A stretch of 64,000 nt of DNA from Natrinema salinisoli (GTDB lineage Archaea; Halobacteriota; Halobacteria; Halobacteriales; Natrialbaceae): the NCBI RefSeq assembly GCF_020405205.1, contig NZ_CP084469.1, positions 558,001 to 622,000 on the forward strand. The letters are read 5' to 3'. The notes below the pieces were generated by a model that was not told the origin of the DNA, searched no databases, and saw nothing but the letters and a program-made list of their open reading frames with translations. A program made the position numbers and the translations under genes. How positions within the stretch are numbered: position 1 is the first letter of the stretch; each line of letters starts with the position of its first letter. Of this stretch, positions 1 through 64,000 are shown in pieces.

Positions 1-632
1 TCGTCGATGTCCCAGACGCGCGTTCCGACGAGGTCGTCCGAGGACTGATTTAACACCTCGCAGAGTCGTTCGTTGACGTCGAGAATCGTGCCGTCGGCGT
101 CGTGAATGTCGATCATGTCCGGCGAGTGTTCGAAGAGGGCATCGAGCTCACCCGCCGTCCGGTTTCGGCCGTCCCCGTCGGTAGTTGCGACACCGTCGCT
201 CGAGGATGTTCTCGCCTCGGCACGCGGTTTCGACTCCGTTCGCGTCCGCGATCGGTCGACCGCCGCTCGGATCCGGTCCGCCACGAACTCGTACCCCTCG
301 GCGTCGCTTTCCGACCCGAGATAGTCGGTGACGCCCGCCGATATCGCGTCGCTGGCCATCCGCTCGGACCCGTCGTCCGGGTACAGAATAAACGGGAGAC
401 TCGGATGGTCCGCGCGGACGGCCTCGAGGAATTCGACACCGGTCCGGTCGGATAGGTGGTCGCCCGAGAGGATGCAGTCGACCTCGTGCGCCGCGAGGTA
501 CTCGAGACCGTTACGCGCGTTGACCGCCGTTTCGACGACGAATCCGTCACCGTCACGCTCGAGAACGGTTGCGGCCTCGTCAGCGAGAGTCCCTTCGGGA
601 GCGACGAAAAGGACCCGAACGGGATCTTCCAT
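1..632 (-). CDS. Receiver-PAS signal transduction protein (C-terminus outside window)
   Basis: The reading frame opens at an ATG whose complement is at 630-632 and runs off the left edge, giving about 210 residues. Residues 1-115 look like a response-regulator receiver: a start of type MEDPVRVLFVAPEG and a central DCILSGD whose Asp is the likely phospho-acceptor. After a charged linker a PAS domain begins (ELDALFEHSPDMIDIHDADG, then ILDVNE). Haloarchaea have many receiver-PAS proteins that end in a histidine kinase or a Bat-type GAF/HTH_10 module; which one applies here cannot be seen. The usual N-terminal acidic pair of a receiver is replaced by Ala-Pro, so the receiver may be atypical. The frame is convincing from codon use and domain content; the output domain is unknown. 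Confidence 0.8.
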   Translation of the reverse strand, partial: MEDPVRVLFVAPEGTLADEAATVLERDGDGFVVETAVNARNGLEYLAAHEVDCILSGDHLSDRTGVEFLEAVRADHPSLPFILYPDDGSERMASDAISAGVTDYLGSESDAEGYEFVADRIRAAVDRSRTRTESKPRAEARTSSSDGVATTDGDGRNRTAGELDALFEHSPDMIDIHDADGTILDVNERLCEVLNQSSDDLVGTRVWDID

Positions 633-1047
633 TACTTTATATATCGGCTCGATCGACATAACCGTTCTGGCAAGAAATGCAATTACCGGAAGAAATCGGG
701 CCTGATGCACTCTATACTCTCGATTATTAAATCGATATGCGCGCTATAGAAACGTCTTCAGTTCAACATTTGTTCGAAAATGAAAGGGTTCCATACCATG
801 TCACGGACCGCTCGTCCGCTACGGAGGTTCGACCGCTCACCGAACAGGGGGAAACCGTCTGTCGGTGTCGGTGTCCTCGAAACACGTCGCGTTCCTGTCT
901 GATCTCTACGAGGCCGGGTTTCGTAACTGCAACCCGCAGCGTCCTCCCGGACGATCACGCGACACCAGTTGCGGGGGGTTTACTTTCTTCCCACGGCTGA
1001 AGTCGTGGGCCTCCGCTAGCTACCCGTCACAGCATCGGACGGGATAG
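633..1047. other. Intergenic region, lower GC, no convincing gene
   Basis: This 415-base gap separates the two signalling genes. The first part (about 633-790) is AT-richer than its surroundings and probably holds the promoter of the leftward receiver/PAS gene. Short reading frames on both strands have no recognisable domain. The right end carries the hairpin listed separately at 990-1009. Confidence 0.6.
990..1009. repeat. Hairpin resembling an IS200/IS605-type element end
   Basis: The sequence CCCACGGCTGAAGTCGTGGG folds into an 8-bp stem (one G-T wobble) with a TGAA loop, preceded by TTTACTTTCTTC. Subterminal hairpins of this CCCACGG...CGTGGG kind are common at ends of haloarchaeal IS200/IS605/IS1341 elements. 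No transposase or TnpB frame lies next to it, so this would be a relic or a solo end. It could also be a transcription-termination hairpin for the leftward HalX gene, whose stop lies about 40 bases away. Confidence 0.35.
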
Positions 1048-1635
1048 TCACTCCTGAAGGACCGACTCGCTCGTAATATCTCGACACAGTTGTCGATAGC
1101 CGTCCTGCTCCAGGAGTTCCTGGATCGTGTCGTTGACCTGCACGCGGAGGACGGCCAGCCGATCCTTGAGTTCGGCGTACTCCTGACTCGACTTGCGCTC
1201 GGGTTCGGTTTTCTGATCGTCCAGCAACGCCTTCTTCGACGCGAGCGCGAAGAATTCCTGTAACTGTTCGTCGTACGTCCCCCGAAGGAGCAGTTGGTCG
1301 ATAATTTCGACCAATTCGTCGTTCGAGACCGGTTTGACGAGGTAATCGTCGAATCCCATTTCGATGATGTCGAAATCGGGTTCGACGGCCGTCACCATCG
1401 CAACCCGGCAGTCGAGCGCCCGGTCTCGAATCGTATCGAGAACGGTATCCCCCGAGAGGCCCGGCATCCGCCGATCGAGGAGGACGACGTCGATCGTTTC
1501 GTCGATAGCGTCCAGCGCTTCGTTGCCGTCGTAGGCCGTCTCGACGTCGCATTCGTCATCGAGCCAGGCGGCGTACAGGTTCGCGAGGTCGGGCTCGTCT
1601 TCGACGATCAGGACGGACGGGGTGTCGGTAGTCAT
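1048..1635 (-). CDS. HalX-type response regulator
   Basis: A 195-residue protein. Residues 1-115 form a canonical receiver: acidic residues Glu12/Asp13, phospho-acceptor Asp54 in VVLLDRRMPG, Thr82, and Lys101 in LVKP. The C-terminal 70 residues match the HalX domain, a helical haloarchaeal output module of poorly defined function. There is no DNA-binding domain, so it may act through protein contacts or feed a kinase. It reads leftward, like the receiver/PAS gene beyond the gap, and the two could belong to one signalling pathway. A weak AT-rich box around 1681-1698 could be its promoter. Confidence 0.93.
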   Translation of the reverse strand: MTTDTPSVLIVEDEPDLANLYAAWLDDECDVETAYDGNEALDAIDETIDVVLLDRRMPGLSGDTVLDTIRDRALDCRVAMVTAVEPDFDIIEMGFDDYLVKPVSNDELVEIIDQLLLRGTYDEQLQEFFALASKKALLDDQKTEPERKSSQEYAELKDRLAVLRVQVNDTIQELLEQDGYRQLCRDITSESVLQE

Positions 1636-1816
1636 CGAACTTCCTCCAGGGGTGTCTGTTCGTTGGACGAATTAGCCCCGTCGTATATCAATATACCGGA
1701 CAGTCGCTCGAGAACCGCGTGCCGGGACCGGTCCGGTTCGAGACACACTGATGAACCACTAGGCCGGTCGACCCCGACTGCGGTCCGGACGACACTACTC
1801 CGAACGAATCTCACAG

Positions 1817-3946
1817 TTACTCGAGTTCCCGTTCGATCGTCGCGCGACGCTCGCGGATCTCGGCTGCATCGGCCGTCAGCGTCCGACCGCCGTCGATCGT
1901 GAGCCGGCCGTCGTCAGTCCCCGAGCCGAGTTCGACGACCGGTGCGACGCCGTCGAACGCCTCGCGGACCGCTTCGGGCGACTCCGTCTGGACGAGCGCG
2001 CGCCCCGGCTGTTCGTGGAACAGCGCGCCCGCCGGATCGTCGCTCGGAATCGCCACCTCGAGACCGGCGTCCTCGGTGACCATTTCGGCGAGCGAGACGG
2101 CGAGCCCGCCGTGGCTGACGTCGTGAACCGCGAGCGTCGCGTCGTCGTTCGCGACCGCAGCGAGGGTCTCGACAACGGCCGCCGGATCCGCCGGTAGTTC
2201 GGGGAAGGCGTCGCTGCCGTCGAACCGGGCGAGGTACTCGGAACCGCCGAGGCGAGGAGAGCCAGTTTCGAGTCCGAGATCACCGACGAGGAGGAGAGCA
2301 CCGTCAGGTTCGACGGACAGCGGCGGCGCGTCGTAGCCGTCCTTCGAACCGACCATCGCCAGCGTCGGCGTCGGCGGGATCGGTCCCGCGACGGAGTCGT
2401 TGTACAGGGAAACGTTCCCGCCGACGACCGGCGTCGAGAGGGTTTCGCACATCTCGGCGAGTCCGTCGACGATCCCCTCGAACCCGCCGTACACGTCCGG
2501 CTTTTCCGGGTTCCCGCCGTTGAGACAATCGACTGCGGCGAGCGGGGTCGCGCCCTTTGCCGCGATGTTCGTCGCGTTCTCGAGCGCGATCGCGCGAGCG
2601 CCCTCGTACGGTGCGACGTCGGTCCAGTTCGGTGCGGCACCGGAGGAGAGGGCGAGACCCTGTTCGGCCTCCCGAACCGCGATGATGGCCGCGTCGTCGC
2701 CGGGTCCGACGCTCGTGCGCACGCCGACCTCGTGGTCGTACTGCCGGTAGACCCAGCGCTTCGAGGCGGTGTTCGGACTCGAGACGATCGTTTCGAACGC
2801 CTCCTGGAGATCGACTTCGGGGAGGTCAGTCTCGGGCTGGGCGGGCTCCTCGGACGCGAGGTCGTTCATCGGCGCGCCTTCCCCGAGGAAGTAGGCGTCG
2901 ACGTCGACGACGGATTCACCATCAAAGGTGCAGACGTAGTTCCCGTCCGTGACCTCGCCGATGACCGAACAGCCGAGATCGAACCGCTCGACGATCTCGC
3001 GCACGCGGTCGACGTTGTCCGGCTCGACCTCGTAACACATCCGCTCCTGGGATTCCGCGAGGAGGATCTCGAGCGCGTTCATGTTCGGCTCGCGCTGGTG
3101 GACCCGCTCGAGTTCGATGTGTGCCCCGAGGTCGGCCTTGGCGACCATCTCGCTCGAGGCACCGCCGAGGCCGGCGGCACCGAGGTCCCGCGCCGATTCG
3201 ATCAGTCCCTCGTCGACGAGTTGCTCGTTGGCCTCGATGAGGAGCTTCTCGGCGTAGGGATCGCCCACCTGGACCGCCGGTCGGTCCTCGGTCTCGGCGT
3301 CCTCCGCGAGGTCCTCGCTGGCGAAGCTCGCGCCGCCGAGTCCGTCTCGACCCGTGCCGTTCCCGACCAGCACGAGTTTGTTGCCGGGTTCCTGAGCCTC
3401 GGCGGTGACGAGGCGGTCCTCGTTCGTCAGACCGACGCAGGCGACGTTGACTAGCGGATTCCCCTCGTAATCCGGGTGGAAGTCGACGCTCCCCGCGACC
3501 GTGGGGACGCCGATACAGTTCCCGTAGTGGCTGATTCCCTCGACGACGCCCTCGAAGAGGTACTTCGAGTGCTCGTCGTCGAACTCGCCGAAGTACAGCG
3601 AGTCCGCGAGCGCGACCGGGTAGGCGCCCATCGAGAGCGTGTCCCGGACGATGCCGCCCACGCCCGTCGCAGCGCCGTCGAACGGATCCACGTAGGAGGG
3701 GTGGTTGTGGCTCTCGATCCCCATCGTAATATACGTCTCATCGTCCAGCGCGACGACCGCCGCGTCGTCGCCCGGCCCGACGACGACCTGCTCGCCCTCG
3801 CTGTCGAAGGCCGACAACAGCGGTCGCGAGGAGCGGTACGCGCAGTGCTCGCTCCAGAGGTTCTCGAACAGCGCCGCCTCCGCTCGAGTCGGTTCCCGGT
3901 CCAGCTCGGAGACGACGAGTTCGCGGTCCGAATCGGCAAGACTCAT
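1817..3946 (-). CDS. purL: Phosphoribosylformylglycinamidine synthase subunit PurL
   Basis: A 709-residue small-type PurL, the synthetase subunit that converts FGAR, ATP and ammonia to FGAM in purine synthesis, acting with PurQ and PurS (not in this window). The N-terminal motif [11 protein letters not shown] (residues 30-40) holds the conserved active-site His. Two AIR-synthase-like halves follow, each with a glycine-rich GPGDDAA nucleotide-binding motif (near residue 58 and near residue 415). Length fits the archaeal/Gram-positive small form, not the 1300-residue enterobacterial form. Start at the first [13 protein letters not shown]. It stands alone, with convergent or divergent neighbours. 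Confidence 0.97.
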
Positions 3947-4087
3947 TCATGTCGGTGGTGGAAGTCGGACAGTAAAGGGGTTTCCATATACACGGTCGTG
4001 CATTGATCGCCGGTGCTCGCCGTCGCGAGACGACGCGACAGTCCTGTCGGAAACGTTTACTATCGCGCAGTGTGACCCGAGGGACGA

Positions 4088-4474
4088 ATGGTCGACGACA
4101 GCGTCGAATACCCGGAACTGGTCGACGTGCTTCGATACGAGACCGCGGACGGTCCCAGCTATCGATCGGTTCCGGCGGGAGACGGAAAGCAGATTGTCGC
4201 CGTTCACGAGGACGAGTTCCGCAAGCGGCGGCAGATGCGACGGCTGCTGCTTGGAATCGTAGTGGCCGTCGTGGTGGGATACGGCATCCTGACCGGAAGC
4301 GGACTTCTCGGTGGACTCGCTGCCGGTTTCGTCCTCTTCGCCGGGTGGCGTTTCGAAATCGACCAGAACGACCTCCGACCGGACCTGGTCGACGAACGGA
4401 TTCGACGGGAACGGGCGACGGAGACGTACGAGATAGACAGCCACTCGGACGATCCCTGGACGGATCAACAGTAA
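4088..4474 (+). CDS. Small membrane protein, unknown function
   Basis: A 128-residue protein with a soluble acidic N-terminus of about 50 residues, a basic stretch (FRKRRQMRR), two closely spaced hydrophobic segments (about residues 55-90) and an acidic C-terminus. The pattern suggests a membrane hairpin with both ends in the cytoplasm. I do not recognise a named family; similar short proteins are frequent in haloarchaea. It reads divergently from purL and ahead of the PHP gene. Confidence 0.75.
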   Translation: MVDDSVEYPELVDVLRYETADGPSYRSVPAGDGKQIVAVHEDEFRKRRQMRRLLLGIVVAVVVGYGILTGSGLLGGLAAGFVLFAGWRFEIDQNDLRPDLVDERIRRERATETYEIDSHSDDPWTDQQ

Positions 4475-4561
4475 TGCCTCTCGAGGGGACTCAAACCGCG
4501 ACGTCGCACCCCCGGCATGCGGACCGAGTCGTTTTTGATCAGGCCGCCTAAACGTGCGCTC

Positions 4562-5245
4562 GTGCTGTCGGTCGAACTTCACACGCATTCGTCGCTGTCC
4601 TACGACGGCCGGGACCCGATCGAGCTCATCCTCGAGCAGGCCGAGGCCGTCGGCCTCGACGCGATCGCGGTGACGGACCACGACGAGATCGACGCGAGCC
4701 TCGAGGCCGTCGAGCGCGCCCCCGACTACGGGCTGGTCGGGATTCCCGGGATGGAGATCTCGAGCAAGGCGGGGCACGTGCTCGGGCTCGGGCTCGAGGA
4801 GGCCGTCCCGCCGGGACTCTCGTTCGAATCGACGCTCGAGGCGATCCACGACCAGGGCGGGCTGGCCGTGGTTCCCCATCCCTTTCAGGAGTCGCGCCAC
4901 GGCGTGATGGCCCGCATTACCCGCGATCAGCTCGCGCTGGGCGACGCGATCGAGGTCTACAACTCCCGGCTGTTCACCGGCCGGGCGAACCGTCAGGCCG
5001 AACGGTACGCCAAATCCCGCGACCTACCGATGACCGCGGGCAGCGACGCCCACATCAGCGAGATGGTCGGGCAGGCGGTCACCCGGGTCGACGCCGACGA
5101 GCGCTCCGCCGACGCCATCCTCGAGGCGATCGCCGACGGCCGGACGACCGTCGAAGGGAAGCGAACGCCGTGGCGGATCAGCGTCCAGCAGTTCGCCGGC
5201 GGCGTCACGCGACGGGTGAGCCACGTTTTGAAACTACTCAGATGA
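4562..5245 (+). CDS. PHP-domain metal-dependent phosphoesterase
   Basis: About 227 residues from a GTG start at 4562, chosen because the PHP fold begins immediately after it (ELHTHSSLSYDGRDP); an upstream ATG at 4517 would add 15 residues that do not look like domain sequence. Metal-ligand motifs are in order: HTHSS, TDHDEID, EIS, PHP (VVPHPFQ) and GSDAH. The family includes histidinol phosphatase-like and nucleotide phosphoesterases of the TrpH/YciV type, which hydrolyse phosphate esters with two or three metal ions. The substrate cannot be told from sequence. The asparagine-synthase-like gene follows 16 bases after its stop and may be cotranscribed. Confidence 0.88.
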   Translation: MLSVELHTHSSLSYDGRDPIELILEQAEAVGLDAIAVTDHDEIDASLEAVERAPDYGLVGIPGMEISSKAGHVLGLGLEEAVPPGLSFESTLEAIHDQGGLAVVPHPFQESRHGVMARITRDQLALGDAIEVYNSRLFTGRANRQAERYAKSRDLPMTAGSDAHISEMVGQAVTRVDADERSADAILEAIADGRTTVEGKRTPWRISVQQFAGGVTRRVSHVLKLLR

Positions 5246-5261
5246 CGGGTATTCAGTCACG

Positions 5262-6392
5262 ATGACCGACGCGACGCTTCGCGGTGCCGAGCCACCGACC
5301 GTTCGAGACGCCCTCGAGCGCAACGATCCCCTCCCGGGGACGGCGGGCTTCGCCGGAGAAATCGACGGCCGACTCGTTCGCGACGTGCTCGGGCGGGTAC
5401 CGCTGTTCGTCGACGGCTCCGAGACCGCGACCGCGGATCGGTCGTGGTCGTTCGAGCCGACCACACTCGAGGACCCCGTGCTCTTTCCGGCTGGTGCAGT
5501 TGCAACCCCGGCCGACCCACTCCCGGAGCCGGAATCTCACTGGCCGCTGCCGGATCCCGACCCGCTCGACCCCGAGTCCGCACTCGAGGGCCTCGAGAAC
5601 GCGATCGAAACGGCGACGAACGCCGTCCGGGGAGAGGACCGCGATATCGCCGTCGCCTTTTCGGGTGGCGTCGACTCGGCGCTGGTCGCCGAGCTGCTCG
5701 ACGCGCCGCTGTACGTCGTCGGCTTCCCGGACAGTCACGACGTCGACGCCGCGCGCACGGCCGCCGACGCGATGGGCCGCGATCTCACCGTCGTCGAACT
5801 CGAGCCGACCGACCTCGAGCGCGCCGTGCCCGAGGTCGCCCGCGCGACCGGTCGCACGAACGCGATGGACGTCCAGATTGCGTTGCCTCTGTACCTAGTA
5901 GGCGAACGCGTCGCAGCGGACGGGTTCGACGCCCTCGCCGTCGGTCAGGGTGCCGACGAACTGTTCGGCGGCTACGAGAAGGTCGTCCGGCTCGACCACC
6001 GGGTCGACGCCGAGACCACTCGCGGTGCCGTCCGAGAGGGGATCCGCAGCCTGCCCGACCAGCTCCCGCGTGACGTCCTGACGATCGAAGCGACGGGCCT
6101 CGAGCCGGTCGCTCCCTTCCTCCACGACGCCGTCGTCGATGCGGCGCTCCGGTTGCCGGACGAGTTGCTGGCCGACGACGACGAGCGAAAGCGGGGGTTC
6201 CGACGAGTGGCTGCCGAATATCTGCCCGACGAGGTCGCTGCGCGGGACAAGAAAGCAGTCCAGTACGGCAGCCTCGTGGCCCGCGAACTCGACCGGCTGG
6301 CTCGGCAGGCGGGCTACAAGCGCCGGATCGACGATCACGTCACGAAGTACGTCGCCGCGCTGCTCGAAGACGGCACGACTCAGCGCGAGTGA
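5262..6392 (+). CDS. Asparagine synthase-like protein without a glutaminase domain
   Basis: A 376-residue protein whose ATP-pyrophosphatase signature SGGVDS sits at residues 134-139, followed by GQGADELFGGY and a C-terminal KKAVQYGS typical of asparagine synthase C domains. The N-terminal 125 residues are too short for a class II glutamine amidotransferase and lack the nucleophilic Cys2; only a stub (GFAGEIDGRLVRDVLG) recalls that fold. It could use ammonia or amidate another carboxylate. Related stand-alone synthetase domains are known in haloarchaea. It is probably in an operon with the PHP gene. Confidence 0.85.
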   Translation: MTDATLRGAEPPTVRDALERNDPLPGTAGFAGEIDGRLVRDVLGRVPLFVDGSETATADRSWSFEPTTLEDPVLFPAGAVATPADPLPEPESHWPLPDPDPLDPESALEGLENAIETATNAVRGEDRDIAVAFSGGVDSALVAELLDAPLYVVGFPDSHDVDAARTAADAMGRDLTVVELEPTDLERAVPEVARATGRTNAMDVQIALPLYLVGERVAADGFDALAVGQGADELFGGYEKVVRLDHRVDAETTRGAVREGIRSLPDQLPRDVLTIEATGLEPVAPFLHDAVVDAALRLPDELLADDDERKRGFRRVAAEYLPDEVAARDKKAVQYGSLVARELDRLARQAGYKRRIDDHVTKYVAALLEDGTTQRE

Positions 6393-6410
6393 CCCACGAC
6401 CGTTCCCATC

Positions 6411-6737
6411 TCAGGACGGGAGCGGACAGAGGCTCGCGGTGAAAATCGCCGTCTCGTCGGTTTCGTTTCTCGCGCCGTGGTCGACGCCACGTTCGTGGTG
6501 GACGACGCCGGGCGCGTCGATCCGTTCGCTTTCGTCGCCCTGTACAACCGTCACCGTCCCCTCGAGAACGTGGAAGACGTTCGTGCTGTCGGCGTGGTCG
6601 TGGGCCTCGAGTTCCGCACCCGACCCGAGGGCGAACGCCTTCACGAGCACGTCGTCGGTGACGACCAGTTCCGCGGTCTCGACCTCGCCGTCGGCCGGCT
6701 CGAGGTCGGCGATCGACTCGGCATACGTATCGAGCAT
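6411..6737 (-). CDS. Cupin-domain protein
   Basis: About 108 residues from the ATG complementary to 6735-6737 (MLDTYAESIADLEP). A longer frame starts at 6848, but its extra 37 residues are Arg/Ser-rich and look like shadow sequence. The cupin pattern is visible: GSGAELEAHDHADSTNVFHVLEG is motif 1 (its two His and Glu are metal ligands) and the GVVHHERGVDHG stretch supplies the motif 2 His. It is a single-domain cupin of unknown ligand; many bind a divalent metal and small acids or act as sensors. It converges with the preceding gene. Confidence 0.85.
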   Translation of the reverse strand: MLDTYAESIADLEPADGEVETAELVVTDDVLVKAFALGSGAELEAHDHADSTNVFHVLEGTVTVVQGDESERIDAPGVVHHERGVDHGARNETDETAIFTASLCPLPS

Positions 6738-6878
6738 ACGGCTCGATTCGCTCGGGCGCGGTTTAACGGCAGGGGTACCGGAGAGGAGGGCTCGACGAGA
6801 GGGACGCGTCGCTCTCCGATCGTGACTGGCGTGAAAACGTGGGTACACCCAACTAGCGCTTTTCGAGTCGGTACCCGC

Positions 6879-7970
6879 TCAGTCTTCGGTCTCGGTCGGC
6901 AGCTTGTTCGTGGGTTCGTACGTCACGTTTTCGGAGACCGTTCGGCGGTTCTGTTCGCCGATCCGATCGGCGACCTCGCCGACGACGTCCTCGAGGTGAC
7001 TCTGGACCTCGCTGTCGTCGTCCTTGACGAGTGCGCCCTCGCTGCCGTCGGCCCCGAAGTCGGGGTGGATCGGAATTCGACCCAGCAGCGGCACGTCGTA
7101 CTTGTCGACGATGGTGTCCGCGCCGCCGGTCCCGAACAGCCCGTGCTGGTCGCCACAGGACGGGCAGACGAACGAGCTCATGTTCTCGACCACGCCCAGT
7201 ACCGGGGTGTCGTGTTTGTTGAACATCTGAATCCCCTTTCTGGTGTCGTCTAACGCCATCTCCTGGGGCGTCGTGACGACGACCGATCCGGTCACCGGCA
7301 TCGACTGCAGCAGGTTCAGCGTCGCGTCGCCGGTCCCCGGCGGCAGGTCTACGATGAGGTAGTCGAGCCGACCCCACTCGACGCCCTCGAGGAACTTCAT
7401 CATGAACTTGTTGACCATCGGCCCGCGCAGGATCGCGGGGTCGTCGTCGTCCTCCATCATCATGCCCATGCTGATGATGCGGACGCCGTCCGAGCGGGGC
7501 GGCACGATCTCCTCGTTCGGCGTGACGCCGGGATCGCTCTCGGGAGGGAGTATCTGCGGGACGTTGGGACCGTGAATGTCGGCGTCGAGCAATCCGACGT
7601 TCGCGCCGCGCTTGTCGAGTCCGGCAGCGAGATTCGCCGCGACGGTCGTTTTCCCGACGCCGCCCTTCCCGGAGGAGACGGCGATGACGTTCCGAACGCG
7701 CGGGAGGACGTCCTCGTCGAAGCCGTGGTCCTCGCCGACGTGTGCCCGCAGGTCGGCCTCGAGACCGGCCTCCTGAATGACCTCGCGGATGCGGTTCCCC
7801 AGTTCCAGCTCCGAGGGCGCGTACGGCGCGTTAAACGCGAGCGAGATCCGGGCCGTTTCGTCGTCGATCGTGACGTCGTTGACCAGTCCCAGCGAGATGA
7901 TGTCGTCGCCGAGCTCCGGATCCTCGACCCCCTCGAGTTTGATTTCGAGCTCGTGTTCTGTGATGCTCAT
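6879..7970 (-). CDS. Mrp/ApbC-family iron-sulfur cluster carrier ATPase
   Basis: A 363-residue protein. Residues 1-80 form a MIP18/DUF59 domain; a deviant Walker A loop GKGGVGKTT lies at residues 101-109, with Switch/Walker B motifs LLDADIHGPN and IVDLPPGTGD after it. A CPSCG motif in the C-terminal part is the CxxC that binds a bridging [4Fe-4S] cluster in Mrp/Nbp35 proteins. The role in the family is assembly and transfer of Fe-S clusters to apo-proteins in the cytoplasm. Iron-sulfur respiratory genes lie about 150 bases upstream on the same strand, but a distinct intergenic gap argues for its own promoter. Confidence 0.95.
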   Translation of the reverse strand: MSITEHELEIKLEGVEDPELGDDIISLGLVNDVTIDDETARISLAFNAPYAPSELELGNRIREVIQEAGLEADLRAHVGEDHGFDEDVLPRVRNVIAVSSGKGGVGKTTVAANLAAGLDKRGANVGLLDADIHGPNVPQILPPESDPGVTPNEEIVPPRSDGVRIISMGMMMEDDDDPAILRGPMVNKFMMKFLEGVEWGRLDYLIVDLPPGTGDATLNLLQSMPVTGSVVVTTPQEMALDDTRKGIQMFNKHDTPVLGVVENMSSFVCPSCGDQHGLFGTGGADTIVDKYDVPLLGRIPIHPDFGADGSEGALVKDDDSEVQSHLEDVVGEVADRIGEQNRRTVSENVTYEPTNKLPTETED

Positions 7971-8114
7971 AGTGTCGATCTACTAGCCGAATGAAGGGCG
8001 CGGAACGGCATACGTGTGATGGTTCGGTACGCGAGTGAAGAGAGACTGCAGGCTGGAACATAGCGGTCGTCGTCGCGAAAAATGAAGCGCTGGTCGGAGA
8101 CGATACGGGTTCGG

Positions 8115-8426
8115 TTACGGCGGGCCGACGGCGCTGAACGGCTCCGGTGGGCCGCCATAGAAGACGATGCCGATCAGGACGGTCAGGATGAACATCCCGA
8201 CCCACATCGACGTCGTCAGACCGACGAGGTAGCCCACGCCGAGCAGTCCGGACTTCGTGTCGCGGGGTTCACCGAGGAACCAGGCCGCGAGCATGATGTA
8301 GACCGGAACCAGGATGACGGCGAAGATGATCCAGGTCCCCTCGTTGGCGAATCCGGTGAAGCCGGCGGTACCGTCGTAGCCGTGGTAGAGCAGTTCCAAC
8401 GGAACGGTTGTCAGTGATGCACTCAT
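8115..8426 (-). CDS. Small membrane subunit of the FeS/NrfD complex
   Basis: A 103-residue protein with two clear hydrophobic segments (residues about 30-52 and 65-92) and short acidic ends. Its ATG overlaps the stop of the NrfD-type gene by four bases (ATGA), so it is the third gene of that operon. I do not recognise a named family. By position it is probably an accessory membrane subunit that stabilises the NrfD anchor. It has no visible cofactor-binding motif. Confidence 0.8.
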   Translation of the reverse strand: MSASLTTVPLELLYHGYDGTAGFTGFANEGTWIIFAVILVPVYIMLAAWFLGEPRDTKSGLLGVGYLVGLTTSMWVGMFILTVLIGIVFYGGPPEPFSAVGPP

Positions 8427-9775
8427 GCTTCCACCTCCGGTTCGGTCGCTTCCTCACTGTGCTCGTGGTCGCCGCGCAGGTGTTCGATCGCGTGGAGTTC
8501 GACCACCGGGACGAGCTTCGAGAGGTTGAGGAATAAAAGTGCAACCAGCGCAGTCGTTCCGACGAGCGAGAGCCACTCGATCGCGCTCGGGAAGTAGGTC
8601 CCGGGCGTGTTGGCGTAGATGTCGAACGTCGGGTGCAGGAACCCTTCGACGACGAAGAGGATCTTCTCGGTCAGGGTCCCGGTGAGGATGATGCCGCTGG
8701 CGAGGAGCGCTCGCTTCTTGCTGAACAGGGCCGGACGGATCCCCTGCAGGAAGATGTACACGAGCGTGCCGAAGATCATCGTCATCGCAACCTGGTAGAC
8801 CGGGTGGGCGATCTTCGCCTCGATCGCGACCGCCTTGTTGGTCGGTCCGAGGAAGACGCCGTTGATGATCGTCTGGAGCTGGAACCACAGGAACAGCAGG
8901 GTGAAGAACCCGAGCCACAGGAGCAGCCCGCGGAAGATGTCGTCAGTGATGATGTGGTCCCAGTCGTAGGCGCGACGGAACGCATAGGAGATAATCATGA
9001 TGCCGCTGATCGCCGACATCAGCGCGATGCTCAGGAACATCGGCCCCTGAATCGCGCCGGTCCAGCCGGGCATCGCCGGCAGGAGCGCGAACAGCCACGG
9101 GATGACGCCACCGTGGAGCAAGAGCGGGGCCATGATGATGACTGCGGCGGCGAGCCACCAGACCATCCGATCGATGACCTGGTCTTCCTTCTTGGTGTAA
9201 CCGATCGTCATGATCTTGTAGACCGGCTCGAACATGTCCGGCAGATCGTCGCGCAGCCGGTTGACGTCGTAGCGCAGCGTCAGGCCGAGATAGGTCGCCG
9301 ACAGCACGAAATAGGCCGTGATGACGGTCACGTCCCACACCAGCGGCGAGTTGTTGACCGTGATGTGGTAGTGGCCGATGACGCTCGTGACCATCCGGTC
9401 CGGACGGCCCATGTGGACCAGAATGTAGAAGCCGGCGGCGGAGAGGCCACCGATCGTGGTCATCTCCGCGAGTCGGGCGACCGGCATGTACCGGTCCATG
9501 CCGAGCAGGCGGACGGCGGCCGAGAGGATGATGCCGCCGTGTGCGACACCGACCCACCAGATGAACGCGCCGATGTACAGTCCCCACGTCGAGCCGCCAC
9601 CGCTCCCCCAGTCGCCGAGGCCGGTAACGATCAGCCCCTGCTGAAGCTGGTAGGCCCAGGCGACGAGGAACGCGACGAGTCCCAGTGCTGCGGCCCCGTA
9701 CAAGATGAAATATTTACTCGTGAGCGTGTTGATCGGGCGGAGGATGTCCGCCTCGGTTGGCTCCTTCGTGCTCAT
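8423..9775 (-). CDS. NrfD/PsrC-family membrane quinone-interacting subunit
   Basis: A 450-residue polytopic protein with about ten hydrophobic segments, matching the NrfD/PsrC/DmsC-like family. These heme-free membrane anchors pass electrons between quinones and a partner Fe-S protein. It overlaps the downstream small membrane gene and the upstream ferredoxin gene by four bases each, so subunits are translationally coupled. Its C-terminus is acidic. In this organism the quinone is probably menaquinone, as men genes lie in the same window. No molybdopterin or other catalytic subunit is adjacent. Confidence 0.93.
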   Translation of the reverse strand: MSTKEPTEADILRPINTLTSKYFILYGAAALGLVAFLVAWAYQLQQGLIVTGLGDWGSGGGSTWGLYIGAFIWWVGVAHGGIILSAAVRLLGMDRYMPVARLAEMTTIGGLSAAGFYILVHMGRPDRMVTSVIGHYHITVNNSPLVWDVTVITAYFVLSATYLGLTLRYDVNRLRDDLPDMFEPVYKIMTIGYTKKEDQVIDRMVWWLAAAVIIMAPLLLHGGVIPWLFALLPAMPGWTGAIQGPMFLSIALMSAISGIMIISYAFRRAYDWDHIITDDIFRGLLLWLGFFTLLFLWFQLQTIINGVFLGPTNKAVAIEAKIAHPVYQVAMTMIFGTLVYIFLQGIRPALFSKKRALLASGIILTGTLTEKILFVVEGFLHPTFDIYANTPGTYFPSAIEWLSLVGTTALVALLFLNLSKLVPVVELHAIEHLRGDHEHSEEATEPEVEA

Positions 9776-11436
9776 AGCGACACCCCGTCGATGCCGCCGA
9801 CGGTCTCGTTATCGAGAGCCTCCTGCCGCTCGTCAAGCAGATCGACGTCCTCGTACTTGGTCGGTCCCTCGACCTGGTGGGCTTCCGGTCCGGGCTCCTG
9901 CCCGAGGTAAGTGACGTTCGGGTTCGTTCCGATGTCCTCGAGTAGCTGGAACGAACTCGGATCGCCCGTGTACTGTTCGAGGCGGAACTGCGCGTCCTGC
10001 TCGCTGCCCTCGCCGAGTTCCAGCGCCTCGAGGGCCGCTTCGCTCTCGAGGTCGACGTACTGCTCGAAGGCCTCGACGGACGCGACGATCTCCTGTTCGT
10101 TCCGGAGAATGCTGTTGTTCTCCTCGTCGCCGGGCTCGGTACCCTCGCTGACGATTTCGATCGACTTCATGATCGCGAGGATGCTCTCGGTGAGACCGTC
10201 GAGCGCCTCGATCGCGGTCTCGAGGTCGTCGCCGTCGCTGAGGGCGCTGTTGATCTGGTCCGGCGACGGAGCGGTTTTGGTGCTTTCGATGCTGTTCGTC
10301 AGGTGAACGATCGCGCGACTCTTGACCGGGTGCTCGCGGTGCTGGGACGGGTCGCTCCGCTCGTCTTTGACGTTCCCGAACTGGATCGCGCCCGGCGGAC
10401 AGGCGGTCTCACAGGCGGACGTCCCGACCTTTTCTTCTCCCTGTTTGCCGTCCTGCATGGACGGACACATCGTACACTTGCTCATGACGCCGCGAGGTGC
10501 GCGGCTGTCGACCCATCGCTCGCCGTACTCGTACTCCGCGTGGGTGATCTGGTCGGGGTTCTCCGGATCCTCGTTCCCGTCGATGTCCTCGTAGTCCACG
10601 CTGGGCTCGTCCCACTGGAAGTAGTTGACGCCGTAGGGACAGGCGACCTGACAGTACCGACAGCCGATACAGACGTCGTAGTCGGTCAGGACGAGACCGT
10701 CCTTGTCGCGAGTGTGACGGGCCGTCGTCGGACAGACCTTCTCGCAGGGAGCGTCCGTGCAGTGCTGGCACGGTCGCACGAGCATGTTGAAGTCACTCCC
10801 CATGTTGAAGTCGGTGTAGACGTCGGTGTTGCCGTCTTCTCCCGGCCCACCGTGAAGTTCGTCCTCCCAGGCCATGACGTACATCCAGTTGACGCCCTCG
10901 TCGAGGTCGTTCTCCTGCGTACAGGCCGTCATGCACGTCAGACAGCCGTCACAGCGCTCGAGGTCGATCGTCATCCCCCACTGGGTATCGCGTTCTTCGG
11001 TCGTCTCCTGGCGGGGTTCGTTGTGTCCCCCTTCAGCGGCGATGTTCTCTTCGGGTCCGTCGCTGGCGGTCCCGAAGGCACCGAGCCCGACGGCCGCCGC
11101 GCCGACGCCCATCTTCTTCATCGTCTCGCGACGGGTCTCGTCCCCGTCGCCGTCGAAGGCACCGAGCATGTTGGAGACGGTTCCGCTCGCCTCCTCCTGT
11201 GCCGCCTCGTAGGCCTCCTTCGTCGGGCGCTCGTCCTCGCCGAACTCTTCCATCACGTCCTCGTGATAGCGTTCGTGGAATTCGGCTTCGGAGAGTTCGC
11301 CCTTCGTGACCCGCATCGCGTCCTGGGCCATTTCCATACCGAGATCGCTGTCGTACTCGGTATCGTCGAGCATCGTCTCGAGTTCGTCCTCCCACTCGTC
11401 CCCGAGCGGGTGGAATGATTCATCGTCCGTACTCAT
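9772..11436 (-). CDS. Four-cluster ferredoxin subunit (NrfC/PsrB/DmsB type) with internal Tat-like motif
   Basis: A 554-residue Fe-S protein. Four Cys groups typical of DmsB/PsrB/NrfC are present: CDGCLTCMTAC (from residue 162), CQHCTDAPCEKVC, CIGCRYCQVAC and CTMCPS followed by CETACPPG. The first ~100 residues are an acidic extension, followed by TRRETMKKMG and an Ala/Gly hydrophobic run at residues 101-125 that resembles a twin-arginine signal placed internally. The C-terminal 150 residues are an acidic extension. It heads the three-gene operon (four-base overlap). A CGAATATGTTCG element lies about 155 bases upstream. It should transfer electrons between the NrfD subunit and an unidentified partner. 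Confidence 0.93.
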   Translation of the reverse strand: MSTDDESFHPLGDEWEDELETMLDDTEYDSDLGMEMAQDAMRVTKGELSEAEFHERYHEDVMEEFGEDERPTKEAYEAAQEEASGTVSNMLGAFDGDGDETRRETMKKMGVGAAAVGLGAFGTASDGPEENIAAEGGHNEPRQETTEERDTQWGMTIDLERCDGCLTCMTACTQENDLDEGVNWMYVMAWEDELHGGPGEDGNTDVYTDFNMGSDFNMLVRPCQHCTDAPCEKVCPTTARHTRDKDGLVLTDYDVCIGCRYCQVACPYGVNYFQWDEPSVDYEDIDGNEDPENPDQITHAEYEYGERWVDSRAPRGVMSKCTMCPSMQDGKQGEEKVGTSACETACPPGAIQFGNVKDERSDPSQHREHPVKSRAIVHLTNSIESTKTAPSPDQINSALSDGDDLETAIEALDGLTESILAIMKSIEIVSEGTEPGDEENNSILRNEQEIVASVEAFEQYVDLESEAALEALELGEGSEQDAQFRLEQYTGDPSSFQLLEDIGTNPNVTYLGQEPGPEAHQVEGPTKYEDVDLLDERQEALDNETVGGIDGVSL

Positions 11437-11590
11437 TAGATCAGAACACCTCTGTATATGACGCTGGTGTCATGCCGGAGGTACTGGACGGCATGCACTT
11501 GAAATCGTTCATTTGTGTGTCCTCATTCCCCGTCTCACAACCGTACTCGGATGAAGTACTGAGTCGATTTCCACTTCGTGAGAATCGAGG

Positions 11591-11602
11591 CGAATATGTT
11601 CG
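11591..11602. promoter_or_regulatory. CGAAC-N2-GTTCG-type palindrome upstream of the FeS/NrfD operon
   Basis: CGAATATGTTCG is one base off the perfect palindrome CGAACATGTTCG found at 12723. It sits between the end of the HTH_10 regulator gene and the start of the iron-sulfur gene, about 155 bases upstream of the latter. It is a candidate operator for the adjacent regulator. Confidence 0.5.
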
Positions 11603-11668
11603 GACGTACAAATAGGTTGCCGCGGATCGATGCCGTCCGGTCGCCGGTCTCGGTTCGACGGCCCTGGT

Positions 11669-12343
11669 TTAAGTACGTGCGAGCTCCTCCTCGAGCGCCT
11701 CTTCGCCGTCGAGGCTCGGGAGATCTTCGACGAATCGCTTGATGATCGCTTCCTCGGCGCGGTGAAGCGTCTCGCTACAGGTCGACTTGGCGATATCCAG
11801 GTGGTCGGCCAGTTCGGTCAGCGAGGACTGGCGCGGCGTATCGTAGTACCCTTCGTCGACGGCCGCGGCGACCACCTCGAGCTGGCGCTCCGAGAGGAGT
11901 TGGCTCTCGTGGAGCCGCTCGCGGACGTGTTCGATCCGGTACTGCAGGCCGAAGTGCTCGAGTTGTTCGGCGAGTTCGGCGAGTCGCTCTCGGGAGCCCG
12001 TGACCTCGATCGACGCCTCGCCGTCCTGGATCTCGACCGGGAGTTCGATCGGCATTCCCGACTCTCGGGAGGAGAACAGCAGGAGCGGTGCCGTCGTCTC
12101 GAAGTGGACCGTCGCTTCGTTGTCGCTCCACTGGGCGAGCGTGATTTCGGTGAGCTGGGGGTGGTCGTTCATCGCGTCCACCACTTCGGGGACGACCGGA
12201 CCGGCGATCCGAACGAGGGCGAAACCGGACTCCGACCCGGGGACGGCCGCGAGGACCCGAAAGGTCGCCTCGGGGTAGTCCGTCGATATCTGTTGGATCC
12301 AGACCTCTTCCGGCATCGTGAGGGACAGGGTTGCTTGGGCCAT
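11669..12343 (-). CDS. HTH_10 (Bat/DmsR-type) transcriptional regulator
   Basis: A 224-residue protein whose C-terminal ~60 residues carry the HTH_10 bacterio-opsin-activator DNA-binding domain (SSLTELADHLDIAKSTCSE with flanking helices). The N-terminal ~150 residues form an alpha/beta sensor-like part without Cys clusters. Family members include Bat and the anaerobic-respiration regulators DmsR and NarO. It is divergent from the first DUF2249 gene, and the shared 126-base promoter region carries three CGAAC-type palindromes. Its own promoter looks like TATATAG near 12366-12372, with one palindrome upstream and one between box and start, consistent with autoregulation. Likely targets are the FeS/NrfD operon and the DUF2249 genes. 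Confidence 0.9.
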   Translation of the reverse strand: MAQATLSLTMPEEVWIQQISTDYPEATFRVLAAVPGSESGFALVRIAGPVVPEVVDAMNDHPQLTEITLAQWSDNEATVHFETTAPLLLFSSRESGMPIELPVEIQDGEASIEVTGSRERLAELAEQLEHFGLQYRIEHVRERLHESQLLSERQLEVVAAAVDEGYYDTPRQSSLTELADHLDIAKSTCSETLHRAEEAIIKRFVEDLPSLDGEEALEEELART

Positions 12344-12344
12344 A

Positions 12345-12356
12345 CGAACGTGTTCC
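12345..12356. promoter_or_regulatory. CGAAC-N2-GTTC(C) element at the regulator start
   Basis: CGAACGTGTTCC lies immediately upstream of the regulator ATG, between it and a TATA-like box (ACTATATACGGG, 12364-12375). A site here would block or modulate transcription of the regulator itself. Confidence 0.5.
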
Positions 12357-12381
12357 GGTCGAAACTATATACGGGTAGTTA

Positions 12382-12393
12382 CGAATATGTTCG
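12382..12393. promoter_or_regulatory. CGAATATGTTCG element in divergent promoter region
   Basis: This is identical to the copy at 11591-11602 and lies just upstream of the regulator's TATA-like box, in a position typical of an archaeal activator. It is about 77-88 bases before the first DUF2249 gene on the other strand. Confidence 0.55.
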
Positions 12394-12425
12394 GCAATTT
12401 CCCAACCGGTGGGAAGACGGAGAGT

Positions 12426-12437
12426 GACGAACACGTT
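12426..12437. promoter_or_regulatory. CGAACACGTTCG element before the first DUF2249 gene
   Basis: It has perfect 5-base arms CGAAC/GTTCG with a 2-base spacer, 33-44 bases upstream of the ATG at 12470. Part of another half site (CGAACG) follows at 12440. Confidence 0.55.
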
Positions 12438-12469
12438 CGCCCGAACGTCCAATCGCTCGTGAATCGAAG

Positions 12470-12706
12470 ATGGATTCGATGGCAACCGAATCCACCGAAC
12501 GAACGCTCGACGTCAGAGAAATCGACGGTCCCCCGTTCGACGACATCATGGCCGCACTGGCGGACCTCGAACCCGACCAGCGACTGCGATTGATCGCCCC
12601 GTTCGAGCCGGAACCCCTTTACGAAGTGCTCGACGACCGCGGGTTCGTCCACGAGAGCGAGGAACGCGACGGCGGTGTCTGGCACGTGCTCATCGAACAC
12701 GCGTAA
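12470..12706 (+). CDS. DUF2249-domain protein 1
   Basis: A 78-residue single-domain protein. The DUF2249 core is recognisable: LDVREIDGPP at the N-terminus, FEPEPLYEVL in the middle and RGFVHESEERDGGVWHV at the end. A second possible ATG is at 12479. DUF2249 has a ferredoxin-like alpha/beta fold and often occurs near nitrite and nitric-oxide reduction genes or fused to hemerythrin-like domains; its biochemical role is not settled. In this copy the usual His-Glu before Pro (HEP) is replaced by PFEPEP, so the putative ligand His is missing. Confidence 0.88.
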   Translation: MDSMATESTERTLDVREIDGPPFDDIMAALADLEPDQRLRLIAPFEPEPLYEVLDDRGFVHESEERDGGVWHVLIEHA

Positions 12707-12722
12707 CGATCCGAATCGATCT

Positions 12723-12734
12723 CGAACATGTTCG
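12723..12734. promoter_or_regulatory. Perfect palindrome CGAACATGTTCG before the second DUF2249 gene
   Basis: All 12 bases are self-complementary. It lies 41-52 bases upstream of the ATG at 12775, in the 68-base gap between two DUF2249 genes, so the second gene probably has its own regulated promoter. It is the best match to the element repeated through this island. Confidence 0.6.
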
Positions 12735-12774
12735 TACAAAAGTCGATGCGGGGCTCGCTCCGACTACGAATTGC

Positions 12775-13008
12775 ATGACACGACTCGACGTCAGGGACAT
12801 TCCACCGGTGAACCGCCATCCGAAGATCCACGACGAATTCGACGCGCTCGAGCCGGGCGAGTCGCTGACGATCGTCAACGACCACGAGCCCAAGCCGTTG
12901 TTCTACGAGTTCGAGGCCGAAGTTGAGAGCTTCGACGCCGACGGCTACGAGGTCGAACAGGTCGCGCCCGACGAGTTCGTCGCGACGTTCCCGAAAGTAG
13001 ACGCATAG
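12775..13008 (+). CDS. DUF2249-domain protein 2
   Basis: A 77-residue protein starting MTRLDVRDIPPVNRH, with the central NDHEPKPLFYEF motif fully conserved for the family and YEVEQVAPDEFVATF near the end. It is the most canonical of the three copies. The divergence between copies is large, so the duplication is old. Function is not known; context with NirK and terminal oxidase genes suggests a role linked to nitrogen oxides or redox sensing. Confidence 0.9.
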   Translation: MTRLDVRDIPPVNRHPKIHDEFDALEPGESLTIVNDHEPKPLFYEFEAEVESFDADGYEVEQVAPDEFVATFPKVDA

Positions 13009-13057
13009 CGTCCAGGACGAGGACGCCTCGTCGCGTCTCGCACAGTCGGACTACGGC

Positions 13058-13069
13058 CGAACACGTACG
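13058..13069. promoter_or_regulatory. Degenerate CGAAC-N2-GTACG element before the third DUF2249 gene
   Basis: CGAACACGTACG differs by one base from the CGAAC-N2-GTTCG form and lies 39-50 bases before the ATG at 13108, the same spacing as for the other two DUF2249 genes. Confidence 0.45.
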
Positions 13070-13107
13070 GGGAGAAAGATAGCTACCGCGGAGCCGAATC
13101 AGCACGT

Positions 13108-13371
13108 ATGTCATCACCCACCGCCGTCGTCGACCGCACCGATGCACCGCGCGATCGGCCGCGGGAGACCCTCGACGTTCGATCGCTCGGGCCGCCGAAC
13201 CCCCTCCAGCAGACCCTCGAGTTGCTCGTCGAACTGCCCGACGAGACGGTGCTGGTCCAGCGCAACGATCGCGTTCCCCAGTTTCTGTTCCCGAAACTGG
13301 ACGATCGGGGCTATCGCTACGAGACGGTCGAGCGGGACGACGACGTCGTGACCGTCATCTGGCGTGACTAG
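13108..13371 (+). CDS. DUF2249-domain protein 3
   Basis: An 87-residue protein with an extra N-terminal ~20 residues before ETLDVRSLGPPNP. The central motif is altered to NDRVPQFLFP, so His and Glu of the HEP signature are gone, while the end RGYRYETVERDDDVVTV is conserved. It is followed 87 bases later by the heme synthase fusion on the same strand. Confidence 0.87.
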   Translation: MSSPTAVVDRTDAPRDRPRETLDVRSLGPPNPLQQTLELLVELPDETVLVQRNDRVPQFLFPKLDDRGYRYETVERDDDVVTVIWRD

Positions 13372-13410
13372 CGACGATTCCCGTTTGCCGATCCGATCAG
13401 CAACCCGTCC

Positions 13411-13425
13411 CGAACCGTCAGTTCG
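13411..13425. promoter_or_regulatory. CGAAC-N5-GTTCG inverted repeat before ctaB
   Basis: CGAACCGTCAGTTCG has the same arms as the island palindromes but a 5-base spacer. It lies 34-48 bases upstream of the heme synthase start at 13459. The different spacer makes shared regulation uncertain. Confidence 0.35.
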
Positions 13426-13458
13426 CAGGATAGCCGCGAGTGTAGCGACCGCTGACAG

Positions 13459-14916
13459 ATGATAGATATCACAGACCGACGACGATTTGCGGACCTCCTT
13501 GCAACGACGACCGTCGCAGCGTACGTTCTCGTCGCACTCGGGACCGCGGTCTCGACGACCGATAGCGCGACGAACTGTTCGAGGTTCCTGCGGTGTTCGT
13601 CCGATCCGGCGTTCCTCTCGCTTTCCGGCGAGGTCCTGCTCTTCTGGGGCCACCGTCTCGCGGCCCTCGTCACCGGCATCCTCGTCGTCGCGTCCGGACT
13701 CGCCGTCAGGCGAACCGCTGTCGATCGTCGCGTGGCCCGGCTCGTCGGCTGTGTCGTCGTCCTCTTTCCCGTCCAGGTCGCGATCGGAGCCGCTATCCTC
13801 GTCGGGAGCCCCGCCATCGCGAGTACGGTTCACCTCGCACTCGCGATGCCCATCTTCGCTTGCCTCCTCGTCGCGCTCGTCGGGACGCTCGAGGAGAACC
13901 CCCGCGAGGAGATACCCCCGAACGGGGACACGGTCGCCTCGAGCGCGGGGAACCAGTCGGAACCCGTTTCGGCGGCCAACCACGACGATATCGAGGGGAC
14001 GGCGAGATCGAACGAGCGACCGAAGGGATCGTTCGCCCGGCTCCGGCGGACGGGCGGCGCGTACCTGACGCTCACCAAGCCGCGGCTGATGTGGCTGCTC
14101 TGTCTCGTCGCACTCGCGGGGATGGGGTTGGCGACGCTCACCGGCGCGCCGCTCGAACCGACGACTGCGATCGCGACGCTCGCCGGCGGCGTCCTCGCCA
14201 TCGGCGCGAGCGGAACGTTCAATCACGTTTACGAACGCGACCGCGATCGGCGGATGAACCGAACGCACGACCGGCCGCTGGTCCACGAGCTCGTTCCCGC
14301 CCGGAACGCCTTCGCGTTCGGGCTCGCTCTCGTGGTGACGTCGATGATCGTGCTCGTGACGTGGGTGAACGCGCTGGCAGCGGCGCTCACCTTCGCGGCG
14401 ATCGTCTACTACGCCGTCCTCTACACGGTCCTGTTGAAACCCAACACCGCCTGGAACACGGTTCTCGGCGGCGGTGCCGGGGCACTCCCTGCAGTTATCG
14501 GGTGGGCCGCCGTCACCGGAACCGTCGGCGCGCCCGGGCTCGCCCTCGCGGCGGTGATCTTCCTGTGGACCCCCGCACACTTCTACAGCCTCGCGATCGC
14601 GTTTCGGGACGATTACGCGCGCGGCGGCTTTCCGATGTACCCCGTCGTCGAAGGCGTCCCGGCGGCGCGTCGACACGTCGCGTTCTACCTGGGTGCGACG
14701 TTGCTGGCCGCGAGCGTTCTCGGGTGGATTGCCGGACTGGGCTGGGTTTACGCGGTCACGTCCATCGCGCTGGGTAGCGTCTTCCTGCGGTCGGTGATCC
14801 GCCAGTACCGCACGCCGACCGACGAGGTCGCGCTCCGCTCGTTCTACGTCTCGAACTACTACCTCGGAGCGATTCTCCTCGCGATCGTCCTCGAGACGCT
14901 CGTCGTCGCCACCTGA
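13459..14916 (+). CDS. ctaB: Fused CtaA-half / CtaB heme O synthase
   Basis: A 485-residue fusion. Residues about 10-140 hold four hydrophobic segments like one half of CtaA/Cox15 heme A synthase, with a Cys pair in the first external loop (NCSRFLRC) and a His in FWGHR. A hydrophilic linker (about 145-190) follows. The rest is a UbiA-type prenyltransferase with Asp-rich motifs NHVYERDRDRRMNRT and FRDDYARGGFPM, as in protoheme IX farnesyltransferase (CtaB), which makes heme O in the membrane. Fusions of this type are known in haloarchaea. It lies just before the oxidase operon it presumably serves. Whether the half CtaA oxidises heme O to heme A alone is unclear. Confidence 0.92.
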   Translation: MIDITDRRRFADLLATTTVAAYVLVALGTAVSTTDSATNCSRFLRCSSDPAFLSLSGEVLLFWGHRLAALVTGILVVASGLAVRRTAVDRRVARLVGCVVVLFPVQVAIGAAILVGSPAIASTVHLALAMPIFACLLVALVGTLEENPREEIPPNGDTVASSAGNQSEPVSAANHDDIEGTARSNERPKGSFARLRRTGGAYLTLTKPRLMWLLCLVALAGMGLATLTGAPLEPTTAIATLAGGVLAIGASGTFNHVYERDRDRRMNRTHDRPLVHELVPARNAFAFGLALVVTSMIVLVTWVNALAAALTFAAIVYYAVLYTVLLKPNTAWNTVLGGGAGALPAVIGWAAVTGTVGAPGLALAAVIFLWTPAHFYSLAIAFRDDYARGGFPMYPVVEGVPAARRHVAFYLGATLLAASVLGWIAGLGWVYAVTSIALGSVFLRSVIRQYRTPTDEVALRSFYVSNYYLGAILLAIVLETLVVAT

Positions 14917-14971
14917 CCGGGCCGACGAGCCGCGACGTTCCACTCGAGCCAGCGCGATCCGCGTTTTCACG

Positions 14972-14983
14972 GGAATATGTGCG
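14972..14983. promoter_or_regulatory. Weak match to the island palindrome before the oxidase operon
   Basis: GGAATATGTGCG matches CGAATATGTTCG at 10 of 12 bases and lies 49-60 bases before the first gene of the ba3 oxidase operon. It may be chance. Confidence 0.25.
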
Positions 14984-15031
14984 GGACAACGGATATGCAG
15001 ATATCAAAACGAGTTCCGGCTGAACGAAACG

Positions 15032-15181
15032 ATGACTGAACCACCTTCGAGCGAATCGGCGCCGGTGATGCAACGATTGTACGACCGCATCTGGTTACTC
15101 GCGGCGGCAGCGCTGGCGTTCTTCGCCCTGTCGTACGTCGCGTGGGGCTGGATAGACGTGTTCTCCGTTCCACTGGGATGA
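15032..15181 (+). CDS. cbaD: CbaD-like small subunit of ba3 oxidase
   Basis: A 49-residue protein from ATG 15032 to TGA 15179-15181. It has a short hydrophilic N-terminus (MTEPPSSES) and one transmembrane helix (WLLAAAALAFFALSYVAWGW). Small single-helix subunits precede subunit II in the ba3 operon of Natronomonas (CbaD) and occur as subunit IIa in Thermus ba3 oxidase. The next gene starts four bases after its stop, so it heads the oxidase operon. The identification rests on position, size and topology. Confidence 0.75.
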   Translation: MTEPPSSESAPVMQRLYDRIWLLAAAALAFFALSYVAWGWIDVFSVPLG

Positions 15182-15185
15182 TTCG

Positions 15186-15728
15186 ATGACGTCACCGATC
15201 AAACCCCCGGACGGAAACTGGTGGGATCAACCGGTCAACAGACGCGAATCTATCTGGCTCGGGCTCGGGGTCGGCTGGTCGCTCATCCTCTTCGGCTGGA
15301 TGAGTGCCTGGACGCGCGTGGGCGACCAGAACCCCATCGGCGAGACGTTCCGGATCGATGCCGAGGACTACCGCGAGAAGCTGTCCGACTACAAGGAACG
15401 GGCGACCGAGACCGACGACGGCCTCGTCCCGCCGGATCGAGACGTGTACCTGCAAGCGATGCGCTTCCAGTGGGACGGCGCGCCGGTCGTGCTCGAAACG
15501 GGGACGGAGTACGACATTCACCTGAACTCCTTCGACGTTCAGCACGGCTTTTCCCTCCGACCGGAGGACGCCCTCAGCAAACAGATCAACCTGCAGGTGC
15601 TGCCGGGCTACGAGTGGGTTGTCCCGATGACCTTCGACGAACCCGGGACCTACCACATCATCTGTAACGAGTTCTGCGGCCAGGGGCACAGGAGTATGCA
15701 CGGCACAATCGTCGTGGAGGAGGGATAA
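15186..15728 (+). CDS. cbaB: ba3-type cytochrome oxidase subunit II (CuA)
   Basis: A 180-residue protein: N-terminal membrane anchor at residues ~23-42 and an extracellular cupredoxin domain. The binuclear CuA ligands are all present: His120 (FDVQH), Cys160, Glu162, Cys164, His168 and Met171 in the sequence CNEFCGQGHRSM. It accepts electrons from a halocyanin-like carrier and passes them to subunit I. Length fits the short ba3 form. It is preceded by cbaD and followed two bases later by cbaA. Confidence 0.95.
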   Translation: MTSPIKPPDGNWWDQPVNRRESIWLGLGVGWSLILFGWMSAWTRVGDQNPIGETFRIDAEDYREKLSDYKERATETDDGLVPPDRDVYLQAMRFQWDGAPVVLETGTEYDIHLNSFDVQHGFSLRPEDALSKQINLQVLPGYEWVVPMTFDEPGTYHIICNEFCGQGHRSMHGTIVVEEG

Positions 15729-15730
15729 CG

Positions 15731-17476
15731 ATGGCACACACGCTCGACGTTCTCGGCCTGTTCGACAACGAGTATCGCGACGACGGCTTCCGGACCTGTT
15801 CCGTGACGGGACTCGAGGTCCACCGCTCCGTCGACAACTACGTCAAACTGTTCGGCCTCACCGCAGTCGTCGCCCTGCTGTTCGGCGGCATCTTCGCCTT
15901 TACCGTCGCGATGACCCGCTGGGAAGTGATCGGGTTGCTCGAGCCCGCCGACTTCTACACGCACCTCAGCATGCACGCGTGGAACCTGCTGATCTTCTGG
16001 ATGGTGTTCATGGAGATCGCCATCCTCTACGTCGGCGGCCCGATGGTGCTCGGCAGACGGCTCCCGATCACGACGGTCGCGAAGGCGGGATGGGCCGTCA
16101 TGGTCGGGGGGGCCGTACTGGTCAACTACGCTATCTGGACCACCGAACCCCCCAACGAGGCACCGCTGTTGACCGCCTACGTCCCGATGCCCGTCTCACC
16201 GTTGTTCTACGCGGGCGCGATCGTCTTCATCCTGGGCACCGTCGTCGCGGCGCTGCCCTTCTTCGTGACGATGTGGTACGAGAAGCGCGAGAATCCGGGG
16301 AAGACGCTCCCGCTCGTCAGCTTCGCCGCGTTCGTCACGTCGATCATCGCCGTCGAGGCGCTGGTCGGCGGCCTGTTCGCGTTCGTTCCCACCCTGTTCT
16401 GGCGACTCGAGCTGATCGAGTGGTGGGACGCGGCCTGGTACCGCCAGATGTACTGGATCATCGGCCACGGGACCCAGCAGATCAACCTCGTGGCGATGAT
16501 TGCTGTCTGGTACTTCCTGACCCACGTCGTCGCCGGCGCAGAGGTCGTCAGCGAGAAAGTCTCGCGGACGGCCTTCATTCTCTACCTCTTCTTCATCAAC
16601 CTCGGGGCGGCACACCACCTGCTGTCCGATCCCGCGGTGTCGACCGGCTGGCGGCTCTGGAACACGTCTTATGCGTTCTACGGGGCGACGTTCGCGAGTC
16701 TGATCCACGCGTTCGCCATCCCGGCGGGGATCGAGGCCGGGCGGCGCAAGCGCGGGAAAGGCGGCGGCCTCTTCGGCTGGCTGACGTCCGCCCCCTGGTC
16801 GAACCCGGTGTTCTCCTCGACGATCTTCTCGATCATCCTCTTCGGATTCCTCGGCGGGATCACGGGCGTCATGATGGGGCAGCTCCAGCTCAACATGACC
16901 TGGCACAACACGTTCGCGACGGTCGGCCACTTCCACGCCACGGTCGTCCTCGGGACGACGGTCGCGTTCATGGGCCTGGCCTTCTTCGTGATCCGGACGA
17001 TGTTCATGCGCCAGTACATCTCCGAACGGCTCGCGTCCATCCAGCCGTTCTTCTACTCGGCCGCGATGGGTGTCGCCGTCCTGATGATGATGTACGTCGG
17101 CATTCTCTACGGCGTCCCGCGCCGAACCGCCGAAGTCGTCGAGAACATCCCCGGGACCGAGTTCAGCCTCTCGGCCGCGGCGCCGCTGTTCGCTATCTTC
17201 GGGATCTTCGCCCTCCTCGCAATCGCGGGCGGGGTCCTCTTCGTCGTCGTGGCGGTCGGCTCGCTCGTCTTCGGCGACCGGGTCGAGAACGGGGACGACA
17301 ACGCGGATCTCGTCGCCGACGGTGGTCTCGCGATGGCCCAGGACCCGGACGATCCCGTCCACGCCTACGAAATGCGCGGCACGTTCGTCCTCTGTCTGGT
17401 CTTCCTCGCCGCGTTCGCGATAACCTATCTGCTGAACTGGTATCTGCTGACCCAGCTCTGGTCGATCGGCGCCTGA
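15731..17476 (+). CDS. cbaA: ba3-type cytochrome oxidase subunit I
   Basis: A 581-residue heme-copper oxidase subunit I with 12 or more membrane segments. Ligand motifs: HLSMHAW for the low-spin heme, WIIGHGTQ for a CuB His, a later AAHHLL pair for CuB, and VGHFHATV holding the heme His ligands. The divergence from A-type enzymes fits the B family (ba3). It reduces oxygen to water and pumps protons with high oxygen affinity. It is in an operon with cbaD and cbaB; the heme synthase gene and a copper ATPase are close by. Confidence 0.95.
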   Translation: MAHTLDVLGLFDNEYRDDGFRTCSVTGLEVHRSVDNYVKLFGLTAVVALLFGGIFAFTVAMTRWEVIGLLEPADFYTHLSMHAWNLLIFWMVFMEIAILYVGGPMVLGRRLPITTVAKAGWAVMVGGAVLVNYAIWTTEPPNEAPLLTAYVPMPVSPLFYAGAIVFILGTVVAALPFFVTMWYEKRENPGKTLPLVSFAAFVTSIIAVEALVGGLFAFVPTLFWRLELIEWWDAAWYRQMYWIIGHGTQQINLVAMIAVWYFLTHVVAGAEVVSEKVSRTAFILYLFFINLGAAHHLLSDPAVSTGWRLWNTSYAFYGATFASLIHAFAIPAGIEAGRRKRGKGGGLFGWLTSAPWSNPVFSSTIFSIILFGFLGGITGVMMGQLQLNMTWHNTFATVGHFHATVVLGTTVAFMGLAFFVIRTMFMRQYISERLASIQPFFYSAAMGVAVLMMMYVGILYGVPRRTAEVVENIPGTEFSLSAAAPLFAIFGIFALLAIAGGVLFVVVAVGSLVFGDRVENGDDNADLVADGGLAMAQDPDDPVHAYEMRGTFVLCLVFLAAFAITYLLNWYLLTQLWSIGA

Positions 17477-17505
17477 TCGACCATCCGTTTCGCTGATCAC
17501 CACCC

Positions 17506-18228
17506 ATGCCATCACACTCCGACGCCGACACGACCGCATCGCCGCTCGAGTCCGTGAAGCATCTCCTCCGACAGGCGTGGCGGGACTTGCTGAGCGTCTA
17601 CTACGCGAACACGCCGATCTGGCGACTGTTCAAGAGCGCCGGACTGCTCTTCTTCGGGTTCTTCTGCTGGTCCGCCTCGAGTCTCGTCCTCTCCTACGGA
17701 ATCGACTGGACGATCCTCGAGTACACGAGGGCCTACGGGTTCGTCCTCATCCTCTGGGGGCCGTTGACCCACGCCGTGATCGTCCCGCTCGTGATCCGGC
17801 TTCGACGGACCGCCGAGCACCCGGTGGTGCGGGCGATCGCCCGGAACGGGTCGAAAATCAACCTCTCGGTCTTTCTGGCCATCGTCCTGATCCTCGGGAC
17901 GGCCCCCATCTCTCCCATGCTGCTCGACTTCCAGTCGACGCTCGAGAACGATTCGGGCTCGGACGTCAATCCGGATCTCTCCTGTACCCGGTCGGACGGC
18001 GTCGTCTCCTGTGAACTCTCCGAGTCCGAAGGGGTCGACAGCGTCGTCGTGATCAGCGGGAACAATCAGGTCACTCGCGTCGAGGAGCCGCCGTTCGAGT
18101 TCACGTTCCGCGAGGACGAACTCGAGGAGGTGGTCGGCCAGAAGGAGTTCGTCGTCGAACTCCGCGACGAGGACGACGACACCCTGCGACGGTACCGTCG
18201 GTCCGTCGCCTCAGTTCCGGAAGCGTAG
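17506..18228 (+). CDS. Membrane protein at the CbaE position of the oxidase operon
   Basis: A 240-residue protein with three hydrophobic segments (about residues 44-65, 78-98 and 120-142) and a C-terminal ~95-residue acidic domain with beta-strand character that would lie outside. Two Cys (LSCTRSDGVVSCEL) could form a disulfide or a metal site there. In Natronomonas a membrane protein gene (cbaE) follows cbaA; position and topology fit, but I cannot confirm homology. It begins 30 bases after cbaA and so is probably cotranscribed. Confidence 0.8.
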   Translation: MPSHSDADTTASPLESVKHLLRQAWRDLLSVYYANTPIWRLFKSAGLLFFGFFCWSASSLVLSYGIDWTILEYTRAYGFVLILWGPLTHAVIVPLVIRLRRTAEHPVVRAIARNGSKINLSVFLAIVLILGTAPISPMLLDFQSTLENDSGSDVNPDLSCTRSDGVVSCELSESEGVDSVVVISGNNQVTRVEEPPFEFTFREDELEEVVGQKEFVVELRDEDDDTLRRYRRSVASVPEA

Positions 18229-18532
18229 ACTCGATTTTGGTAGCCGGAGCGTGATCACCCTCGAGTATCGGGCGCGTTCGCTCGACCTTCCGTTCGGCCG
18301 TTCGTCCCTCGAACGACGGTACTGCGTGGCTCTCGGATCGACAGTCGTAGGAATCCACAGAGGGCAGCCAGCAGCATCCGAACGACCGCTGGCCGATCCC
18401 GGTACGATGTCCCCACAGCGTGATTCGGGTCGCAGGGATCGAGAGAAGATACGCCGTTTCCGGGGCACGGCTCCGGGCGCTCGTCGGAATTTCAAGAGGG
18501 AATCCTCCGAGAGGCAGCAGTCGGCCCAGCAT
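18229..18532. other. Gap between oxidase operon and short lipoprotein gene
   Basis: About 300 bases with no convincing gene. Reading frames on both strands are open but have Arg/Ser-rich, shadow-like composition. It lies directly downstream of the short lipoprotein frame and could be decayed coding sequence; I see no domain in any frame. Confidence 0.5.
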
Positions 18533-18688
18533 TCACGTGCGGTTTCGAGGCCCCAACTGCGTCGACTCGTCGAGCGCGTATCCACCACCGCCGCCTCCAT
18601 CGTCGGTCTCGTCTTCCGGCCCGCCACAGCCGGCGAGTACGACCGAGATGAGGGCCGCAGACGACTCGAGGAATCGTCTTCTATCCAT
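18533..18688 (-). CDS. Very short Tat/lipobox lipoprotein, possibly a truncated copper-protein precursor
   Basis: A 51-residue frame starting MDRRRFLESSAALISVVLAGCGG: a twin-arginine motif, a hydrophobic run and a lipobox LAGC (Cys21), followed by an acidic/Gly stretch (PEDETDDGGGGGGY) and a stop after about 30 mature residues. This start is typical of haloarchaeal halocyanins and other lipoproteins, where a globular domain should follow. Halocyanin genes are known in ba3 oxidase operons, so this may be a truncated halocyanin, but a genuine short lipoprotein is possible. A TATA-like box (TATACTTAT on the minus strand, near 18713-18721) precedes it. Confidence 0.6.
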   Translation of the reverse strand: MDRRRFLESSAALISVVLAGCGGPEDETDDGGGGGGYALDESTQLGPRNRT

Positions 18689-18827
18689 GTATAGTGTTAC
18701 CACTACTCGTCGATAAGTATACGGGGCGAATTACGTTCCAGATGCGGAACGGACTCACCTGCGTTCTCACGACGCCATACCCGAAACCGATCGACGTGCC
18801 GATGAGACGAATCGTCCCCACACGAGG

Positions 18828-21332
18828 TCACCGCTCGTCGTCGAGTACCGCCCGCGAGGAGTTGACGACGACGATGGCGCTGCTGGTCGCCATCGCAACG
18901 GCCGCGAAAAGCGGGTTTATCAGTCCCATCGCGGCCAGCGGGATCGCGACGGCGTTGTACAGCAGCGCCCAGCAGACGTTCTCGCGAATGCGCCGCCGGG
19001 TGGCCTCCGCGAGATCGAACACCGAACGGACGGCGCGGAGGTCACTCGAGGTGACGACCGCGTCGGCGGCGTCGGTCGCGCGGGCGGTCCCGTCACCGAG
19101 CGCGATCCCGACGTCCGCCGCGGCCAGCGCAGGCGCGTCGTTCGTCCCGTCGCCGACCATCGCGGTCACGCCCTCGCTGGAGAGTCGCCGAACGGTCTCG
19201 ACTTTCCCGTCCGGCGGGACGCCCGCGAAGACGCGATCGACCGAGGGATGGTCACGAAACGTCTCGGTCGCGGCCGCGTCGTCGCCCGTCAGTACGACCA
19301 CCTCACGGTCGGCGAACGATTCGAGGACATCGCTCCACTCGGTGCGCGTCCGATCGCCGACGACGGCGACGGCCCTCGCCCGCCCGCCGTAGCCGACGAC
19401 CGCGGGGAGTCGACCCCGATCTCGAGCATCGTCGATAGCCGCCTCGAGCTCGGCCGGCACCGGGCCGATCAGCCGCTCGACGAGCCCCGGCGTGCCGACG
19501 ACTACCCGCTCACCGTCTTGCCTCTCGTCGCCGCGATCCGGGCCGATGGCGGACGACACTGCTCCCTCGACCTCGACCGTCGCGCTGACGCCCTCGCCGG
19601 GATGCCGGTCGAAGTCACGCACTTCGATTCCGGCGCTCGACTCGTCGTCCGTCTCCGACTCGAGGCGGCCGCCGTCGGACGCGACGCGTGCGTCGGTCTC
19701 CGCTCCGTCCGATCCGTCCGCTTTTTTCGCCGCGGCGCGGGCGACGATGGCATCGGCAACGGGGTGTTCCGAACGGCGCTCGACGGCCGCGGCGAGATCG
19801 ACCGCCTCGTCGTCTCCGTGGACCTCGAGGACCGTCATCTCGCCCGCCGTCAGCGTCCCCGTCTTGTCGAAGACGACCGTCTCGACGGTCGCTGCCGACT
19901 CGAACACCGTCGCGTTCGCGACGACGATCCCGCGCTCCAGGGCGTCGCGCAGCCCCGAAGCGACCGCTAGCGGCGTCGCCAGCCCCATCGCACAGGGACA
20001 GGAGACCACGAGTACCGTCAGCCCCGTGAGTACCGCGTCTCCCACGGCCGTTCCCGTGGTGAGGCGCCAGCCCGTCACGACGAGCGCGAGCGTCAGCACG
20101 AACGGAACGAAGATCGTCGCGAGTCTGTCCGCCAGTCGCTGGACGCCCGGCGTCGCGCTCTGAATCTCCCACATGAGCGTCGCGATGTGGTCGAGCGTGC
20201 TCTCGGCGTCCTCGCCGACCTCGACGACGAGCGCGCTGTCGGTCACGATCGACCCGCCGACGACCCGATCCCCTGGTCGTTTCGTGACCGGCAACGACTC
20301 GCCGGTGAGGACGGACTCGTCGACGGCCGCCGTTCCCTCGAGGACCGCGCCGTCGATCGGAACCCGTTCGCCGGGCCTGACGAGAACCTCGTCGCCCGCG
20401 ACGAGCTGATCGACCGGAACCGTTTCCGCCCCCGCCGACGTTCGGCGGGTCGCCTCGCGAACCCGTGCGGCGGTGACGTCGGCGAGCAGATCTGTCGCCC
20501 GGCGTTTGACCCGGCGCTCGTAGTAGGTTCCGAGCGAGACGATCAGGATCACGGCGACGGTCACGTCGTAGTAGAGGTGCGTACTCCCCATCGCCAGCGC
20601 GACGGTACTGTACGCGTACGCCGAGACGGCTGCGATCGCGATCAACAAGTCCATGTTCGGTCGTCTCACTCGGAGACTGACGTACGCCCCCCGCAGGACC
20701 GGATAGCCGGTGTAGAACAACACGCCGCTCGTCAACACCCCGATCATCGCCATCGGCAAGTAGACGCCGACGGGTGAGGTCGCGTCGACGGTCAGAATTC
20801 CCGTCTCGATCCCGACGTAGCTCGGGTAGAGGTAGAACAGGTACCACGGCATGACGAGCATCGCCAGGAACCCGCCGGCCAGCAGCCGCTGGACCAGTTC
20901 CTCGTCGGCGCGGGCGGTCCCGCCGTCGTCATCGCGGAACCGGGCCTCGTAGCCGTACCCGGAGAGCGCCTCGGGGAGCTCCGCCTCGTCCAGCCGGTCC
21001 GGGTCGTAGACGACGCGGACAGTGTCGGTCGCGTAACTCGCCTCGACCGTCCGGATTCCGGGCTCCCGTTCGCCGAGCAGGGAAAGGAACCCCTCGCAGG
21101 TCGAACAGTGCATCCCCTCGACCGCGAGAAACGTCTCCTCGCTCCCATCGGGCACCTCGCGATCACCGCGTTCCGTCGCGCGGTCGACGACCGCCTCCCG
21201 GTCGAGATCGTCGACGTCCGCAAGGCTCGCGCTCACCTCGAGACAGCCGCGACAACAGAAGGTTCCCTCGACGTCCGCCGCCGTCACCGGTCGGTCGGGG
21301 ATCGGGAGTCCACAGAGCGAGCAGGAACTCAT
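18828..21332 (-). CDS. CcoI/FixI-like copper-transporting P1B-type ATPase
   Basis: About 834 residues from the ATG complementary to 21330-21332 ([10 protein letters not shown]); an upstream frame adds 31 unlikely residues. The N-terminus has a Cys-rich metal-binding segment (Cys4, Cys7, then FCCRGC at 25-30), followed by an HMA domain with GMHCSTC. Later come the channel motif SCPCAMGL, phosphorylation motif DKTGT and hinge [10 protein letters not shown]. The extra N-terminal Cys segment and CPC fit the CcoI/FixI (CopA2) branch, which exports Cu(I) slowly for assembly of cytochrome oxidase and other external copper enzymes. Its place between ba3 oxidase and NirK genes agrees with that role. 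Confidence 0.93.
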
Positions 21333-21515
21333 TCCACGATCGATTGTCGTCCACGCGGCGGGTAGCCCTACCCCCGAACCCGTTCGGGGTGCTATTCTCG
21401 AGCGACGGAATCGATCCGGATTCACCGACGGTGCGATCGCCAGCGACGGCCCGCGATCACTGCGGGTCGCAAGCGACAGTCCGAATCTCGACTCGAGGAA
21501 CCGAATACCACGCCG

Positions 21516-22433
21516 TCACTCCCGATCGATGTGCTCGAGGAGCAACGACGTCAACCGCGCCGGTGTCTCGCGTGGCACCCAGTGGCTCGTCTCCGGCAGT
21601 AGCTCGAGTCGACTCTCCTCACACCGGTCCGCGCTGTCGACGGCCAGCGCGGGGACGAGTGCGGTGTCGTCTTCTCCCCAGACGATGAGTGTCGGGACAT
21701 CGACCCGCTCGGATCGCGGAATCGGCGGATACCGAGCGGCTGCCCGATACCAGTTGAGCATTCCAGTGAGTGCCCCGTCCCGACTCCAGGCACGACGATA
21801 GCGAGCCAGCTCGTCGTCGCGAAACGTCTCCGGTGCAGCCGTTTCGCGTAGCCCTCGCTCGAGGATGCGGTACTCGTCGTACTGCAAGACGCGCTCGGGT
21901 AGCCACGGAAGCTGAAAGAAGACGGCGTACAGGCTCCGGGACAGTTGCTCGGGGTTTGCGGTGACCTGCCGTAGATAGGCGGTTGGGTGCGGGGCGTTGA
22001 CGACGGCGAGCCGGTCGACCGCCCCCGGGTGTCGGAGCCCGAGGTCCCAGGCGACCATGCCACCCCAGTCGTGTCCGACGACGTGTGCGACCTCACGGTT
22101 CTCCGTCGCGATCAGGTCGACGACGTCTCGAGCGGATTCCCGGACCCGGTACGATTTCACTCCACCGGGTTTTTCGCTCAGGTTGTATCCGCGCAGGTCG
22201 GGAATTAATACGCGATACCCGGCCTCGACGAGCGGCGGAATCTGGGCACGCCAGGCGTACCAGAACTCGGGAAAGCCGTGGAGAAGGACGATCAGCGGGT
22301 TCGTTTCGTCACCGGCGGCGACGGTGTGTAACTCGATCCCGTTGACGGTTCGTCGGTGCGAGTCAAGCCCGACCGACGAAACGACCGCCTCGACGTCCGA
22401 ACCAGCGATCGTTGCTCGCGGGTCCGTTCTCAT
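21516..22433 (-). CDS. Alpha/beta hydrolase, epoxide hydrolase or haloacid dehalogenase-like
   Basis: About 305 residues from ATG at 22433 (MRTDPRATIAG); an alternative ATG at 22460 adds nine residues. Fold motifs: oxyanion-hole HGFPEFWYAW, nucleophile elbow GHDWGG with Asp as nucleophile, VWGEDDTAL with the acid, and SHWVP with the catalytic His. Asp nucleophile plus HGFPE is typical of soluble epoxide hydrolases and fluoroacetate dehalogenases. The substrate is unknown. It lies between the copper ATPase and nirK and has no obvious link to them. Confidence 0.87.
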   Translation of the reverse strand: MRTDPRATIAGSDVEAVVSSVGLDSHRRTVNGIELHTVAAGDETNPLIVLLHGFPEFWYAWRAQIPPLVEAGYRVLIPDLRGYNLSEKPGGVKSYRVRESARDVVDLIATENREVAHVVGHDWGGMVAWDLGLRHPGAVDRLAVVNAPHPTAYLRQVTANPEQLSRSLYAVFFQLPWLPERVLQYDEYRILERGLRETAAPETFRDDELARYRRAWSRDGALTGMLNWYRAAARYPPIPRSERVDVPTLIVWGEDDTALVPALAVDSADRCEESRLELLPETSHWVPRETPARLTSLLLEHIDRE

Positions 22434-22649
22434 GTTTCGGACTGGACCGCGAGACGGCATACCGGTTGTGGACGACTACCAGCAAGAAACGCAGCGACGA
22501 TCGGGGGCGAGCGGGCGACGGTGGTCAGAACCCGCTCCGATCACGATGGGCTGCGAGAGGGTACTTAACTGCCCACGGTATAGCGGGATCGGCCGATCCG
22601 ATTACTATCTGCCGAGAATCATCTCTATACTTGATCATACGTCCACCGT

Positions 22650-22661
22650 TATCTATAGATA
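22650..22661. promoter_or_regulatory. Perfect palindrome TATCTATAGATA before nirK
   Basis: A 12-base self-complementary sequence six to seventeen bases before the nirK ATG. A TATA-like CTATAC at 22625-22630 would place transcription initiation near this palindrome, so a bound protein there could repress nirK. Confidence 0.4.
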
Positions 22662-22666
22662 GGACG

Positions 22667-23755
22667 ATGACCGAAACCCAATTCAACCGACGGCAGGTGG
22701 TGCAGGCGATCGGGGCGACCGGCGCGCTGGCGGTGGCCGGCTGTCTCGATGGCGATACGCAGGGGAACAGCGCGGAAACCGACGAGCCGGCGGGCGAGGA
22801 GGGACTGCCGGAAGCGAAGGCGGTCGACGTCGACCGGATCGCGCGGGACCCGACGGACGTTCCCGCGCCGGTCGATTGGGACGAGCCGCGCGAACACGAC
22901 ATCACGATCGAGACGGTTCGGCAGACGGCCGAGATCGAACCCGGGGTCACGTTCGAGTACATGACCTTCGAGGGGCAGGTTCCCGGCCCGATGGTCCGCG
23001 TGCGCCGCGGCGATCGGGTGAACCTCACGTTCGATGTCCCGGAAGACCTGAACGCGGCCGCGCACAACATGGACTTCCACGCGGTCTACGGGCCCGGCGG
23101 CGGGGCCGACGCGACCACGATCGCGCCCGGCGACGACCCGACCCAGATCAGCTTCACGGCCGACTACGCGGGGGTGTTCATCTACCACTGTGCGATCCCG
23201 AACATGGACCAGCACATCAGCAGCGGCATGTTCGGTTCGATCCTCGTCGAGCCCGAAGAGGGCCTCCCCGAGGTCGACCACGAGTACTACCTCGGCCAGC
23301 ACGAGATCTACACCGACGGCGACGTCGGCGAGGAGGGCCACCACAGCTTCGACTTCGACGCCATGCTCGAGGAATCGCCGACCTACGTCGTGTTCAACGG
23401 CCAGGCCTACGGCTTCGCCCCCGACGGCGGCCAGCCGATGCAGGCCAACACCGGCGAAACTGCGCGGGTGTACTTCGCCAACGGCGGGCCGAACCTGCTG
23501 AGCTCGCTCCACCCCATCGGGAACGTCTGGAGCCGCTACTACCGCGACGGCGACCTCCTGAGCGAACCCGACCTGAACATCGAGACCGCGCCCGTCGCCC
23601 CCGGGACGACCACCGCGGCCGAAATGGAGTTCCCCGTCCCCGGCCCGGTCAAGATCGTCGACCACGCGCTGACGCGCGCCGCTCGCCGGGGCGCACTCGG
23701 CGTCGTCAACGTCGAGGGCGAACCGACCGAAGACCTCTACGACGAGGATCCGTGA
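22667..23755 (+). CDS. nirK: Copper-containing nitrite reductase
   Basis: 362 residues from ATG 22667; a longer frame from 22412 adds 85 non-homologous residues. The N-terminus is a lipoprotein-type signal (RRQVVQAIGATGALAVAGC, Cys26), so the enzyme is external. Two cupredoxin domains carry every key residue: type 1 copper His133, Cys175, His183, Met188; type 2 copper His138, His174, His333 (VDH); catalytic Asp136 and His282 (SLHPIG). It reduces nitrite to nitric oxide in denitrification, with halocyanin as probable donor. No nitric oxide reductase is in the window. It is a stand-alone gene near the oxidase, copper ATPase and DUF2249 genes. Confidence 0.96.
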   Translation: MTETQFNRRQVVQAIGATGALAVAGCLDGDTQGNSAETDEPAGEEGLPEAKAVDVDRIARDPTDVPAPVDWDEPREHDITIETVRQTAEIEPGVTFEYMTFEGQVPGPMVRVRRGDRVNLTFDVPEDLNAAAHNMDFHAVYGPGGGADATTIAPGDDPTQISFTADYAGVFIYHCAIPNMDQHISSGMFGSILVEPEEGLPEVDHEYYLGQHEIYTDGDVGEEGHHSFDFDAMLEESPTYVVFNGQAYGFAPDGGQPMQANTGETARVYFANGGPNLLSSLHPIGNVWSRYYRDGDLLSEPDLNIETAPVAPGTTTAAEMEFPVPGPVKIVDHALTRAARRGALGVVNVEGEPTEDLYDEDP

Positions 23756-23781
23756 GCGGGATCGGCCGACTGTTGACTCAC

Positions 23782-23786
23782 TTTTT
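23782..23786 (+). terminator. T-run downstream of nirK
   Basis: Five T residues about 27 bases after the nirK stop codon, in a GC-rich setting, fit the simple oligo-T terminators of archaea. Confidence 0.35.
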
Positions 23787-23940
23787 CGTTCGGGACCGTC
23801 CGCAACCCGTAGCGTACGACTTGTTTCGCTCGAATCCGCTCGAGAAGAGCCGGATGACCCGACCGCTGACAATATCGACTGCCGAGCGAACCGGTTCGTG
23901 GCTCGTCACTCGACCACCCACTGCTGATCGCCGCGCGCAG

Positions 23941-24066
23941 TCACGTCCAGACGCGGAGGCAGTCGGTCGAACAGAAGTGAAGCTGGACGTGATCTTGCCT
24001 TGCCGGTTCGACGTAGGTCGTTAACGTGTATGCAACCTCGTCGGCGTCGCAGTTATCGCAGTGCAT
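23941..24066 (-). CDS. Zinc-finger microprotein
   Basis: A 41-residue frame (ATG complementary to 24064-24066, TGA at 23941-23943). It starts MHCDNCDADEVAYTL and ends HFCSTDCLRVW: two Cys pairs, CxxC and CxxxC, spaced as in a treble-clef or zinc-ribbon finger. Small one-domain zinc proteins are abundant and conserved in haloarchaea, and several influence metabolism or biofilm formation; this one's role is unknown. A 17-base inverted repeat lies 35 bases upstream. It lies between nirK (convergent) and the TFB gene. Confidence 0.75.
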   Translation of the reverse strand: MHCDNCDADEVAYTLTTYVEPARQDHVQLHFCSTDCLRVWT

Positions 24067-24100
24067 ACTCGACGACTCGAGGAGATCGACCTTGAGTATA

Positions 24101-24117
24101 GATCGATTAAATCGATC
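24101..24117. promoter_or_regulatory. 17-base inverted repeat upstream of the zinc-finger microprotein
   Basis: GATCGATTAAATCGATC has 8-base perfect arms around one central base. It adjoins an AT-rich TATA-like stretch (CTATACTC on the minus strand), so it may be an operator over the promoter of the microprotein gene. Confidence 0.4.
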
Positions 24118-24206
24118 GGGCGCGAACGGCCGTCCCGGTAGTACTGAATTACGAGTCGGTAATCATCTATTGAACAGTCGATCCGACGGGCGGTTCGACG
24201 AGCGAC

Positions 24207-25196
24207 TCAGACCGTCGCCCCGTCCTCGGCCTCGAGCAGTTCGTGATACCGGTTCCGGATCGTCACTTCGGAGATGTTCGCGACCTCGCCGACGGCGTTT
24301 TGCGTGACCTGTTCGTTTGTCAGGAGCGCGGCGGCGTACACTGCGGCCGCGGCGAGGCCGACGGGAGACTTGCCGCTGTGGATGCCCTTCTCTTTGGCCG
24401 TCGACAGCAGCCCGCGAGCGCGCAGTTCGGTTTCGTCGGAGAGCTCGAGCTCGCTGGCGAAGCGAGGCACGTAACTTTCCGGATCGGCCGGCTGAATCTC
24501 GAGCCCGAGTTCGCGGACGACGTAGCGGTACGTGCGGGCGACTTCGTCCTTGCCGACGCGTGAGACGGCCGAAATCTCGTCCAGGCTCCGTGGTGTCCCG
24601 GCCTGACGGGCGGCGGCGTACAACGCGGCGGTCGCGACGCCTTCGATCGATCGTCCCGGAAGCAAGTCGTCCTCGAGCGCGCGTCGGTACACGACGCTGG
24701 CGGTTTCCCGGACCGTGTCGGGGAGGCCGAGCGCGGAGGCCATCCGATCGATTTCGCCCAGCGCCTGCTTGAGGTTGCGCTCTTTGGAGTTGCGAGTCCG
24801 GAACCGTTCGTTCCACGTTCGCAGGCGCTGCATCTTCTCGCGCTGGCGGGAGCTCAGGGATTTCCCGTAGGCGTCCTTGTCCTGCCAGCCGATGTTCGTC
24901 GAGAGTCCCTGGTCGTGCATCATGTTGGTCGTCGGCGCGCCGACGCGGGACTTCTCGTCCTTCTCGGCGGCGTCGAACGCCCGCCACTCGGGGCCGCGGT
25001 CGATCTCGTCTTCGTCGACGACCAGCCCACAGTCCGTACAGACCGTTTCGGCGTGCTCGTCGTCGGCGACGAGTCGACCACTACACTCCGGACACTCCTC
25101 TCGCTGCTGTGTGCTCTCGACCGCGGCGTCGCTCTCAGCTTCGGACTCGGTCTGGTCTCGCTCGTCAGTCCGCGTTCGTATGGGAATATCAGTCAT
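24207..25196 (-). CDS. tfb: Transcription initiation factor IIB (TFB)
   Basis: A 329-residue archaeal TFB. The N-terminal zinc ribbon is CPEC...CTDCG (around residues 35-57), followed by the B-finger/reader region and two cyclin-fold repeats; the BRE-recognising helix-turn-helix is in the second repeat (QNAVGEVANISEVTIRNRY). It bridges TBP-bound promoters and RNA polymerase. Haloarchaea carry several TFB paralogues for different promoter sets; which one this is cannot be told. Start MTDIPIRTRTDERD at the first ATG. Confidence 0.96.
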   Translation of the reverse strand: MTDIPIRTRTDERDQTESEAESDAAVESTQQREECPECSGRLVADDEHAETVCTDCGLVVDEDEIDRGPEWRAFDAAEKDEKSRVGAPTTNMMHDQGLSTNIGWQDKDAYGKSLSSRQREKMQRLRTWNERFRTRNSKERNLKQALGEIDRMASALGLPDTVRETASVVYRRALEDDLLPGRSIEGVATAALYAAARQAGTPRSLDEISAVSRVGKDEVARTYRYVVRELGLEIQPADPESYVPRFASELELSDETELRARGLLSTAKEKGIHSGKSPVGLAAAAVYAAALLTNEQVTQNAVGEVANISEVTIRNRYHELLEAEDGATV

Positions 25197-25392
25197 TGTC
25201 GCCGAATCGTGAACCTGTCGCTGGAAAACTGTCTTTCAACCTAGTGTAACGGATTGCTGTCACTTAAACGCTGGGGTTGCAACCGGGAGTACCGAACCGA
25301 AGACGCGGTCGACCGGTCGACACGGAGGGCGCACCCATCGATGCGCCACCGGTATCGAAACCCTTACTCTCCGGAGGCCGGTGCGAACACGT

Positions 25393-25671
25393 ATGAGCGA
25401 CGACGCCGTCAGCCCCGAGGAGGTCCGCCACGTCGCGGATCTGGCCCGCGTCGACCTCGACGACGACGAGGTCGACCGGTTCACCGAGCAGTTCGCGGAC
25501 ATCCTCGAGTACTTCGAGACGCTAGATGAGGTGCCGGAAGTCGATCGGGACGCCGACCTCGCGAACGTAATGCGGCCGGACGAGGAACGCGCCTCCCTCG
25601 ACAGCGAGGAAGCGCTTCGGAACGCGCCGGAGACCGAGGACGGCTACTTCAAAGGACCGAACGTCTCGTAA
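25393..25671 (+). CDS. gatC: Aspartyl/glutamyl-tRNA amidotransferase subunit C
   Basis: A 92-residue protein from ATG 25393 (MSDDAVSPEEVRHVADLARV); an in-frame GTG at 25381 is less likely. It matches GatC along its length: an N-terminal helix, the central FTEQFADILEYFETLDEVPE region, and a C-terminal MRPDEE...NAPETEDGYFKGP motif. It wraps around GatA and stabilises the GatCAB complex that converts Glu-tRNAGln or Asp-tRNAAsn to the amide form. The gatA start is two bases after its stop. Confidence 0.95.
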   Translation: MSDDAVSPEEVRHVADLARVDLDDDEVDRFTEQFADILEYFETLDEVPEVDRDADLANVMRPDEERASLDSEEALRNAPETEDGYFKGPNVS

Positions 25672-25673
25672 CC

Positions 25674-26942
25674 ATGTCGGACAACATTTTCATCACCGAG
25701 GAACGGATCGAGGGCGCCGAGGACGGCCCCCTCGCCGGCAGGACTGTGGCAGTCAAGGACAACATCTCGACCGAGGGCGTTCGAACGACCTGCGGGTCGA
25801 AGATGCTCGAGGACTACGTCCCGCCCTACGACGCGACGGTCGTCGAACGGCTCACGGACGCCGGCGCGACGATCGTCGGCAAGGCCAACATGGACGAGTT
25901 CGGCATGGGAACGACCACCGAAACGTCGTACTTCGGCGAGACGGACAACCCCGCCGCACCGGGCCACGTCCCGGGCGGGTCTTCCGGTGGGTCCGCGGCC
26001 GCCGTCGCCGCCGGCGAGGCGGATCTCGCGCTGGGATCCGACACCGGCGGCTCCGTCCGCTGTCCCGCCGCGTTCTGCGGCGTCGTCGGCATCAAGCCCA
26101 CGTACGGCCTGGTCTCGCGGTACGGCCTCGTCGCCTACGGCAACAGCCTCGAGCAGATCGGGCCCTTCGGCGAGACCGTCGAGGACGCCGCGGCGCTGCT
26201 CGACGTGATCGCCGGGAGCGACGAACGGGATGCAACCACTCGTAGTGAGGGCGACGACTCGAGCTACGCCGCCGCCGCCACGGGCGACGTCGACGGACTC
26301 TCGATTGGCGTTCCCACGGAGCTACTCGAGGGGGCCGACGAGGGCGTCGTCGAGACTTTCTGGGACGCTATCGACGAGCTCGAGGACCGCGGCGCCGAGT
26401 ACCACGAGGTCTCCCTCCCCTCCGTCGAGCACGCGGTCGAAGCCTATTACGTGATCGCGATGTCGGAGGCCTCCTCGAACCTCGCGCGGTTCGACGGGGT
26501 TCGCTACGGGCGTTCGGGCGGCTACGACGGCAACTGGAACGAGGCCTTCGCGAAAGCCCGCGAGGAGGGCTTCGGCGACGAGGTCAAGCGCCGGATCCTG
26601 CTCGGGACCTACGCGCTCTCGGCGGGCTACCACGACAAGTACTACAAGAAGGCACAGGACGCCCGGGCGTGGGTCAAGCAGGACTTCGACGAGGCGCTGT
26701 CGGAGGCCGACGTGCTCGCGTCGCCGACGATGCCGGTCCCGCCGTTCGAACTCGGCGAGAGTCTGGACGATCCCCTCAAGTTGTACCTCGCCGACGCGAA
26801 CACGGTGCCGGTCAACCTCGCGGATCTGCCGGCGATCTCGATCCCGGCAGGCGAGACCGACGGGCTCCCCGTCGGCCTCCAGTTGGTCGGTCCTGCCTTC
26901 GGCGAGGAGCGGTTGATCCGCGCCGCGAGCGCGCTCGCCTGA
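25674..26942 (+). CDS. gatA: Aspartyl/glutamyl-tRNA amidotransferase subunit A
   Basis: A 422-residue amidase-signature enzyme. The Ser-cisSer-Lys triad is visible: Lys28 in VAVKDN, cis-Ser102 in PGGSSGGS and nucleophile Ser126 in SDTGGSVR. It releases ammonia from glutamine for tRNA-dependent amidation with GatB (not here) and GatC. Slightly shorter than bacterial GatA because the N-terminus is trimmed, as usual in haloarchaea. Confidence 0.96.
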   Translation: MSDNIFITEERIEGAEDGPLAGRTVAVKDNISTEGVRTTCGSKMLEDYVPPYDATVVERLTDAGATIVGKANMDEFGMGTTTETSYFGETDNPAAPGHVPGGSSGGSAAAVAAGEADLALGSDTGGSVRCPAAFCGVVGIKPTYGLVSRYGLVAYGNSLEQIGPFGETVEDAAALLDVIAGSDERDATTRSEGDDSSYAAAATGDVDGLSIGVPTELLEGADEGVVETFWDAIDELEDRGAEYHEVSLPSVEHAVEAYYVIAMSEASSNLARFDGVRYGRSGGYDGNWNEAFAKAREEGFGDEVKRRILLGTYALSAGYHDKYYKKAQDARAWVKQDFDEALSEADVLASPTMPVPPFELGESLDDPLKLYLADANTVPVNLADLPAISIPAGETDGLPVGLQLVGPAFGEERLIRAASALA

Positions 26943-27000
26943 CGAATCGACGGGAGACCGATCCGATATCGATGGGGCAACACAACTCATTGGGCATAGA

Positions 27001-27046
27001 TTTTTATACCAATTTCGCTAACAATAGTCGTAATCAACCAGTGGTT
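27001..27046 (+). promoter_or_regulatory. TATA-like box and short inverted repeat before a hypothetical gene
   Basis: TTTTTATAC at 27001-27009 fits an archaeal TATA element, about 51 bases before the ATG at 27060. AACCAGTGGTT at 27036-27046 (5-base arms, one central base) lies between box and start and could be an operator. Confidence 0.45.
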
Positions 27047-27059
27047 GGGTTAGAATGTC

Positions 27060-27473
27060 ATGAAGATCGCACAGAACCAGGAAGTCGAGTTCGACGAGTT
27101 CTCGAGGGCGTGTGACCTCGTCGAGGCGTATTTCGGCGACACAATCGACGACGTCGCGTTGCACGCACCCGTGTCGCGTCGACAGCTCATCGCCGTTCTC
27201 GCTCGCGCACAGCTCTCGGGACGCCAGTTCACGATCGACGGGCTGACCCGACAGGGCGAGGTCGTCTACCAGTCGAACACCGAGACCCTCCTCTGGCTCG
27301 ACGGCGGGTTCTGGACCGATATGCGCGGGCAACACCACCTCGAACCCAACGAGGGACGAGCCGCACGGGAGGTCCACCGACGGCTCATCGAGGCCCTCGA
27401 CGGCGACGTTTCGTACTATAACCGCGAACGGGATCCGTTCGTTCTCATCGAGCGATTCGATCCCTACGAGTAA
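27060..27473 (+). CDS. Conserved-looking haloarchaeal hypothetical protein
   Basis: A 137-residue soluble acidic protein (MKIAQNQEVEFDEFSRACD). No membrane segment, Cys pair or known catalytic motif. Recognisable features are a central QLIAVLARAQLSGRQFTIDG and an LLWLDGGFWTDMRGQHH stretch. Codon use and acidic composition support a real gene; I do not recognise the family. The well-formed promoter suggests independent expression. Confidence 0.78.
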   Translation: MKIAQNQEVEFDEFSRACDLVEAYFGDTIDDVALHAPVSRRQLIAVLARAQLSGRQFTIDGLTRQGEVVYQSNTETLLWLDGGFWTDMRGQHHLEPNEGRAAREVHRRLIEALDGDVSYYNRERDPFVLIERFDPYE

Positions 27474-27550
27474 CGCCCGGCGGCAGGACGGCGATCGAGT
27501 CGTGCTGTTCCGTACCGGTGTGTCGTCGCTGTCGCGGCCACAGCGTATTC

Positions 27551-28378
27551 ATGTCCGGCACTTATTCGTCAGCGAACAGTACTTGCGCTGTGTCCGTTGC
27601 GCCGGATCCCGACGAAATATTCGAGCGGGCGGTCGCGGAAGGCGAACGGCGGCTCGACCAGTCGCTCCTCGAGCTCACGGCGACGAGCTTTATCGCGGGG
27701 TTTACCATCGTCTTCGGCATCGCCACGCTGGGCGTCGTCGACGCACTGGTCGAACCCCAGTTCGGTGAGGTCGCACACGTCGCGGGTGCGCTCACCTTCG
27801 GGATCGGCGTCGTCTTCCTCGTCGTCGGGCGGTCGGAACTGTTCAACGAGAACTTCTTCGATCCGGCCGCGAAGGCGGTCGATGCGGACGATTCGTGGCT
27901 GCTCTGGCCGCTCTTTCGTCTGTGGATCGTCACCCTCGTCGTCAACCTCGTCGGCGGATTCCTCTTTGCACTCGTTTTCGCTGTCGACGGCGTCCTTCCG
28001 TCGGGGTCGGCACACGCCCTGTCCCGGACCGCCGAGGGGATCGTCAATCGACCGATACGAGGAATGTTCGCGAGCGCCATCATCGGGGGCGCGCTCGTGA
28101 GCCTCCTGTCGTTCCTCTTGGAGGCCGTCAACAGCGTCGGCAGTCGCATCACGATGGCGTACGTCGTCGGATTCCTGCTGGCTCTGGGCCCCTTCGATCA
28201 CGTGATCGTCACTGCCATCCACGTCTTTTTCGGGCTTCTCTTCGGCGCCGGCGTCAGCTACGGATCGCTGGTCGAGACCGTCGTCATCGCGACCGCGGGG
28301 AACCTCGTCGGCGGAATCGGACTGGTCACGTTCACGCACGTCGCACAGGTACACGGTGCAACGGAATCGAACGGCTGA
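27551..28378 (+). CDS. Formate/nitrite transporter (FNT) family channel
   Basis: About 275 residues from ATG 27551 (MSGTYSSANST); the upstream part of the frame from 27518 is less plausible. Six hydrophobic segments follow an amphipathic N-terminal helix (DEIFERAVAEGERRLDQS). FNT features: a GRSELFNENFF motif in the third segment region, and LGPFDHVIVTAIHVF near the fifth, where the family's central-pore His is expected. FNT channels carry formate, nitrite, hydrosulfide or related anions. NirK is encoded about 4 kb away, which makes nitrite an attractive but unproven substrate. Confidence 0.88.
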   Translation: MSGTYSSANSTCAVSVAPDPDEIFERAVAEGERRLDQSLLELTATSFIAGFTIVFGIATLGVVDALVEPQFGEVAHVAGALTFGIGVVFLVVGRSELFNENFFDPAAKAVDADDSWLLWPLFRLWIVTLVVNLVGGFLFALVFAVDGVLPSGSAHALSRTAEGIVNRPIRGMFASAIIGGALVSLLSFLLEAVNSVGSRITMAYVVGFLLALGPFDHVIVTAIHVFFGLLFGAGVSYGSLVETVVIATAGNLVGGIGLVTFTHVAQVHGATESNG

Positions 28379-28533
28379 CTCCGGCGAAACCGGACTAGAT
28401 GGCCGGTTCGCCGTCGACGAACCGATGAATCACCGAAAATGGGGTCGCGGTATCGAACGCTCGAGGCGCTCTCGGCGCGACGAATCGGGGACGATCGGGG
28501 GCCGAATCCGGCTCGACCGTCAGACCGGGCGGC

Positions 28534-28893
28534 TCACTCCTCGTACGCGAGGTTCATGATCCACTGCGAGAAGGCGTCGCTGTTGGGATCGACCTCTTCC
28601 TCACCGATGAACGGCGAGAGCATGTCGCCGGCCATCAACAGGGTGAAATCGAGGTCTCGAGCGGTCGGCGAGATGTAGTATGTGTTGTGCCCGTCGTAGA
28701 CGGTTTCCTCGCGGTCGACGAGTTCCTTCTCGACGAGCGATTCGACGATCCGGCTGCCCTTCCGCGAGGAGACGTCCAGTTCCTTCCAGAAATCGCTCTG
28801 GTGAATCCCCCCGGACTCGCGAACGAGCTCGAGGCCGGCCCGCTCGTCCTCGGAGAGCTCGGCTTCGGCCGCCGAAACGCTCACGGTGACCAC
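28534..28893 (-). CDS. Winged-helix (MarR-like, DUF7343-type) regulator
   Basis: A 119-residue protein with a winged helix at residues ~14-75 (SGGIHQSDFWKELDVSSRKGSRIVESL is the recognition region). The C-terminal part is a short helical tail. It resembles haloarchaeal MarR-like small regulators that I associate with DUF7343; no ligand-binding domain is visible. The target is unknown. Confidence 0.82.
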   Translation of the reverse strand: MVTVSVSAAEAELSEDERAGLELVRESGGIHQSDFWKELDVSSRKGSRIVESLVEKELVDREETVYDGHNTYYISPTARDLDFTLLMAGDMLSPFIGEEEVDPNSDAFSQWIMNLAYEE

Positions 28894-29050
28894 CTCGCCG
28901 TGCGCGCGGCTACAGGCAGGAGTGCGTCCATATCCATACGAGATGGAGCGAGCCGCTTAAATGTGCCCTTCCCCGTCGAGCACCGATTATCGGCACCGCC
29001 TTCGGTTGCCGCTTCGTTCTCGATCCCCGCGACGGCCGCGATCGCGGCCG

Positions 29051-29830
29051 TCACTCGGCCCGTGTACTTCCCTCGAGACCCGTCTCGAGCGCGTCGTCGG
29101 CGAGTCTGACGTCGTCGTAGCTCGTCCGACAGGGCGGGCCGGGTGCGAAGGCGTACTGCTCCGTCTCGGGGCCGAGTGCAATCAGCGAGGACGATTTCGT
29201 CCCGAACCCGTCCCGGTGGATGCAGACCCCGTACTCGTGATCGCCGAGCACGTCGCCCGCTCGCTCGAGCCAGTCCAGTACGGTCTCGTCCGGATCTGTC
29301 GCGAGCGCGTCCCGCACCGCTCGGGCGTTCGCCGCCTGTTCCTCCCCGATGTCGGACCGAGCCGGGGGAGCGTCGACGTCGTCGACCGCGACGTTGACGA
29401 CGACGTGAACGCCGGGATCGAACGTCGTCAGGGAGAGCGCCCCGTCCCACTGGAAACAGAACGCGTCCGCCGCGTCAGCGACGACGAGGTAGAAACCGCT
29501 GTACTCGTCGTCCTCGACCGCATCCTCGACGATCGATTTCGCGTCGGCGGCGGACCGCGCCTCGAGCACGTCGGCGACGAGCAATCCCCGCGAGCGGTCA
29601 CCGGCGAGGTCGGCGTCGGTCCACTTGTTCGTGATCCCCGCGAAGACGCCGTGCTCGTTGTAGCCGATCCAGGTCCCGCCGGCCTCGGCGTCCCTGGGTG
29701 CGACGACCAGCGGCTCCTCGTCGTAGACGGCGGGCGGAACTGACTCCCGTCCCAGCGCCTCGTCACGATTCGCGGCGACTGCCACCGGTGCCTCGTCGAA
29801 GACCTGCCAGGCGAGCGTGAGCGTACACAC
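29051..29830 (-). CDS. NRDE family protein (TANGO2-like)
   Basis: A 259-residue protein starting MCTLTLAW, with the AANRDE signature at residues 19-24 that names the family. The N-terminal Cys2 recalls the Ntn-hydrolase fold. TGGTWIGYN-type sequence (GGTWIGYNEHGVFAGITN) follows. TANGO2 relatives have been linked to heme or lipid handling in eukaryotes; the archaeal role is unknown. Starts at MCTL because the Cys must be residue 2. Confidence 0.9.
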   Translation of the reverse strand: MCTLTLAWQVFDEAPVAVAANRDEALGRESVPPAVYDEEPLVVAPRDAEAGGTWIGYNEHGVFAGITNKWTDADLAGDRSRGLLVADVLEARSAADAKSIVEDAVEDDEYSGFYLVVADAADAFCFQWDGALSLTTFDPGVHVVVNVAVDDVDAPPARSDIGEEQAANARAVRDALATDPDETVLDWLERAGDVLGDHEYGVCIHRDGFGTKSSSLIALGPETEQYAFAPGPPCRTSYDDVRLADDALETGLEGSTRAE

Positions 29831-29908
29831 GCAACTGAATAGGAACGCCAGCGTCTTAACTTCGGTTCCAGCGGCAGTCCGATCGGTACCACCGGCGATC
29901 GATGGGAG

Positions 29909-31546
29909 TCACGCCGACTCGGTCACGTCCGTCCCCGCCTCGAGCAGTCGATCGCGAACCCGCTCGCGGTCGACGGTCCCCGACGTCGTCCGGGGAAGCG
30001 CGTCGGCGATACCGATCGTCTTCGGTCGCTTGAATCCGGCGAGGCGGTCGTCACAGTGGGCGCGGATCGATCGGGGCTCGAGCGAGTCGTCGCTGGCCGA
30101 TTCCGATGCCGGGCCGGGAACGACGAGCGCACCAACCCGCTCGCCCCACTCCTCGTCCGCGAGTCCGACGACCGCGGCGTCCTCGACGCGGGGATGGGCT
30201 CGGAGCGCAGCGACGACGTCGCCGGGATCGACGTTCTCGCCGCCGGTCACGATGCGGTCACTCCGACGGTTGAGAACCCACAGGCGTCCGTCGTCGTCCT
30301 CGTAGCCGACGTCCCCGGTGTGTAAGCCGCGTTCGTCGATGGCCGCCGCAGTCTTCTCGTCGTCGAGATAGCCGGGTGTCACCGTCGGCCCCGAAACCAC
30401 GAGCTCCCCTTGCTGGCCGGGATCGACCGTCGCGCCGGTCTCGTCGACGACGGACACGTCGGTGAAGAGCAACGGCTGGCCGACGGTTCCCTCGTGGGTC
30501 CCGGTCTCCGCCGGCGTCGCCGTCGCGATCTGGGACGCGGTCTCGGTCATGCCGTAGGTCGGATGGACCGGAACACCCGCGTCTCGGAACCGCTCGAGCA
30601 ACTCGCTCGAGGCCGGCGCGCCGCCGAGTAGCACGAATCGCAACGCGTCGGCCGGCTCCCAGCCGGCATCCAGCAGCCGCTTGCACATCGTCGGGACGAA
30701 CGAGACGCCGGTCACGTCGTACGTTTCGAGGACCCGAGACGTCGATTCCGCGTCGAACTCGCGCTGAATCACGACCGTCGTGCCGTACAGCACCGATCGG
30801 ATCACGGGTGCCAGTCCGCCCATGTGGTACATCGGAAGGCAACACAGCCACCGATCGGTCGGCGTCACACCGAGCCGAAACGCGGAGGCCGTGGCACTCG
30901 CGACGAGATTGCCGACCGTCAGTCGGACGGCCTTCGGCTCGCCCGACGTCCCGGACGTGAACATGATCAGTTGCGTGTCGTCGCGCTCGAGGGGGACCGG
31001 CTCGACCGCTCGAGACCACTCGCGATCGGCGTCGCTCGCTCCGCTCGAGTCCGACGGGAGCAGCGATCGGACTCGTTCACAGCCGGGATCGTCCACCGAC
31101 CGGAGATCGATGGAATCGGTATCTGCCGAATCGATCGGCTCGATTTCGGCCGCGACCTCGCGAGCGGCGTCCTCGGTGCTCCCGTCGCAGACGAGCGTGG
31201 TCGGGTCGGTTCGCTCGACCTTCGCCGCGAGTTCGCCGATCGTCTCGCGGACGTTCAGCGGGAGCACGGTCGTGCCGGTTCGCATCGCGGCGAAGAAGAT
31301 CGTCGCGAAGGCGGGTCTGGTCGGCATGAGAAGGGCGATCCGCTGGCCGTCATCGCCCCCACCGTCGGATTCGCCGGCAGTCACGGCCTCGAGGGCCGAC
31401 GCGACGCGGTCGACTCGCCGATCGAACTCGCGGAAGCTCCACTCGAATCCCGTCTCGGTATCGACCAGCGCCGTCCGCTGTGGCGTCGCCGCCGTCCGGT
31501 GTGCGACGAGGTCTCGAGTCGGCCAGTCGGTCGGCTCGCCCATCAT
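29909..31546 (-). CDS. menE: o-Succinylbenzoate-CoA ligase
   Basis: About 545 residues; start ATG at 31544-31546 (or the next codon), which overlaps the menC stop as ATGA. The open frame continues upstream to 32035 but that part is a shadow of menC. AMP-binding motifs: MFTSGTSGEPKAV, PTYGMTE, GYEDDDGRLWVLNRRSDRI and a C-terminal Lys in TTSGTVDR-type context. It activates o-succinylbenzoate to its CoA ester in menaquinone synthesis; the context of menC and menA supports MenE over other acyl-CoA ligases. Confidence 0.93.
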   Translation of the reverse strand: MMGEPTDWPTRDLVAHRTAATPQRTALVDTETGFEWSFREFDRRVDRVASALEAVTAGESDGGGDDGQRIALLMPTRPAFATIFFAAMRTGTTVLPLNVRETIGELAAKVERTDPTTLVCDGSTEDAAREVAAEIEPIDSADTDSIDLRSVDDPGCERVRSLLPSDSSGASDADREWSRAVEPVPLERDDTQLIMFTSGTSGEPKAVRLTVGNLVASATASAFRLGVTPTDRWLCCLPMYHMGGLAPVIRSVLYGTTVVIQREFDAESTSRVLETYDVTGVSFVPTMCKRLLDAGWEPADALRFVLLGGAPASSELLERFRDAGVPVHPTYGMTETASQIATATPAETGTHEGTVGQPLLFTDVSVVDETGATVDPGQQGELVVSGPTVTPGYLDDEKTAAAIDERGLHTGDVGYEDDDGRLWVLNRRSDRIVTGGENVDPGDVVAALRAHPRVEDAAVVGLADEEWGERVGALVVPGPASESASDDSLEPRSIRAHCDDRLAGFKRPKTIGIADALPRTTSGTVDRERVRDRLLEAGTDVTESA

Positions 31547-32631
31547 GGATCCCACACGTCCGAGACGCCGAGCCCCTTGGCTTGCGGGACGACCGCCGAC
31601 CCCTTCTCGAGCAGGACGGGATCGCGACCCAGATCGGTCGCGAGCAGTTCGCCCGTGGCCAGCCCGCAGGCCGGAACGTCGGGGATCGCCGCCGCGAGGT
31701 GGACGGCACCCGTCCGCGCGACGACACCGTCGATGGTGGTCGTCACCAGCGGCGTGATGTCGACTTCCGTCACCCAGGCCGCGACCTTGCGGGCGACGTC
31801 GATCCCGCCGAGCGCCATCGGTTTCAGGACGGCGACGTCCGCCGCATCGGCGTCGCAGATCGCATCGACGCCGTGCTCGAGTAACCCTTCGTCGAGCGCG
31901 ATCGAGACGCCGCCGCTCCTGGCTCGGAGGTCCGCGTGCCCTTCGAGCGCCCCCGCGGGCAACGGCTGCTCGAGGATCGAGAGCCCGAGGTCCGAAAACG
32001 CATCGAGCGCCGATTCCGCTTCCTCGTAGGTCCACGCCTCGTTGGCGTCGGCGCGCAGTTCGACGGTCGATCCGACGGTCTCACGTACGCGGCGGACGCG
32101 TTCTACGTCTTCCTCGACGCTGCGGAGACCGACTTTCAGCTTACAGCAGTCGAACCCGCGGTCGACGGCTCGCTGTGCCTCGTCGGCGGTTTCGGACGGC
32201 GACCCGTCGCCGATGGTCGCGTTGACGGGAACCCGACCGACCATCGGTCCCTGTCCGAGGTAGCGGTACAGCGGCGTCGGCTCGCGAGACGCCTGCAGGT
32301 CGGCCAGCGCCAGCGAGAGCGCGTGTCGGGCCGCGACCTGCCGGTCGACGGCCTCGAGTGCCCCGCTCGGCCCGTCCGTCCGAATCGCGTCCTGTGCCCG
32401 CTCGAGCGCCCGTTCGCAGTCGGCGTGGGACTCGGTCCAGCCGGGGAGCGGCGTCGCTTCGCCGTAGCCGACGGCCGATCGAGAGCGAGCGTCGGCCGTC
32501 CCGTCTTCGTCGAACAGCCGGACCAGAAAGCCGTCACGGGAGTCGATCGTCCCGTCGGCCGTCTCGAGCGCCTCGGTGAGCTCGAGCGAGAACGGCCGGT
32601 ACTCGAGGGAAAGGGAGCCGGTCGCGTTCAT
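31543..32631 (-). CDS. menC: o-Succinylbenzoate synthase
   Basis: About 362 residues from ATG 32631, overlapping the menA stop by four bases. Enolase-superfamily (MLE/OSBS group) signatures: KLKVGL with the KxK-type catalytic Lys region, ELRADANEAW (metal Asp), EQPLP, ALDEGL (metal Asp) and VLKPMALGG with the opposite catalytic Lys. It dehydrates SHCHC to o-succinylbenzoate. Member of the menA-menC-menE overlapping operon. Confidence 0.93.
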   Translation of the reverse strand: MNATGSLSLEYRPFSLELTEALETADGTIDSRDGFLVRLFDEDGTADARSRSAVGYGEATPLPGWTESHADCERALERAQDAIRTDGPSGALEAVDRQVAARHALSLALADLQASREPTPLYRYLGQGPMVGRVPVNATIGDGSPSETADEAQRAVDRGFDCCKLKVGLRSVEEDVERVRRVRETVGSTVELRADANEAWTYEEAESALDAFSDLGLSILEQPLPAGALEGHADLRARSGGVSIALDEGLLEHGVDAICDADAADVAVLKPMALGGIDVARKVAAWVTEVDITPLVTTTIDGVVARTGAVHLAAAIPDVPACGLATGELLATDLGRDPVLLEKGSAVVPQAKGLGVSDVWDP

Positions 32632-33572
32632 AGGATCACCAGCCCTCCGGCGAAACAGACCGCGTATATCGCGAGCAGCTTGCCCGTCCCCTCGAGGGCC
32701 GGGTTGAGCGCCTCGCCGTCCGTTCGCGTACAGACCGTTCGCGCGATCATCGCAGCGTAGGGCAGCGTGACGAGCGGGAGCAACACGCCGGGACCGAGGC
32801 CCGCCGCCGCCCAGAACCAGAGAGGAACGACGTAGGCGAGCGCGAGCAGGGAGACGTACTCGAGACGGCTCCACCGGTAGCCGAGCCGGACTGCGAGGGT
32901 TCGCTTGCCGGTCCCGGCGTCAGTCTCCTTGTCGCGAATGTTGTTCACCACGAGGATGGCCGTCGAGATGCCGGCGACCGGCAGGCTCGCCGCGACGGCG
33001 TCTCGGGTGAGCGTTCCGACGGGGATGGCCGTCGTCAGCGGTTCCGCGAGAACAGCTGCGGCTTGCACGTAGTACGTCCCCGTGACGGCGACGAGACCGA
33101 AGAAGACGAATACGAAGAGGTCGCCCAGTCCGTGGTAGCCCAGCGGATAGGGGCCGCCCGTGTACGCCCACCCGCAGAAGACGCTCACGAGCCCGACGAT
33201 CAGGATCGGGAGGCCCCCGATATAAACGAGATAGGTGCCGGTGATGATCGCCAGCCCGAAGGTGACGAACGTGGCGAGTTTGACCTGCTCGGGCGAGATG
33301 AGTCCCGACTGGGTGACGCGGGTGAATCCCTCCCGATCCTCCGTATCGGCGCCCTTGATCGCGTCGTAGTAGTCGTTCGCGAAATTCGTCCCGATCTGTA
33401 TCAGTGCCGCACCGACGAAGGCGAACAGTGCCGGCAGCGGCGCGAACACCCCCTCGTGGACCGCGAGTCCCGTCCCCACGATAATGGGGGCCGCAGCCGC
33501 GGGCAAGGTCTGGGGGCGGGCCGCCATCAGCCACGCCTTCGTCCGTGAGATTTCGACCTCGGCCGAACTCAT
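32628..33572 (-). CDS. menA: 1,4-Dihydroxy-2-naphthoate polyprenyltransferase
   Basis: A 314-residue UbiA-family membrane enzyme with about nine hydrophobic segments. The Asp-rich motif [20 protein letters not shown] (near residue 65) fits the prenyl-diphosphate site of MenA, and [18 protein letters not shown] is the second Asp motif. It joins DHNA with the polyprenyl tail to form demethylmenaquinone. First gene of a three-gene unit; menC and menE follow with ATGA overlaps. Confidence 0.95.
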
Positions 33573-33637
33573 TGTTCGAATGTGCCACTCGAGAGAGTGT
33601 CAACGTTGGCATTGCGGGTCGGGGTTCCGGGGCTCGT

Positions 33638-34852
33638 CTACGTCGGCGGGATCGCCACCTCGAGGGACCCCATATCGAAAAACGCCGTCTCGTACCCCTG
33701 ATGGCGTGCCGCTTGCGGCGACGATTCGATCACGATCCGCACCGAATCGCCCGGCCGAACGTCCGGAATCGATCGACCGTACGACAGGCCGAACGCGGCG
33801 TCGAGCGTTCCCTCGAGTTGCCGGTCGACGACCGTCGACCCGTTGCGTCCGATAACGGCCCGCATCGACATATTCACCAGCGGAACGCGGTTGTACGGCG
33901 TCCGCGGGGAGACGAGCAGGTATCGCTCCTCGCCGTCGGCCAGGCGCGAGCCGGCCTCGAGGAGCGTGACGACGAACGCCGCGTCACCGCTTCTCGGAAG
34001 GCCAGGGTCGGCGTTCGCGTCCGTATCCGCGTCCGAATCGACGAGACGAGTTCCCGGATAGTCGTCCGCCGGTGGGAGTGCGGAGTACGGAACGTCGGCA
34101 CCCCCTCCGTTCGCACCGCCGTCGGTACGGCGAGTCATCGGCTCGAGCGCTCCCCGTTCTCCCCAGCGCTCCTGCTCCAGTAACTCGAGGCCGTCGACGA
34201 TTTCCTCGCGGAACGCCCGATCGTAGGTGAGTTCGAACGTCGCGGTCCCACCCTCGGTGAACCGTCTCGCGAGGGAGCCGGTTCGACGCGTCGGAAGCGG
34301 CGGCAGGTCGACCCCGACGGTGTACGTGCCGTCGTCCGGCAGGGCGACGTTGTCGCCGAAATGGACGCCCATCTCCTGTGAGAGCATGGGCCACAGCGAC
34401 CGCGACGTGATCTCGTCGCCGTTCCGCGAGACCGTCACTCTCGGTTCGGCATCGCCGGGAAGGACGAGTCCGGTCTCCGGATCCCAGCAGACGAGCATGA
34501 GATGAACGCCGCGACCGGCAGGGGGCTCGACGATCCGTCGATAGGACCCGGTGACGACCCAGAACGGATGCGGGTACGTGAGCAACGGTGCCAGCGCGTA
34601 GTCACCGGCCTCGATCGGCTCGAGGATCCGCATCGATTTCCGATGTCCCGGGAGATAGACCGCCGCTGGTGGATCCTCGATCCGCGGAACCGGCGCGGTT
34701 CCCCCGCCGGTCTCGTCGCCGGTGTCCGCTCCGTTCCCGCTCTCGGCATCGTCGGTCGCCTCGCCGGACTCGCCGCTGGGCGCTCCACAGCCCGCGACGG
34801 CGAGCCCGACCGGAACCGCAGTCGTCCGCCGGAGGAACGTTCGTCGGTCCAT
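33638..34852 (-). CDS. Exported lipoprotein, possible iron-transport (P19/Tpd-like) protein
   Basis: A 404-residue protein with Tat/lipobox signal MDRRTFLRRTTAVPVGLAVAGC (Cys22), then an acidic linker and two beta-rich domains. Sequences such as YPHPFWVVTG, MLSQEMGVHFGDNVAL and YETAFFDMGSLEVAI recall the haloarchaeal family I associate with DUF7350, sometimes labelled iron transporter; the pattern of Met, His and Asp near beta strands suggests P19-type metal binding. It lies inside the men block, between menA and menB, on the same strand. Confidence 0.72.
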   Translation of the reverse strand: MDRRTFLRRTTAVPVGLAVAGCGAPSGESGEATDDAESGNGADTGDETGGGTAPVPRIEDPPAAVYLPGHRKSMRILEPIEAGDYALAPLLTYPHPFWVVTGSYRRIVEPPAGRGVHLMLVCWDPETGLVLPGDAEPRVTVSRNGDEITSRSLWPMLSQEMGVHFGDNVALPDDGTYTVGVDLPPLPTRRTGSLARRFTEGGTATFELTYDRAFREEIVDGLELLEQERWGERGALEPMTRRTDGGANGGGADVPYSALPPADDYPGTRLVDSDADTDANADPGLPRSGDAAFVVTLLEAGSRLADGEERYLLVSPRTPYNRVPLVNMSMRAVIGRNGSTVVDRQLEGTLDAAFGLSYGRSIPDVRPGDSVRIVIESSPQAARHQGYETAFFDMGSLEVAIPPT

Positions 34853-34890
34853 ATCTCCTGTCGCCTCGATCTCCCTCGGTCAGTCGTTCG

Positions 34891-35835
34891 TCAGTAGTGC
34901 CACGGGAAGTCGTCGAAGTCTGGATCGCGACCCTCGACGAAGGCATCCCGACCTTCCGCCGCTTCGTCGGTCATGTAGCCCAGCCGCGTGGCCTCGCCGG
35001 CGAAGACCTGCTGGCCGACCATCCCGTCGTCGGTCATGTTGAACGCGTACTTGAGCATCCGCATCGCCGTCGGGCTCTTCGAGTTGATGCGCTGCCCCCA
35101 CTCGAGGGCGGTCTCCTCGAGTTCCCCGTGGGGAACGGCCTCGTTGACCATTCCCATTTCCGCGGCTTCCTCGGCGTCGTAGGTCTTCCCGAGGAAGAAC
35201 ACCTCGCGGGCCTTCTTCTGGCCGATCTGTTTGGCGAGATACGCCGAGCCGAAGCCGGCGTCGTAGCTCGCCACGTCGGGATCCGTCTGGAGGAACTTCG
35301 CGTGCTCTTCGCTCGCGAGCGTGAGGTCGCAAACGACGTGCAGCGAGTGGCCGCCGCCGACGGCCCAGCCCGGCACGACGGCGACGACCACCTTCGGGAT
35401 ATGGCGGATCAGGCGCTGGACCTCGAGAATGTGCAGTCGGCCCTGCTCGGACGTGCGTGTTCGCGGACTTTGTCCGCTCGCATTGTCCGAGGCGCGTTGC
35501 GCCTCGCTCTCCTCGTCACCTTCGTACTGATACCCGTCTTCGCCCCGAACCGTCTGGTCGCCGCCGGAACAGAACGCCCAGCCGCCGTCCTTCGAGGACG
35601 GGCCGTTCCCCGTGAGCAGGATGCAACCCACGTCGGTCTGGCGCTTGGCGTGATCCAGCGCGTCGTACAGCTCGTCGACGGTCCCCGGCCGGAAGGCGTT
35701 GCGAACGTCCGGTCGATCGAACGCGATCCGAACCGTGCCGGAGTCGACCGCGCGGTGGTAGGTGATGTCCTGAAACTCGCGATCGAGGGGGTCGACCGGC
35801 TCCCACCGGTCCGCATCGAAGAGTTCCGAAACCAT
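34891..35835 (-). CDS. menB: 1,4-Dihydroxy-2-naphthoyl-CoA synthase
   Basis: About 314 residues from ATG at 35835 (MVSELFDADRWEPV); an upstream in-frame ATG at 35919 adds 28 residues that look unlike the family. Crotonase fold motifs: GGWAFCSGGDQ (oxyanion hole), PGWAVGGGHSLH, and FGSAYLAKQIGQKKAREVFF, diagnostic for MenB. An acidic insertion (EGDEESEAQRASDNASG) lies in the flexible loop after the first motif. It closes the OSB-CoA ring to DHNA-CoA. Confidence 0.95.
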   Translation of the reverse strand: MVSELFDADRWEPVDPLDREFQDITYHRAVDSGTVRIAFDRPDVRNAFRPGTVDELYDALDHAKRQTDVGCILLTGNGPSSKDGGWAFCSGGDQTVRGEDGYQYEGDEESEAQRASDNASGQSPRTRTSEQGRLHILEVQRLIRHIPKVVVAVVPGWAVGGGHSLHVVCDLTLASEEHAKFLQTDPDVASYDAGFGSAYLAKQIGQKKAREVFFLGKTYDAEEAAEMGMVNEAVPHGELEETALEWGQRINSKSPTAMRMLKYAFNMTDDGMVGQQVFAGEATRLGYMTDEAAEGRDAFVEGRDPDFDDFPWHY

Positions 35836-36039
35836 TTGCTCGAATTTCGTCGTCGATAGGTGAAATAGGTTCGCGTCGCCGACCGGAGTCGCGTCGCTGA
35901 GGGAGATTTTGTATAGCATTCATGGGTTTATTTGGTAGATACCAGCCGCCTCCCTCCAGCAAGCCGACAGAACTGTCGGTCTCGACGACAGTCGTCTCGC
36001 CCGAGCAGTTTTTTACTCACCCGTTCAATCACCAATGTG

Positions 36040-37161
36040 ATGGGGGAGACGTATTACGAGGTGCTCGAGATCGATCCGGACGCGACTCACGACGAGATCG
36101 AGTCCGCCTATCGCGAACGAGTCCTCGATACCCACCCCGACCACTCCGACGATCCCGACGCGGCCGAGCAGTTCAAGCAGGTCACGACCGCGAGGTCAGT
36201 GCTCACCGACGGGACGGAACGCGCGCGCTACGACCGCCTGGGCCACGATGCGTACGTCGGACTCGCTCAGGGAGCGTCGGCCGGTTCCGACTCGAGTGTG
36301 GACGATGACGAGTCCGATGAAAACGGTGCCGGTTCGGCCGAAAGCTCCGATTCGGCCGCCCAATCGGATTCGAACGCAGGGGCCCGAACGGGCACGGGTC
36401 GATCGGCGGGGAACACGGAGTCGACTGGTACGGACGAGACGACAACCGGTACGGACACGACGGCTACTGGCGCGGAGACGAACGCATCCGAACAGAACAC
36501 GACCAGTGGGACGGAGACGAGCACGCCCGAAGAGAACACCAAGTGGCAGGAGGTGGCTGAGTGGTGGATAAACGAGGGAAAGGAGTCGACACGAACCGAG
36601 ACCGACCACACCGGTCGGACGCGAAGCCACCACGCTCGGCAGCGATCCAAACGGCGTCAGAAACGGGCGAAGCAACGGGCGGCGGGGAACTGGCCGTTCG
36701 ACACCGACGAGACGGCTGGGAACGGCGGGACGAAAACCCGTCAAGAAGCCCGTGCGACGGCAACGGCGGACGACGACGGCGGATTCGAGTACTCCGTTCA
36801 CGACTGGGACGGCGAGGTCGACCTCGGGTGGGACGGGCACCAATTCGATCAGGCCACGGCGGTGTCCGTCGGCTCCGTGGCCGTTCTCTACCCGCTGTTC
36901 GTCGGTGGCAGTCTGACGCCGATGTTTTCGTTCCCGGTCAACGCGATCATCGCCGGGTGCACGTTCGTGCTGGTGGGATATCTGTTGACCATGCCCCGGA
37001 TCGCGATGGCGGCGTTCGGCGGCTGGAGCGTCCTTTTTTCGATCGGCATCCTGCAATTCTCGCCGATCGATCCGATCTCGATACTCGGGGTGCTCGCACT
37101 CGCGTTCGTCTGGGTACCCCTCGGCTACGCCGTTGCGCTCTGGTGGGTGCTTCGCCCCTGA
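36040..37161 (+). CDS. Membrane-tethered J-domain protein
   Basis: About 373 residues from ATG 36040. Residues 3-66 are a J domain with the HPD signature at 32-34 (DTHPDHSD). A ~150-residue Ser/Thr/Glu-rich low-complexity linker follows, including a basic HARQRSKRRQKRAKQR stretch, and then three or four hydrophobic segments at the C-terminus. There is no zinc finger or substrate-binding domain, so it is not a classical DnaJ. It could recruit DnaK to the membrane. It is the only rightward gene inside the men block. Confidence 0.85.
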   Translation: MGETYYEVLEIDPDATHDEIESAYRERVLDTHPDHSDDPDAAEQFKQVTTARSVLTDGTERARYDRLGHDAYVGLAQGASAGSDSSVDDDESDENGAGSAESSDSAAQSDSNAGARTGTGRSAGNTESTGTDETTTGTDTTATGAETNASEQNTTSGTETSTPEENTKWQEVAEWWINEGKESTRTETDHTGRTRSHHARQRSKRRQKRAKQRAAGNWPFDTDETAGNGGTKTRQEARATATADDDGGFEYSVHDWDGEVDLGWDGHQFDQATAVSVGSVAVLYPLFVGGSLTPMFSFPVNAIIAGCTFVLVGYLLTMPRIAMAAFGGWSVLFSIGILQFSPIDPISILGVLALAFVWVPLGYAVALWWVLRP

Positions 37162-37199
37162 CCACCGGCGTTCGGGAGACCGGGTCAGCGACTCGTGAT

Positions 37200-37361
37200 T
37201 CAGGCATCATCCGCTTCTGGTAGCGTTACCAAAGCCGTGGCTCCAGCACCGAGCTCGGACTCGGCCCGGATCTCTCCCTCTCTCTGCTGGTGCTCGACGA
37301 TCCGCTGACAGAGCGCACGTCCGATTCCCGTTCCGAAATGCTCCTCGCGGCTGTGGAGTCG
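37200..37361 (-). pseudogene. Remnant of a histidine kinase C-terminus
   Basis: On the minus strand the frame from 37361 to the stop at 37200-37202 encodes SREEHFGTGIGRALCQRIVEH, then GEIRAESELGAGATALVTLP and ADDA. This is the G2-box end of a HATPase_c domain of haloarchaeal sensor kinases. An in-frame TAG (complement of 37362-37364) ends the frame upstream, and no N-box or H-box is visible in the ~80 bases left before menD. Gly-to-Arg in GIGRALC and an inserted QQRE also suggest decay. Confidence 0.7.
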
Positions 37362-37447
37362 CTAGACCACTCGGAATCCGATACTGATTCGGTCCTGATC
37401 GATTCCGATACCCTCCTCGATTCGGCGAGTGACACGGCGAGACTCGA

Positions 37448-39280
37448 TTACGAGTCGCTCCGCGTTTCGACGTCGTCCGTCACGCGCTCGGCGAGCGCGT
37501 CACGCCGCCGGTGACTCCCCGCCGAGTCGAACTCGACCGAGAGAACCTGCGTGCCCGCCCGCTCGAGCGATCGGCGGTACGCGTCCGAAAAGTCCACGGG
37601 AGACACGCGTTCGAACTCGAGACCGTACAGGTCTCCCAGCGCATCGAACTCGAGGCCGTGGGGCGTTTTGAACTGCTCGGTGAACGGCGGATCGAACGAT
37701 TCGATTGGCAGTTCGTGGAAGATGCCGCCCCCGTCGTTGTCGAGCAGGACGATCGTGGCGTCCACGTCGCACCGATCGACCGCGATCAGGCCGTTCGAGT
37801 CGTGATAGAAGGCCAGATCGCCGGTCACGATCACGACCGGGTCGTCGGTCGCGCTCCCCGCGCCGAGTGCCGTGCTCGCGATGCCGTCGATCCCGCTCGC
37901 CCCGCGGTTCGCGAGGACAGTGAGATCGGCCGCTCGCGGCCGCCCGAACCGGTCGGCGTCCCGGATCGGCATGCTGTTAGAGACGAACACGGTCGCCGGG
38001 TCCGGCGCGTTCGAGAGCACCGATGCGAGGATCGCTCCCTCGAAGGGCTCCGTTTCGAGCGCGTCCGCGTTTAGCGCTCGATCGCGAACCGCCCAGTGGT
38101 GTCGTTCGGCCTCGTCGAACCGGCCGAGCCACTCGTCCGCGTGCCCATCACGCTCTCCGAGCGCCTCGAGAATCCCGTCGACGACGGCGGCGGGCTCGGC
38201 GGCCACCAGGTCGGTCGCCGTGAAGGTCGCCTCGCGCCACGCGCCCGCGGGATCGATGAGAAACTGCTTGGCTCCGGCGTCCCGGAGCCAGTGCCGGAGC
38301 GGTTTCGAGGTCGGCGAGGCACCGAACCGGAGGACGGCGTCCGGAGTCGGCATGTGGCCGATATACGTGTCGTAGCCGCCGTAGATCGAACGCGGTCCCT
38401 CGGGGTTCCCGCCCTCGTCCCCACGCTCGCCCTCGACGTGCGGGCCGAACCGGAGTCCGGACAGTGGATCCGCGAGAACCGGCGCGCCGAGTCGGTCGGC
38501 CAGTTCGGTGACGACCGCGGGCTCGAGCCCGAAGAGCACCGTCGGGTCGGCGGGCCCCGCGACGATCAGCGGTCGGTCGGCGGTCTCGAGCGCTCGAGCG
38601 ATCGGCCGGCACTCCTCGGCGGAGAGCCGTCGCGTCCCGCCAGTAGTTTCCACGAACGGGCCGTCCCGGCCCCGCGCTGCCGTCGTCTCGGCGAACGAGT
38701 CGGGCACGTCGCCCGGCACCTCGGTCGGCTCGAGTGGTTTACGAAACGGACAGTTCAGGTGGACGGGACCCGGCTGGACGCCGGTCGTCTCGGCGAGCGC
38801 TCGCGCGGCGGTCGTCCGGAGGCTCCGCACTTTTCGCTCGTCGGCTTCGGGTTCGGGGAGTTCCGCGTCCCAGCGCACCGCGTCGCCGTAGAGTTTGACC
38901 TGATCGACGGTCTGGTTCGCGCCGCTGTCACGGAGCTCGGGCGGCCGATCCGCCGTGAGAACGAGCAGCGGGACGCGAGCCCGGTCCGCCTCCATCACTG
39001 CCGGATGGAAGTTCGCCGCCGCCGTTCCGGAGGTACAGATCAGCGCCGTCGGCTCGCCGGTCCGACGGGCGCGCCCGAGCGCGAAGTAGGCCGCCGACCG
39101 CTCGTCGAGGTGCGAGTAGACGTCTATGTCCGCGTGTTCGGCGAACGCGACCGTCAGCGGCGTCGACCGACTTCCGGGCGCGATACAGGCCGCCTCGAGG
39201 CCGCTCTTCGCCAGTTCGTCGGCGAGGACGCGACCCCACAGGGTCGCGCGGTTCGGTGCGTTCATCGGGTCAGGTGTCAC
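37448..39280 (-). CDS. menD: SEPHCHC synthase MenD
   Basis: A 610-residue ThDP enzyme (2-succinyl-5-enolpyruvyl-6-hydroxy-3-cyclohexene-1-carboxylate synthase). N-terminal signature CIAPGSRSTPLTVAF, HLDERSAAYFALG with the activating Glu, ICTSGTAAANFHPAV, and a C-terminal GDLAFYHDSNGL for ThDP-Mg binding. The start is either GTG at 39280, overlapping the menF stop as GTGA, or ATG at 39265; translational coupling favours the former. Confidence 0.95.
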   Translation of the reverse strand: MTPDPMNAPNRATLWGRVLADELAKSGLEAACIAPGSRSTPLTVAFAEHADIDVYSHLDERSAAYFALGRARRTGEPTALICTSGTAAANFHPAVMEADRARVPLLVLTADRPPELRDSGANQTVDQVKLYGDAVRWDAELPEPEADERKVRSLRTTAARALAETTGVQPGPVHLNCPFRKPLEPTEVPGDVPDSFAETTAARGRDGPFVETTGGTRRLSAEECRPIARALETADRPLIVAGPADPTVLFGLEPAVVTELADRLGAPVLADPLSGLRFGPHVEGERGDEGGNPEGPRSIYGGYDTYIGHMPTPDAVLRFGASPTSKPLRHWLRDAGAKQFLIDPAGAWREATFTATDLVAAEPAAVVDGILEALGERDGHADEWLGRFDEAERHHWAVRDRALNADALETEPFEGAILASVLSNAPDPATVFVSNSMPIRDADRFGRPRAADLTVLANRGASGIDGIASTALGAGSATDDPVVIVTGDLAFYHDSNGLIAVDRCDVDATIVLLDNDGGGIFHELPIESFDPPFTEQFKTPHGLEFDALGDLYGLEFERVSPVDFSDAYRRSLERAGTQVLSVEFDSAGSHRRRDALAERVTDDVETRSDS

Positions 39281-40620
39281 CGGAGTTCATCGAGGATCGG
39301 TCGGTACTTCAGCTGTACTTCGTCCCACTCTTCTTCGGGATCGCTGTCGGCGACGATGCCGTTGCCGGCGAAGAGCGTCACCGTGCCGTCGGTCGCGATA
39401 CCGGAGCGAATGGCGACGGCGAACTCGCCGTCGCCGTCGGCGTCGAACCAGCCGACCGGCGCGGCGTACCAGCCCCGATCGAACGTCTCCGTCTCGCGAA
39501 TCGTCTCCCAGGCCGCATCGGGTGGAACCCCACCTACCGCGGGCGTCGGGTGCAACGCCTCGACGATCTCGAGGACGTGCCGATCGCTCTCGAGGATCGC
39601 TTCGATCGGCGTCTGGAGGTGCTGAATGGTCGCCAGCCGGCGGATCGTCTGCTCGCTGACGGTGAGGTCGCGAGCGAAGGGAACGAGCTGATCGCGGATC
39701 GCGTCCACGACGAGTTCGTGTTCGTGCTGGAACTTCGCGTCGGCCCGCATCCGCTCGACGTGCTCTTCGTCCTCCGCCGGCGTCTCGCCGCGCGGGACCG
39801 AGCCGGCGAGCGCCTCCGTCTCGACGCGTTCGCCGCGTTTCGAAACCAGCCGCTCGGGTGGCGCACCGAAGAACGTGCCCCTGGCCTCGTGACCGACCAG
39901 GAAGCGATAACAGTTCGGGTACTGGCGGCGCAGCCGTTCGAGCGTCGCGGGGACGTCGATCGGCCCCTCGAGTTCGACCGACAGCGCCTGTGCGAGGACG
40001 ACTTTTCGCAACCGCCCGTCGACGATCCGCTCGAGCGCAGTCTCGACCTGACTCGTCCACTCGGCGGGCGAGGTCGTCCGCCGCGTCGCGGCGACGCCGG
40101 GGGTCGACCCGCTCGGTCGCATGGCCGGCAGCGCCGTCAGTCGGTCGTGCCAGCGCTCGAGTCGGTCCGCCGTCTCGTCGCGTCGGTTTCCGACCACGGT
40201 CAGCCACGTTCCGTCGTCCGTCCGCGTGACGAGTACCTGGGGAACGACGAACGACGCCCCGTCGAACCCGATCCAGGGCGGGGTCGGCTCGTGACCGTCG
40301 TGAAACGAAAAGCCTCCGAACGCCCGCGGTCGAGCCGCGGCGGGTCCGTCGTGTGCGAGGCCGTCGAACGCCCGCCTCGCTTGCGTTCGAATCCGATCGA
40401 ATCGGTCGGTTCCGTCGGCGGTAAACCGAGCGGCGACGCCCCGACCGACGAGTTCGAGACCGTCGGGCGTGGCCCACTGGACCCGCGACTCGGCGCTGCC
40501 GTCCAGAATCGCGCTGAACGAGATTCCCTCGAGTTCCCGGCTCCGACTCACGAGGTCGACAGCGCCCTCACCCGACTCCGAACCCGTCGCCAGTCGGCCA
40601 TCGCCCGACGATCGATCCAT
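39277..40620 (-). CDS. menF: Isochorismate synthase
   Basis: About 447 residues from ATG 40620 (MDRSSGDGRLATG). Chorismate-binding domain in the C-terminal 270 residues: KVVLAQALSVEL, FGAPPERLVSKRG, TEALAGSVPRG, and HPTPAVGGVPPDAAWETI near the end, matching isochorismate/anthranilate synthase component I enzymes. The menD neighbour identifies it as the menaquinone entry enzyme converting chorismate to isochorismate. Confidence 0.94.
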   Translation of the reverse strand: MDRSSGDGRLATGSESGEGAVDLVSRSRELEGISFSAILDGSAESRVQWATPDGLELVGRGVAARFTADGTDRFDRIRTQARRAFDGLAHDGPAAARPRAFGGFSFHDGHEPTPPWIGFDGASFVVPQVLVTRTDDGTWLTVVGNRRDETADRLERWHDRLTALPAMRPSGSTPGVAATRRTTSPAEWTSQVETALERIVDGRLRKVVLAQALSVELEGPIDVPATLERLRRQYPNCYRFLVGHEARGTFFGAPPERLVSKRGERVETEALAGSVPRGETPAEDEEHVERMRADAKFQHEHELVVDAIRDQLVPFARDLTVSEQTIRRLATIQHLQTPIEAILESDRHVLEIVEALHPTPAVGGVPPDAAWETIRETETFDRGWYAAPVGWFDADGDGEFAVAIRSGIATDGTVTLFAGNGIVADSDPEEEWDEVQLKYRPILDELR

Positions 40621-40685
40621 CGACCGCACGTCGGGACCGCCCGACCTTCAGCCTAACTATTCGTTGACCGACGGGAAAGACCGGA

Positions 40686-41282
40686 CTAGCTGTACCGCTC
40701 TTCCTGCCACGGGTCCGCCGTCTGCGAGTAGCCCCGCCGCTCCCAGTAGCCCCGCTCGGGTTCCGTGAGGAACTCGATGCCGTCGACCCATTTCGCGCCC
40801 TTGTAGGCGTACCTGTGGGGCGTCACGACACGGAGCGGACCGCCGTGATCCTCGGGGAGGGAGTCACCGTCGAACCCCCACGCGAGCAGGACTTCCTCGC
40901 GCATGCACTCCTCGAGCGGCAAGTCCGTCGTGTAGTCGTCCATTCCGGAGAACATGACGTGGACCGCGTCGTCGCGAACGCCGGCCCGCTCGGCGAGTTC
41001 TGTGAACTGAACGCCGGTAAACTCGCAGTCGAACTTGCTCCAGCCGGTCACGCAGTGGAAATCCTGCCGCTGCGTGACGGCCGGCAGGTCTCGAAACTCG
41101 TCCCACGACAGGGTCAGTTCCTCGTCGACCGCGCCGGTGACGGTAAACTCCCACGTCTCGGGATCCCACTCGGGCGTCCCGCTCTTCGAGAGGACGGGAA
41201 ACTCGGACGTTTCGCGCTGGCCCGGTGGCAGCCGCTCCTCGCCGAACTCCCGATACAGGTCCGTGACGTCCGTTGTATCCAT
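40686..41282 (-). CDS. Sulfite-oxidase-fold molybdopterin protein (YedY/MsrP-like)
   Basis: About 198 residues from ATG 41282 (MDTTDVTDLYREFG); the frame extends upstream to 41555 without coding character. The Mo-ligand Cys lies in FHCVTGWSKFD, with LSWDEFRDLP before it and LPEDHGGPLRVVTPHRYAYKGAKWVDGIEF after it, all typical of the oxidoreductase molybdopterin-binding domain. No Tat signal is seen, so it is likely cytoplasmic, unlike MsrP. The substrate is unknown. Confidence 0.88.
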   Translation of the reverse strand: MDTTDVTDLYREFGEERLPPGQRETSEFPVLSKSGTPEWDPETWEFTVTGAVDEELTLSWDEFRDLPAVTQRQDFHCVTGWSKFDCEFTGVQFTELAERAGVRDDAVHVMFSGMDDYTTDLPLEECMREEVLLAWGFDGDSLPEDHGGPLRVVTPHRYAYKGAKWVDGIEFLTEPERGYWERRGYSQTADPWQEERYS

Positions 41283-41589
41283 ACTCGTGCGTACGTCCCG
41301 ATGGACGTAGGTGTGACGCCTCGGCCCCCATCGCCAACCGATGCGGTCGATCGCTGTACCGCCGGCCGGCACTGGAGTCGACGCGACGACGTCGATACGA
41401 TCGGAGCTGCCGACCGATCGCCCGTTCGTATCGCGGCGACCGGGGAATCGGCATGCGAGAAACAATCGATTACCACGACGGGGACGGGGTCGAAACCGAC
41501 GGAAACGGTCGCGATCCGGCCACAACTCGGTTGTTTCCCGCGAAACCCTCGCCATCCCTTAGTACGGTCTCGGCGAGAGATATCGATGC
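41283..41589. other. Gap without a convincing gene
   Basis: About 300 bases between a leftward and a rightward gene. Frames on both strands are Arg-rich shadows. It should hold two divergent promoters, but I see no clear TATA box. Confidence 0.5.
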
Positions 41590-41889
41590 ATGGCTAGCAC
41601 AGAACAGCTTACGGATCGGGAAATGACAGGACAGTCAACGGCAGAGGTCGGCGAACAGGCGATGGGGCCTGCGTTCGTCGCGTCGGCCGCGTCGGTCGGC
41701 CTCGCGCTCTACTACTTCTTCATTCAGGGAGAGCGCGAACTGGGCACGTTCGTCGGCCTCTGGCCGCCGACCATCCTCGCGTTCGCGAGTTATTTCAACC
41801 AGCGAAAGATGCGCCAACAGCTCGAGACCCTGACCCAGCCCGGAACGAAACTGCGAGACGCGATCGACTCGATGATGGGCAACCGGTAG
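41590..41889 (+). CDS. Small membrane protein, unknown function
   Basis: A 99-residue protein with two hydrophobic segments (about residues 26-46 and 53-67) and an amphipathic, basic C-terminus (FNQRKMRQQLETLTQPGTKLRDAI). No recognised domain. It lies alone, upstream of a ribbon-helix-helix gene. Confidence 0.72.
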   Translation: MASTEQLTDREMTGQSTAEVGEQAMGPAFVASAASVGLALYYFFIQGERELGTFVGLWPPTILAFASYFNQRKMRQQLETLTQPGTKLRDAIDSMMGNR

Positions 41890-42040
41890 GTCGACGGCGC
41901 GATCGACGTCTCGTCCTCGAACACCTGCCGTCGTTTTCGGCCGTCGCTCGAGAGCGACATCTCCGTTCGACGACTGCGACGTCCCGTCGGTGTTGGGTCC
42001 CCGTCAAACCTAAATACCCCCTCACCGAAAGCCGAATCAG

Positions 42041-42271
42041 ATGCCGAAAGTAGAGATCACCATACCGGAGCACCTCGAGATGCAGATCGCCCAGATGGTC
42101 GAACGCGGGGAGTTCGTCAACCGCGAGGAGGCGATCGAGGACCTCCTTTCGACGGGCATCAAGGCCTACAAGACCAGCGGACCGACGGACGAGGAGGATG
42201 GGGCGGGAACCGGCGGGACCGGCTTCGAAGACGACGGCATGATGGGGCACGACGACGAGTACGTCTTCTAG
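42041..42271 (+). CDS. Ribbon-helix-helix (CopG-like) protein
   Basis: A 76-residue protein: residues 1-45 fit a ribbon-helix-helix fold (MPKVEITIPEHLEMQIAQMV as strand and helix, then FVNREEAIEDLLSTGIKAYK). The C-terminal 30 residues are acidic and Gly-rich. Such proteins dimerise on DNA; no antitoxin partner is adjacent, so it is probably a stand-alone regulator. Its stop lies two bases from the stop of the convergent small membrane gene. Confidence 0.87.
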   Translation: MPKVEITIPEHLEMQIAQMVERGEFVNREEAIEDLLSTGIKAYKTSGPTDEEDGAGTGGTGFEDDGMMGHDDEYVF

Positions 42272-42272
42272 C

Positions 42273-42461
42273 TTATACCCCAACCGCGAGCAACGGGATT
42301 CCGAACGCGATCGCTGCACCGACCAGTGCGACGAGGGCACCGACCAGGACGGCTCGTGACGAGTAGTCGCTCATCGGTGCGGTCGTTCGTTCGGCGTCGA
42401 GATCGTGACCGACATCGGCTCCGGAATCGTCATCGTCGGGGGTCGCAGTGTCGTCTGTCAT
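42273..42461 (-). CDS. Small single-helix membrane protein (DUF7550-like)
   Basis: A 62-residue protein with an acidic, His/Asp-rich N-terminus (TPDDDDSGADVGHDLDAE), a TTAPMSDYSSR motif before one transmembrane helix (residues ~38-61) and almost no tail. The RxTAPM-type motif before a single helix recalls a haloarchaeal family I associate with DUF7550. Function unknown. Confidence 0.75.
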   Translation of the reverse strand: MTDDTATPDDDDSGADVGHDLDAERTTAPMSDYSSRAVLVGALVALVGAAIAFGIPLLAVGV

Positions 42462-42579
42462 AGGTCTCCATTCTCAGTTCACTCCCTTAAAGACATCTAC
42501 AGCAGTGCGTCAGTGGAGCGCCGCACTGCCCGTCGTGTCACCGGGAAATATATATCGCTCGAGTAACCATCCGAGGACG

Positions 42580-43311
42580 ATGCCCTCCACGACGCTCTCT
42601 CGCAGGCGGTTACTCGCGACCGGCGGCAGTTGTCTCTCGGCCGCGGTCGCGGGCTGTTCCGGGACCGGCGGATCGACCACCGAAAGCGGGACCGCTCGCG
42701 ACACGGGCCGGGCGTTCGAGTCGACCCACGAGTACGACGTACTGTTCGTGCGCGCGGCCGACAATGAACCGTTCATCTATCCCGACGATGCGGCGGCCCA
42801 GCGGGAGGAAGACGAGGATCGGCCGCCGCGACATACCCGGTCGTTTTTCGTGATCGACGAGGACGGTGCCGATGCGCTCCGGATCGACTTCGAAGAGAAC
42901 GCCGAGGAGGCGACCGAGATACGCGAGTTCGTCGCAGACACCGATTTCGGGACCGAATCGATCGTCGTCGATCAGCGTCCGATCGGCGACTGCTATCACA
43001 GGCGCGTCCTGAGCGTCCAGGCGATGGACGACGATTTTCATCGACAGTACTGCCGCACGCTGAAAGACCCGATGACGCCCTGCGAGGCCGATACCGACGT
43101 GATGGAGGCCGTCGTCTTCCGGATCCAGCGACCGTACGAGGACGCGCCGTCGAGTCACTCGAGTTCCGAGAGTGCGTCGTGTCGAGGCCCGATCATCGTG
43201 GGAACGAACGGATCCGAGCCGGGCTCGAACGGGACCGACGCTGCCGACTCGAACGCGACCGATTCCCACGATCAGAACGAGACCGACGGCGAGGGAGGGG
43301 ATCGCGAATGA
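42580..43311 (+). CDS. Exported lipoprotein A of a two-gene unit
   Basis: About 243 residues from ATG 42580. Tat/lipobox signal SRRRLLATGGSCLSAAVAGC. The mature part has a ~150-residue domain with three or more Cys (DCYHRR, QYCRTL, TPCEAD) that could form disulfides, then a Ser/Asn/Asp-rich tail with many N-glycosylation-like sequons (NGTD, NATD, NETD). I do not recognise the domain. Its stop overlaps the start of the next lipoprotein gene as ATGA. Confidence 0.82.
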   Translation: MPSTTLSRRRLLATGGSCLSAAVAGCSGTGGSTTESGTARDTGRAFESTHEYDVLFVRAADNEPFIYPDDAAAQREEDEDRPPRHTRSFFVIDEDGADALRIDFEENAEEATEIREFVADTDFGTESIVVDQRPIGDCYHRRVLSVQAMDDDFHRQYCRTLKDPMTPCEADTDVMEAVVFRIQRPYEDAPSSHSSSESASCRGPIIVGTNGSEPGSNGTDAADSNATDSHDQNETDGEGGDRE

Positions 43312-44660
43312 CCGCGTCGAACCGTGGATCGGCCGACCGACGGCGGTTCCTCGCCGGGCTCACCGCGGTGTCCGGAATCGCCATCGCCGGCTGCAGTAGC
43401 CTCCCGTGGACCGACGACGAAACCGGCAGGTCGTTCCCCGTCTCGGAAGTCGCCAGCGTCCTCTCACCGTCCGCTCCGCGGATCGACGAGCCGGTTCCGG
43501 TACGGCCCGACGCGAGTGCGATCGAAACCGCGCTCGAGCGGATCGACGAACTGCTGGCACCGGTCCCGGACCCGCTCACGGCGGAGTCCGTTCCGAACGG
43601 AGTCGTCCGGGAATCGATCACCGACGCGCGGGACGAGGCCCGCGAGATCCGGACCGAGGCGGCCGATGCGACGGGGCCGGGGCTGTATCACGCGCTTCGC
43701 GATCTCCGAGGGGCCCGCGCCGACGCTCGACAGGCAGTGACGACGTGGTCGGCCATCGACGACGAGACGGTGGTCGACGACCTCGAGGACGAACACGGCG
43801 AACTCCAGCCGCGGGTCCGCGATCAGCGCGCGTCGCTCGCCTATCGCGGAAACGCCACCGACGACGAGCTGCTCCGCTCGGCGCTGTACTACTCCCGGCT
43901 CGAGTCGGCCCTCGACCGGGCGATCGAGTCCCTCCGACCGTGGGAGATCGACGAGAGCGCGTCCGTCATCGACGTCGGCGAGGCCGCCGCCGACCTGGAG
44001 TCCGCGGCGGCGACGGCTGCCGTCTGGGAGCACTGTGCCGATCGGTACGAGGCGACGCTCGACGAGCCGATCGACCTCGAGCCGATACTGCGCGGCGGAC
44101 TCGAGCGATGCGTCGACCACGCCGACGGCGTCGCCTTTCCCGCACAGGACGACGACTGGCTCGACGAGATCGGCGTCGGCGATATCGACGAGACGTACCT
44201 CGAGCACATCCTGTGGCGGACCGGTGATGCCGTGACGGACGAGCGAGAGCGGCTGCGGGACGCGGAAACCAGCGGGGACCTCGGAACGGGGCTCTACCAC
44301 GCCGTTCGGTTCGAACAGGCGTTCCGCGCGTTCGAGATCGTTCGCGACCGAATCGCGGACGGTTCGATCGCCCTCCCCGAAACGCTCGCCGACGTCCGCG
44401 GCGAACGGGAGGCCGCGATCGACGCGGCCGAGACCGCTCGAGACGACGTCACCGGCCCGTCGCCCGGGGCGTTGGCGCTTTCGGAAACCGTTCAGCGACT
44501 CGAGTGGGCCGACCAGTCCGTGCGACGACTTTCCGACGCCGACTCCGACGCCGTCACCTCGCTGACCGGCGAGTACGGCGACTACGTGCGCGTTCGCGCA
44601 TCGCTCGAGGCGCTTCCGGAGGCGGTCGACGCGTTTCGGTCGCGCGTGCTCGAGGGATAG
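43308..44660 (+). CDS. Exported lipoprotein B, helical, unknown function
   Basis: About 450 residues from ATG 43308, overlapping the previous gene by four bases. Signal DRRRFLAGLTAVSGIAIAGC with lipobox. The mature protein is mostly acidic helices with two similar halves: GPGLYHALRDLRGA near residue 125 and TGLYHAVRFEQAFRAFE near residue 330, suggesting an internal duplication. No catalytic motif is visible. Together with lipoprotein A it may form a cell-surface pair. Confidence 0.83.
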   Translation: MTASNRGSADRRRFLAGLTAVSGIAIAGCSSLPWTDDETGRSFPVSEVASVLSPSAPRIDEPVPVRPDASAIETALERIDELLAPVPDPLTAESVPNGVVRESITDARDEAREIRTEAADATGPGLYHALRDLRGARADARQAVTTWSAIDDETVVDDLEDEHGELQPRVRDQRASLAYRGNATDDELLRSALYYSRLESALDRAIESLRPWEIDESASVIDVGEAAADLESAAATAAVWEHCADRYEATLDEPIDLEPILRGGLERCVDHADGVAFPAQDDDWLDEIGVGDIDETYLEHILWRTGDAVTDERERLRDAETSGDLGTGLYHAVRFEQAFRAFEIVRDRIADGSIALPETLADVRGEREAAIDAAETARDDVTGPSPGALALSETVQRLEWADQSVRRLSDADSDAVTSLTGEYGDYVRVRASLEALPEAVDAFRSRVLEG

Positions 44661-44745
44661 CGCGGCCCTCGTCACGACGGTCGGAGCCGTTGCCCGATCC
44701 AGACCCCTTTACTATCCCCGGTGCGAAGGCTCGCCTAACAACCAC

Positions 44746-45561
44746 ATGGTACTGACAAAGCGAGTCATCCCGTGTATCGACGTGGATCTCGACGAGGACG
44801 GGAACCCGGCGGTCTACACCGGCGTCAACTTCGAGGACCTGAAGTACACCGGCGATCCGGTCGAGATGGCCCGCGCGTACAACCGGGCGGGCGCGGACGA
44901 GTTCGTCTTCCTCGACATCACCGCCTCCGCGGAGGGGCGCGAGACGATGCTCGACGTCGTCGAACGCGTCGCCGACGAGGTCTTCATCCCGCTGACCGTG
45001 GGCGGGGGCATCCGAACCACCGAGGACATCAAGGAGACGCTGCGGGCCGGCGCGGACAAGGTCTCGATCACCACCGGCGCGCTCGAGCGGCCCGAACTCA
45101 TCAACGAGGGCGCGCGGGCCTTCGGCAACCAGTGTATCGTCATCAGCGTCGATGCCCGACGGCGCTTCGACGAAGGGGGCGAGCACTACGTCGAGATCGA
45201 CGGCGAATCCTGCTGGTTCGAGTGTACGAAGAAGGGCGGCCGCGAGGGAACCGGCATCGACGTCCTCGAGTGGGCCGCGGAGGCCGAGTCCCGCGGTGCG
45301 GGCGAACTCTTCGTCAACTCCATCGACAAGGACGGCACGAAAGACGGCTACGACCTCCCCCTGACGAAGGCAGTCTGTGACACCGTCGACACGCCGGTCA
45401 TCGCCTCCTCGGGCTGTGGGGGCCCCGAGGACATGTACGACGTCTTCACCGAAGCCGGCGCGGACGCCGGTCTCGCGGCATCTATCTTTCACTTCGACGA
45501 GTACTCCATCGAGGACACGAAGGCCTACCTCGACGAACGCGGCGTCCCCGTCCGTCTCTGA
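44746..45561 (+). CDS. hisF: Imidazole glycerol phosphate synthase subunit HisF
   Basis: A 271-residue TIM barrel that cyclises PRFAR with ammonia from HisH to form IGP and AICAR. Catalytic Asp residues: ACIDVD-type [10 protein letters not shown] at the N-terminus and [16 protein letters not shown] in the second half. Phosphate-binding loops VGGGIRT and [11 protein letters not shown] are clear. Stands apart from other his genes. Confidence 0.97.
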
Positions 45562-45687
45562 GTCGCCGGGGTTGCGAGTTCTCGGCAGAGACGCCGCGTT
45601 CGCGCTCGAGTCGTCGATCGACGACTCGGCCCCCGTCGGGTTGGCCATCCAATACGTTTATTCCGTCCGGGTCCTGCGTTTCGATCA

Positions 45688-46548
45688 GTGAAATGGCGGT
45701 GTACGCGGTGTGGCAAACCGCACGCGGAAAACGACCCACCCTGTGACGAGTGCGGTCACAACGCCTTCGAGAAGGCGATCGTCCGGGTGGACGAGATCGA
45801 CGCCCAGAGCGATACCGGTAGCGAGCCGATACCGTCCGGAACCGTCGAAACCGGCCCGGAATACGTCTGGGCTTGCACGAACTGCGGCCGCGAGCACGTC
45901 CGGAACACGCCGCCGTGTTCTCGCTGCGGGAACCCCGACCTCGACCGGGTCGAGCGGACGTACGAGGGACTCGAGCGCGACCTCGCCACGCCGAGCTGGT
46001 TCGAGGTCGCGAAACCCTATCTTCCCGTCTTCGCCGGTATCGCGATCGTCATCGCGCTGTTCGCGACCGGTATCGTCTCGCCGTCGATACTCCCTGGGAT
46101 TGGACAACCGTCACCGCCCGACGCGCCGGGTAACGGGTCCGTAGAAGCCGGAATCGATCTCGAGGCGACGGAGAGAGCGATTCATGACCGACTCGAAGAG
46201 GAACGAGAGCCGTCAGAGAGTCGAACGTACGGCACCGGACTCGCGGCGTATGCGGAGTACCAGAATCGTCTCCGCGTCTTGAGCGATTTCGCCAACGAGA
46301 CACCCGACGAGCCGAATTCCGACGCGTTCGATCACCGGTGTGGTGACACGAGACCACAGGAGGGACCAGCAGTCGTCACTGGAGTCTCTGTCGAGGACTA
46401 CCCCGACGAGGCGGAACTCGCGGACGGCGTCGTCGCGGAACTCCTCTCTATATACAGTGACGGCATTCGGACCGGGTTCGACGCCGAGGGCGTCGACGTT
46501 CACGTCGCACCGAACGGGGATATCTACGTCTTTTACGCGACGTGCTGA
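45688..46548 (+). CDS. Double zinc-ribbon, single-helix membrane protein with CAP-like C-terminus
   Basis: A 286-residue protein. Two zinc ribbons sit at the N-terminus: CTRCGK...CDECGH (residues 5-24) and CTNCGRE...CSRCGN (residues 63-82). One transmembrane helix follows at about 112-130, then an external domain of ~140 residues with a helix-rich start (GTGLAAYAEYQNRLRVLSDFAN) that recalls SCP/CAP domains but ends VDVHVAPNGDIYVFYATC. The CAP assignment is tentative. Topology puts the ribbons in the cytoplasm. Confidence 0.78.
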   Translation: MKWRCTRCGKPHAENDPPCDECGHNAFEKAIVRVDEIDAQSDTGSEPIPSGTVETGPEYVWACTNCGREHVRNTPPCSRCGNPDLDRVERTYEGLERDLATPSWFEVAKPYLPVFAGIAIVIALFATGIVSPSILPGIGQPSPPDAPGNGSVEAGIDLEATERAIHDRLEEEREPSESRTYGTGLAAYAEYQNRLRVLSDFANETPDEPNSDAFDHRCGDTRPQEGPAVVTGVSVEDYPDEAELADGVVAELLSIYSDGIRTGFDAEGVDVHVAPNGDIYVFYATC

Positions 46549-46661
46549 CGGATTTCTCGACGAACTCGAGACTATCCGTTCGTTCGAGAACCGAACGACT
46601 GCGAGAATCGCTTGGAGTTGGATAGAAAACGAGAGCCCTGCGACTGCCGTCCGGACTGACG

Positions 46662-46946
46662 TTATGCGGCCGCTTCGAACGCGTCCTTGAACGAGTTCGC
46701 CTTCTCGCGGACGGTCGCGGCCGCCTCCTCGAGCGCCTCGAGGGGGTCCGCGCCGCCTTCGGTCTTGATCGTCAGGATGGGCTCGGTCTGGCCACCCGAC
46801 TGTTCGGGGTTGACGTCGTAGGTCGCTGCGCTCACGTCGTCGTGCTCGAGCAGCGCGCCCTTGAGCACGTTCATGAAGGTGTGATCCTCGCCGGCGATCT
46901 CGATCGAGAGTTCGTTCTCGGTGCTCTCGGTGACCCGCAGTTCCAT
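46662..46946 (-). CDS. rpoL: DNA-directed RNA polymerase subunit L (Rpo11)
   Basis: 94 residues from ATG 46946 ([17 protein letters not shown]). It matches archaeal Rpo11/eukaryotic RPB11: the [20 protein letters not shown] core and [16 protein letters not shown] strand. It forms the Rpo3-Rpo11 heterodimer that starts polymerase assembly. The frame remains open to 47825 upstream but that part is antisense to the rhomboid gene. Confidence 0.95.
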
Positions 46947-47024
46947 GACAGAGTCTCCGGTCGTCGGCTGCTTGTACCTTTCGAAGCCGCCGCTCGTCGG
47001 GGGTCGCTGATGGCAAATCACTAA

Positions 47025-48887
47025 ATGCGTCCGTTCGAACCACGGGACATGCTCTCGTTTGCGACCCTGTTGCCGGTCGTCGTCGCCGCGGCGCTGGTGG
47101 GGTCGATCGCAGTCGTGAGACTGGTTCACCGGCCGGCGCGACGCTGGCGCGACGTCCTCCGGGAGCGGCTCGTGTACGGCGTCCCGTGGGGCTCGATCGT
47201 CGTCATCGCGTTCGTGCTCTGCGTCTATCTCTTCGTTCAGGACGGCATCACGAACTTCGACGATCCCGTGACGATCCCGTATCGGACGTGGTCGTACTTC
47301 TACCCGCTCGGGATGGCGACCGCGTCGTTCTCCCACGCGGGCCCCGGACACCTCGTGGGGAACCTGGCCGGAACGATCGTGGTCGCACCGCTCGCCGAGT
47401 ACGCGTGGGGTCACTATCCCGACGAACGCGATCCCCTCCGAACCGACTCGTGGCGAACGAACCCGCGACTCCGGGCGTTCGTCCTCTTTCCACTCCTCGT
47501 CATCGGGATCGGCCTGCTCTCGAGCCTGTTTGCGCTCGGCCCCGTGATCGGCTTCTCGGGCGTCGTCTTCGCCTTCGCCGGCTTCGCGATCGTCCACTAT
47601 CCGATCGCAACGATCGTCGGCACGCTCGGCGTCCAGGGCGTCATCCTGCGACTCTATTATGCGCTTCAGGACCCGATCAACGTCTACACCGCCCAACCGA
47701 GTCCCCCGTCGCCGCCGTCCTGGGCCGGTATCGCCATCCAGGGCCACGCGCTCGGCCTCTTCGTCGGCTTCGTCCTCGGCATCGCGCTCCTCGAGCGGCG
47801 AGGAGCCCGCCCCGACCCGTTGCACCTCTGGCTCTCCGTCCTCCTCTTTGGCTTCTCGAAACGGCTCTGGGCGATCTACTGGTTCGGCGGCGAGAACACG
47901 TACGTCCTCTTCCAGGGTCCCGGCGTCGCCGTCGTCGCCGTGCTCGCGCTCGTGGTCACGCTCTCGATGACCGCCTCGGAGACGCGTATCGTTCCACCGC
48001 GCCTCGAGGGGCTGCTCACTCGATCGAACCGGCCGACTCCGAGGCTGGGCGACAGCAGCTCGTCGATCGACCGGTCGCTCGAGTTAGCGGTGGCCGGACA
48101 GGTCGACGCAGTCGTTACTGCCCGCATCGATCGCGTTCGGGAAATCGCCAGCGGCGCGCGAAGGCGGGTCAGCGACTCGGGTTCGCTGTTGGATCTGACC
48201 CGCAAACAAGCCGCGTTCACGGCCGTCGTCATCGTCCTCGCCTTGCTCGCCGGCGTCGCTATTCCCACTAATTTCCTCGTCGTCGACGATGCGACGGCGT
48301 CCACCGAAGAGGCGATCCAGATCGAGGACTACACCGTCGAATACGCGGAGGGGGTCCAGAACGAACTGGTCACCGGCATCGGTATCGAGGCCCTCGAGAG
48401 CGACGAGGGTCTCGAGTCCAGCGGGGTGATCGTCGCGAGCGACCAGCGGGAGATCTGGCTCGAGGCGGTCAGTACCCAGCGGCTCGCCGTTACCGGCGAG
48501 GAGACGGTCACCGTCGGTGGACCCGGGTGGCGCGAAACGGTCCACGTCGAGCGCACCGGCTGGGAACCGGTCGGCAACGACACCGTCTATCAGGTCTGGC
48601 TCTGGGAGGACAGCGAGGATCGACGACTCTCACACGAGTCCAACGAGTCACGAGCCGAGGCCCGGATCGCGGGGCGGAACGTGACGATCAGCTCCGAGGA
48701 CGGCGAGTTCCTCCTCGAGGTCGACTCGAACGGGACGGGCGCGGCTGCGACGACGCCGATTCCGGATGTCAACGAGACGAGTTCGGCGGGTGGACTATCG
48801 TTCGAGCGCGAAGACGAGACGGTCTACGCGGCCGCCGACGGAACGCGAGTCGCGATCGCGAGCGAGGAGACGTACAACGGCTATTGA
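47025..48887 (+). CDS. Rhomboid-family membrane protease with extra C-terminal domain
   Basis: A 620-residue protein. Membrane domain of about seven helices in residues 10-315, with rhomboid landmarks HLVGNLAG, the Ser motif [10 protein letters not shown] and the His motif [15 protein letters not shown]. After a charged cytoplasmic region comes another helix ([19 protein letters not shown], around residue 400) and a ~200-residue external beta-rich domain with several N-x-S/T sequons. The fused external domain is unusual and may select substrates. Divergent from rpoL, 78 bases apart. Confidence 0.86.
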
Positions 48888-49069
48888 ACGAGGTGCGGTG
48901 GCGCGCTGGGGCGCGGTTCACCAGTGGCGAACCGCGACTCGAAGCCGTGCGAGCGAATCGGTTGGAGGGGGTGGTACCTCCACAGTGACTGCAGTAGGGG
49001 ACCACTCGAAACCTCCTCCTCACTCGACGAACACAGAGCCAGCAGACGGTCACATCCCGACAAAATCCG

Positions 49070-49720
49070 CTATTCTCGATGCGTCCATTCGATCCGAAAG
49101 ACCTCGGCCTCGAGCGTCTCCTCGGTTTCGGTGTGAAAGTCGAACTGCTTCGCGATGGGGAGCTCGGCCCGGAACGCGTGCGTCACGTCGCCGCCCTCGT
49201 CTCCGGCGAAGGATTCGACGAACTCCTGACTCCCCTCGTTGTGGATCGTGTACGAGACGGCCGCGATCTCGCTGGCCGTTTCGAGAAACTCCCGATCCGC
49301 GTGTCGGTTTCCGCGTTGGGCACCGAACGGCGGATTGGAGACCACGGTCGCGTCGGTCGTCGAAAACGGATGCCGAGTGACGTCGCCGCGGAGCCACTCG
49401 AGCGTGCGGTCGGTACCGCCACTGGCAGCCGCCGCGACCGTTTGCTCGTTCCCGCGAGCCAGCTCGAGCGCGTCGCGGTCGACGTCGATTCCGACGACGC
49501 TGTCGGCACCGGCGATCGAGGCGGCGATCGCGAGCATCCCGGTGCCGGTTCCGAGATCGACGACCCGTCCCTCGAGGTCGTCTTGCAACCTGGCCAGGTG
49601 ACAGATGTGAGCCGCCAGCTCCGCCGGCGTCAGGTACTGCTCGAGGCTCGCGTCCGGATCGGAGAAGTCCGCGACCGACTCGAGTCGGCGGGCGAGCGTG
49701 CGGCGTGAGGGGCCGGCCAT
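49070..49720 (-). CDS. Nucleic-acid methyltransferase (METTL5/COG2263-like)
   Basis: A 216-residue Rossmann methyltransferase: SAM-binding VVDLGTGTGMLAIAA, the acidic VGIDVD, and the catalytic NPPFGAQRGNRHADREFL, whose NPPF plus FGAQ pattern matches the METTL5-like N6-adenine rRNA methyltransferase group. N-terminal QYLTPAELAAHICHLA also fits. Followed (three bases downstream of the next gene's stop, upstream in transcription) by a small conserved gene in the same direction. Confidence 0.88.
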   Translation of the reverse strand: MAGPSRRTLARRLESVADFSDPDASLEQYLTPAELAAHICHLARLQDDLEGRVVDLGTGTGMLAIAASIAGADSVVGIDVDRDALELARGNEQTVAAAASGGTDRTLEWLRGDVTRHPFSTTDATVVSNPPFGAQRGNRHADREFLETASEIAAVSYTIHNEGSQEFVESFAGDEGGDVTHAFRAELPIAKQFDFHTETEETLEAEVFRIEWTHRE

Positions 49721-49723
49721 CCC

Positions 49724-50119
49724 TCAGTCGTCGACGGCGATCGGTCCCTCGAGGTCGAACGCGAGCCCCTCTCGGTCGGCCCGCTCGGCACAGGCCGCGA
49801 GCGCGGGACGGACCTTTTGGGGGTCTGCGACGGTATCAACGGTGACGGTCACGGTACCGACACCGAGGAACGAGCCCGCGCGAACGTACCCTCGAATGCG
49901 GTCGATTTCCTCCTGCGTCGCGAGAGAACAGTCTTCCTCGAAACACGCACTGATCGTCAACTCGGCGGGGACGAGTCCTTCCTCGGTGAGGTCGCGCTTG
50001 AAATCGCGCAGATATTCCGGCGCGGTCGACTCGAGTGCAGCGGCCTCGAGGGCGACCGGCGTGGCGTCGGCCGGTCGACAACGGTCGATCGCTGACTGGT
50101 GGGACGGGGTCGTACTCAT
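49724..50119 (-). CDS. Hypothetical protein linked to the methyltransferase
   Basis: About 131 residues from ATG 50119 (MSTTPSHQSAIDRC); an in-frame ATG at 50143 is less likely. Soluble, acidic, with two Cys in ISACFEEDCSLAT and a C-terminal VGTVTVTVDTVADPQKVRPALAACAERA. No family recognised. The stop is three bases before the methyltransferase start, so the two are cotranscribed. Confidence 0.78.
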   Translation of the reverse strand: MSTTPSHQSAIDRCRPADATPVALEAAALESTAPEYLRDFKRDLTEEGLVPAELTISACFEEDCSLATQEEIDRIRGYVRAGSFLGVGTVTVTVDTVADPQKVRPALAACAERADREGLAFDLEGPIAVDD

Positions 50120-50291
50120 TGTCGTGCCATACATGACTTGCATACAAAAAGCTTGTTAAATACGTAGTAGTAATATATCGAGTCGTCCTCGCGCGGTCCT
50201 CGACTACGAACGACGGGCCATGGAACCCTCAAAGTCACAGTTCCACGACAGTTTCGAATAGAGTTAAGGATTCCCCGGGGAAGTAACAGGT

Positions 50292-50462
50292 ATGGAGCAG
50301 TGTCCGCGGTGTCAGGGTGCCGTCGAAGAACTCTCGTTGGGGGACGTGTCGACGGTCACGTGCCCCCACTGTGGGTTCGCCGACGTCCCCGTCGAACACC
50401 AACCCGACGGCGAGGATCCCGAATCGTGGCGGGATGCGTTCAACCGATTTTACAAGGAATGA
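50292..50462 (+). CDS. Zinc-ribbon microprotein
   Basis: A 56-residue frame: MEQCPRCQGAVEELSLG, then VTCPHCGFADVPVEHQ and a C-terminal ESWRDAFNRFYKE helix. The two CxxC pairs (Cys4/7 and Cys24/27) form a zinc ribbon. Such one-domain zinc proteins are highly conserved in haloarchaea. Partner and target unknown. Reads toward the salactin-like gene. Confidence 0.8.
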   Translation: MEQCPRCQGAVEELSLGDVSTVTCPHCGFADVPVEHQPDGEDPESWRDAFNRFYKE

Positions 50463-50528
50463 GCAGGGCTGCGTGCGTCATCGACCGGTAGTACGTTCCC
50501 CGAGAAAACGAACCCCGCAGCGCGAGGC

Positions 50529-51560
50529 TTACTCGTTTGCGGCCGCCGCTTCCGCGTCCTCTTCCTCCTGTTGATGCTCCGCGTCCTCGTCGGACCGAGC
50601 CGCGACGAGGCCACCGCGGGCGACGCTGTACAGCGGTTCGTTCGCGTGCGTGACGTCGCTGATCGAGAACGGAATATTCGCGTCCTCGAGGTGGTCGCGG
50701 AACAGGGCCTCGAAGCCGCTGGGGCTGGAGGTTCCGCCGGTGACGACGACGGGGACGTCCAGTCCTTCCTCGACGTCTTCCTCGTCGACTTCCTTGACGA
50801 TGTTCTCGATGACGTAATCGAGCAGGTTCTCGTAGTAGATCGAGAGGGCACCTTCGACGCCGCCGACGTCGGTCGTGAAGTCCAGCTCGAAGTCGTCTTC
50901 CTTGATGGAGGTGACCTTGTCGACGGGCGTCCCGGTCGCGCGCGCGGCCTGTTCGTCGACCCAGTCGCCACCGCGGGCGACGGAGAACTTCATGACGGGT
51001 ACCGCGTAGTAGGAGAGACAGACGTTCGTCATCCCGGCACCGAAACTGATGCCCAGTCCCGTGAAGTTGTTATCCGCGAGTTCGCTGTAGATGACGGACA
51101 TCCCCTCGTTGATCGGTTCGGAGTCGTATCCCATATCGTCGAGGAACGACTCGATCGTTTTCTGGTGGTACAGCGTGGAGAGATCCGAGTCGATCGGATC
51201 TGCGGGGGACGAGAAGTAGAGTTTCTCGTCGGGATAGGCGGGCTCGCCGACGACCTGCTCGATGATGAGCTTCATCATCGGGATCGCGCTCTGCTCGTCG
51301 TTCGAGAGGATCCCGTGTTTCATCGGGCGGCGAGTTTCCTTGTTGAAGATGTTCGCGAAATTCAGCGCGTCGTCGCCGACGACGTAGACCTTGTCGTCCT
51401 TGCGAATGTGGAGCACTTCACTTCGTGAGAGCATCTGCTCGGCCATATCCGAGTACTCGATCTCGACGAATGAGTTACGCTGTTGCACGAATACCGTGTC
51501 GTTCCCATCCTGTTGTGCTGACAGGATGTTCATCGTTCCGACGTCCAGGCCTTTGGCCAT
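50529..51560 (-). CDS. Salactin-like actin homologue
   Basis: About 343 residues from ATG 51560 ([19 protein letters not shown]); earlier in-frame starts add unlikely residues. Actin/Hsp70-fold phosphate loops: LDVGTMN (phosphate 1), [12 protein letters not shown] (phosphate 2) and [13 protein letters not shown] (adenosine motif). It resembles salactin, the dynamically unstable actin homologue of Halobacterium that is needed for normal DNA partition at low cell density. The C-terminus is an acidic tail. A conserved-looking membrane protein gene lies 97 bases upstream on the same strand. Confidence 0.88.
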
Positions 51561-51656
51561 GTGTGGGCAAGGCAACCGACGGATTATAAATCTATGTGCC
51601 TTAATTTCGGATCTGATACTACGACACAAGAGGCTATTACTTTCGGTCGCCGGCCG

Positions 51657-52586
51657 TTAATTCCTCTTTACGAGATCCCGGAATCGTTCGAACAGGGTTC
51701 CAACGGGTTTCGTCACGGTTTCGACGGCTCCACCGTCGTCCTCGGCCGTCGCTTGTTCCTCGGCTCGCTGCTGTTCGCGCAGTTCTTTGAGCTTCGCCGT
51801 CTGATCGTCGACCGTCGAACTCGAGGTCGTTTGCTTCGTCTCGCCGCCTTTGAGCCCCTTGAGGCCGGCGACCTGCTGGTCGACGCCCGACGAACGAGTG
51901 GTCGTGGTGCCGGCGTCGGTATCGATCTCGACGTCGTCGAGGTCGTTGCTCGAGAAGTTCAGTCGCTTGTGTTCGGTCTGTTCGACGCCGCCCCAGGAGA
52001 GCTCGACGCCCTCCATCGCGTCGTCGATGTCCCGTTGGATCTCCGCGTCGGAGAGTTCCGGGTCGTCGTCCTCGTCGGTGTCGGTATCGGTCGTGACCAC
52101 CTCGGCCTGCTGCGCCATATCGAGGTAGTGGGCGATCAGTGCGGCACCCGTCGAGGCGGTGATGCCCGCGAGTCCGATGGCGTACACTGCGATCACCTGT
52201 ACGGTGTAATCGGCCCCGTAGCCGTTCCAGTCCTGGGGATAGACGACGAGGAAACCGACGATCGCGGCGATCGTGATCGCGACGCCGGCGATCGACGTGT
52301 ACAGCATTCGCCGTTCCGACGGGAGCAGGACCACGATCCCCAGCATCGTAACGGGGAGCGACCCCATTGCTACTCCGTATGCGGGACCGACCCACGCGAA
52401 GTAGTCGGCGGTGCGTGCCTCGAACGTACTACCCCAGACGAAGAGTACGAGCCCGACGATCGCCAGCCCGATTCCGCCCAGAAACAGACCGAATCCGACG
52501 TAAACGTCGGTCCGATCGTCCGGTTCACCGATGTATCGACGATAGATGTCGAATAGATAGCCGTCTACGGCCTGTTCCGCTGCCAT
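51657..52586 (-). CDS. Membrane protein with charged cytoplasmic tail (DUF7139-like), next to salactin-like gene
   Basis: A 309-residue protein: about five hydrophobic segments in residues 28-165, then a ~145-residue acidic, disordered-looking tail ending in a helix-rich, positively charged stretch (KLKELREQQRAEEQ, then LFERFRDLVKRN). It fits the haloarchaeal family I associate with DUF7139. Its tail has the features of a scaffold or anchor. Pairing with the actin homologue suggests a link, but it has its own gap of 96 bases. Confidence 0.78.
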   Translation of the reverse strand: MAAEQAVDGYLFDIYRRYIGEPDDRTDVYVGFGLFLGGIGLAIVGLVLFVWGSTFEARTADYFAWVGPAYGVAMGSLPVTMLGIVVLLPSERRMLYTSIAGVAITIAAIVGFLVVYPQDWNGYGADYTVQVIAVYAIGLAGITASTGAALIAHYLDMAQQAEVVTTDTDTDEDDDPELSDAEIQRDIDDAMEGVELSWGGVEQTEHKRLNFSSNDLDDVEIDTDAGTTTTRSSGVDQQVAGLKGLKGGETKQTTSSSTVDDQTAKLKELREQQRAEEQATAEDDGGAVETVTKPVGTLFERFRDLVKRN

Positions 52587-52842
52587 TTGGTCTCAATTTA
52601 TACTCCAGTACTATGACTGTTTGGACGGAAAACGAACCCGCCCGCCCCGTCTCTCGAGACCGCCGCATCGCCCCGTTGATATCGCCACCGTCGCGATTCG
52701 ACCGCGGTGTCTCAGTCTGTCCTGCCGAAACGATCCGATCGCAGGGCTCCGCCAGAATAGGCGACCGACACCGAAAATATTGGATGTGTTACCATAGTCC
52801 ATAGTTTGATAATGATCCGGTCAAAATCGGTTTCCAATTCAA

Positions 52843-53445
52843 ATGGTGTCCGGTAACGTACCGACTGTGCTCGTCGCAGTCGACGACCCCGACGTGCGTG
52901 CCAGGTTCCAGTCGTGGCTCACTCGCGACTACCGTGTCGAGACGACGACGAACGGCGACGGCGTCCTTTCGGCGATCGAGGAGGCAGATGCCGTACTGGT
53001 CGACTGCGAATTCCGGACGGCAGCCGGGACCTCCGTCGTCGACGAGCTCGAGGGGCGACCGGCCGTACGGACCACGTCAATCGTTCACGACTGTCACGGG
53101 GGTGCCCGGCACTGCGATATCGACGACGGTCTCGTGAGACCCGTCTCGAGAGCCACCCTCTTCGAGACCGTCGATCGACTGCTGCGTCGCGGTCGATACG
53201 ACGAACTCGTCTCCGAATGCGCGATGCTCGCGGCCAAATGCGGCGCGCTCGAGGCACGGACGGGCGGACGATCTGCACTCGAGTTCGAGGGGGAATACGT
53301 GGCGGCACAGCACCGGCTCGAGGAGTTGTTTTCGGAGCTGGACGACCTGCTGAGGAGCTTCGACGGCGAGGACTTTCGGGCCGCCTTCGAGACGTGTACG
53401 GTCGAAGAAACGTCCGGACCCCAGCGGGCCGACGAACGTTCCTGA
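52843..53445 (+). CDS. Degenerate HalX-type response regulator
   Basis: A 200-residue protein organised like the HalX regulator at 1048: receiver (1-115) and HalX-like helices (115-185). Asp14/Asp15 and Asp54 (VLVDCEF) are kept, but the conserved Lys before Pro is Arg99 (LVRPVS) and the Thr/Ser switch region reads TTSIVHD with an inserted CHGGARHC. The receiver may be weakly phosphorylated or phosphorylation-independent. Five Cys in a haloarchaeal receiver are unusual. Confidence 0.83.
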   Translation: MVSGNVPTVLVAVDDPDVRARFQSWLTRDYRVETTTNGDGVLSAIEEADAVLVDCEFRTAAGTSVVDELEGRPAVRTTSIVHDCHGGARHCDIDDGLVRPVSRATLFETVDRLLRRGRYDELVSECAMLAAKCGALEARTGGRSALEFEGEYVAAQHRLEELFSELDDLLRSFDGEDFRAAFETCTVEETSGPQRADERS

Positions 53446-53541
53446 CCGGCGACGACACCGCGTCCCGTGCCGATTTCGGGACGGACGATCGTTTCTCGGA
53501 ACAACGTGCAGTATATACGTCCGTGGGCGTTAGGACGGCCA

Positions 53542-54591
53542 ATGAGTCAGGAGTCGGAGTACACCGAGGGGGACCTCCGGAACACCGGAATGAGTCTGAA
53601 GCACGATCGGGAGTGGGACTACGAACTCGAGGAGATCGTCGACGCGATCGAGGAGCGCGACGCGACGAAAGTCGGACTGCAGTTCCCCGAGGGACTGAAA
53701 CGACGCGGGCCGGCTGTCGCCGACGACCTCCGGGAGCTGGCCGACGACGACGTGACGTTCATGCTCTCGGGACAGCCGTGTTACGGCGCCTGCGACCTCG
53801 ACACCTATCTGATGAAACGCACCGACGTGTTCGTTCACTTCGGCCACTCGCCGATGAAGGACACGGACAAGGTGATCTACGTGCCGCTGTTCTCCAACGT
53901 CGAGGTCACGCCGATCATGGAGGAGTCCCTCGAGACGCTCGAGCCGCCCGAGGAGACCGAGGGCGTCGGTCTCGTCACGACGGCCCAGCACATGAACCGC
54001 TACGACGAAATGAAGGCCTTTCTCGAGGAGCGGGGCTACGAGGTCCACAGCCGTCGCGGTGACGAACGGCTCACTCACGAGGGACAGGTGCTCGGGTGCA
54101 ACTACGCGAGCGCGGACGTGCCCGCGGACCAGGTCCTGTACGTCGGCGGCGGGAAGTTCCACCCGCTCGGGCTGGCGATGGAACACCCCGACAAACACGT
54201 CGTCATCGCTGACCCGGTCAACAACGTCGTCACCGTCGCGGACACGGACAAGTTCATGAAACAGCGCTACGGCGCCATCCACCGCGCGATGGACGCCGAG
54301 AAGTGGGGCGTCATCTTCTGTACCAAGATCGGCCAGGGTCGCTGGGAGATGGCCCAAAATATCCTCGACGACAACGACAACGCCTACCTCATCACGATGG
54401 ACGAAGTGACGCCGGATCGACTCCGGAACTTCGACATGGACGCGTTCGTCAACACCGGCTGTCCGCGGATCACGACCGACGACGGGCCGCAGTTCCACAA
54501 ACCGATGCTCACACCCGGCGAGTACCGGATCGCCGTCGGCGACGAGCCACTCGACAGTCTCTCGTTCGACACGTTCCACGGGACCTGGTAG
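53542..54591 (+). CDS. dph2: 2-(3-Amino-3-carboxypropyl)histidine synthase (diphthamide step 1)
   Basis: 349 residues from ATG 53542 (MSQESEYTEGDLRNTG). Archaeal Dph2 is a [4Fe-4S] radical enzyme that cleaves SAM to put a 3-amino-3-carboxypropyl group on a His of elongation factor 2. The three cluster Cys are visible in GQPCYGACD, VLGCNYASAD and NTGCPRITTD. N-terminal GLQFPEGL and VHFGHSP also match. Stand-alone gene. Confidence 0.95.
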   Translation: MSQESEYTEGDLRNTGMSLKHDREWDYELEEIVDAIEERDATKVGLQFPEGLKRRGPAVADDLRELADDDVTFMLSGQPCYGACDLDTYLMKRTDVFVHFGHSPMKDTDKVIYVPLFSNVEVTPIMEESLETLEPPEETEGVGLVTTAQHMNRYDEMKAFLEERGYEVHSRRGDERLTHEGQVLGCNYASADVPADQVLYVGGGKFHPLGLAMEHPDKHVVIADPVNNVVTVADTDKFMKQRYGAIHRAMDAEKWGVIFCTKIGQGRWEMAQNILDDNDNAYLITMDEVTPDRLRNFDMDAFVNTGCPRITTDDGPQFHKPMLTPGEYRIAVGDEPLDSLSFDTFHGTW

Positions 54592-54823
54592 CGCCGTCGG
54601 CGCGCCGGTTTGCCGATATTACCGTTTCTCACTGGCGGGTGTTACCGGACAGCGACCGCCATCATAGAATGAATGTTTCTTTGAATGGATAGAAATCCGA
54701 TGCTACATTCAGACAGGAATACTCGTTTTTGTTTGAAAGTTGCGCTATAGATGAGTAATGAGGTGCTTATTCCAAAGTGGTTTGGAGGAGTCCTTTTGCA
54801 CCTAAGCCCCTGACCAGTAGTCG
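54592..54823. other. AT-rich intergenic region with an inverted repeat
   Basis: A 232-base gap, markedly AT-richer than the surrounding genes from about 54660. CCAAAGTGGTTTGG at 54772-54785 has 5-base arms (CCAAA/TTTGG) around GTGG and lies 39-52 bases before the next start; it may be an operator of the downstream regulator gene. Confidence 0.5.
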
Positions 54824-56023
54824 ATGAGTAACTCAGCTTCGAGCGGATCCACGGCCGGTGGACGCGACGATCTCTTCGACGCCCTCGCCGACGGCCGCCG
54901 ACGGGCCGTCGTTCGTCTCGTCCACGAGCGATCGCCCCTGGGAATCGAGAAAGACGATCTTGCGTTCCAGTTCGCGGCAGTAATGACGGACAAACGACTC
55001 GCTGCGGTCACCGACGACGACCACCAGCGGGCGCGCATCGAGCTTCACCACACGCTGCTGCCCCGCCTGACCGACGCCGGTTTCCTCGAGGAAGTCGACG
55101 GCGCGGTCCGAACGACCGAGCACGGGGCGTTCGACGCGGCTGGGCTCGAGGCAGCCATCTCGGCCGGACGCGGCGACGATCCGGCCGAGCTGGACGCCGT
55201 CTTCGAAGCGCTGGCCGACGAGCGTCGCCGAACGGTCCTCGGCGTTCTCAGTAACCAGTACCACCAGATCGCGACCGAAACGCTCGCTCGCGACGTCGCG
55301 GCCCGCGAGGCCGACGCGACCGAGCGCGAGGTTTCTCAGGAGCGCGTCGACGAGGTGCTGACGTCGCTCGTTCACGTCCACCTCCCGTTGCTGTCCGACG
55401 CTGCCCTCGTCGGCTACGACGCTGACGGCCACCGGGTTTCCTACGAGGGCCATCCCGCCGTTCGCACCGAATGGGTTCAGCCCGCCCCCGATGTCGCGAC
55501 CACTGACGACACCGCCGAGACCGTCACCGAAGGGACCGACGTCCGGACGCTCGAGGGGCGAGAGTCCATCGTCGCGACCGGTCAGTCCCTCTGTGAGCGG
55601 GCCGACGACGAGCTCTTCCTCATGTTCACGACGACGGGGATGCTCGAGGAAGGATGTTTCCGACGGATCGAGGATGCGGTGGATCGCGGCGTCGACGTCT
55701 ACCTCGGCTCGCGGGACCAGCGCGTTCGCGACCTCGTCCGGGAGCGGGTGCCCGGAGTCGTCCTCTGGGAGCCCCAGACGGACTGGCTCAACCTGCCGCA
55801 GGAGGGCGAATCGGTCGGGCGGCTCGTGTTCGCCGACCGCGAAGCCGTGATGCTGGGCACGTTCGCACAGCCGACGCCGGACGGCGACGAGATCGTCGAA
55901 ACGGCGATTCTGGGCGACGGGCCGCGTAACGGACTCGTCGTCCTCATGCGTCAGATGCTCGACGCACGGATCGACGGACTCAGTGCACGGAACGACGATC
56001 GCGTCCTCCAGTTCTCTCTGTAG
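54824..56023 (+). CDS. Double DUF7344-like winged-helix protein with a TrmB-type sensor domain
   Basis: A 399-residue protein. Two related winged-helix domains: DLFDALADGRRRAVVRLVHE (residues ~16-35) and AVFEALADERRRTVLGVLSN (~126-145) each start a DUF7344-like unit of ~90 residues. The C-terminal ~150 residues (residues 245-395) look like a TrmB/phospholipase-D-like sensor domain (ESIVATGQSLCERADDELFL, then RGVDVYLGSRD, LVFADREAVMLGTF). Likely a transcription regulator responding to a small molecule; the target is not evident. The inverted repeat in its promoter may be its own site. Confidence 0.85.
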   Translation: MSNSASSGSTAGGRDDLFDALADGRRRAVVRLVHERSPLGIEKDDLAFQFAAVMTDKRLAAVTDDDHQRARIELHHTLLPRLTDAGFLEEVDGAVRTTEHGAFDAAGLEAAISAGRGDDPAELDAVFEALADERRRTVLGVLSNQYHQIATETLARDVAAREADATEREVSQERVDEVLTSLVHVHLPLLSDAALVGYDADGHRVSYEGHPAVRTEWVQPAPDVATTDDTAETVTEGTDVRTLEGRESIVATGQSLCERADDELFLMFTTTGMLEEGCFRRIEDAVDRGVDVYLGSRDQRVRDLVRERVPGVVLWEPQTDWLNLPQEGESVGRLVFADREAVMLGTFAQPTPDGDEIVETAILGDGPRNGLVVLMRQMLDARIDGLSARNDDRVLQFSL

Positions 56024-56179
56024 CCCGTGATCGCCCGTCCGCTCGCTGTCATCGCTTTTCTCTCGGTCTGATCGCGACTCGTCGTACCCGCTATCACCGT
56101 CGCATACCGCGTACTGGTCGTTACCGTCGTCGAGTGCGAGATGACAATATTTACCCAGTCGGTCACCGCACTCTGCGGT

Positions 56180-57013
56180 ATGATTCAAAGCGACTGGGGA
56201 GACTGGCTCGTCCGCGATGTCGAGGACGCGAATCCGGACGGCGTCGCGGTCTGGTATCTCGGCTGTAACGGCTTCGTTCTCAAGGGGACCGAGGGAACGA
56301 CGATCTACATCGACCCGTATCTCGGGCTGGGCGATCCACCCCGGACGGTCCGGATGATTCCCGTCCCGTTCGACCCGACCGACGTCGAGGAAGCCGACGC
56401 CGTCCTCGCGACGCACGAACACACGGACCACGTCCACGGACCGAGCCAGGCACCGATCCTCGCGAACACGGGCGCGACCTTCTACGCACCCGACGACAGC
56501 CTCGCAGTCGCCCGCGACGACGAGGTCTGGACCGACGAGTGGGCCGTCACGGACGACCAGCTGTCCGAAGTCACCGAAGGCGACACGCTTGAGCTCGGCG
56601 AGTTCACGATTCACGTCGAGGAGGCGAACGACCCCGACGCGACCCACCCGGTGAGTTACGTGTTCGAACACGACGCGGGGACCTTCTTCCACGGCGGGGA
56701 CACGAAGCCGAGCGGCGAGTTCGACCGGATCGGCGACGAGTACGACATCGACCTCGCGGCGCTCGCCTTCGGGACCGTTGGTCGGATTCCCGACAAACAG
56801 ACCCGCGAACCGAAGCGAACCCGCTGGTACAACGACGAGAACCAGATCGTCGAGTGCGCCGCCGCCCTCCAGTGCGATCGACTCCTCCCGAGTCACTGGG
56901 ACATGTGGAAGGGGCTCACCGCCGATCCGACGGCGCTTCACCACCACGCGAAGGGGTTCGATCATCCGCAGCGACTCGCGGTCGTCGAGATCGGTGACCG
57001 CGTCGAGCTGTAA
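56180..57013 (+). CDS. UlaG-like metallo-beta-lactamase-fold hydrolase
   Basis: About 277 residues from ATG 56180 (MIQSDWGDWLVRD). Metal motifs: HEHTDHVHG, HGGDTKPSGE and LLPSHWDMW. The opening WYLGCNGFVLKG...IYIDPYL is typical of L-ascorbate-6-phosphate lactonase UlaG and related cytoplasmic beta-lactamase-fold hydrolases. No sugar-phosphate transport system is adjacent, so the substrate is open. Confidence 0.9.
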   Translation: MIQSDWGDWLVRDVEDANPDGVAVWYLGCNGFVLKGTEGTTIYIDPYLGLGDPPRTVRMIPVPFDPTDVEEADAVLATHEHTDHVHGPSQAPILANTGATFYAPDDSLAVARDDEVWTDEWAVTDDQLSEVTEGDTLELGEFTIHVEEANDPDATHPVSYVFEHDAGTFFHGGDTKPSGEFDRIGDEYDIDLAALAFGTVGRIPDKQTREPKRTRWYNDENQIVECAAALQCDRLLPSHWDMWKGLTADPTALHHHAKGFDHPQRLAVVEIGDRVEL

Positions 57014-57082
57014 AAATATTCCAGTTCGGACATGAGTCCGTCCGTACAATTTATGGTAATGGTATGGTAACGTTCGGTTCAT

Positions 57083-58783
57083 ATGAGTAGCACCGCCGAC
57101 ACGGACGACGTGATCGAGGTCAATACCGACGGACTCTCCGTCCGAAAGACGTTCGCGGCGGACGAGTTTCCCGTCCCTGCGATCCGATTCGAGATCGAGT
57201 CGGATCGGTCCGACCCTGTAACGTTCCAGCTCTCCGAGGACATCCCCGAATCGTTCCCGATGGACAAAGTCGGGTTCCACCCTGATTTTCACAGCGACGA
57301 CTGGACGGCGTTCCAGGACCACCACGTCGAGTTCACCGCGACGCTCGAGCCCGGCGAGCGCCTCGAGACGGTCTACGGCATCCAGATCGACGACGAGAGT
57401 CGAGCCGCCGAGTTCCTCGTCGAGCCGACGATCGTCGAACGCGACGGCACCGACGACGATTCGGATGCCGACGAAGTCGACGACGAGGTCATCGGAAACA
57501 TCGTTTCCGACGATCAGAACCAGGCCGTCAAAGACATGATCTCCGGCGCATCGGACTCCGTGCCGGGGCTCGAGACCGACGAGTCCGACGAGGCGTCGGC
57601 CGGCTCCGGCGCGGAAGACGACGCTGCCGGAACCGAGGACGACGCTACGGACGACTCCGGCGGCCTCGACCTCGATCTCGGTGATGTTGATCCCGACCCA
57701 GAGCCGGTCGACGCCGACGCGGACGACGCCGAGGAGGACGACACGCCCGACATCGACCTCGGATTCGAGGAAGAGGAGATCCCGGAGCCGGACACCGACA
57801 CCGACTCTCCCGACGGTGACGACGAGGACGACGAGCCAACCGTCGAACTCGATCTCGGAACCGACACGGACGACACCGAATCGGCCGAGGCCGACGACGA
57901 GTCTGCCGAAACCGACCCCGAGATCGATCTCGATCTCGAGGAATCGGCGGCGTCCGTCGAGGAAGACGACGAAGCGGCCGAAGAGTCCGACGCCGTCGAG
58001 GCGGCAGATTCGGACGACGAGTCGGAGCCCGCGTCCGACGAAACCGAAGCCGAGCCGGAACTCGACGCCGAGTCCGAGGTCGAATCTGAGTCGGATGAGC
58101 CGACCGAGATCGACGAACCGGACGCCGGAGACGACGAACCCGGAACGACCGGCGTCGAAGCTGCGGCCGCGGCGGCCACGGCCGACAGCACCGACGGATC
58201 GGCCACATCGGCCGAGACGGGACCGAATACCGGCCCCGAGTTCGGCGGATCGATCGCGGCCCGTCTCGCGACCGAGATCCGCGACGGGGAGGTCGACGAC
58301 GACGATCTCGACGCCATTCAGTCCGCACTCGACCTCGAGCCGTCGGGCCCCGACATCGCGAAGGTCGAGCACCTCCAGAGCCGCGTCGAGGAGGTCGCCT
58401 CCTACACCGACGCGCTCGAGACGTTCCTCGAGGAGAACGGAACCGGCGCACAGCTCATCGAGGACCTGCAAACGGATCTCGAGGAACTCGAGGAGGACGT
58501 CACCGATCTCACCGACTGGAACGGTGATCTCGAGGCCGACCTGAACGAGATCGACGACGCCGTCGACGAACTCGAGGGAGAGGTCGACGAACTGGCGGGA
58601 GACATCGATTCGGTCGACGACGACGTCACGACGGTGTCGGAGGACCTCGAGACGGTCGAGGACGACCTGGAAACCGTCGAAGGAGATCTCGAGACGGTCG
58701 AGGACGAACTCGAGTCGGTACAGGAGGACGTGACCGACATTCAGGAGTGGCGCGACCAGCTCGGGTCGATGTTCTCGGAGTAA
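57083..58783 (+). CDS. Acidic protein with N-terminal beta domain and C-terminal coiled coil
   Basis: A 566-residue protein in three parts. Residues 1-125 form a compact beta-rich domain (IEVNTDGLSVRKTFAADEF, HHVEFTATLEPGERLETVYG). Residues ~130-375 are a very acidic Asp/Glu/Ser/Thr linker, rich in direct short repeats. Residues ~390-560 form a heptad-type coiled coil with repeated DLETVEDDLETVEGDL units. No hydrophobic segment. The shape suggests a scaffold or tether. The next gene starts 81 bases later in the same direction. Function unknown. Confidence 0.82.
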   Translation: MSSTADTDDVIEVNTDGLSVRKTFAADEFPVPAIRFEIESDRSDPVTFQLSEDIPESFPMDKVGFHPDFHSDDWTAFQDHHVEFTATLEPGERLETVYGIQIDDESRAAEFLVEPTIVERDGTDDDSDADEVDDEVIGNIVSDDQNQAVKDMISGASDSVPGLETDESDEASAGSGAEDDAAGTEDDATDDSGGLDLDLGDVDPDPEPVDADADDAEEDDTPDIDLGFEEEEIPEPDTDTDSPDGDDEDDEPTVELDLGTDTDDTESAEADDESAETDPEIDLDLEESAASVEEDDEAAEESDAVEAADSDDESEPASDETEAEPELDAESEVESESDEPTEIDEPDAGDDEPGTTGVEAAAAAATADSTDGSATSAETGPNTGPEFGGSIAARLATEIRDGEVDDDDLDAIQSALDLEPSGPDIAKVEHLQSRVEEVASYTDALETFLEENGTGAQLIEDLQTDLEELEEDVTDLTDWNGDLEADLNEIDDAVDELEGEVDELAGDIDSVDDDVTTVSEDLETVEDDLETVEGDLETVEDELESVQEDVTDIQEWRDQLGSMFSE

Positions 58784-58864
58784 GTCGGTTCGTGGAACCG
58801 GCCGCCATCGTCGTATAGTCCGGAAACGCAACTCGTTTATCCGTCGCCGGTAGAGGATCGATCG

Positions 58865-59791
58865 ATGGGTGAGACGATACCGATCGCCGTTCCACGCAAG
58901 GGGCGACCGCTCGAGTCGGTGCTCGAGCGGATCGCGGAGCGCCTCGACGTTCCCGAACTCGCGGACGACATTACCTCGACGCTCCGCCACGAAAAGGCAC
59001 TCACGAAGGGGACACTCGATCCCGACGAGGAGAACGTCTACCATCGTCTCGCCGACTACAGCACCGTCGCCGATCCGACCGAACCCGAGTACACGCTCCT
59101 GCGGGACGACCGCGCCGGGAAACCGAGGCGGATCGTCTTCGATAGCGTTACGATCCCGCTCGGGGGCATCGACGGTGCCCCTGAGGGAGCGGCGATTCAG
59201 CTCGTGGGCCGCGAGGAACCGTTCCGCGCCCTTCGGACGCACGAATTCGGGCTCGGCTTCGACAGCGCCGATCTGGTTCTCGAGGAAGTCGTCGAACTCC
59301 GACCGGAGCCGCTCGACCGAATTGCCGACGTCAACGCCCGGATCAACCCCTCCGATACCGACGTCCAGGTCGTCACGGGACTTGGCGATACAGTCTACCA
59401 CACGCTACTGGCGACGCCCGAGGTCGCACCCTCCTCGGGCTCGCTCGATCGCGACTTCCTCGAGACCTACGAGGGCCCGCTCTGTATCGAACCGCGATAC
59501 GAACGGCTCGTCCAGGCGGTGCTCGGTACGCGGGCGCTCGAGGGGATCGAGTTTCGGTACCCCAAAGAGGGCCGCGAGGAGGAGGCGGCGATCGCCGACG
59601 CGGGGCTGGGCGTCTACCTGACCGTCACCGGGTCGACCGCGCGCGACCACGGTCTTCTGCTCGGTGAACAGCTGTTCCCCAGCGAGACTGTATTGCTCGA
59701 GAATGCAGCGGAGACGACCGAAACCATCGAATTCGTTCGATCGCTGTTGAACGGCGGCGACCTCGAGACGGAACTCGCGGTCGGCCACTAG
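58865..59791 (+). CDS. HisG-like (ATP-phosphoribosyltransferase fold) protein of unknown function
   Basis: A 308-residue protein. The opening PIAVPRKGRPLESVLERIAERL resembles the start of ATP phosphoribosyltransferase HisG (IAIPNKGRL), and the later GLGDTVYHTLLATPEV fits a second lobe of the periplasmic-binding-like fold. However the HisG phosphoribosyl-binding loop (DxVxSGxT) is not seen, so it is unlikely to be the histidine enzyme. It may be a divergent paralogue. Possible operon with the coiled-coil gene. Confidence 0.75.
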   Translation: MGETIPIAVPRKGRPLESVLERIAERLDVPELADDITSTLRHEKALTKGTLDPDEENVYHRLADYSTVADPTEPEYTLLRDDRAGKPRRIVFDSVTIPLGGIDGAPEGAAIQLVGREEPFRALRTHEFGLGFDSADLVLEEVVELRPEPLDRIADVNARINPSDTDVQVVTGLGDTVYHTLLATPEVAPSSGSLDRDFLETYEGPLCIEPRYERLVQAVLGTRALEGIEFRYPKEGREEEAAIADAGLGVYLTVTGSTARDHGLLLGEQLFPSETVLLENAAETTETIEFVRSLLNGGDLETELAVGH

Positions 59792-59955
59792 GACTACCCG
59801 ATCTCGAAATCGATCGATTCGTACTTCGATCCGTACCGAACGGTGACGAACCGACTCTTTTCTCGTGTTGCTCCCTCCGATCCACCGACTCCAGGACATC
59901 GGGTGAGGACACCGTCGATTGGCTTTTCGCGATCGGTACAGGAAAATCAATTTAC

Positions 59956-59980
59956 TCTTATATTTTTAGTCTATAAAATA
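59956..59980 (+). promoter_or_regulatory. AT-rich core promoter
   Basis: TTATATTTTTA (59959-59969) and a second AT-rich stretch CTATAAAATA (59971-59980) directly precede the ATG at 59983. A TATA box this close implies a leaderless transcript for the membrane-protein gene. Confidence 0.55.
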
Positions 59981-59982
59981 AT

Positions 59983-61467
59983 ATGATGGAAAGAGTGGAG
60001 AAAGACAGTGTGGAACTAGACCTCGGACGAGAGTCGAGAACGCGTTCGGAGATTTCAGTCTACAGGGGCGTCGTTGTGTTTGGAACGGTTCTGGCAGTGC
60101 TTCCGGGAATGGTGGCAGCCCACGGGTCGGGCGCCAGGTACGAATTGGGTATTCCACAGTCGCTGTTCCTTCTTGCCGGCGGTGCCGCGGTGGTCATCTC
60201 GTTCGTCGCTGTGAGCATTCTGTCCGGAGGCAGTGACGAGGCCTTTTCGTATCGGTCCCGGCGTCTGTCGGCGACGCCGCTTCGGGTGTTCCAGTCGTCT
60301 TCGGTGGTCGGGGCCGCTCGGTTCGTCGCCGTCGGCCTGCTCGTCGTGAGCGTATTCGCCGGGTTTCTGGGCCCCCAGTCCTCGGACGCGAACCTGCTGA
60401 CGAACCTCGTCTGGGTCGGGTGGTGGATCGGCTACACGTTTTCGGTCGCTCTAGTCGGGAACACCTGGCCAACGCTCAATCCGTGGAAGACGTGTTACGA
60501 GTGGGTAACGAGCCTCCTCGGTCGGGAACTTTCGTTGGAACGCTCCTACAACTGGGGGCACCAACCGGCTGTGGCGTTGTTTCTCGGGTTCGCCTGGCTC
60601 GAGGTGATCTCCCCGTTCTCGGCGTCGCCGCGCTGGATGGCCGGGATCGTTCTCACGTATTCGATGTACCTCTGGGGCGGGATGTTCGTGTTCGGGACGG
60701 AGACCTGGCTGCGGAACGCCGACCCGTTCACGCTGTTGTTCGACTATCTGGGTCGGTTCGCACCGCTGTCGTTCGGGTTGGACGCCGAGGTTCGGATGTA
60801 CGGGGTCGGCCTGATCGACGATGACGAGGGATTGTGGAAGCCGGGCGCGCTCGCGTTCTTCGTCGCGATCTTGTACACGGTCACGTTCGACGGCTTCCTC
60901 GGGACGCCCGATTGGGCGGTGATCGCTAACGGGGTCCCGGCGCCCCCCATCCCGTATCTCACGTCGACGCTCCTGATGCTCGTGGGCTTCGTGCTGTTCG
61001 TCGAAGTCTTCGGTACCGTCGCCTGGGTAATGAAGCGGTTCGTGGGTGACGTCGCACCCGACGAGGGATACCTCGCTCGTCGGTTCGCCCTCACGCTGTT
61101 GCCGATCGCGATCGCGTATCAGATCTCGCATTTCTTCCCGTCCCTCCTGCTCCGGGGACAGTACCTCGTGTTGACCCTGCTGGACCCCTTGGGACTCGGA
61201 TGGAATCCGCTCGGGCTCGCCGAGTTCGAGCCGGTCCACGAAATACCGCTTCTCACCGTGCAGGCTGTCTGGCTTACGCAGACCGCACTCGTCGTCGCCG
61301 GCCACGTCGTCGCCGTCTGGGTCGCCCACCACGTTGCGATGGACGTCTTCGAGGAGCGCCGGAGCGCGATAAAGAGTCAGTTGCCGATGACGGCCGTCAT
61401 GGTCTTCTACACGATCGTCGGGCTGTTGATTCTCACGCGGGCAACCGTCGATCCGCCGCTTCCCTGA
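59983..61467 (+). CDS. Polytopic membrane protein (family often named fenitrothion hydrolase FedB)
   Basis: A 494-residue protein with about twelve hydrophobic segments. HGSGARYELGIPQSLFLLAGG after a signal-like first segment, NTWPTLNPWKTCYEW and GLGWNPLG are recognisable landmarks of a membrane family that occurs in haloarchaea and actinobacteria and is often labelled fenitrothion hydrolase. Hydrolase activity in this protein is doubtful. Conserved His at HG, GHQP, ISHFFP and HVVAVWVAHHVAM could bind metal. The multicopper oxidase gene follows 824 bases later. Confidence 0.75.
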   Translation: MMERVEKDSVELDLGRESRTRSEISVYRGVVVFGTVLAVLPGMVAAHGSGARYELGIPQSLFLLAGGAAVVISFVAVSILSGGSDEAFSYRSRRLSATPLRVFQSSSVVGAARFVAVGLLVVSVFAGFLGPQSSDANLLTNLVWVGWWIGYTFSVALVGNTWPTLNPWKTCYEWVTSLLGRELSLERSYNWGHQPAVALFLGFAWLEVISPFSASPRWMAGIVLTYSMYLWGGMFVFGTETWLRNADPFTLLFDYLGRFAPLSFGLDAEVRMYGVGLIDDDEGLWKPGALAFFVAILYTVTFDGFLGTPDWAVIANGVPAPPIPYLTSTLLMLVGFVLFVEVFGTVAWVMKRFVGDVAPDEGYLARRFALTLLPIAIAYQISHFFPSLLLRGQYLVLTLLDPLGLGWNPLGLAEFEPVHEIPLLTVQAVWLTQTALVVAGHVVAVWVAHHVAMDVFEERRSAIKSQLPMTAVMVFYTIVGLLILTRATVDPPLP

Positions 61468-62291
61468 CGGACGTGGCCGAGAACCGATCGGCCACGACGC
61501 ATCCCGACATCCGGAGCTCGTCGCTGGTGTCTTCGGGGGATTCGACCCGGCGCAGAACAGACACCGTCTTTTTTGCTCGGAGATCGGCTGCCCACACTAC
61601 GGCAAGTCGAGTCACGACCGTCCCTCGAGGTGTTCTCCGGCGAGCTAGGAAACCGCCCGTCTTGGCATGGTTCTGTCGTTCGACTCTCCCTGCGAACGTC
61701 GAGTACACGGCTCGCAGTTGTTCTTAAATGGATCTCGTTCGGGTATCCACCGACTGTTGGTGGCCCCATTTGGTCAGTTGTAGCGCCGCTCTTCACCTCC
61801 GCCCCTTGTGAACGCTGGGATTGTTGTGATCGGTCGCCAGGGTCATCCACGATTCCCGCCCGGCTTCCAGGCGGAGCTCCCTCTCCGTCGGAAGATAATT
61901 CGCGTAATTTGCAGCCATTTTTAGACTGTTACAACGTATTTCAGACTTTTCAAAACCAATAGTCATCTACTCAAGCGGCCGATTTCGGCTGTTGCAGTGG
62001 ACTGTGTTAACAGGTATGGAGAGGTTTCTACCCGGTCTGACTGCTTCTTTCTACAATTCTTCCCTTTACTACAACCAGTGTTTAACTGTGAATGATTTGA
62101 CGAGAGTATCGCATGCCTGCAAGCATACTGCTTGCTGGTCAGACAGACATGGCCAGTGCAGGGAGACGGAAAACGGTGGGGCGTATCAGCGGCGATCAGA
62201 CACAGAAAAACGAACAGGGTCCCGTTTGCTCAGCGTCAGTTGACGCGGCTGATGGGATATCGAGTCGAGACTCACAGTCGGGGGCCGACCG
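61468..62291. other. Long intergenic region, AT-rich in its second half
   Basis: 824 bases without a convincing gene. 61569-61574 is a T6 run that may terminate transcription of the preceding gene. From about 61870 the GC content falls well below that of the neighbourhood. Short frames (for example 61992-62243, and 61573-61962) show no family resemblance. GCAAGCATACTGCTTGC at 62119-62135 is an inverted repeat. Insertion-derived sequence is possible here, but I recognised no element. Confidence 0.55.
62119..62135. promoter_or_regulatory. 17-base inverted repeat upstream of the multicopper oxidase
   Basis: GCAAGCATACTGCTTGC has perfect 7-base arms around TAC. It lies about 157-173 bases before the oxidase ATG and could be an operator, for example for a copper-responsive regulator. 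Confidence 0.35.
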
Positions 62292-64000
62292 ATGACTGAT
62301 GGCGAAGTACCCGACGATACTGGAAACGACGCTACCGTCGACATAGACGATATTGGTGGGTTCGATTCGTCTACTCGACGGACGTTTCTCAAGGGTGCCG
62401 GCGCGGCGACGATCGCGAATTCGATGGTGGGTAACAGCTGGGCGTTCTCCGGAAACGGGAACAACAGGGGACAAAACGGTGTTCGCAAGTTCACCGTCCA
62501 CGCGATCCAGGTCGACATCGTCTACAATCGATTCGGGTTGCATCAGCCAAACGGCGCGATGTACGTGCTCGAGGAGAATCTCGAGGCTGCGAGGAAGGCC
62601 TCGGGTGTCGCCCCCGGTGACGGGTTCGATCTGATATCGGATGAGAGTGGCGGCGACGACGTCGACACATCGGTCATCGAGCCGCTGACGATCCGGGCGA
62701 ACAAGGGCGAAACCGTCGAAATCGAGTTCGTCAATCATCTCGACCAGCCGGCCTCGATGCACCAGACCGGGCTCCCGCAGGATCCGAAGGATTCTGACGG
62801 GATGAACGTCGGGTACAACCCGAGTACGGTCGCTCAGCCCGGCGAAACGGTCACGTATCGGTGGGAGGCAACCCACCTTGGTGGGCACTTCTTCTACGAC
62901 GGCGCCCACCAGGGATTCAACAGCCCCGACGAGGAACCTGCAACGGTCAATCACCTCTCCCGTGGGCTGTTCGGGACGCTGGTCGTCGAGCCAGAAGGCG
63001 CGACGTGGACCGATCCGGTCACCGGCGGCCCCCTCCGGAGCGGGACGAAGGCCGACATCCACGACCCGAACCACATGGGAACGAGCTACCGTGAGTTCGT
63101 CCCGCACTACCACACACCGTCGGGGGTGTACCTCCCGAACGGCACCGAGAAGAAATGGCCGAAAGATAGTACCAAGCAAACGACACACGGTATCAACTAC
63201 CGGGCTGACGGGACTGGTCCCCGCGTCAACCAGACCGAGGCCCAGCTCCAGCCCCACTCCCTCAAACGACTGTTCTACTCCTCGTGGATCAACGGTGATC
63301 CCGGTGGCGGTGACAACGTTTTCAACGCGTACAAGGGTGACTCCATCAAATTCGTGCCCGTCGGCGCCTCGCTCGAGGAGAACCACGTTCACCACCTCCA
63401 CAACAGCCGGTGGAAGACCGTCCCCGGTCGAACCGATTCGGACACGATCGACGCCCAGACGCTCGGTCTCGGTACGTCGTACCCCGAGTATCTGATCGCG
63501 GCGCACGGTTCGAACAGGGGAACCGCGGTTCACGATGCGGAGCAAAGCGTCCGCCAGAGCATGACGTACAGGGAGGCCTTCGACAGGGGCGGTGCCGGCT
63601 ACGTCCACGGCGGTGCCGGGGACATTCTGTTCCACTGCCACCTGTTCCCCCACTACGCGGAGGGGATGTGGGCGTTTATGCGCGTCCACGACAAGGAACG
63701 CGCCGACCTCCAGCCGCTCCCGAACACGAACATCGTTACCAACCCGTCGTCGGTCGACCTGCCGCTCAATGACGGGATCCTCGGATCGGGAACGAATATT
63801 CCCGGGTTCCCCGATTACGTCCCCGGGACGAAAGGCGAGTTCCCGCCCAAGCCCGTGGCGGGGTCGTCCGGGACGACGAACCCGCGCGCTCCGACCGCGG
63901 CCGAACGGAAGGCCGGCTTTACGACGGACGTCGACGGTGCACCGTACCAGGACCCGGTCGTGGACGAGAACGCACCGGAGCGGAACCACACGATCCACGT
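62292..64000 (+). CDS. Tat-exported multicopper oxidase (3' end outside window)
   Basis: A frame from ATG 62292 to the window edge, 569 residues seen. Twin-arginine signal STRRTFLKGAGAATIANS at residues ~26-43. Copper motifs: SMHQTG, GGHFFYDGAHQG, ENHVHHLHN and HCHLFPHYAEGM, the last being the type 1/type 3 signature with the axial Met. First HxH is altered to MHQT. The protein is longer than usual laccase-type enzymes since it continues past 570 residues with proline-rich sequence. Function may be metal oxidation or electron transfer; it is downstream of a polytopic membrane protein and may share copper supply with the respiratory island. Confidence 0.88.
   Translation, partial: MTDGEVPDDTGNDATVDIDDIGGFDSSTRRTFLKGAGAATIANSMVGNSWAFSGNGNNRGQNGVRKFTVHAIQVDIVYNRFGLHQPNGAMYVLEENLEAARKASGVAPGDGFDLISDESGGDDVDTSVIEPLTIRANKGETVEIEFVNHLDQPASMHQTGLPQDPKDSDGMNVGYNPSTVAQPGETVTYRWEATHLGGHFFYDGAHQGFNSPDEEPATVNHLSRGLFGTLVVEPEGATWTDPVTGGPLRSGTKADIHDPNHMGTSYREFVPHYHTPSGVYLPNGTEKKWPKDSTKQTTHGINYRADGTGPRVNQTEAQLQPHSLKRLFYSSWINGDPGGGDNVFNAYKGDSIKFVPVGASLEENHVHHLHNSRWKTVPGRTDSDTIDAQTLGLGTSYPEYLIAAHGSNRGTAVHDAEQSVRQSMTYREAFDRGGAGYVHGGAGDILFHCHLFPHYAEGMWAFMRVHDKERADLQPLPNTNIVTNPSSVDLPLNDGILGSGTNIPGFPDYVPGTKGEFPPKPVAGSSGTTNPRAPTAAERKAGFTTDVDGAPYQDPVVDENAPERNHTIH

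Follow-up and report, generated by a model that had tools for sequence, protein, structure and literature searches.

Copies of the palindrome CGAA-N4-TTCG precede genes of a DUF2249/FeS/NrfD cluster in Natrinema salinisoli, and we consider it probable, with good confidence, that they are the operators of the HTH_10 regulator encoded in this cluster, a class-wide factor that would activate or repress depending on where its box lies and would act outside the cluster as well. Since the boxes stand at fixed distance and are kept as long as haloarchaea keep the regulator, this protein very probably reads the palindrome known from denitrification. The motif itself, driving the Haloferax nos and nor promoters, has already been published. 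New here are the footprint across the class and the test of co-occurrence, as well as the autoregulatory architecture and the reach of the motif into the DUF2249/FeS/NrfD module. One orthologue group is thereby named as the likely class-wide reader of the known motif, operator positions are predicted to the base, and the predicted regulon, besides denitrification, takes in DUF2249 proteins and a respiratory module of FeS/NrfD type. The analysis was computational and centred on a window of 64,000 nucleotides (C1:558001-622000); the genome-wide work consisted of pattern searches and selected stretches.

Palindromic boxes of the DUF2249 cluster

On the plus strand to the right of the regulator gene, three DUF2249 genes are followed by a ctaA-ctaB fusion and ba3-type oxidase genes; an FeS gene and an NrfD gene occupy the minus strand to its left (Table 1). 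The first-pass annotation had claimed eight copies of a palindrome defined as CGAAC-N2-GTTCG. Six of them stood on direct reading (11591, 12345, 12382, 12723, 13058 and one shifted from 12426 to 12428), and the copy described as perfect, at 12723, is indeed so, as is that at 12428. The strict definition was rejected because the centre drifts between relatives while the CGAA and TTCG halves persist; in the cluster loci compared, the halves are the fixed part of the motif and the centre is variable. The other two copies were rejected, namely a wider-spaced one at 13411, with a conserved copy before ctaB in none of nine loci, and one at 14972, which belongs to a different element, GGGAATATGTGCGGG. 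This element occupies 14971-14985, about 60 bp before a small ba3-oxidase gene (ATG 15032), and is identical in all seven loci compared.

Table 1. Genes and palindromic boxes of the window; distances run from the ATG to the start of the box.
Feature	Position	Strand	Remarks
NrfD-type membrane subunit	8423..9775	-	PF03916 5e-21; overlaps FeS gene; predicted to be in the same operon
4Fe-4S electron-transfer subunit (DsrO/QrcC/DmsB-like; FeS gene)	9772..11436	-	Predicted target
Box CGAATATGTTCG	11591..11602		Reads CGAACATATTCG on - strand; -166 of FeS gene
HTH_10 (Bat-type) regulator	11669..12343	-	224 aa; PF04967 1e-17; candidate cognate factor and autoregulator
Box CGAACGTGTTCC	12345..12356		One mismatch; -13 of regulator, at presumed start site; candidate autorepression site
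Box CGAATATGTTCG	12382..12393		CGAACATATTCG on - strand; -50 of regulator, just upstream of TATA-like gtatatag
Perfect box CGAACACGTTCG	12428..12439		-96 of regulator and -51 of DUF2249 gene 1 (ATG taken as 12479)
DUF2249 protein 1	12479..12706	+	PF10006 4e-19
Perfect box CGAACATGTTCG	12723..12734		-52 of DUF2249 gene 2
DUF2249 protein 2	12775..13008	+	PF10006 5e-24
Imperfect box CGAACACGTACG	13058..13069		One mismatch; -50 of DUF2249 gene 3
DUF2249 protein 3	13108..13371	+	PF10006 6e-14
P-type metal-transporting ATPase with HMA domain	18828..21332	-	PF00122, PF00403
Box CGAACGGGTTCG	21375..21386		Read on - strand; -54 of the gene for the P-type metal ATPase (ATG 21332), a probable additional target

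Each DUF2249 gene has a box, as claimed at first, but the spacing of 33-52 bases before the ATG gives way to a uniform -50 to -52 with gene 1 starting at 12479, a start that we prefer over the in-frame 12470 on account of this spacing. Among 20 relatives that have the cluster, distance is constant for the boxes of the regulator, the FeS gene and DUF2249 genes 1 and 2 while their four central bases change, and a changing centre with constant halves and distance is the pattern predicted by selection on the dyad. Gene starts in relatives were set automatically at the nearest in-frame ATG or GTG, so that single distances in the following counts may err by a few codons. The box at 12428, shared by the regulator and DUF2249 gene 1, is conserved in 20 of 20 loci. 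That of gene 2 is always at -52, with a varying centre (perfect in 15/20 loci, one mismatch in 5/20), and before gene 3 the imperfect form itself is kept in most relatives. The FeS-gene box is perfect in 17 of 21 loci and its site is retained at -157 to -167 in 20 of them. The box of the P-type ATPase gene stands at -54 in all three loci where the start could be placed.

The proposal that one regulator controls the module is well supported, as far as sequence goes, for the DUF2249 and FeS/NrfD genes, but it does not carry over to the ctaB and ba3-oxidase genes: no box is present at the promoters of the ba3 oxidase and the ctaA-ctaB fusion, which were discarded as direct targets. A 23-codon ORF (MNDFKCMPSSTSGMTPASYTEVF) was noticed on the minus strand at about 11441-11512, within the stretch of leader that separates the FeS gene from its -166 box.

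The palindromes are genuine and cannot plausibly be put down to chance. The AT-centred form CGAAYATRTTCG has seven copies in the 4.70-Mb genome, three of them within 1.14 kb at the cluster (Poisson P 8e-10; about 3e-6 allowing for all windows), and four of the 363 genome matches to the looser CGAA-N4-TTCG fall there (P 2e-6, about 0.01 corrected). Enrichment in promoters, expected at first across the genome, is divided. Most CGAA-N4-TTCG matches look like background, but of 24 CGAAYRYRTTCG sites checked, 6 begin 50-53 bp upstream of an ORF, a position in which about 0.2 would be expected. Three of these six lie outside the cluster, before genes for a cupin protein (C1:862.9 kb) and two uncharacterised proteins (C1:435.4 kb and C1:3015.3 kb), and are weaker candidates than the cluster sites; most of the remaining CGAA-N4-TTCG matches are probably background.

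The regulator and its promoter across Halobacteria

The regulator is built of a BAT-like sensor region followed by a C-terminal HTH. Its HTH_10 domain scores 64.1 bits, above the curated cut-off of 23.1, and the BAT (PF15915) match in the profile search was weak (19.9 bits, below the cut-off of 25.8). Orthologues occur throughout Halobacteria with a near-invariant HTH (AKSTCSETLHRAEE), mean identity being 0.91 in the columns of the recognition region compared to 0.70 in the N-terminal part. The only cysteines, Cys 173 and Cys 189, are both in the HTH region, in nearly all of 70 orthologues. The fold predicted with 5 sequences (mean pLDDT 68, good in the N-terminal part and poor in the HTH) places an alpha/beta sensor region of about 140 aa in the N-terminal part, with borderline structural matches only. 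The best of these, Thermoplasma Ta1207 (Z 7.8 over 127 residues), was set aside because its Z falls within the range seen for unrelated folds, and a search of solved structures with the regulator sequence returned no relative (best E 0.59).

Boxes begin at -96, -50 and -13 from the regulator ATG. Read along the minus strand, the -50 box comes first, then gtatatag and finally the ATG, and the -13 box falls on the presumed start site. The order of -50 box, gtatatag and ATG is what a leaderless promoter would show if an activator bound immediately before BRE/TATA. For activators of the Bat/DmsR type, the proposed position is likewise just upstream of TATA.

This architecture is retained far beyond Natrinema. 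Allowing at most one mismatch, a box is found in 70 orthologous promoters at exactly -50 in 35, -13 in 24 and -96 in 22; most promoters without these exact positions have boxes nearby, and in most others the -50 box falls at -49 to -59. Boxes are kept across the class, among orthologues from 100% down to about 45% protein identity. The autoregulation suggested at first is in this respect well supported, and the regulator probably acts on its own gene through the three boxes. In a footprint of 39 diverse regulator promoters (about 45-79% protein identity), CGAA-N4-TTCG was present in 29, compared to 4 for the next best of 256 half-sites, at most 2 for other spacer lengths and far fewer than one for Markov-simulated sequences. 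Only the 4-bp spacer works in this footprint; about a quarter of the diverse promoters are without a perfect box.

A second conserved dyad, TTCCCA-N5-TGGGAA, lies at 12399-12415 (-72 of the regulator ATG). The form TTCC-N9-GGAA is found in 26 of the 70 orthologue promoters and persists in three (L058, L065 and L076) where the perfect -50 box has been lost. The dyad is possibly the site of another regulator.

Sites beyond the cluster and the published motif

In this genome, the NO reductase gene (nor) has CGAACCTGTTCG at -80, and a perfect box is present in 55 of 81 nor promoters class-wide, mostly at -76 to -80. The NO reductase here is 98% identical to that of N. salsiterrestre. A four-domain DUF2249 gene has a box at -51 to -55 in six of seven genomes. 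Conservation in orthologous promoters, by which the first-pass annotation had proposed to judge its regulon, is thus strong for the regulator, the cluster, nor and the four-domain DUF2249 gene. The Cu nitrite reductase gene of the window (nirK, 22667-23755) was rejected as a target, as it has no box and only 1 of 11 loci has one. This result concerns the window nirK; the genome has a second nirK gene at C1:2324348. No CGAA-N4-TTCG box was found at the promoters of a nar/DMSO-type II reductase operon in the stretch read (within C1:485001-503000).

Around nor, some minor features were seen. In 13 of 80 loci (nor promoters, L054 and L114-L193), a TTCC-N8-GGAA dyad stands in the interval that separates the CGAA box from the nor ATG, and GGAA is common in nor promoters at +32 to +35, counted from the CGAA box. 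Directly upstream of nor there is here a truncated globin gene (L054:2601-3023); in H. mediterranei, a globin gene is among those that carry the motif, according to PMC11218638.

The literature gives the palindrome a role in denitrification. A MEME consensus, CGAAYATDKTYG, was obtained in H. mediterranei, and mutating the motif lowers nos and nor promoter activity (PMC10062603); in the nos mutant, the first base was changed from C to T. In the same species, the motif was found in 25 promoter regions whose genes are differentially expressed, among them a bacterioopsin activator and DUF2249 genes; these were co-induced with the denitrification genes, and the regulatory network of denitrification was called completely unknown (PMC11218638). 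In H. volcanii, CGAA-X4-TTCG is essential for nirK (Hattori, 2016, cited in PMC5746218). The published motif has the same core palindrome as ours, including the exact 12-mers CGAACATGTTCG and CGAATATGTTCG, and likewise lies upstream of nor, alongside DUF2249 and bacterioopsin-activator genes. It differs in that the palindrome here serves the DUF2249/FeS/NrfD cluster and leaves the window nirK without a box; the uniform -50 position and the -96/-50/-13 boxes of the regulator are absent from the published passages compared.

The bacterioopsin activator E6P09_00735 has been proposed as the H. mediterranei regulator from its location. It belongs to the nirK/nor cluster and, like the window regulator, is a short HTH_10 protein lacking PAS/GAF whose cluster is rich in the motif and includes DUF2249 genes; we infer from gene order that it is the named counterpart. 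The window regulator is about 44% identical to its Haloferax orthologues, and the neighbouring genes differ. Six Haloferax genomes have the orthologue with a box at about -54 (loci L097-L102 and L105). At the one Haloferax locus inspected, the orthologue has a Cu-oxidase (nirK-like) gene on one side and nor on the other, with AhbD-like radical SAM and DUF2249 genes close by, and H. denitrificans has a second copy on a stretch carrying nosZ. Two Haloferax genomes without the orthologue have a single motif match each. The Haloferax orthologue is the best candidate reader of the published CGAAYATDKTYG.

Motif and regulator also occur together on a larger scale. A count of AT-centred CGAAYATRTTCG in 292 Halobacteria genomes gave a mean of 3.2 for the 252 that have the orthologue and 0.6 for the 27 that lack it, 13 genomes with intermediate matches being left out and the cut between absent and present being drawn by eye from E-values, before the test and with motif counts already visible. 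The motif tracks the regulator within genera (permutation p = 5e-5, the smallest value attainable with 20,000 permutations), although this co-occurrence is not fully independent evidence because loss of the regulator is usually loss of its cluster. An everted control motif showed no difference between genomes with and without the regulator (0.31 vs 0.33).

The probable reader of the boxes and its proposed mode of action

The regulator probably binds CGAA-N4-TTCG directly and as a dimer. From boxes at about -50, immediately before the BRE/TATA of a leaderless promoter, it would activate its own gene as well as the FeS/NrfD genes and the three DUF2249 genes, and from the -13 box, over the start site, it would limit its own expression; low oxygen or a nitrogen oxide may be the signal. 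The same factor would act outside the cluster on at least nor and the four-domain DUF2249 gene, and the Natrinema protein would represent a haloarchaeal regulator found throughout the class, with a Haloferax orthologue between nirK and nor.

This genome has 49 HTH_10 genes, one of which, different from the window regulator, lies within a few kb of the nar-like operon (C1:485-503 kb), and in H. volcanii the control of denitrification is tied to NarO (cited in PMC10062603). The boxes could hence be read mainly by a NarO- or DmsR-like paralogue encoded elsewhere, with the local regulator merely a target, yet we hold this to be unlikely. Motif number follows the presence of this orthologue within genera, the same regulator clade adjoins boxes in settings as different as nirK/nor, narGH and DUF2249/FeS/NrfD, and H. 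mediterranei is reported to use the motif without having a NarO homologue (PMC10062603). Judged by coordinates, the 1.5 kb or so upstream of each of the other 48 HTH_10 genes of this genome contains no strict box. It is because of the co-occurrence, the boxes retained down to about 45% identity and this lack of strict boxes elsewhere that we favour the window protein over a paralogue as the reader. Since NarO is reported for H. volcanii, more than one HTH_10 factor may act on denitrification promoters.

That the regulator is purely a repressor of the module, with the -50 boxes blocking access to BRE/TATA, seems quite improbable. The box end at -39 does adjoin BRE/TATA, and in the regulator promoter a copy at -13 extends across the start site, but the loss of nos and nor promoter activity on mutation of the homologous box (PMC10062603) and the joint induction of bacterioopsin-activator, DUF2249 and denitrification genes (PMC11218638), both in H. 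mediterranei, argue for activation. There is a negligible chance that the palindromes simply reflect the composition or coding content of CG-rich haloarchaeal DNA and serve no regulation. Such an origin fits the 363 genome matches, of which it likely still explains most, and the fact that most checked sites are not at promoter position, but it is refuted for the cluster sites by their conservation in relatives; position and spacer are fixed, the centre drifts and conservation spans the class, all of which speaks against it, and the everted control has no such pattern.

The window regulator resembles known HTH_10 proteins only in part. The analogy with NarO of H. volcanii, drawn at first, holds for the HTH_10 domain and the promoter class to which both are tied, but is wrong on the cysteine signature. 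NarO reportedly has an N-terminal CXnCXCX7C motif, going back to a 2016 study, and the window regulator has no such N-terminal signature. Nor is it beside a nar operon, its neighbours being the DUF2249 and FeS/NrfD genes and the nar-like operon lying elsewhere. Bat and DmsR of Halobacterium share the HTH_10 family with it, but the window regulator is without a PAS or GAF domain.

Tentatively, and with more doubt than conviction, it could be regarded as a master respiratory regulator of Halobacteria, autoregulated and reading CGAA-N4-TTCG in nearly all of the class, which would switch whichever anaerobic or low-oxygen respiratory genes are present and would sense without NarO-type cysteines, perhaps via an ACT-like N-terminal region or a DUF2249 partner. 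In Thermus, DUF2249 proteins are linked to nitrate respiration and to a regulator through DrpA (PMC6282519), although Thermus uses DnrST and not HTH_10. By analogy with DrpA, we hypothesize that haloarchaeal DUF2249 proteins may have a sensory role. A DUF2249 domain is also borne by an Mrp-like P-loop protein of the nar/DMSO-type II reductase operon (L052, C1:485001-503000).

Follow-up and report, generated by a model that had tools for sequence, protein, structure and literature searches.

The three consecutive DUF2249 genes in the window (the whole stretch of 64,000 nucleotides of Natrinema salinisoli DNA analyzed here; contig NZ_CP084469.1, positions 558,001 to 622,000) appear to encode the counterparts of DrpA and of a DrpB that is split into two proteins and lacks DUF1858, an assignment that is well supported by sequence comparison. 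We lean towards regarding the trio as the Thermus DrpA-DrpB system in a haloarchaeal form with split genes, with an inferred sensing/maturation complex and a membrane partner. In kind, this system is already known, from DrpAB and from the DUF2249 proteins of Haloferax mediterranei. According to the accessible portions of the respective sources, denitrifying haloarchaea strongly induce their DUF2249 genes (PMC11218638), and in Thermus, DUF2249 is tied to an unexplained nitrate-control phenotype (PMC6282519). Recognition of DrpA, split DrpB and the membrane partner in archaea, Thermus and rhizobia would turn two puzzles into one defined four-gene set. In a literature search that mostly did not extend to subscription papers, we found no earlier domain-by-domain match to DrpB, no split form and no co-occurrence figures for the membrane partner.

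The DUF2249 trio and its genomic neighborhood

D1 (12470..12706, 78 aa), D2 (12775..13008, 77 aa) and D3 (13108..13371, 87 aa) are consecutive single-domain genes on the forward strand, as the sequence-only reading had described them, and all three products passed the Pfam cut-off of 29.5 bits for PF10006 (DUF2249), with 68.6, 84.4 and 52.1 bits, respectively. D2, the DrpA-like member, contains both class-conserved His residues in the motifs RHP...NDHEPKPL and, among named matches, is closest to a protein of Natrinema salsiterrestre (100% identity across 72 residues). The observation that only the middle copy keeps the NDHEPKPL core stands, with the correction that D1 and D3 lack both His, that of RHP as well as that of HEP, and that D1 retains the E-P-x-P-L surrounding the lost one. 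In D1 (GPPF...PFEPEPL), the apparent counterpart of the first DUF2249 domain of DrpB, PF replaces RH and FEP replaces HEP; D3 (GPPNPL...NDRVPQFL), the apparent counterpart of the second, is characterized by PPxPL and NDRxPQ. None of the three proteins matched anti-phage models, and a sequence search for a solved DUF2249 structure returned none at E<=1.

Divergently from D1, on the reverse strand, lies a gene for an HTH_10 regulator (11669..12343), which we take, partly after a published account (PMC11218638), to be NarO/DmsR-like. It is followed, on the same strand, by genes for a DsrO/DmsB-like 4Fe-4S protein with a Ferredoxin_N domain (9772..11436), an NrfD-type membrane subunit (8423..9775) and an Mrp-type Fe-S carrier with a PF01883 domain (6879..7970). 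Downstream of D3, the forward strand encodes a heme O synthase (CtaB) with a COX15-like N-terminal part (13459..14916), the cupredoxin subunit II of eNOR (15186..15728), a heme-copper subunit I (15731..17476) and the copper nitrite reductase NirK (22412..23755; TIGR02376 above the cut-off, match at 22817-23749), and the reverse strand a heavy-metal (copper-type) P-type ATPase (18828..21425). Subunit I contains GHGTQQ, with Gln four residues past the CuB-type His; Gln at the position of the active-site Tyr is the mark of eNOR in the accessible part of PMC8756737 (Table A4).

The interval 8115-11436 combines the Fe-S, NrfD and small membrane genes, with no molybdopterin subunit recognized alongside. 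In Natrinema, Halopiger, Natronorubrum and Halovivax, this set has been kept next to the trio.

The genome contains eight DUF2249 domains above the cut-off, namely, three in the trio, four in a single protein and one in an Mrp fusion. The four-domain protein (G000:C1:4119173-4120135; L040; 280 bits) lacks both His in its first domain and keeps them in the other three; its neighbors have no Pfam match or are an iron-type alcohol dehydrogenase, and similar multi-domain proteins are present in several other genomes. The gene in which an Mrp-type Fe-S carrier is fused to DUF2249 (L041 9760-11037) adjoins nar-like genes, and in one relative (L101) the His has been lost.

Three classes across the haloarchaea

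The trio had been taken for locally diverged paralogs; instead, the sequence relationships indicate that D1, D2 and D3 are three ancient classes. Signature residues were scored in 205 domains, taken from the window and from 125 loci. His occupies the first place in 67/67 and the second in 66/67 D2 domains, counts that are partly circular because the class labels were assigned by motif; D1 has Phe at both places (62/62), and D3 has Leu at the first (61/65) and Arg at the second (65/65). When 15 motif columns were masked, the nearest relative with less than 85% identity still carried the same label for 62/62 D1, 65/67 D2 and 65/65 D3, although only 57 of the 62 D1 domains came together on the same side of a branch. 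Recent tandem duplication can be ruled out because the classes are common to haloarchaeal families and extend to bacteria.

The distribution of the classes was surveyed in 116 order-level haloarchaeal genomes with a completeness of at least 90%. D1 was found in 61 genomes (of 63 listed, leaving out a 36-residue piece in G039 and a D3 cross-hit in G105), D3 in 65 (of 66 listed, leaving out a 27-residue piece in G029), NirK in 60, and D2 in at least 67, the latter being the number among the matches listed (to E ~4e-19), from which multi-domain and D1-like proteins were left out and weak D2 sequences, such as those of G036 and G096, may be missing. D1 and D3 occur together in 60 genomes, D1 alone in 1, D3 alone in 5, and neither in 50. 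As regards the survey for conserved triplets suggested in the earlier reading, all three classes are present in at least 59 of the 116 genomes; the members, however, are often unlinked, with D1 and D2 less than 1 kb apart in just 22 of the 59 genomes that have both (among the matches listed), so that linkage does not account for the co-occurrence.

The proposed connection to nirK and nitric oxide genes was borne out as far as the denitrification setting is concerned (the eNOR motif, NirK and the promoter motif described below), but not as a specific tie to nirK: trio and NirK are both found in 49 genomes, the trio only in 10, NirK only in 11 and neither in 46 (D2 being counted among the matches listed), and hence 10 of the 59 trios lack NirK. 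For eNOR, the numbers are 22 genomes, 20 of them with the trio. The Fisher values for these associations are tiny, yet overstated because the genomes are related; the contrasts within genera described below are of help here.

Palindromes upstream of the trio genes

The trio genes are preceded by palindromes of the form CGAA-Y-A-Y-GTTCG, which agrees with the published motif CGAAYATDKTYG: CGAATATGTTCG (12382..12393; itself in agreement with that motif) and CGAACACGTTCG (12428..12439) lie 5' of D1, CGAACATGTTCG (12723..12734) 5' of D2, and CGAACACGTACG (13058..13069) 5' of D3. That each gene has its own palindrome holds for D1, with two, and for D2, whereas that of D3 is poorer, with 2 mismatches. 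Another copy of CGAATATGTTCG (11591..11602) separates the regulator from the Fe-S/NrfD genes. Overall, the 64-kb window contains 18 matches with up to 2 mismatches, compared to 4.3 (sd 2.2) in shuffled sequences, none of the 100 shuffles reaching 18. In Haloferax mediterranei, nar, nirK, nor, nos and two of the four DUF2249 genes are reported to be preceded by CGAAYATDKTYG (PMC11218638, accessible part).

Across the surveyed loci, a palindrome with up to 2 mismatches was detected within 160 bp upstream of 56/62 D1, 66/67 D2 and 62/65 D3, compared to 180/1101 control genes, where the distance was measured from called gene starts for the controls and from domain starts for the D genes, and the controls include real denitrification genes. 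The signal is less clear for the membrane partner (19/35 with a match of up to 2 mismatches at no more than 250 bp, compared to 372/1446 of all called genes). For 17/62 D1, 16/67 D2 and 21/65 D3, a divergent HTH_10 gene from the same cluster lies no more than 700 bp away.

Correspondence to DrpA and the two domains of DrpB

We compared the Thermus genes of T. thermophilus SG0.5JP17-16 and T. brockianus with the haloarchaeal classes. Against the class HMMs, domain 1 of T. thermophilus DrpB scored 52.4 bits with the D1 profile, with no D2 or D3 match at E<0.05, domain 2 scored 25.2 bits with the D3 profile versus 10.0 with D1, and DrpA, a single DUF2249 domain marked by the histidines of RHP and HEP/HDP, both of which D2 has, scored 73.1 bits with the D2 profile. 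The respective proteins on a Sinorhizobium plasmid gave 63.6, 38.7 and 46.5 bits with the D1, D3 and D2 profiles, in the same order, and here the DrpB-like protein unites the D1 and D3 domains in one chain without DUF1858. In a tree of 58 domains, built from 74 columns, which is few for that many sequences, D1 grouped with DrpB domain 1 (support 99/93), D3 with DrpB domain 2 (98/93), and all His-less domains together (99/95). D2 and DrpA did not form one clade in the best tree, but a forced single clade was not rejected (p-AU 0.366).

Thermus DrpB consists of DUF1858 and two DUF2249 domains (PMC6282519, accessible part). Among the 116 haloarchaeal genomes, DUF1858 does not score above the cut-off in any; thus, with D1 and D3 encoded by separate genes and this N-terminal domain absent, the haloarchaeal form is a split variant and not DrpB itself. 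In two bacterial MAGs, a single protein combines DUF1858 with D1-like and D3-like domains (66-69 and 61-64 bits). A DrpB-like query retrieved 168 plasmid records, chiefly from rhizobia plus 15 from Thermus, of which 23 matched over at least 80% of the query length. Elsewhere in bacteria, a D1-like gene lies directly 3' of D2 in a Dehalococcoidia MAG, and a Bacteroidetes MAG contains D2, a D1-like piece and NirK together; altogether, among 15 D2-containing loci of bacterial MAGs (L207-L221), 2 have a D1-like gene alongside and none has the membrane partner.

The rhizobial D2/DrpA-like protein (L237 4476-4748; L236 4409-4780) carries a C-terminal Cys-rich tail, CxCCC, which is suggestive of metal binding.

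Predicted fold of D2

An AlphaFold2 model of D2 built from 61 sequences (pLDDT 96.5, pTM 0.83) has a predicted TusA-type fold; the best matches among solved structures are TsuB (Z 10.4, rmsd 1.6, 72 residues aligned), a SirA-like protein (Z 9.3) and TusA (Z 9.3, rmsd 2.3, 71 aligned). Foldseek with the same model gave no match with E under 0.001. By secondary structure, His15 is in helix 1 and His37 in the loop before helix 2, and we read the modeled fold as placing the His sites of D2 in the region of the TusA Cys. The catalytic Cys of TusA is part of a CPxP motif. There is no Cys anywhere in D1, D2 or D3, and against the PF01206 cut-off of 28.6 bits, D1 reached 11.7 and D3 17.4 bits, D2 not being listed.

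A membrane protein that accompanies the trio

In 36 haloarchaeal loci, a membrane protein that belongs to no Pfam family is encoded near the trio genes; in Natronococcus, its gene is divergent from D1-D2-D3. It is present in 64 of the 116 genomes, namely, in all 59 with a complete trio (among the matches listed) and in 5 without one, whereas 52 genomes have neither. In the window's own genome, the gene is outside the window, at 430,152-431,480 of contig 1, about 140 kb away. The protein resembles one from Sinorhizobium, whose gene is flanked by those for the DrpA-like and DrpB-like proteins (2e-17), and a Thermus protein encoded about 1.3 kb downstream of drpB (3e-18), and 14 of the 15 Thermus plasmids with DrpB carry a nearly full-length version. 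Nine genera (g12, g13, g20, g24, g25, g27, g30, g33 and g6) mix genomes with the set, or most of it, and genomes without it, or nearly so. In these genera, the trio and the membrane partner were mostly gained or lost together, with partial sets in G017, G018, G029, G036, G081, G096, G099 and G108; in G018 and G029, D3 is a fragment and both D1 and the membrane partner are absent.

In four more Thermus records, including that of HB8 (NC_006462.1 123797-124189), none of them among the 15 drpB records, the membrane partner is reduced to its last third, beside a PF01883 gene; this may be what is left of a lost module.

For the Natronococcus protein, structure prediction (pLDDT 86.4) gave 12 long helices, and the fold comparison gave Z 36.6 with CcoN (389 residues, rmsd 2.7) and 34.3 with NorB; the membrane partner is therefore predicted to have the heme-copper oxidase/NO-reductase fold. 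A sequence search for a solved structure returned none at E<=1, and the profile-profile alignment with three kinds of heme-copper enzymes was local and weak (probability 8.8), so that the family assignment rests on the predicted fold together with a sub-threshold COX1 match. Active heme-copper oxidases and NO reductases have six conserved metal-ligand His. In the membrane partner, His55 in helix 2 and His189 in helix 6 (L153 numbering) are common to haloarchaea, Thermus and Sinorhizobium, and a third, His341 in helix 10, is replaced by Lys in both bacteria. With only these two His shared across lineages, activity of the protein as an oxidase or NO reductase is unlikely; it may hold one heme. 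Three of the partner proteins gave no match to NnrS (PF05940) at E<=10, whereas a true NnrS used as the control scored 375 bits (Pfam).

Several other genes were observed in this context. A 144-residue Thermus gene product following drpB (L234 12795-13226) shows a weak COX1 match (22.3 bits) and is perhaps a four-helix heme-copper homolog; its gene adjoins a protoglobin gene. A putative radical-SAM-modified peptide of the CGCGG family (TIGR03995), encoded outside the window at G000:C1:429237-429479, is represented in 72 of the 116 genomes, including 57 of the 59 with complete trios (among the matches listed), often adjoining D1 or D3, and TIGR04053/AhbD-like radical SAM proteins accompany it at trio loci. 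Our literature search found no paper naming TIGR03995 or TIGR04053.

A possible mechanism and its alternatives

In the split DrpA-DrpB complex that we favor, D1 and D3 would pair into a His-free receptor, as within one DrpB chain, on which D2 would dock, with its two His binding a ligand, either a metal or a species reacting with it. The three would be anchored or informed by the membrane protein, which probably binds heme but has ceased to reduce NO or O2; it would also explain how DrpB, for whose attachment there was no account, is anchored. Responding to nitrogen oxides or to the redox state, the complex would hold back or free the regulator and would contribute to the production of active N-oxide reductases, a role that DrpAB has in Thermus. 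In line with this, the Thermus drpAB double mutant makes nitrate reductase free of nitrate control and loses most of its activity (PMC6282519, accessible part). Such an arrangement agrees, indirectly, with the suggestion of the sequence-only reading that the His-less copies are partners rather than metal binders, given that the trio behaves as a set and that its two His-less classes, which correspond to the two DrpB domains, are joined in a single chain in bacteria. Several points count against this explanation: the parts are often dispersed, with the partner of the window's trio so far off; D2 and DrpA are not grouped as a supported clade; just 2 of the 15 D2 loci from bacterial MAGs have a D1-like gene and none has the membrane partner; relatedness of the genomes inflates the significance of the co-occurrence; and the phenotypes of mutants were obtained in a different domain of life. 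Moreover, in the accessible part of PMC6282519, Thermus DrpA is reported as periplasmic and DrpB as cytoplasmic, which fits poorly with a simple cytoplasmic D2-D1-D3 complex. A bolder and more tentative proposal is a cross-domain membrane switch, in which a relative of heme-copper oxidases that has lost catalysis would report NO, nitrite or redox state to a TusA-fold set gating both the transcription and the maturation of reductases, one subunit keeping the two ligand His and two His-less ones being fused as DrpB in bacteria and free in haloarchaea.

A less likely reading, with tangible evidence on its side, is that the trio is a complex for cofactor maturation or repair and not a sensor, such that the TusA-fold D2 would carry a metal, an Fe-S part or a heme precursor to N-oxide reductases, with D1 and D3 as adaptors, and the lost signal dependence of drp mutants would be secondary. 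Such a role would suit the predicted fold of D2, the PF01883 Fe-S assembly gene four genes 3' of drpB in T. thermophilus SG0.5JP17-16 and that adjoining the DrpB-like gene in Sinorhizobium, the fusion of Mrp to DUF2249 encoded within the nar-like operon mentioned above, the radical SAM proteins of heme/RiPP type among the neighbors, the Cys-rich tail of rhizobial D2, and the Thermus drpAB double mutant, in which NarG is produced, yet with about a tenth of the activity (PMC6282519, accessible part). However, loss of DrpB leads to constitutive expression from the nar promoters, as reported in the same portion of that source, which is unexpected for a pure maturation factor; the conserved palindromes and the HTH_10 adjacency are compatible with either view. 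We rate sensing plus maturation somewhat above maturation alone.

The shared palindromes and the frequent lack of linkage would also be expected if the three proteins acted alone, in separate steps, and co-occurred through one denitrification regulon, but we consider this improbable because the trio members track one another better than they track NirK (D2 among the matches listed), D1 and D3 are fused in bacteria, and D3 is reduced to fragments in the two genomes mentioned above that lack D1 and the membrane partner. A role confined to the adjacent operon of eNOR and heme O synthase, suggested by the direct neighborhood in the window, N. salsiterrestre and N. pallidum, seems highly improbable: eNOR is found in far fewer genomes than the trio, with 20 in common, and the trio is not beside eNOR in G016 (same genus), N. 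gelatinilyticum or Halopiger.

Comparison with known systems

The TusA/SirA/TsuB family (PF01206) resembles the trio in the predicted fold of D2 and in a weak sequence match to D3, and differs from it in the CPxP Cys, absent from the trio, and in that the trio scores are below the family cut-off. Pei et al. (2014) reportedly described 12-helix homologs of heme-copper oxidases with two His (HCOH/NnrS); the membrane partner is alike in the predicted 12-helix fold and the two His common to the lineages, but is not NnrS by Pfam. The same work is cited for a link to DUF2249 in the accessible text of PMC11218638. According to that text, H. mediterranei has four DUF2249 proteins, all induced in denitrification, one of which keeps the DrpA histidines; this set shares with the trio the promoter motif CGAAYATDKTYG and bacterioopsin-like regulators. 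In its accessible part, the same source likens these proteins to DrpA only, and the His-less ones are not assigned to DrpB domains.

The closest parallel, as far as the accessible parts of PMC6282519 and PMC7694296 go, is provided by DrpA and DrpB of Thermus thermophilus, where D2 corresponds to DrpA, and D1 and D3 to the DrpB domains, in order. A membrane protein of the predicted heme-copper oxidase-type fold and nitrogen-oxide genes are found nearby in both cases. The difference is that DrpB is a single chain with DUF1858, whereas the haloarchaea have two separate proteins without it.
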